The notes under the pieces are model-generated. The model saw only the letters and a program-made list of their open reading frames with translations. It was not told where the DNA came from and did not search any database. 5,434 nucleotides of DNA, taken from Candidatus Desantisiibacteriota bacterium. GTDB taxonomy: Bacteria > JACRDZ01. How positions within the stretch are numbered: position 1 is the first letter of the stretch; each line of letters opens with the position of its first letter. The translations under genes and the position numbers were made by a program. Below are positions 1-5,434 of this stretch, piece after piece. Where the stretch lies: contig JACQWU010000281.1 in the NCBI GenBank assembly GCA_016209155.1, forward strand, positions 1 to 5,434. Reading direction: 5' to 3'.

Positions 1-1
1 T

Positions 2-121
2 ATACCGGCATTAAAAGAGATGGACAGTAAAACTTCAACCGAGGACATCAAGGTTAAAAAAGCTATTTTAGATACGATGAAATATTTCGATAGCAGCTTA
101 CTAAAACCTGAAAATTGGTAG
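2..121 (+). CDS. C-terminal end of an unidentified protein (5' truncated by window edge)
   Basis: An open frame runs in from the left edge and ends at a TAG at 119-121, giving 39 visible residues that end in LLKPENW. The segment is mostly charged and looks helical (for example EDIKVKKAILDTMKYF), with no membrane segment or recognisable motif. I do not recognise the family. It is the only plus-strand frame near the edge that looks coding, and it converges on the minus-strand tlyA cluster, with the REP-like inverted pair lying between the two stops. With so little visible, a chance open frame cannot be excluded, although the codon use looks ordinary for a gene. Confidence 0.5.
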   Translation: MPALKEMDSKTSTEDIKVKKAILDTMKYFDSSLLKPENW

Positions 122-158
122 CTGTAAGTTATCAGGCATTTGGTATAAGCATTCAGGG

Positions 159-228
159 TGGTAGGAGCGGTCTCCTGACCGCGATCTTTTAATATTTATA
201 TATCGCAGTCAGGAGACCGCTCCTACCA
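159..228. repeat. Inverted pair of REP-like palindromic units (BIME-like hairpin)
   Basis: Two 27-nt arms (159-185 and 202-228) are inverted copies of each other with a single difference (C180 against A207), separated by a 16-nt AT-rich loop (186-201). On the minus-strand transcript that position becomes a G-U wobble, so the stem is fully paired in that orientation. Each arm is itself a small palindrome. The left one has a GTAG head (161-164), then GCGGTC (167-172), loop TCCT, then GACCGC (177-182). The right one has the same layout on the minus strand, with GTAG at 226-223. A GTAG head followed by an imperfect GC-rich palindrome is the published hallmark of REP elements mobilised by RAYT (TnpA-REP) transposases. 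The element starts 5 nt past the tlyA stop, between convergent genes, and is much more GC-rich than its surroundings. It could also act as a transcript 3'-end stabiliser or weak bidirectional terminator, but the flanking T-runs are poor. The inverted structure is certain; the REP assignment is inference. Confidence 0.85.
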
Positions 229-232
229 TTTA

Positions 233-1030
233 TTAAATCTGGTGGGGGGATATAGAATTACAAATACGGGGATGCACCCGTTTGCTTTTCATTAATAAAA
301 TAAAAAATTCTTTATTTCCATCCATCCCTGTAATAGGGGATTCAATCAAACCTCCTGGAGTAAGCCCTGAAGATATGGAAAATTGTTTGATATTTTCTAT
401 TACTTCCAGATGAGTTGCAGAATCGGATATTATTCCTCCTTTGCCGACCTTATTTTTTCCTGCTTCAAATTGAGGTTTAATTAAAGCAATAATTTGTCCG
501 TTCCCGGAAAGAAGGTTTTTTGCCGGAATAAGTATTTTTGTAAGAGAAATAAAAGATACATCAATAACTATAATATTAAATAATACAGGGAAATCTTCAG
601 GCTTGAGATATCGTGCATTTATTTTTTCTTTGATAATAACTTTAGGATTATTTTGTAATTCCCATGCGATTTGTCCATACCCAACATCAATTGCATATAT
701 TTTGCCTGCATTATGTTTTAAAAGACAATCTGTAAAACCGCCGGTAGAAGCACCTATATCAAGAATTATTTTGTCAGTTGCATCTATTTTAAATTCCCGT
801 AAAGCTTTTTCTAATTTTATTCCACCACGACTTACATATGGAAGAGTTTTATGTTTGATTTCAATTTTCGAAGAAATTGAAATTAAAGTACCGGGTTTGT
901 CAAGACATCTTTCATCAACAAAAATAGTTCCTGCCATAATCTCTCGCTGGGCTTTTTCGCGGGAAATAAAAAATCCTTTTTCAACAAGTATTTTATCAAG
1001 ACGTTCACGGGAAGGTTTCTTATTACTCAA
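233..1030 (-). CDS. tlyA: TlyA family S4-domain rRNA 2'-O-methyltransferase
   Basis: The 265-residue protein has an N-terminal S4 RNA-binding domain (about residues 10-68, starting [19 protein letters not shown]) and an FtsJ/RrmJ-like Rossmann methyltransferase domain (about 69-250). The SAM-binding motif I is [14 protein letters not shown] (91-104). Further TlyA signatures are the VSRGG junction (66-70), IDVSFIS (156-162), IKPQFEAGK (184-192), VGKGGIISD (195-203) and SPITGMDGN (231-239). Characterised TlyA proteins 2'-O-methylate cytidines in 16S and 23S rRNA in the cytoplasm; the historical haemolysin name is probably misleading here. The start is TTG at 1030. It overlaps the last 8 nt of aroC, has AAAGG 8 nt upstream, and is the only plausible start before the S4 domain, because the next Met (residue 32) lies inside that domain. 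The overlap suggests translational coupling to aroC. The C-terminus carries about 15 extra residues ([15 protein letters not shown]) of GC-richer, atypical composition that include a C6 run. The family call is very secure; the exact RNA target is inferred. Confidence 0.95.
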
Positions 1031-1038
1031 GGGAAAAA

Positions 1039-1043
1039 CCTTT
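1039..1043 (-). promoter_or_regulatory. Ribosome binding site supporting the TTG start of tlyA
   Basis: AAAGG, read on the minus strand, lies within the 3' end of aroC with an 8-nt spacer before the TTG at 1030. It supports this non-ATG, overlapping start, since no ATG is available upstream of the S4 domain. The match to the anti-Shine-Dalgarno is only moderate. Confidence 0.5.
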
Positions 1044-2072
1044 ATATAGATTATTATAATTTTCGTAATTATCTTTTAATTCAACAAGGCTATCAGCCCG
1101 AAATTTATCCAGAAAAAAATCAGTTATTTCAATTGCTGTAACAGCTTCTCCGACAATAGATGCTGCTGGAACCGCACAAATATCAGAACGCTCAATTGAA
1201 GCTTTAAAAGGTTTTTTTGAATTTATATCAACGGATCTTAATGGTTTATAAAGAGTTGGGATTGGTTTCATTACTGCTCTTATAACGATAATTTCACCAT
1301 TCGACATACCGCCTTCAATCCCGCCGGCATTATTAGTTTTTCTATAAAAACCAAATTTTAATGAATCTTTTTTTTTGGAGTTAAAGAATATTTCATCATG
1401 AACTTTTGAGCCGGGGAGAGATGCCATTTTAAATCCCAATCCGAATTCTATACCTTTTATAGCCTGTATACTCATTAAAGCCGATGCAATTGCTGCATCC
1501 AGTTTACGTTTATAATGGACATGACTTCCCAATCCAACAGGGATATTTTGAACTAATATTTCAAATATACCTCCAATACTATCACCTTCAGATTTAGCTT
1601 TGTCAATTATTTTTTTCATTTTTTTTTCAGCATTTTTATCAGCACAACGTAATTCAGACATTGTGATTTTTTTTGAAATTATTTCAAATTTGAAATCTGC
1701 AGCAGATGCCTGTATTCCGCCGATATTAACGACATGACTTAAAATATTTATGTTGAATTCTTTTAAAAGACATTTACATAAAGCACCCGCGGCAACTCTT
1801 ACGGCTGTTTCACGTGCACTTGCACGTTCTAAAATATTCCGGATATCATTTTCATGGTATTTAAATATACCCGGTAAATCAGCATGTCCGGGACGCGGGC
1901 GTGTTATCCGGAGGGAGGGATCTATCATTAATTCATTTTCATCAACACTCATGATTTTTTGCCAATTTTCCCAGTCTTTATTTTTAATAACCATAGATAT
2001 AGGACTGCCGATAGTTCTTCCAAATCGCACTCCGGAAGTGATTTCAACTGTATCATTTTCTATATTCATTCT

Positions 2073-2074
2073 GC
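2073..2074 (-). other. Inferred deletion junction within aroC
   Basis: On the minus strand, GGT AAG (residues GK of GESHGK) is followed by a single C and then AGA ATG (the RM that normally follows GYGRG). Family spacing places about 105 nt here, so about 104 nt are missing, and any loss of length 2 modulo 3 gives this frame change. The exact breakpoint is ambiguous by at least one base. Confidence 0.75.
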
Positions 2075-2122
2075 TTACCATGCGATTCACCTGCTGTTAA
2101 ATAAGTGATTTTGGACATAATA

Positions 2123-2127
2123 TCCTT
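2123..2127 (-). promoter_or_regulatory. Ribosome binding site for the original aroC start
   Basis: AAGGA, read on the minus strand, directly follows the pilQ stop codon and lies 4 nt before ATG 2118. It marks 2118 as the native aroC start. The GTG at 2090 has no comparable site (TTTAACAGCAG precedes it), which supports reading the long downstream frame as a broken gene rather than a gene with its own start. Confidence 0.7.
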
Positions 2128-4353
2128 TTATTGCCCGATATAAGGGGTGACAAATATTATTAATTCTCTTTTTCCTGAATACTGTTCAACTGTTTTATCG
2201 GAAAATAAACTGCCAAATAAAGGTATACGTTTATAAATAGGAACCCCTGAATTTGTTTTATTTTCTTCACGACGCAATAAACCTCCGATAACAACAGATT
2301 GGCCGTTTTTAACCATAATATTTGTTTCGATTTCACTTGTAGCGATCTCAACATTCATTCCTTCAATTAAAGATTTTTTAACTGCGCTTACTTCAGGATG
2401 AATTTTCATCATTATATTCTCATTGGATATTATACTTGGTTTGACTTTTAATTTGACTCCCACAGGTACAAGTTTAATGTTTTGATTATTAAGTTCAACA
2501 GGTACCTGATTTTCAAGCGATATTCGTGTGTCTTCATTGTCTAATGTTGGAATTCTAAGATTAGATAGCACATTTAAATCTTTATCCTTAGCCTGTTTTA
2601 ATATTATTTCTTTAAACTCTTTTGAACTGGATAAAGTCCCGATTGCTAACATCCCCGATTCCTGTGATTGAATATCTGAATAGATATTGTTTGAATTTCC
2701 AACAATCCAGTTAATTCCAAGCTGATTTATTTTTAAAATACTGATATCTACCAAAAGAGCTTCAATTATAATCTGTGTGTTTTTTTTATTTGAATTATTA
2801 TTTATCTCTGTTTTAATAGTTTCTTTTTTCGCGACATATATAATATTACCTTTTTTGCGATATGCAAATCCATTTATTTCCAGAATATTCGAAAGTGCAG
2901 TTTCCCATGGGACTTTATCAATTCGTATCGTTATACTTCCTTTAATTTCAGAACTGGTAATTATATTCACATTTGTTGTTGTTGAAAGCATACGAAGTGC
3001 ATTCCCAATTTCAATATTTTTGAAATCCAAAGATATAAGTTTTTCATCATTTTTACTTATTTCTGCTTTAGAATTTTTTTCATTTTTCTGGACAGATTCT
3101 TTTTTGGGTATTATTGATATTGGAGGAATAGTTTGTTTTAAAGGAGGACTCGTTTTTGTTTTAGAAATCGTAGTTTCTAAAGGTTTAGATATAATAGTAT
3201 TTTTATTATTTGGAATTTTATCTGATTTAGATTGTTGATTATCTAATTTTGGTTTTACATCAGCTTTTGTTTCTACTTTTTTTTGCTGTACTTCAGCAGG
3301 TTTAATATCTGCTTTTTTTACGATTTTTGGGGAAACAGGAATAGGTACTGTTTCAGAAGGGGGCAAAGCTGATTCGTTATCAATTGTAAGAATTAATTCA
3401 AAATTTTTTTTATCAATAAAATATGGACGATTTTCTTTAAGTTCGACAACTATCCGGACAATTTTAAATGGATCTTTTTGATATAATCCACTGCGTATTC
3501 GGTTAACAGTAAATCCATTTAGTTCAATTGTTTTATCTTTAATTTTAAGCTCAGCATATGGAATATCCAAAATAAGATAATGTTTAGAAGGCAGTTCAAG
3601 CATCTTATAATCAACAGATTGAGATGAGGAAATAGTTATTATTGATTGTCCTTCTTTTTCTTGTACTTTTATGTCTGTAATTTCAGTTGTTTTGATTTCA
3701 TTTTTTTCTTCAACAGGTTCTTTTTTCTTAAGAACATCAGGTTTTTTAATATCAGGATCGGGTTTAATTTCTACAGGTTTATCTTCTTTTTTAGATATTA
3801 ATAAAGGTTTCTCTTCTTTTACAGGTTTTTCTACCGTATTTTCTGCCGCAACAGATTTTTCTTTTTCTATTGGTTTTGCCTCCTCAACAGGTTTTTCTAA
3901 TGCAGAGGTTGTTTGTAATTTCTTAAGTTGTTTTTTAGGGATTGATAAATTGGCGCTATTTTCAAATTGCAAAGAGATAATATTATCTTCTTCTATAACA
4001 AAATATGGAGAAAATTCAGAAACGCTGATAATTAATTCTGCATTTATGGAGTTATCTTTTTTAAATTCTTTGAAAGATATATTTTTTATGGTACCATAAT
4101 CTAATTTAACATTTTTTTCCAAATCTCCGAGGAATGTATTTTTAAAATGAATTATAATTCTGTTAGGGGATGGGAATCGGTCTATTTTATAATCAAATTT
4201 TGTTTTTGACAAAGAAATAATTACTTTAGTTATTTCTCCGGTAGATTCAATTTCAACGTTTTCAATTTTACCGGGGATATCAGCAATTAATGATTTAAAG
4301 TTATAAAAAGTTAAAAAAATGGTTAATATTATTAATACTCTGAAAATTTTCAT
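2128..4353 (-). CDS. pilQ: Type IV pilus outer-membrane secretin PilQ
   Basis: The 741-residue secretin forms the outer-membrane pore through which the type IVa pilus leaves the cell. In order it has: a signal peptide (about 1-24, hydrophobic core IFRVLIILTIFLTF); a first AMIN domain (about 28-132), a family that binds peptidoglycan; a Lys/Glu/Pro linker (133-222); a second AMIN domain (about 223-326); a second Lys/Pro/Ser linker (327-436); an STN/N0 domain (about 438-508, SLDFKNIEIGNALRMLSTTT and VPWETALSNIL); and the C-terminal secretin domain (about 527-741). The last shows IIIEALLVDIS (528-538), LSNLRIPTLDNEDTRI (596-611), VVIGGLLRR (687-695), VPIYKRIPLFGSLFSD (704-719) and ELIIFVTPYI. 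The N1 (Secretin_N) domain usual between STN and secretin appears absent, with only an 18-residue Asn/Lys linker in its place. Start ATG 4353 has AAGGA 7 nt upstream and gives a proper signal peptide. pilP ends 12 nt upstream, and PilP normally contacts the PilQ N0 region. Confidence 0.96.
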   Translation of the reverse strand: MKIFRVLIILTIFLTFYNFKSLIADIPGKIENVEIESTGEITKVIISLSKTKFDYKIDRFPSPNRIIIHFKNTFLGDLEKNVKLDYGTIKNISFKEFKKDNSINAELIISVSEFSPYFVIEEDNIISLQFENSANLSIPKKQLKKLQTTSALEKPVEEAKPIEKEKSVAAENTVEKPVKEEKPLLISKKEDKPVEIKPDPDIKKPDVLKKKEPVEEKNEIKTTEITDIKVQEKEGQSIITISSSQSVDYKMLELPSKHYLILDIPYAELKIKDKTIELNGFTVNRIRSGLYQKDPFKIVRIVVELKENRPYFIDKKNFELILTIDNESALPPSETVPIPVSPKIVKKADIKPAEVQQKKVETKADVKPKLDNQQSKSDKIPNNKNTIISKPLETTISKTKTSPPLKQTIPPISIIPKKESVQKNEKNSKAEISKNDEKLISLDFKNIEIGNALRMLSTTTNVNIITSSEIKGSITIRIDKVPWETALSNILEINGFAYRKKGNIIYVAKKETIKTEINNNSNKKNTQIIIEALLVDISILKINQLGINWIVGNSNNIYSDIQSQESGMLAIGTLSSSKEFKEIILKQAKDKDLNVLSNLRIPTLDNEDTRISLENQVPVELNNQNIKLVPVGVKLKVKPSIISNENIMMKIHPEVSAVKKSLIEGMNVEIATSEIETNIMVKNGQSVVIGGLLRREENKTNSGVPIYKRIPLFGSLFSDKTVEQYSGKRELIIFVTPYIGQ
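3688..3957 (-). repeat. Low-complexity, imperfectly repeated Lys/Glu/Pro linker inside pilQ
   Basis: This stretch encodes PilQ residues 133-222 between the two AMIN domains. The protein repeats short units such as EKPVEE, EKPVKEEKP and DKPVEIKP. On the plus strand the DNA shows degenerate copies of ACAGGTTTTTCT, for example starting at 3821 and 3887, with weaker copies near 3713 and 3773. The linker is probably flexible and spans peptidoglycan or periplasm. Long open frames on the opposite strand here are a by-product of this composition. Confidence 0.6.
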
Positions 4354-4365
4354 TATTATATCCTT

Positions 4366-4920
4366 TTAATTATTTTCGTTAATTTTTATGCATTTTGTAG
4401 TTACTATTCCAGCATCATTTTTTTCCAAAATAATATTGTCGATATTAATTTTTTTAATAATTACTTTTCCTGAATTATCAATAGACATTCCTTCTTTGTA
4501 TATACGGTCATTATTTTTAAACATAACAACAGGATTTTCAAAATCCCATGTAATGCCTTGTATAATAATATCGGGATTTTTTTCAATAACTTTTATGTTT
4601 TTTTCTTCATCTACTTTTTGCTTTTCATTTTCCTGTGGAATAGTTTTAATTGGTTCTTCTTTTTTAGCTTCAATTTTTTGGAAAGCAGGTATCGGTAAGG
4701 GTTTAAACGGATCTCGGCGGCTGGTAGTATTATAATTGAAACTTTTTAAATGATTTTTAAGTATTGCACTGGTATTGTTCATGGTTTTATCATTTTTTTT
4801 AGTGTCATTTTTGATAATATCAGTTTCTTTACTTTCCGGTTTTTCAGAAAAAGAATTATTACATGCTGTTAATCCTGCTATTGAAATTATAAAGATATAT
4901 ATAATCTTTTTATATGTCAT
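4366..4920 (-). CDS. pilP: Type IV pilus assembly lipoprotein PilP
   Basis: The 184-residue protein has a lipoprotein signal peptide (Lys-Lys, hydrophobic IIYIFIISIAG, lipobox LTAC with the acylated cysteine at residue 20). A long disordered Asn/Lys/Glu/Thr region follows, then the PilP hallmark SRRDPFKPLP (67-76), a second Lys/Glu linker, and a C-terminal beta-rich domain (about 115-182, IIIQGITWDFENPVVMFKN and VIIKKINIDNIIL). In studied systems PilP is anchored to the inner membrane, binds the PilN/PilO heterodimer through its N-terminal part and docks on the PilQ periplasmic domains. Start ATG 4920 has AAGG 8 nt upstream and lies 10 nt after the pilO stop; the gene ends 12 nt before pilQ. 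Sequence conservation is low, so the call rests on the lipobox, the RRDPF motif, size and gene order together. Confidence 0.9.
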   Translation of the reverse strand: MTYKKIIYIFIISIAGLTACNNSFSEKPESKETDIIKNDTKKNDKTMNNTSAILKNHLKSFNYNTTSRRDPFKPLPIPAFQKIEAKKEEPIKTIPQENEKQKVDEEKNIKVIEKNPDIIIQGITWDFENPVVMFKNNDRIYKEGMSIDNSGKVIIKKINIDNIILEKNDAGIVTTKCIKINENN

Positions 4921-4930
4921 AATTAAAACC

Positions 4931-5434
4931 TTATTCTAAATTTGATATGTATATAACCGTATTTAAATGGGCATTTATTGTTCTGTCAGGATAATTATTG
5001 TCAGCTAAGGAATCAATGTTTATATTTGATATATTTATTCTCCATGGCAGACGGCTTATAGAAAAAATAAAATCACCTAAATTATGATAACTACCTTGAA
5101 TATCAATTTGGAGAGGCGCTTCCGCATATGAATCTCTGATTTTTATCTCAGAGTGATTAATGAAAATTTCAACATTTTTTTCTTTACCTAATGTGGTTAT
5201 ATTATTTAATATGTTAGGTATTTCACTGCGTGACGGTAATTTCTGCGGGAAGAGTAAAATATCCTGTTTTAATTTTTTAAGTTGTTTTCTTAATAAATCA
5301 ATTTGCACTATATTCTTTTCTCCGATTGTAAGTTTGGTGTATTTGATTGAATATTCTTTATTTAACTCAAAGTATTTTTTCTCTACCGGATTAACTATAA
5401 AAAAATACAGAGTAAATAAAATTATTAAAAATAA
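4931..5434 (-). CDS. pilO: Type IV pilus inner-membrane alignment protein PilO (5' end beyond window)
   Basis: The frame is open to the right edge, giving 167 visible residues of a family usually around 200 long, so roughly 30 N-terminal residues are missing. The visible part starts inside a transmembrane helix (LFLIILFTLYFFIV), then a Lys/Glu-rich coiled coil (about 17-58), the PilO signature LFPQKLPSRSEIPNIL (61-76), and a ferredoxin-like domain containing GSYHNLGDFIFSISRLPW (114-131) and INISNINI. PilO pairs with PilN in the periplasm and links the cytoplasmic PilM ring to PilP and PilQ. A GTG at 5308 is in frame but lies inside the coiled coil and would remove the membrane anchor, so it is not the start. 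Order pilO-pilP-pilQ with 10- and 12-nt gaps supports the call. Confidence 0.93.
   Translation of the reverse strand, partial: LFLIILFTLYFFIVNPVEKKYFELNKEYSIKYTKLTIGEKNIVQIDLLRKQLKKLKQDILLFPQKLPSRSEIPNILNNITTLGKEKNVEIFINHSEIKIRDSYAEAPLQIDIQGSYHNLGDFIFSISRLPWRINISNINIDSLADNNYPDRTINAHLNTVIYISNLE

Follow-up and report, generated by a model that had tools for sequence, protein, structure and literature searches.

The chorismate synthase gene aroC is broken in this draft, with its two halves lying in different frames and 104 nt missing between them, and we suggest that the gap is an assembly error, in which two pieces that meet within aroC would have been linked across a gap of the wrong size (a reading that we hold at a probability of about 0.87, by analogy with lesions elsewhere in the same draft). 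The organism itself most likely carries an ordinary full-length, single-copy chorismate synthase. The window analysed here, 5434 nt in length, is the whole of contig C229. The draft it comes from has 352 contigs that add up to 3.08 Mb, with an estimated completeness of 78.8% and contamination of 2.3%.

On the minus strand, AAAGGATATT precedes an ATG at 2118, which opens an N-terminal aroC fragment (2053-2118) with a canonical chorismate synthase N-terminus, including TAGESHGK upstream of the junction; the frame then runs on as an out-of-frame QNEYRK and stops at a TGA at 2055-2053. The junction itself (2071-2076) reads GGT AAGC AGAATG, so that just four nucleotides (AAGC) separate GESHG from RM. 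The remainder of the gene (1023-2075, minus strand) is a single open frame, different from that of GESHG, and continues to a normal C-terminus. Past the junction it aligns to positions 46-349 of the 351 in TIGR00033, i.e. end to end, and it exceeds the cut-offs of both family models (345.7 bits against 212.2 for TIGR00033, and 360.5 bits against 27 for PF01264); it also strongly matches PRK05382 and solved chorismate synthases. A gene caller would report an ORF at 1023-2090 (minus strand) with a GTG start and 355 amino acids, and this frame holds neither GESHG nor the RR-GYGRG stretch. We take the His of GESHG to be His17 of chorismate synthase. His17 is a conserved active-site residue of the enzyme (PMC7144000). 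In its drafted form, aroC is not expected to give an active enzyme.

The size of the loss was obtained from relatives. A profile built from the N-termini of ten relatives' AroC and run against the whole genome found exactly two pieces genome-wide: 2109-2071 matches profile positions 2-14, and 2075-1998 matches positions 48-73; the two matches overlap at 2071-2075, and the two-piece pattern is far beyond chance. In 28 of 29 relatives GESHG and RM/RQ are spaced 36 residues apart, and in the remaining one 39; 108 nt are thus expected where 4 nt are present, leaving 104 nt missing, and since 104 is not a multiple of three, the frame changes within the gene. The family-typical segment in between (EGxPAGL...RR..GYGRG) is absent from the locus and from the contigs of the genome. 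These results bear out most of what an earlier note had read from the letters alone, namely that aroC is disrupted, that about 35 codons or 104 nt including this segment are gone, that the rest of the gene is pristine, and that a gene caller starting from GTG 2090 misses both the true start and the lesion.

Lesions of the same class recur elsewhere in the draft, in conserved genes unrelated to aroC. We compared ~0.9 Mb of it (~30% of the 3.08 Mb; ~100 contigs) with ~0.8 Mb from G003, a genome of the same phylum and the only yardstick, searching the ORFs of each genome against the DNA of the other with tblastn. Seven of the 162 G003 proteins with a good match in the draft were split there, into abutting halves that differ in frame and lack 23-81 residues between them, with no Ns, while in the reciprocal test none of 170 draft proteins was split in G003 DNA (Fisher p = 0.006); both denominators count queries rather than distinct places, whereas the seven N-free lesions lie at seven separate places (L111:7206, L067:9401, L087:3614, L077:16789 and 17607, L055:2691 and L050:13839). 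Their estimated losses are 68, 88, 100, 103, 134, 140 and 254 nt, with a median of 103 nt, compared to 104 nt for aroC. Among the broken genes, named by Pfam, are secD, secF, a UDP-glucose/GDP-mannose dehydrogenase, a polysaccharide-synthesis epimerase, a histidine kinase and a P-type ATPase. The adjacent secD and secF (contig L077, also C24, 15779-17826) carry clean deletions of ~88 and ~68 nt with a change of frame within ~1 kb; the dehydrogenase has most of its central domain gone and is ~75% identical elsewhere. At the observed rate, ~0.18 lesions would be expected in the coding sequence of the window, so finding one there is unremarkable.

Short frameshifts of 1-2 nt are common in real gene decay; none was seen in the ~0.9 Mb draft sample. 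In-frame TAA or TAG stops inside conserved-protein alignments were found at three places (L049:1294, L119:14165 and L094:2262, one of them in a CheB-like gene) and at none in the control. They could indicate some real decay, and base errors at low coverage would explain them as an alternative source. A further internal stop from the tblastn comparison, on L133, was discounted as a natural gene boundary (fused versus split genes, with a TAA followed by an ATG).

Joins with a demonstrably wrong gap size are also present in the draft. The sample contains 24 scaffold N-runs (excluding records that are wholly N), and in five of these an identical stretch of 10-23 nt stands on both sides, directly against the Ns; such duplicates are truly overlapping contig ends that have been placed apart. 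Two of the five fall in conserved genes, where the excess length could be measured against the gene of a relative. At L058 (3102-3183) the excess of 98 nt equals exactly the N-run of 82 plus a duplicate of 16, and at L067 (1769-1874) the excess of 116 nt equals exactly 106 plus 10. Gap sizes at joins in this draft are therefore off by ~100 nt, here on the long side.

We suggest that a similar event, with the opposite sign, would account for aroC: two assembled pieces may meet inside the gene, and a scaffold join that mis-sized the gap would have lost ~104 nt. The join was presumably made by a scaffolder or a gap-closing step, with a chance overlap or a collapse of the gap at the junction, and the seven deletions together with aroC would then represent the same gap-size error on the short side. 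The absence of Ns at the aroC junction counts against an artefact and sets it apart from the N-marked scaffold joins; its classification as a gap-size error is made by analogy. The recurrence in this draft of like-sized deletions, and of over-long N-gaps with duplicated ends, resembles the gap-size and scaffolding errors of short-read assembly. A literature search for exactly this class of artefact returned nothing specific. A misjoin through a repeat was also considered and set aside, as no word of at least 15 nt spanning the junction recurs in the sampled sequence.

The pathway around aroC appears to be in order. DAHP synthase, DHQ synthase (aroB), shikimate dehydrogenase (aroE) and two genes of the EPSP-synthase (aroA) family, one of which may be murA, are all intact open frames with no internal stops, and the users of chorismate, two Chorismate_bind genes and prephenate dehydratase (PDT), are intact as well. 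As none of the genes covered by this search is damaged, nothing else hints at a lost aromatic biosynthesis.

The gene neighborhood is likewise ordinary. In the direction of transcription, the minus strand carries the tail of a PilO-like and then a PilP-like gene (both named from position only), a pilQ-like gene, aroC and tlyA; the PilQ-like type IV pilus secretin (2128-4353) is an intact open frame upstream of aroC. The order pilQ then aroC (1023-4353 in the window) is kept in all three same-phylum genomes, G001, G002 and G003, and in a Geobacteraceae genome the two genes lie a few kb apart. As the pilQ neighbor is found in relatives too, the aroC of C229 is the usual ortholog at its usual location.

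The main competitor of an assembly error is a genuine, recent deletion of 104 nt that knocked out aroC, either in this lineage or in its dominant strain, with chorismate-derived compounds coming from neighbors. In its favor, the remainder of the gene is pristine and present once, and the point stops at three places elsewhere hint at some decay. We nonetheless regard a genuine deletion as unlikely: no damage was seen in the chorismate users or in the other shikimate genes that were searched, seven N-free deletions of like size lie in unrelated conserved genes, small indels were not seen, and mis-sized joins are proven in the draft. The biological scenario that would follow, in which a member of a sparsely sampled phylum would recently have lost the last shikimate step, would have kept those earlier and later steps that were searched, and would rely on neighbors for its aromatics, seems to us very unlikely. 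A full-length second aroC in the 21% of the genome missing from the assembly, which would make the C229 copy a dispensable pseudogene, draws on the draft being just 79% complete. It is highly improbable given that PF01264 matches once in the draft, and that neither the PF01264 model nor the N-terminus profile found a second aroC, or another place holding the lost segment, in the contigs of the draft genome; in addition, PF01264 matched 49 of 60 other genomes searched, nearly all of them with a single copy, and the copy beside pilQ occupies the position of the ortholog in relatives. A scan of viral contigs for aroC gave no match.

Equally hard to credit is a naturally short chorismate synthase, or a recoding event (a ribosomal hop or frameshift), starting from GTG 2090 or ATG 2118. 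The GTG does open a frame of 355 amino acids, but this downstream frame is without the active-site His of GESHG and without the RR-GYGRG stretch, none of the relatives that have the region present is short (28 of the 29 have the spacing of 36 residues, and the other one has 39), and recoding cannot supply residues that are absent from the DNA. An assembly error is favored over these readings because of the seven N-free deletions of like class, their absence from the reciprocal control, and the proven wrong gap sizes. The earlier note had left the choice between a recent event and an assembly collapse; the collapse is supported by the 7/162 versus 0/170 split proteins and by the wrong gap sizes. 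Its further suggestions, that aromatic biosynthesis is being lost or that chorismate is supplied by a second enzyme, are probably wrong, and the shared short form that it named as grounds for doubting a lesion occurs in none of the 29 relatives compared, of which the closest share the phylum.

Along its whole post-junction length, the C229 gene is like the known chorismate synthase AroC (PF01264, TIGR00033; PDB 1Q1L, 1QXO), and its product is 53-59% identical to AroC proteins from the same phylum and to the best from Geobacteraceae; unlike known AroC, it misses 104 nt and changes frame, so that the enzyme is encoded in no single frame. The lesion itself is of little biological importance. It does call for caution when a draft genome is used to infer auxotrophy or the loss of genes: here a clean deletion of ~100 nt seems to interrupt approximately 1 in 20-25 of the conserved genes that were checked, and a gene caller can mask such a deletion by picking a later start.

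Beyond tlyA, the window contains an imperfect inverted repeat at 161-226, consisting of GTAGGAGCGGTCTCCTGACCGCGAT and its reverse complement around a short AT-rich loop. G003 holds two weak matches to it only, while near-copies are found on other contigs of the draft (L087, L182, L186, where they occur as a pair, and L189); the element is a dispersed REP-like palindrome.
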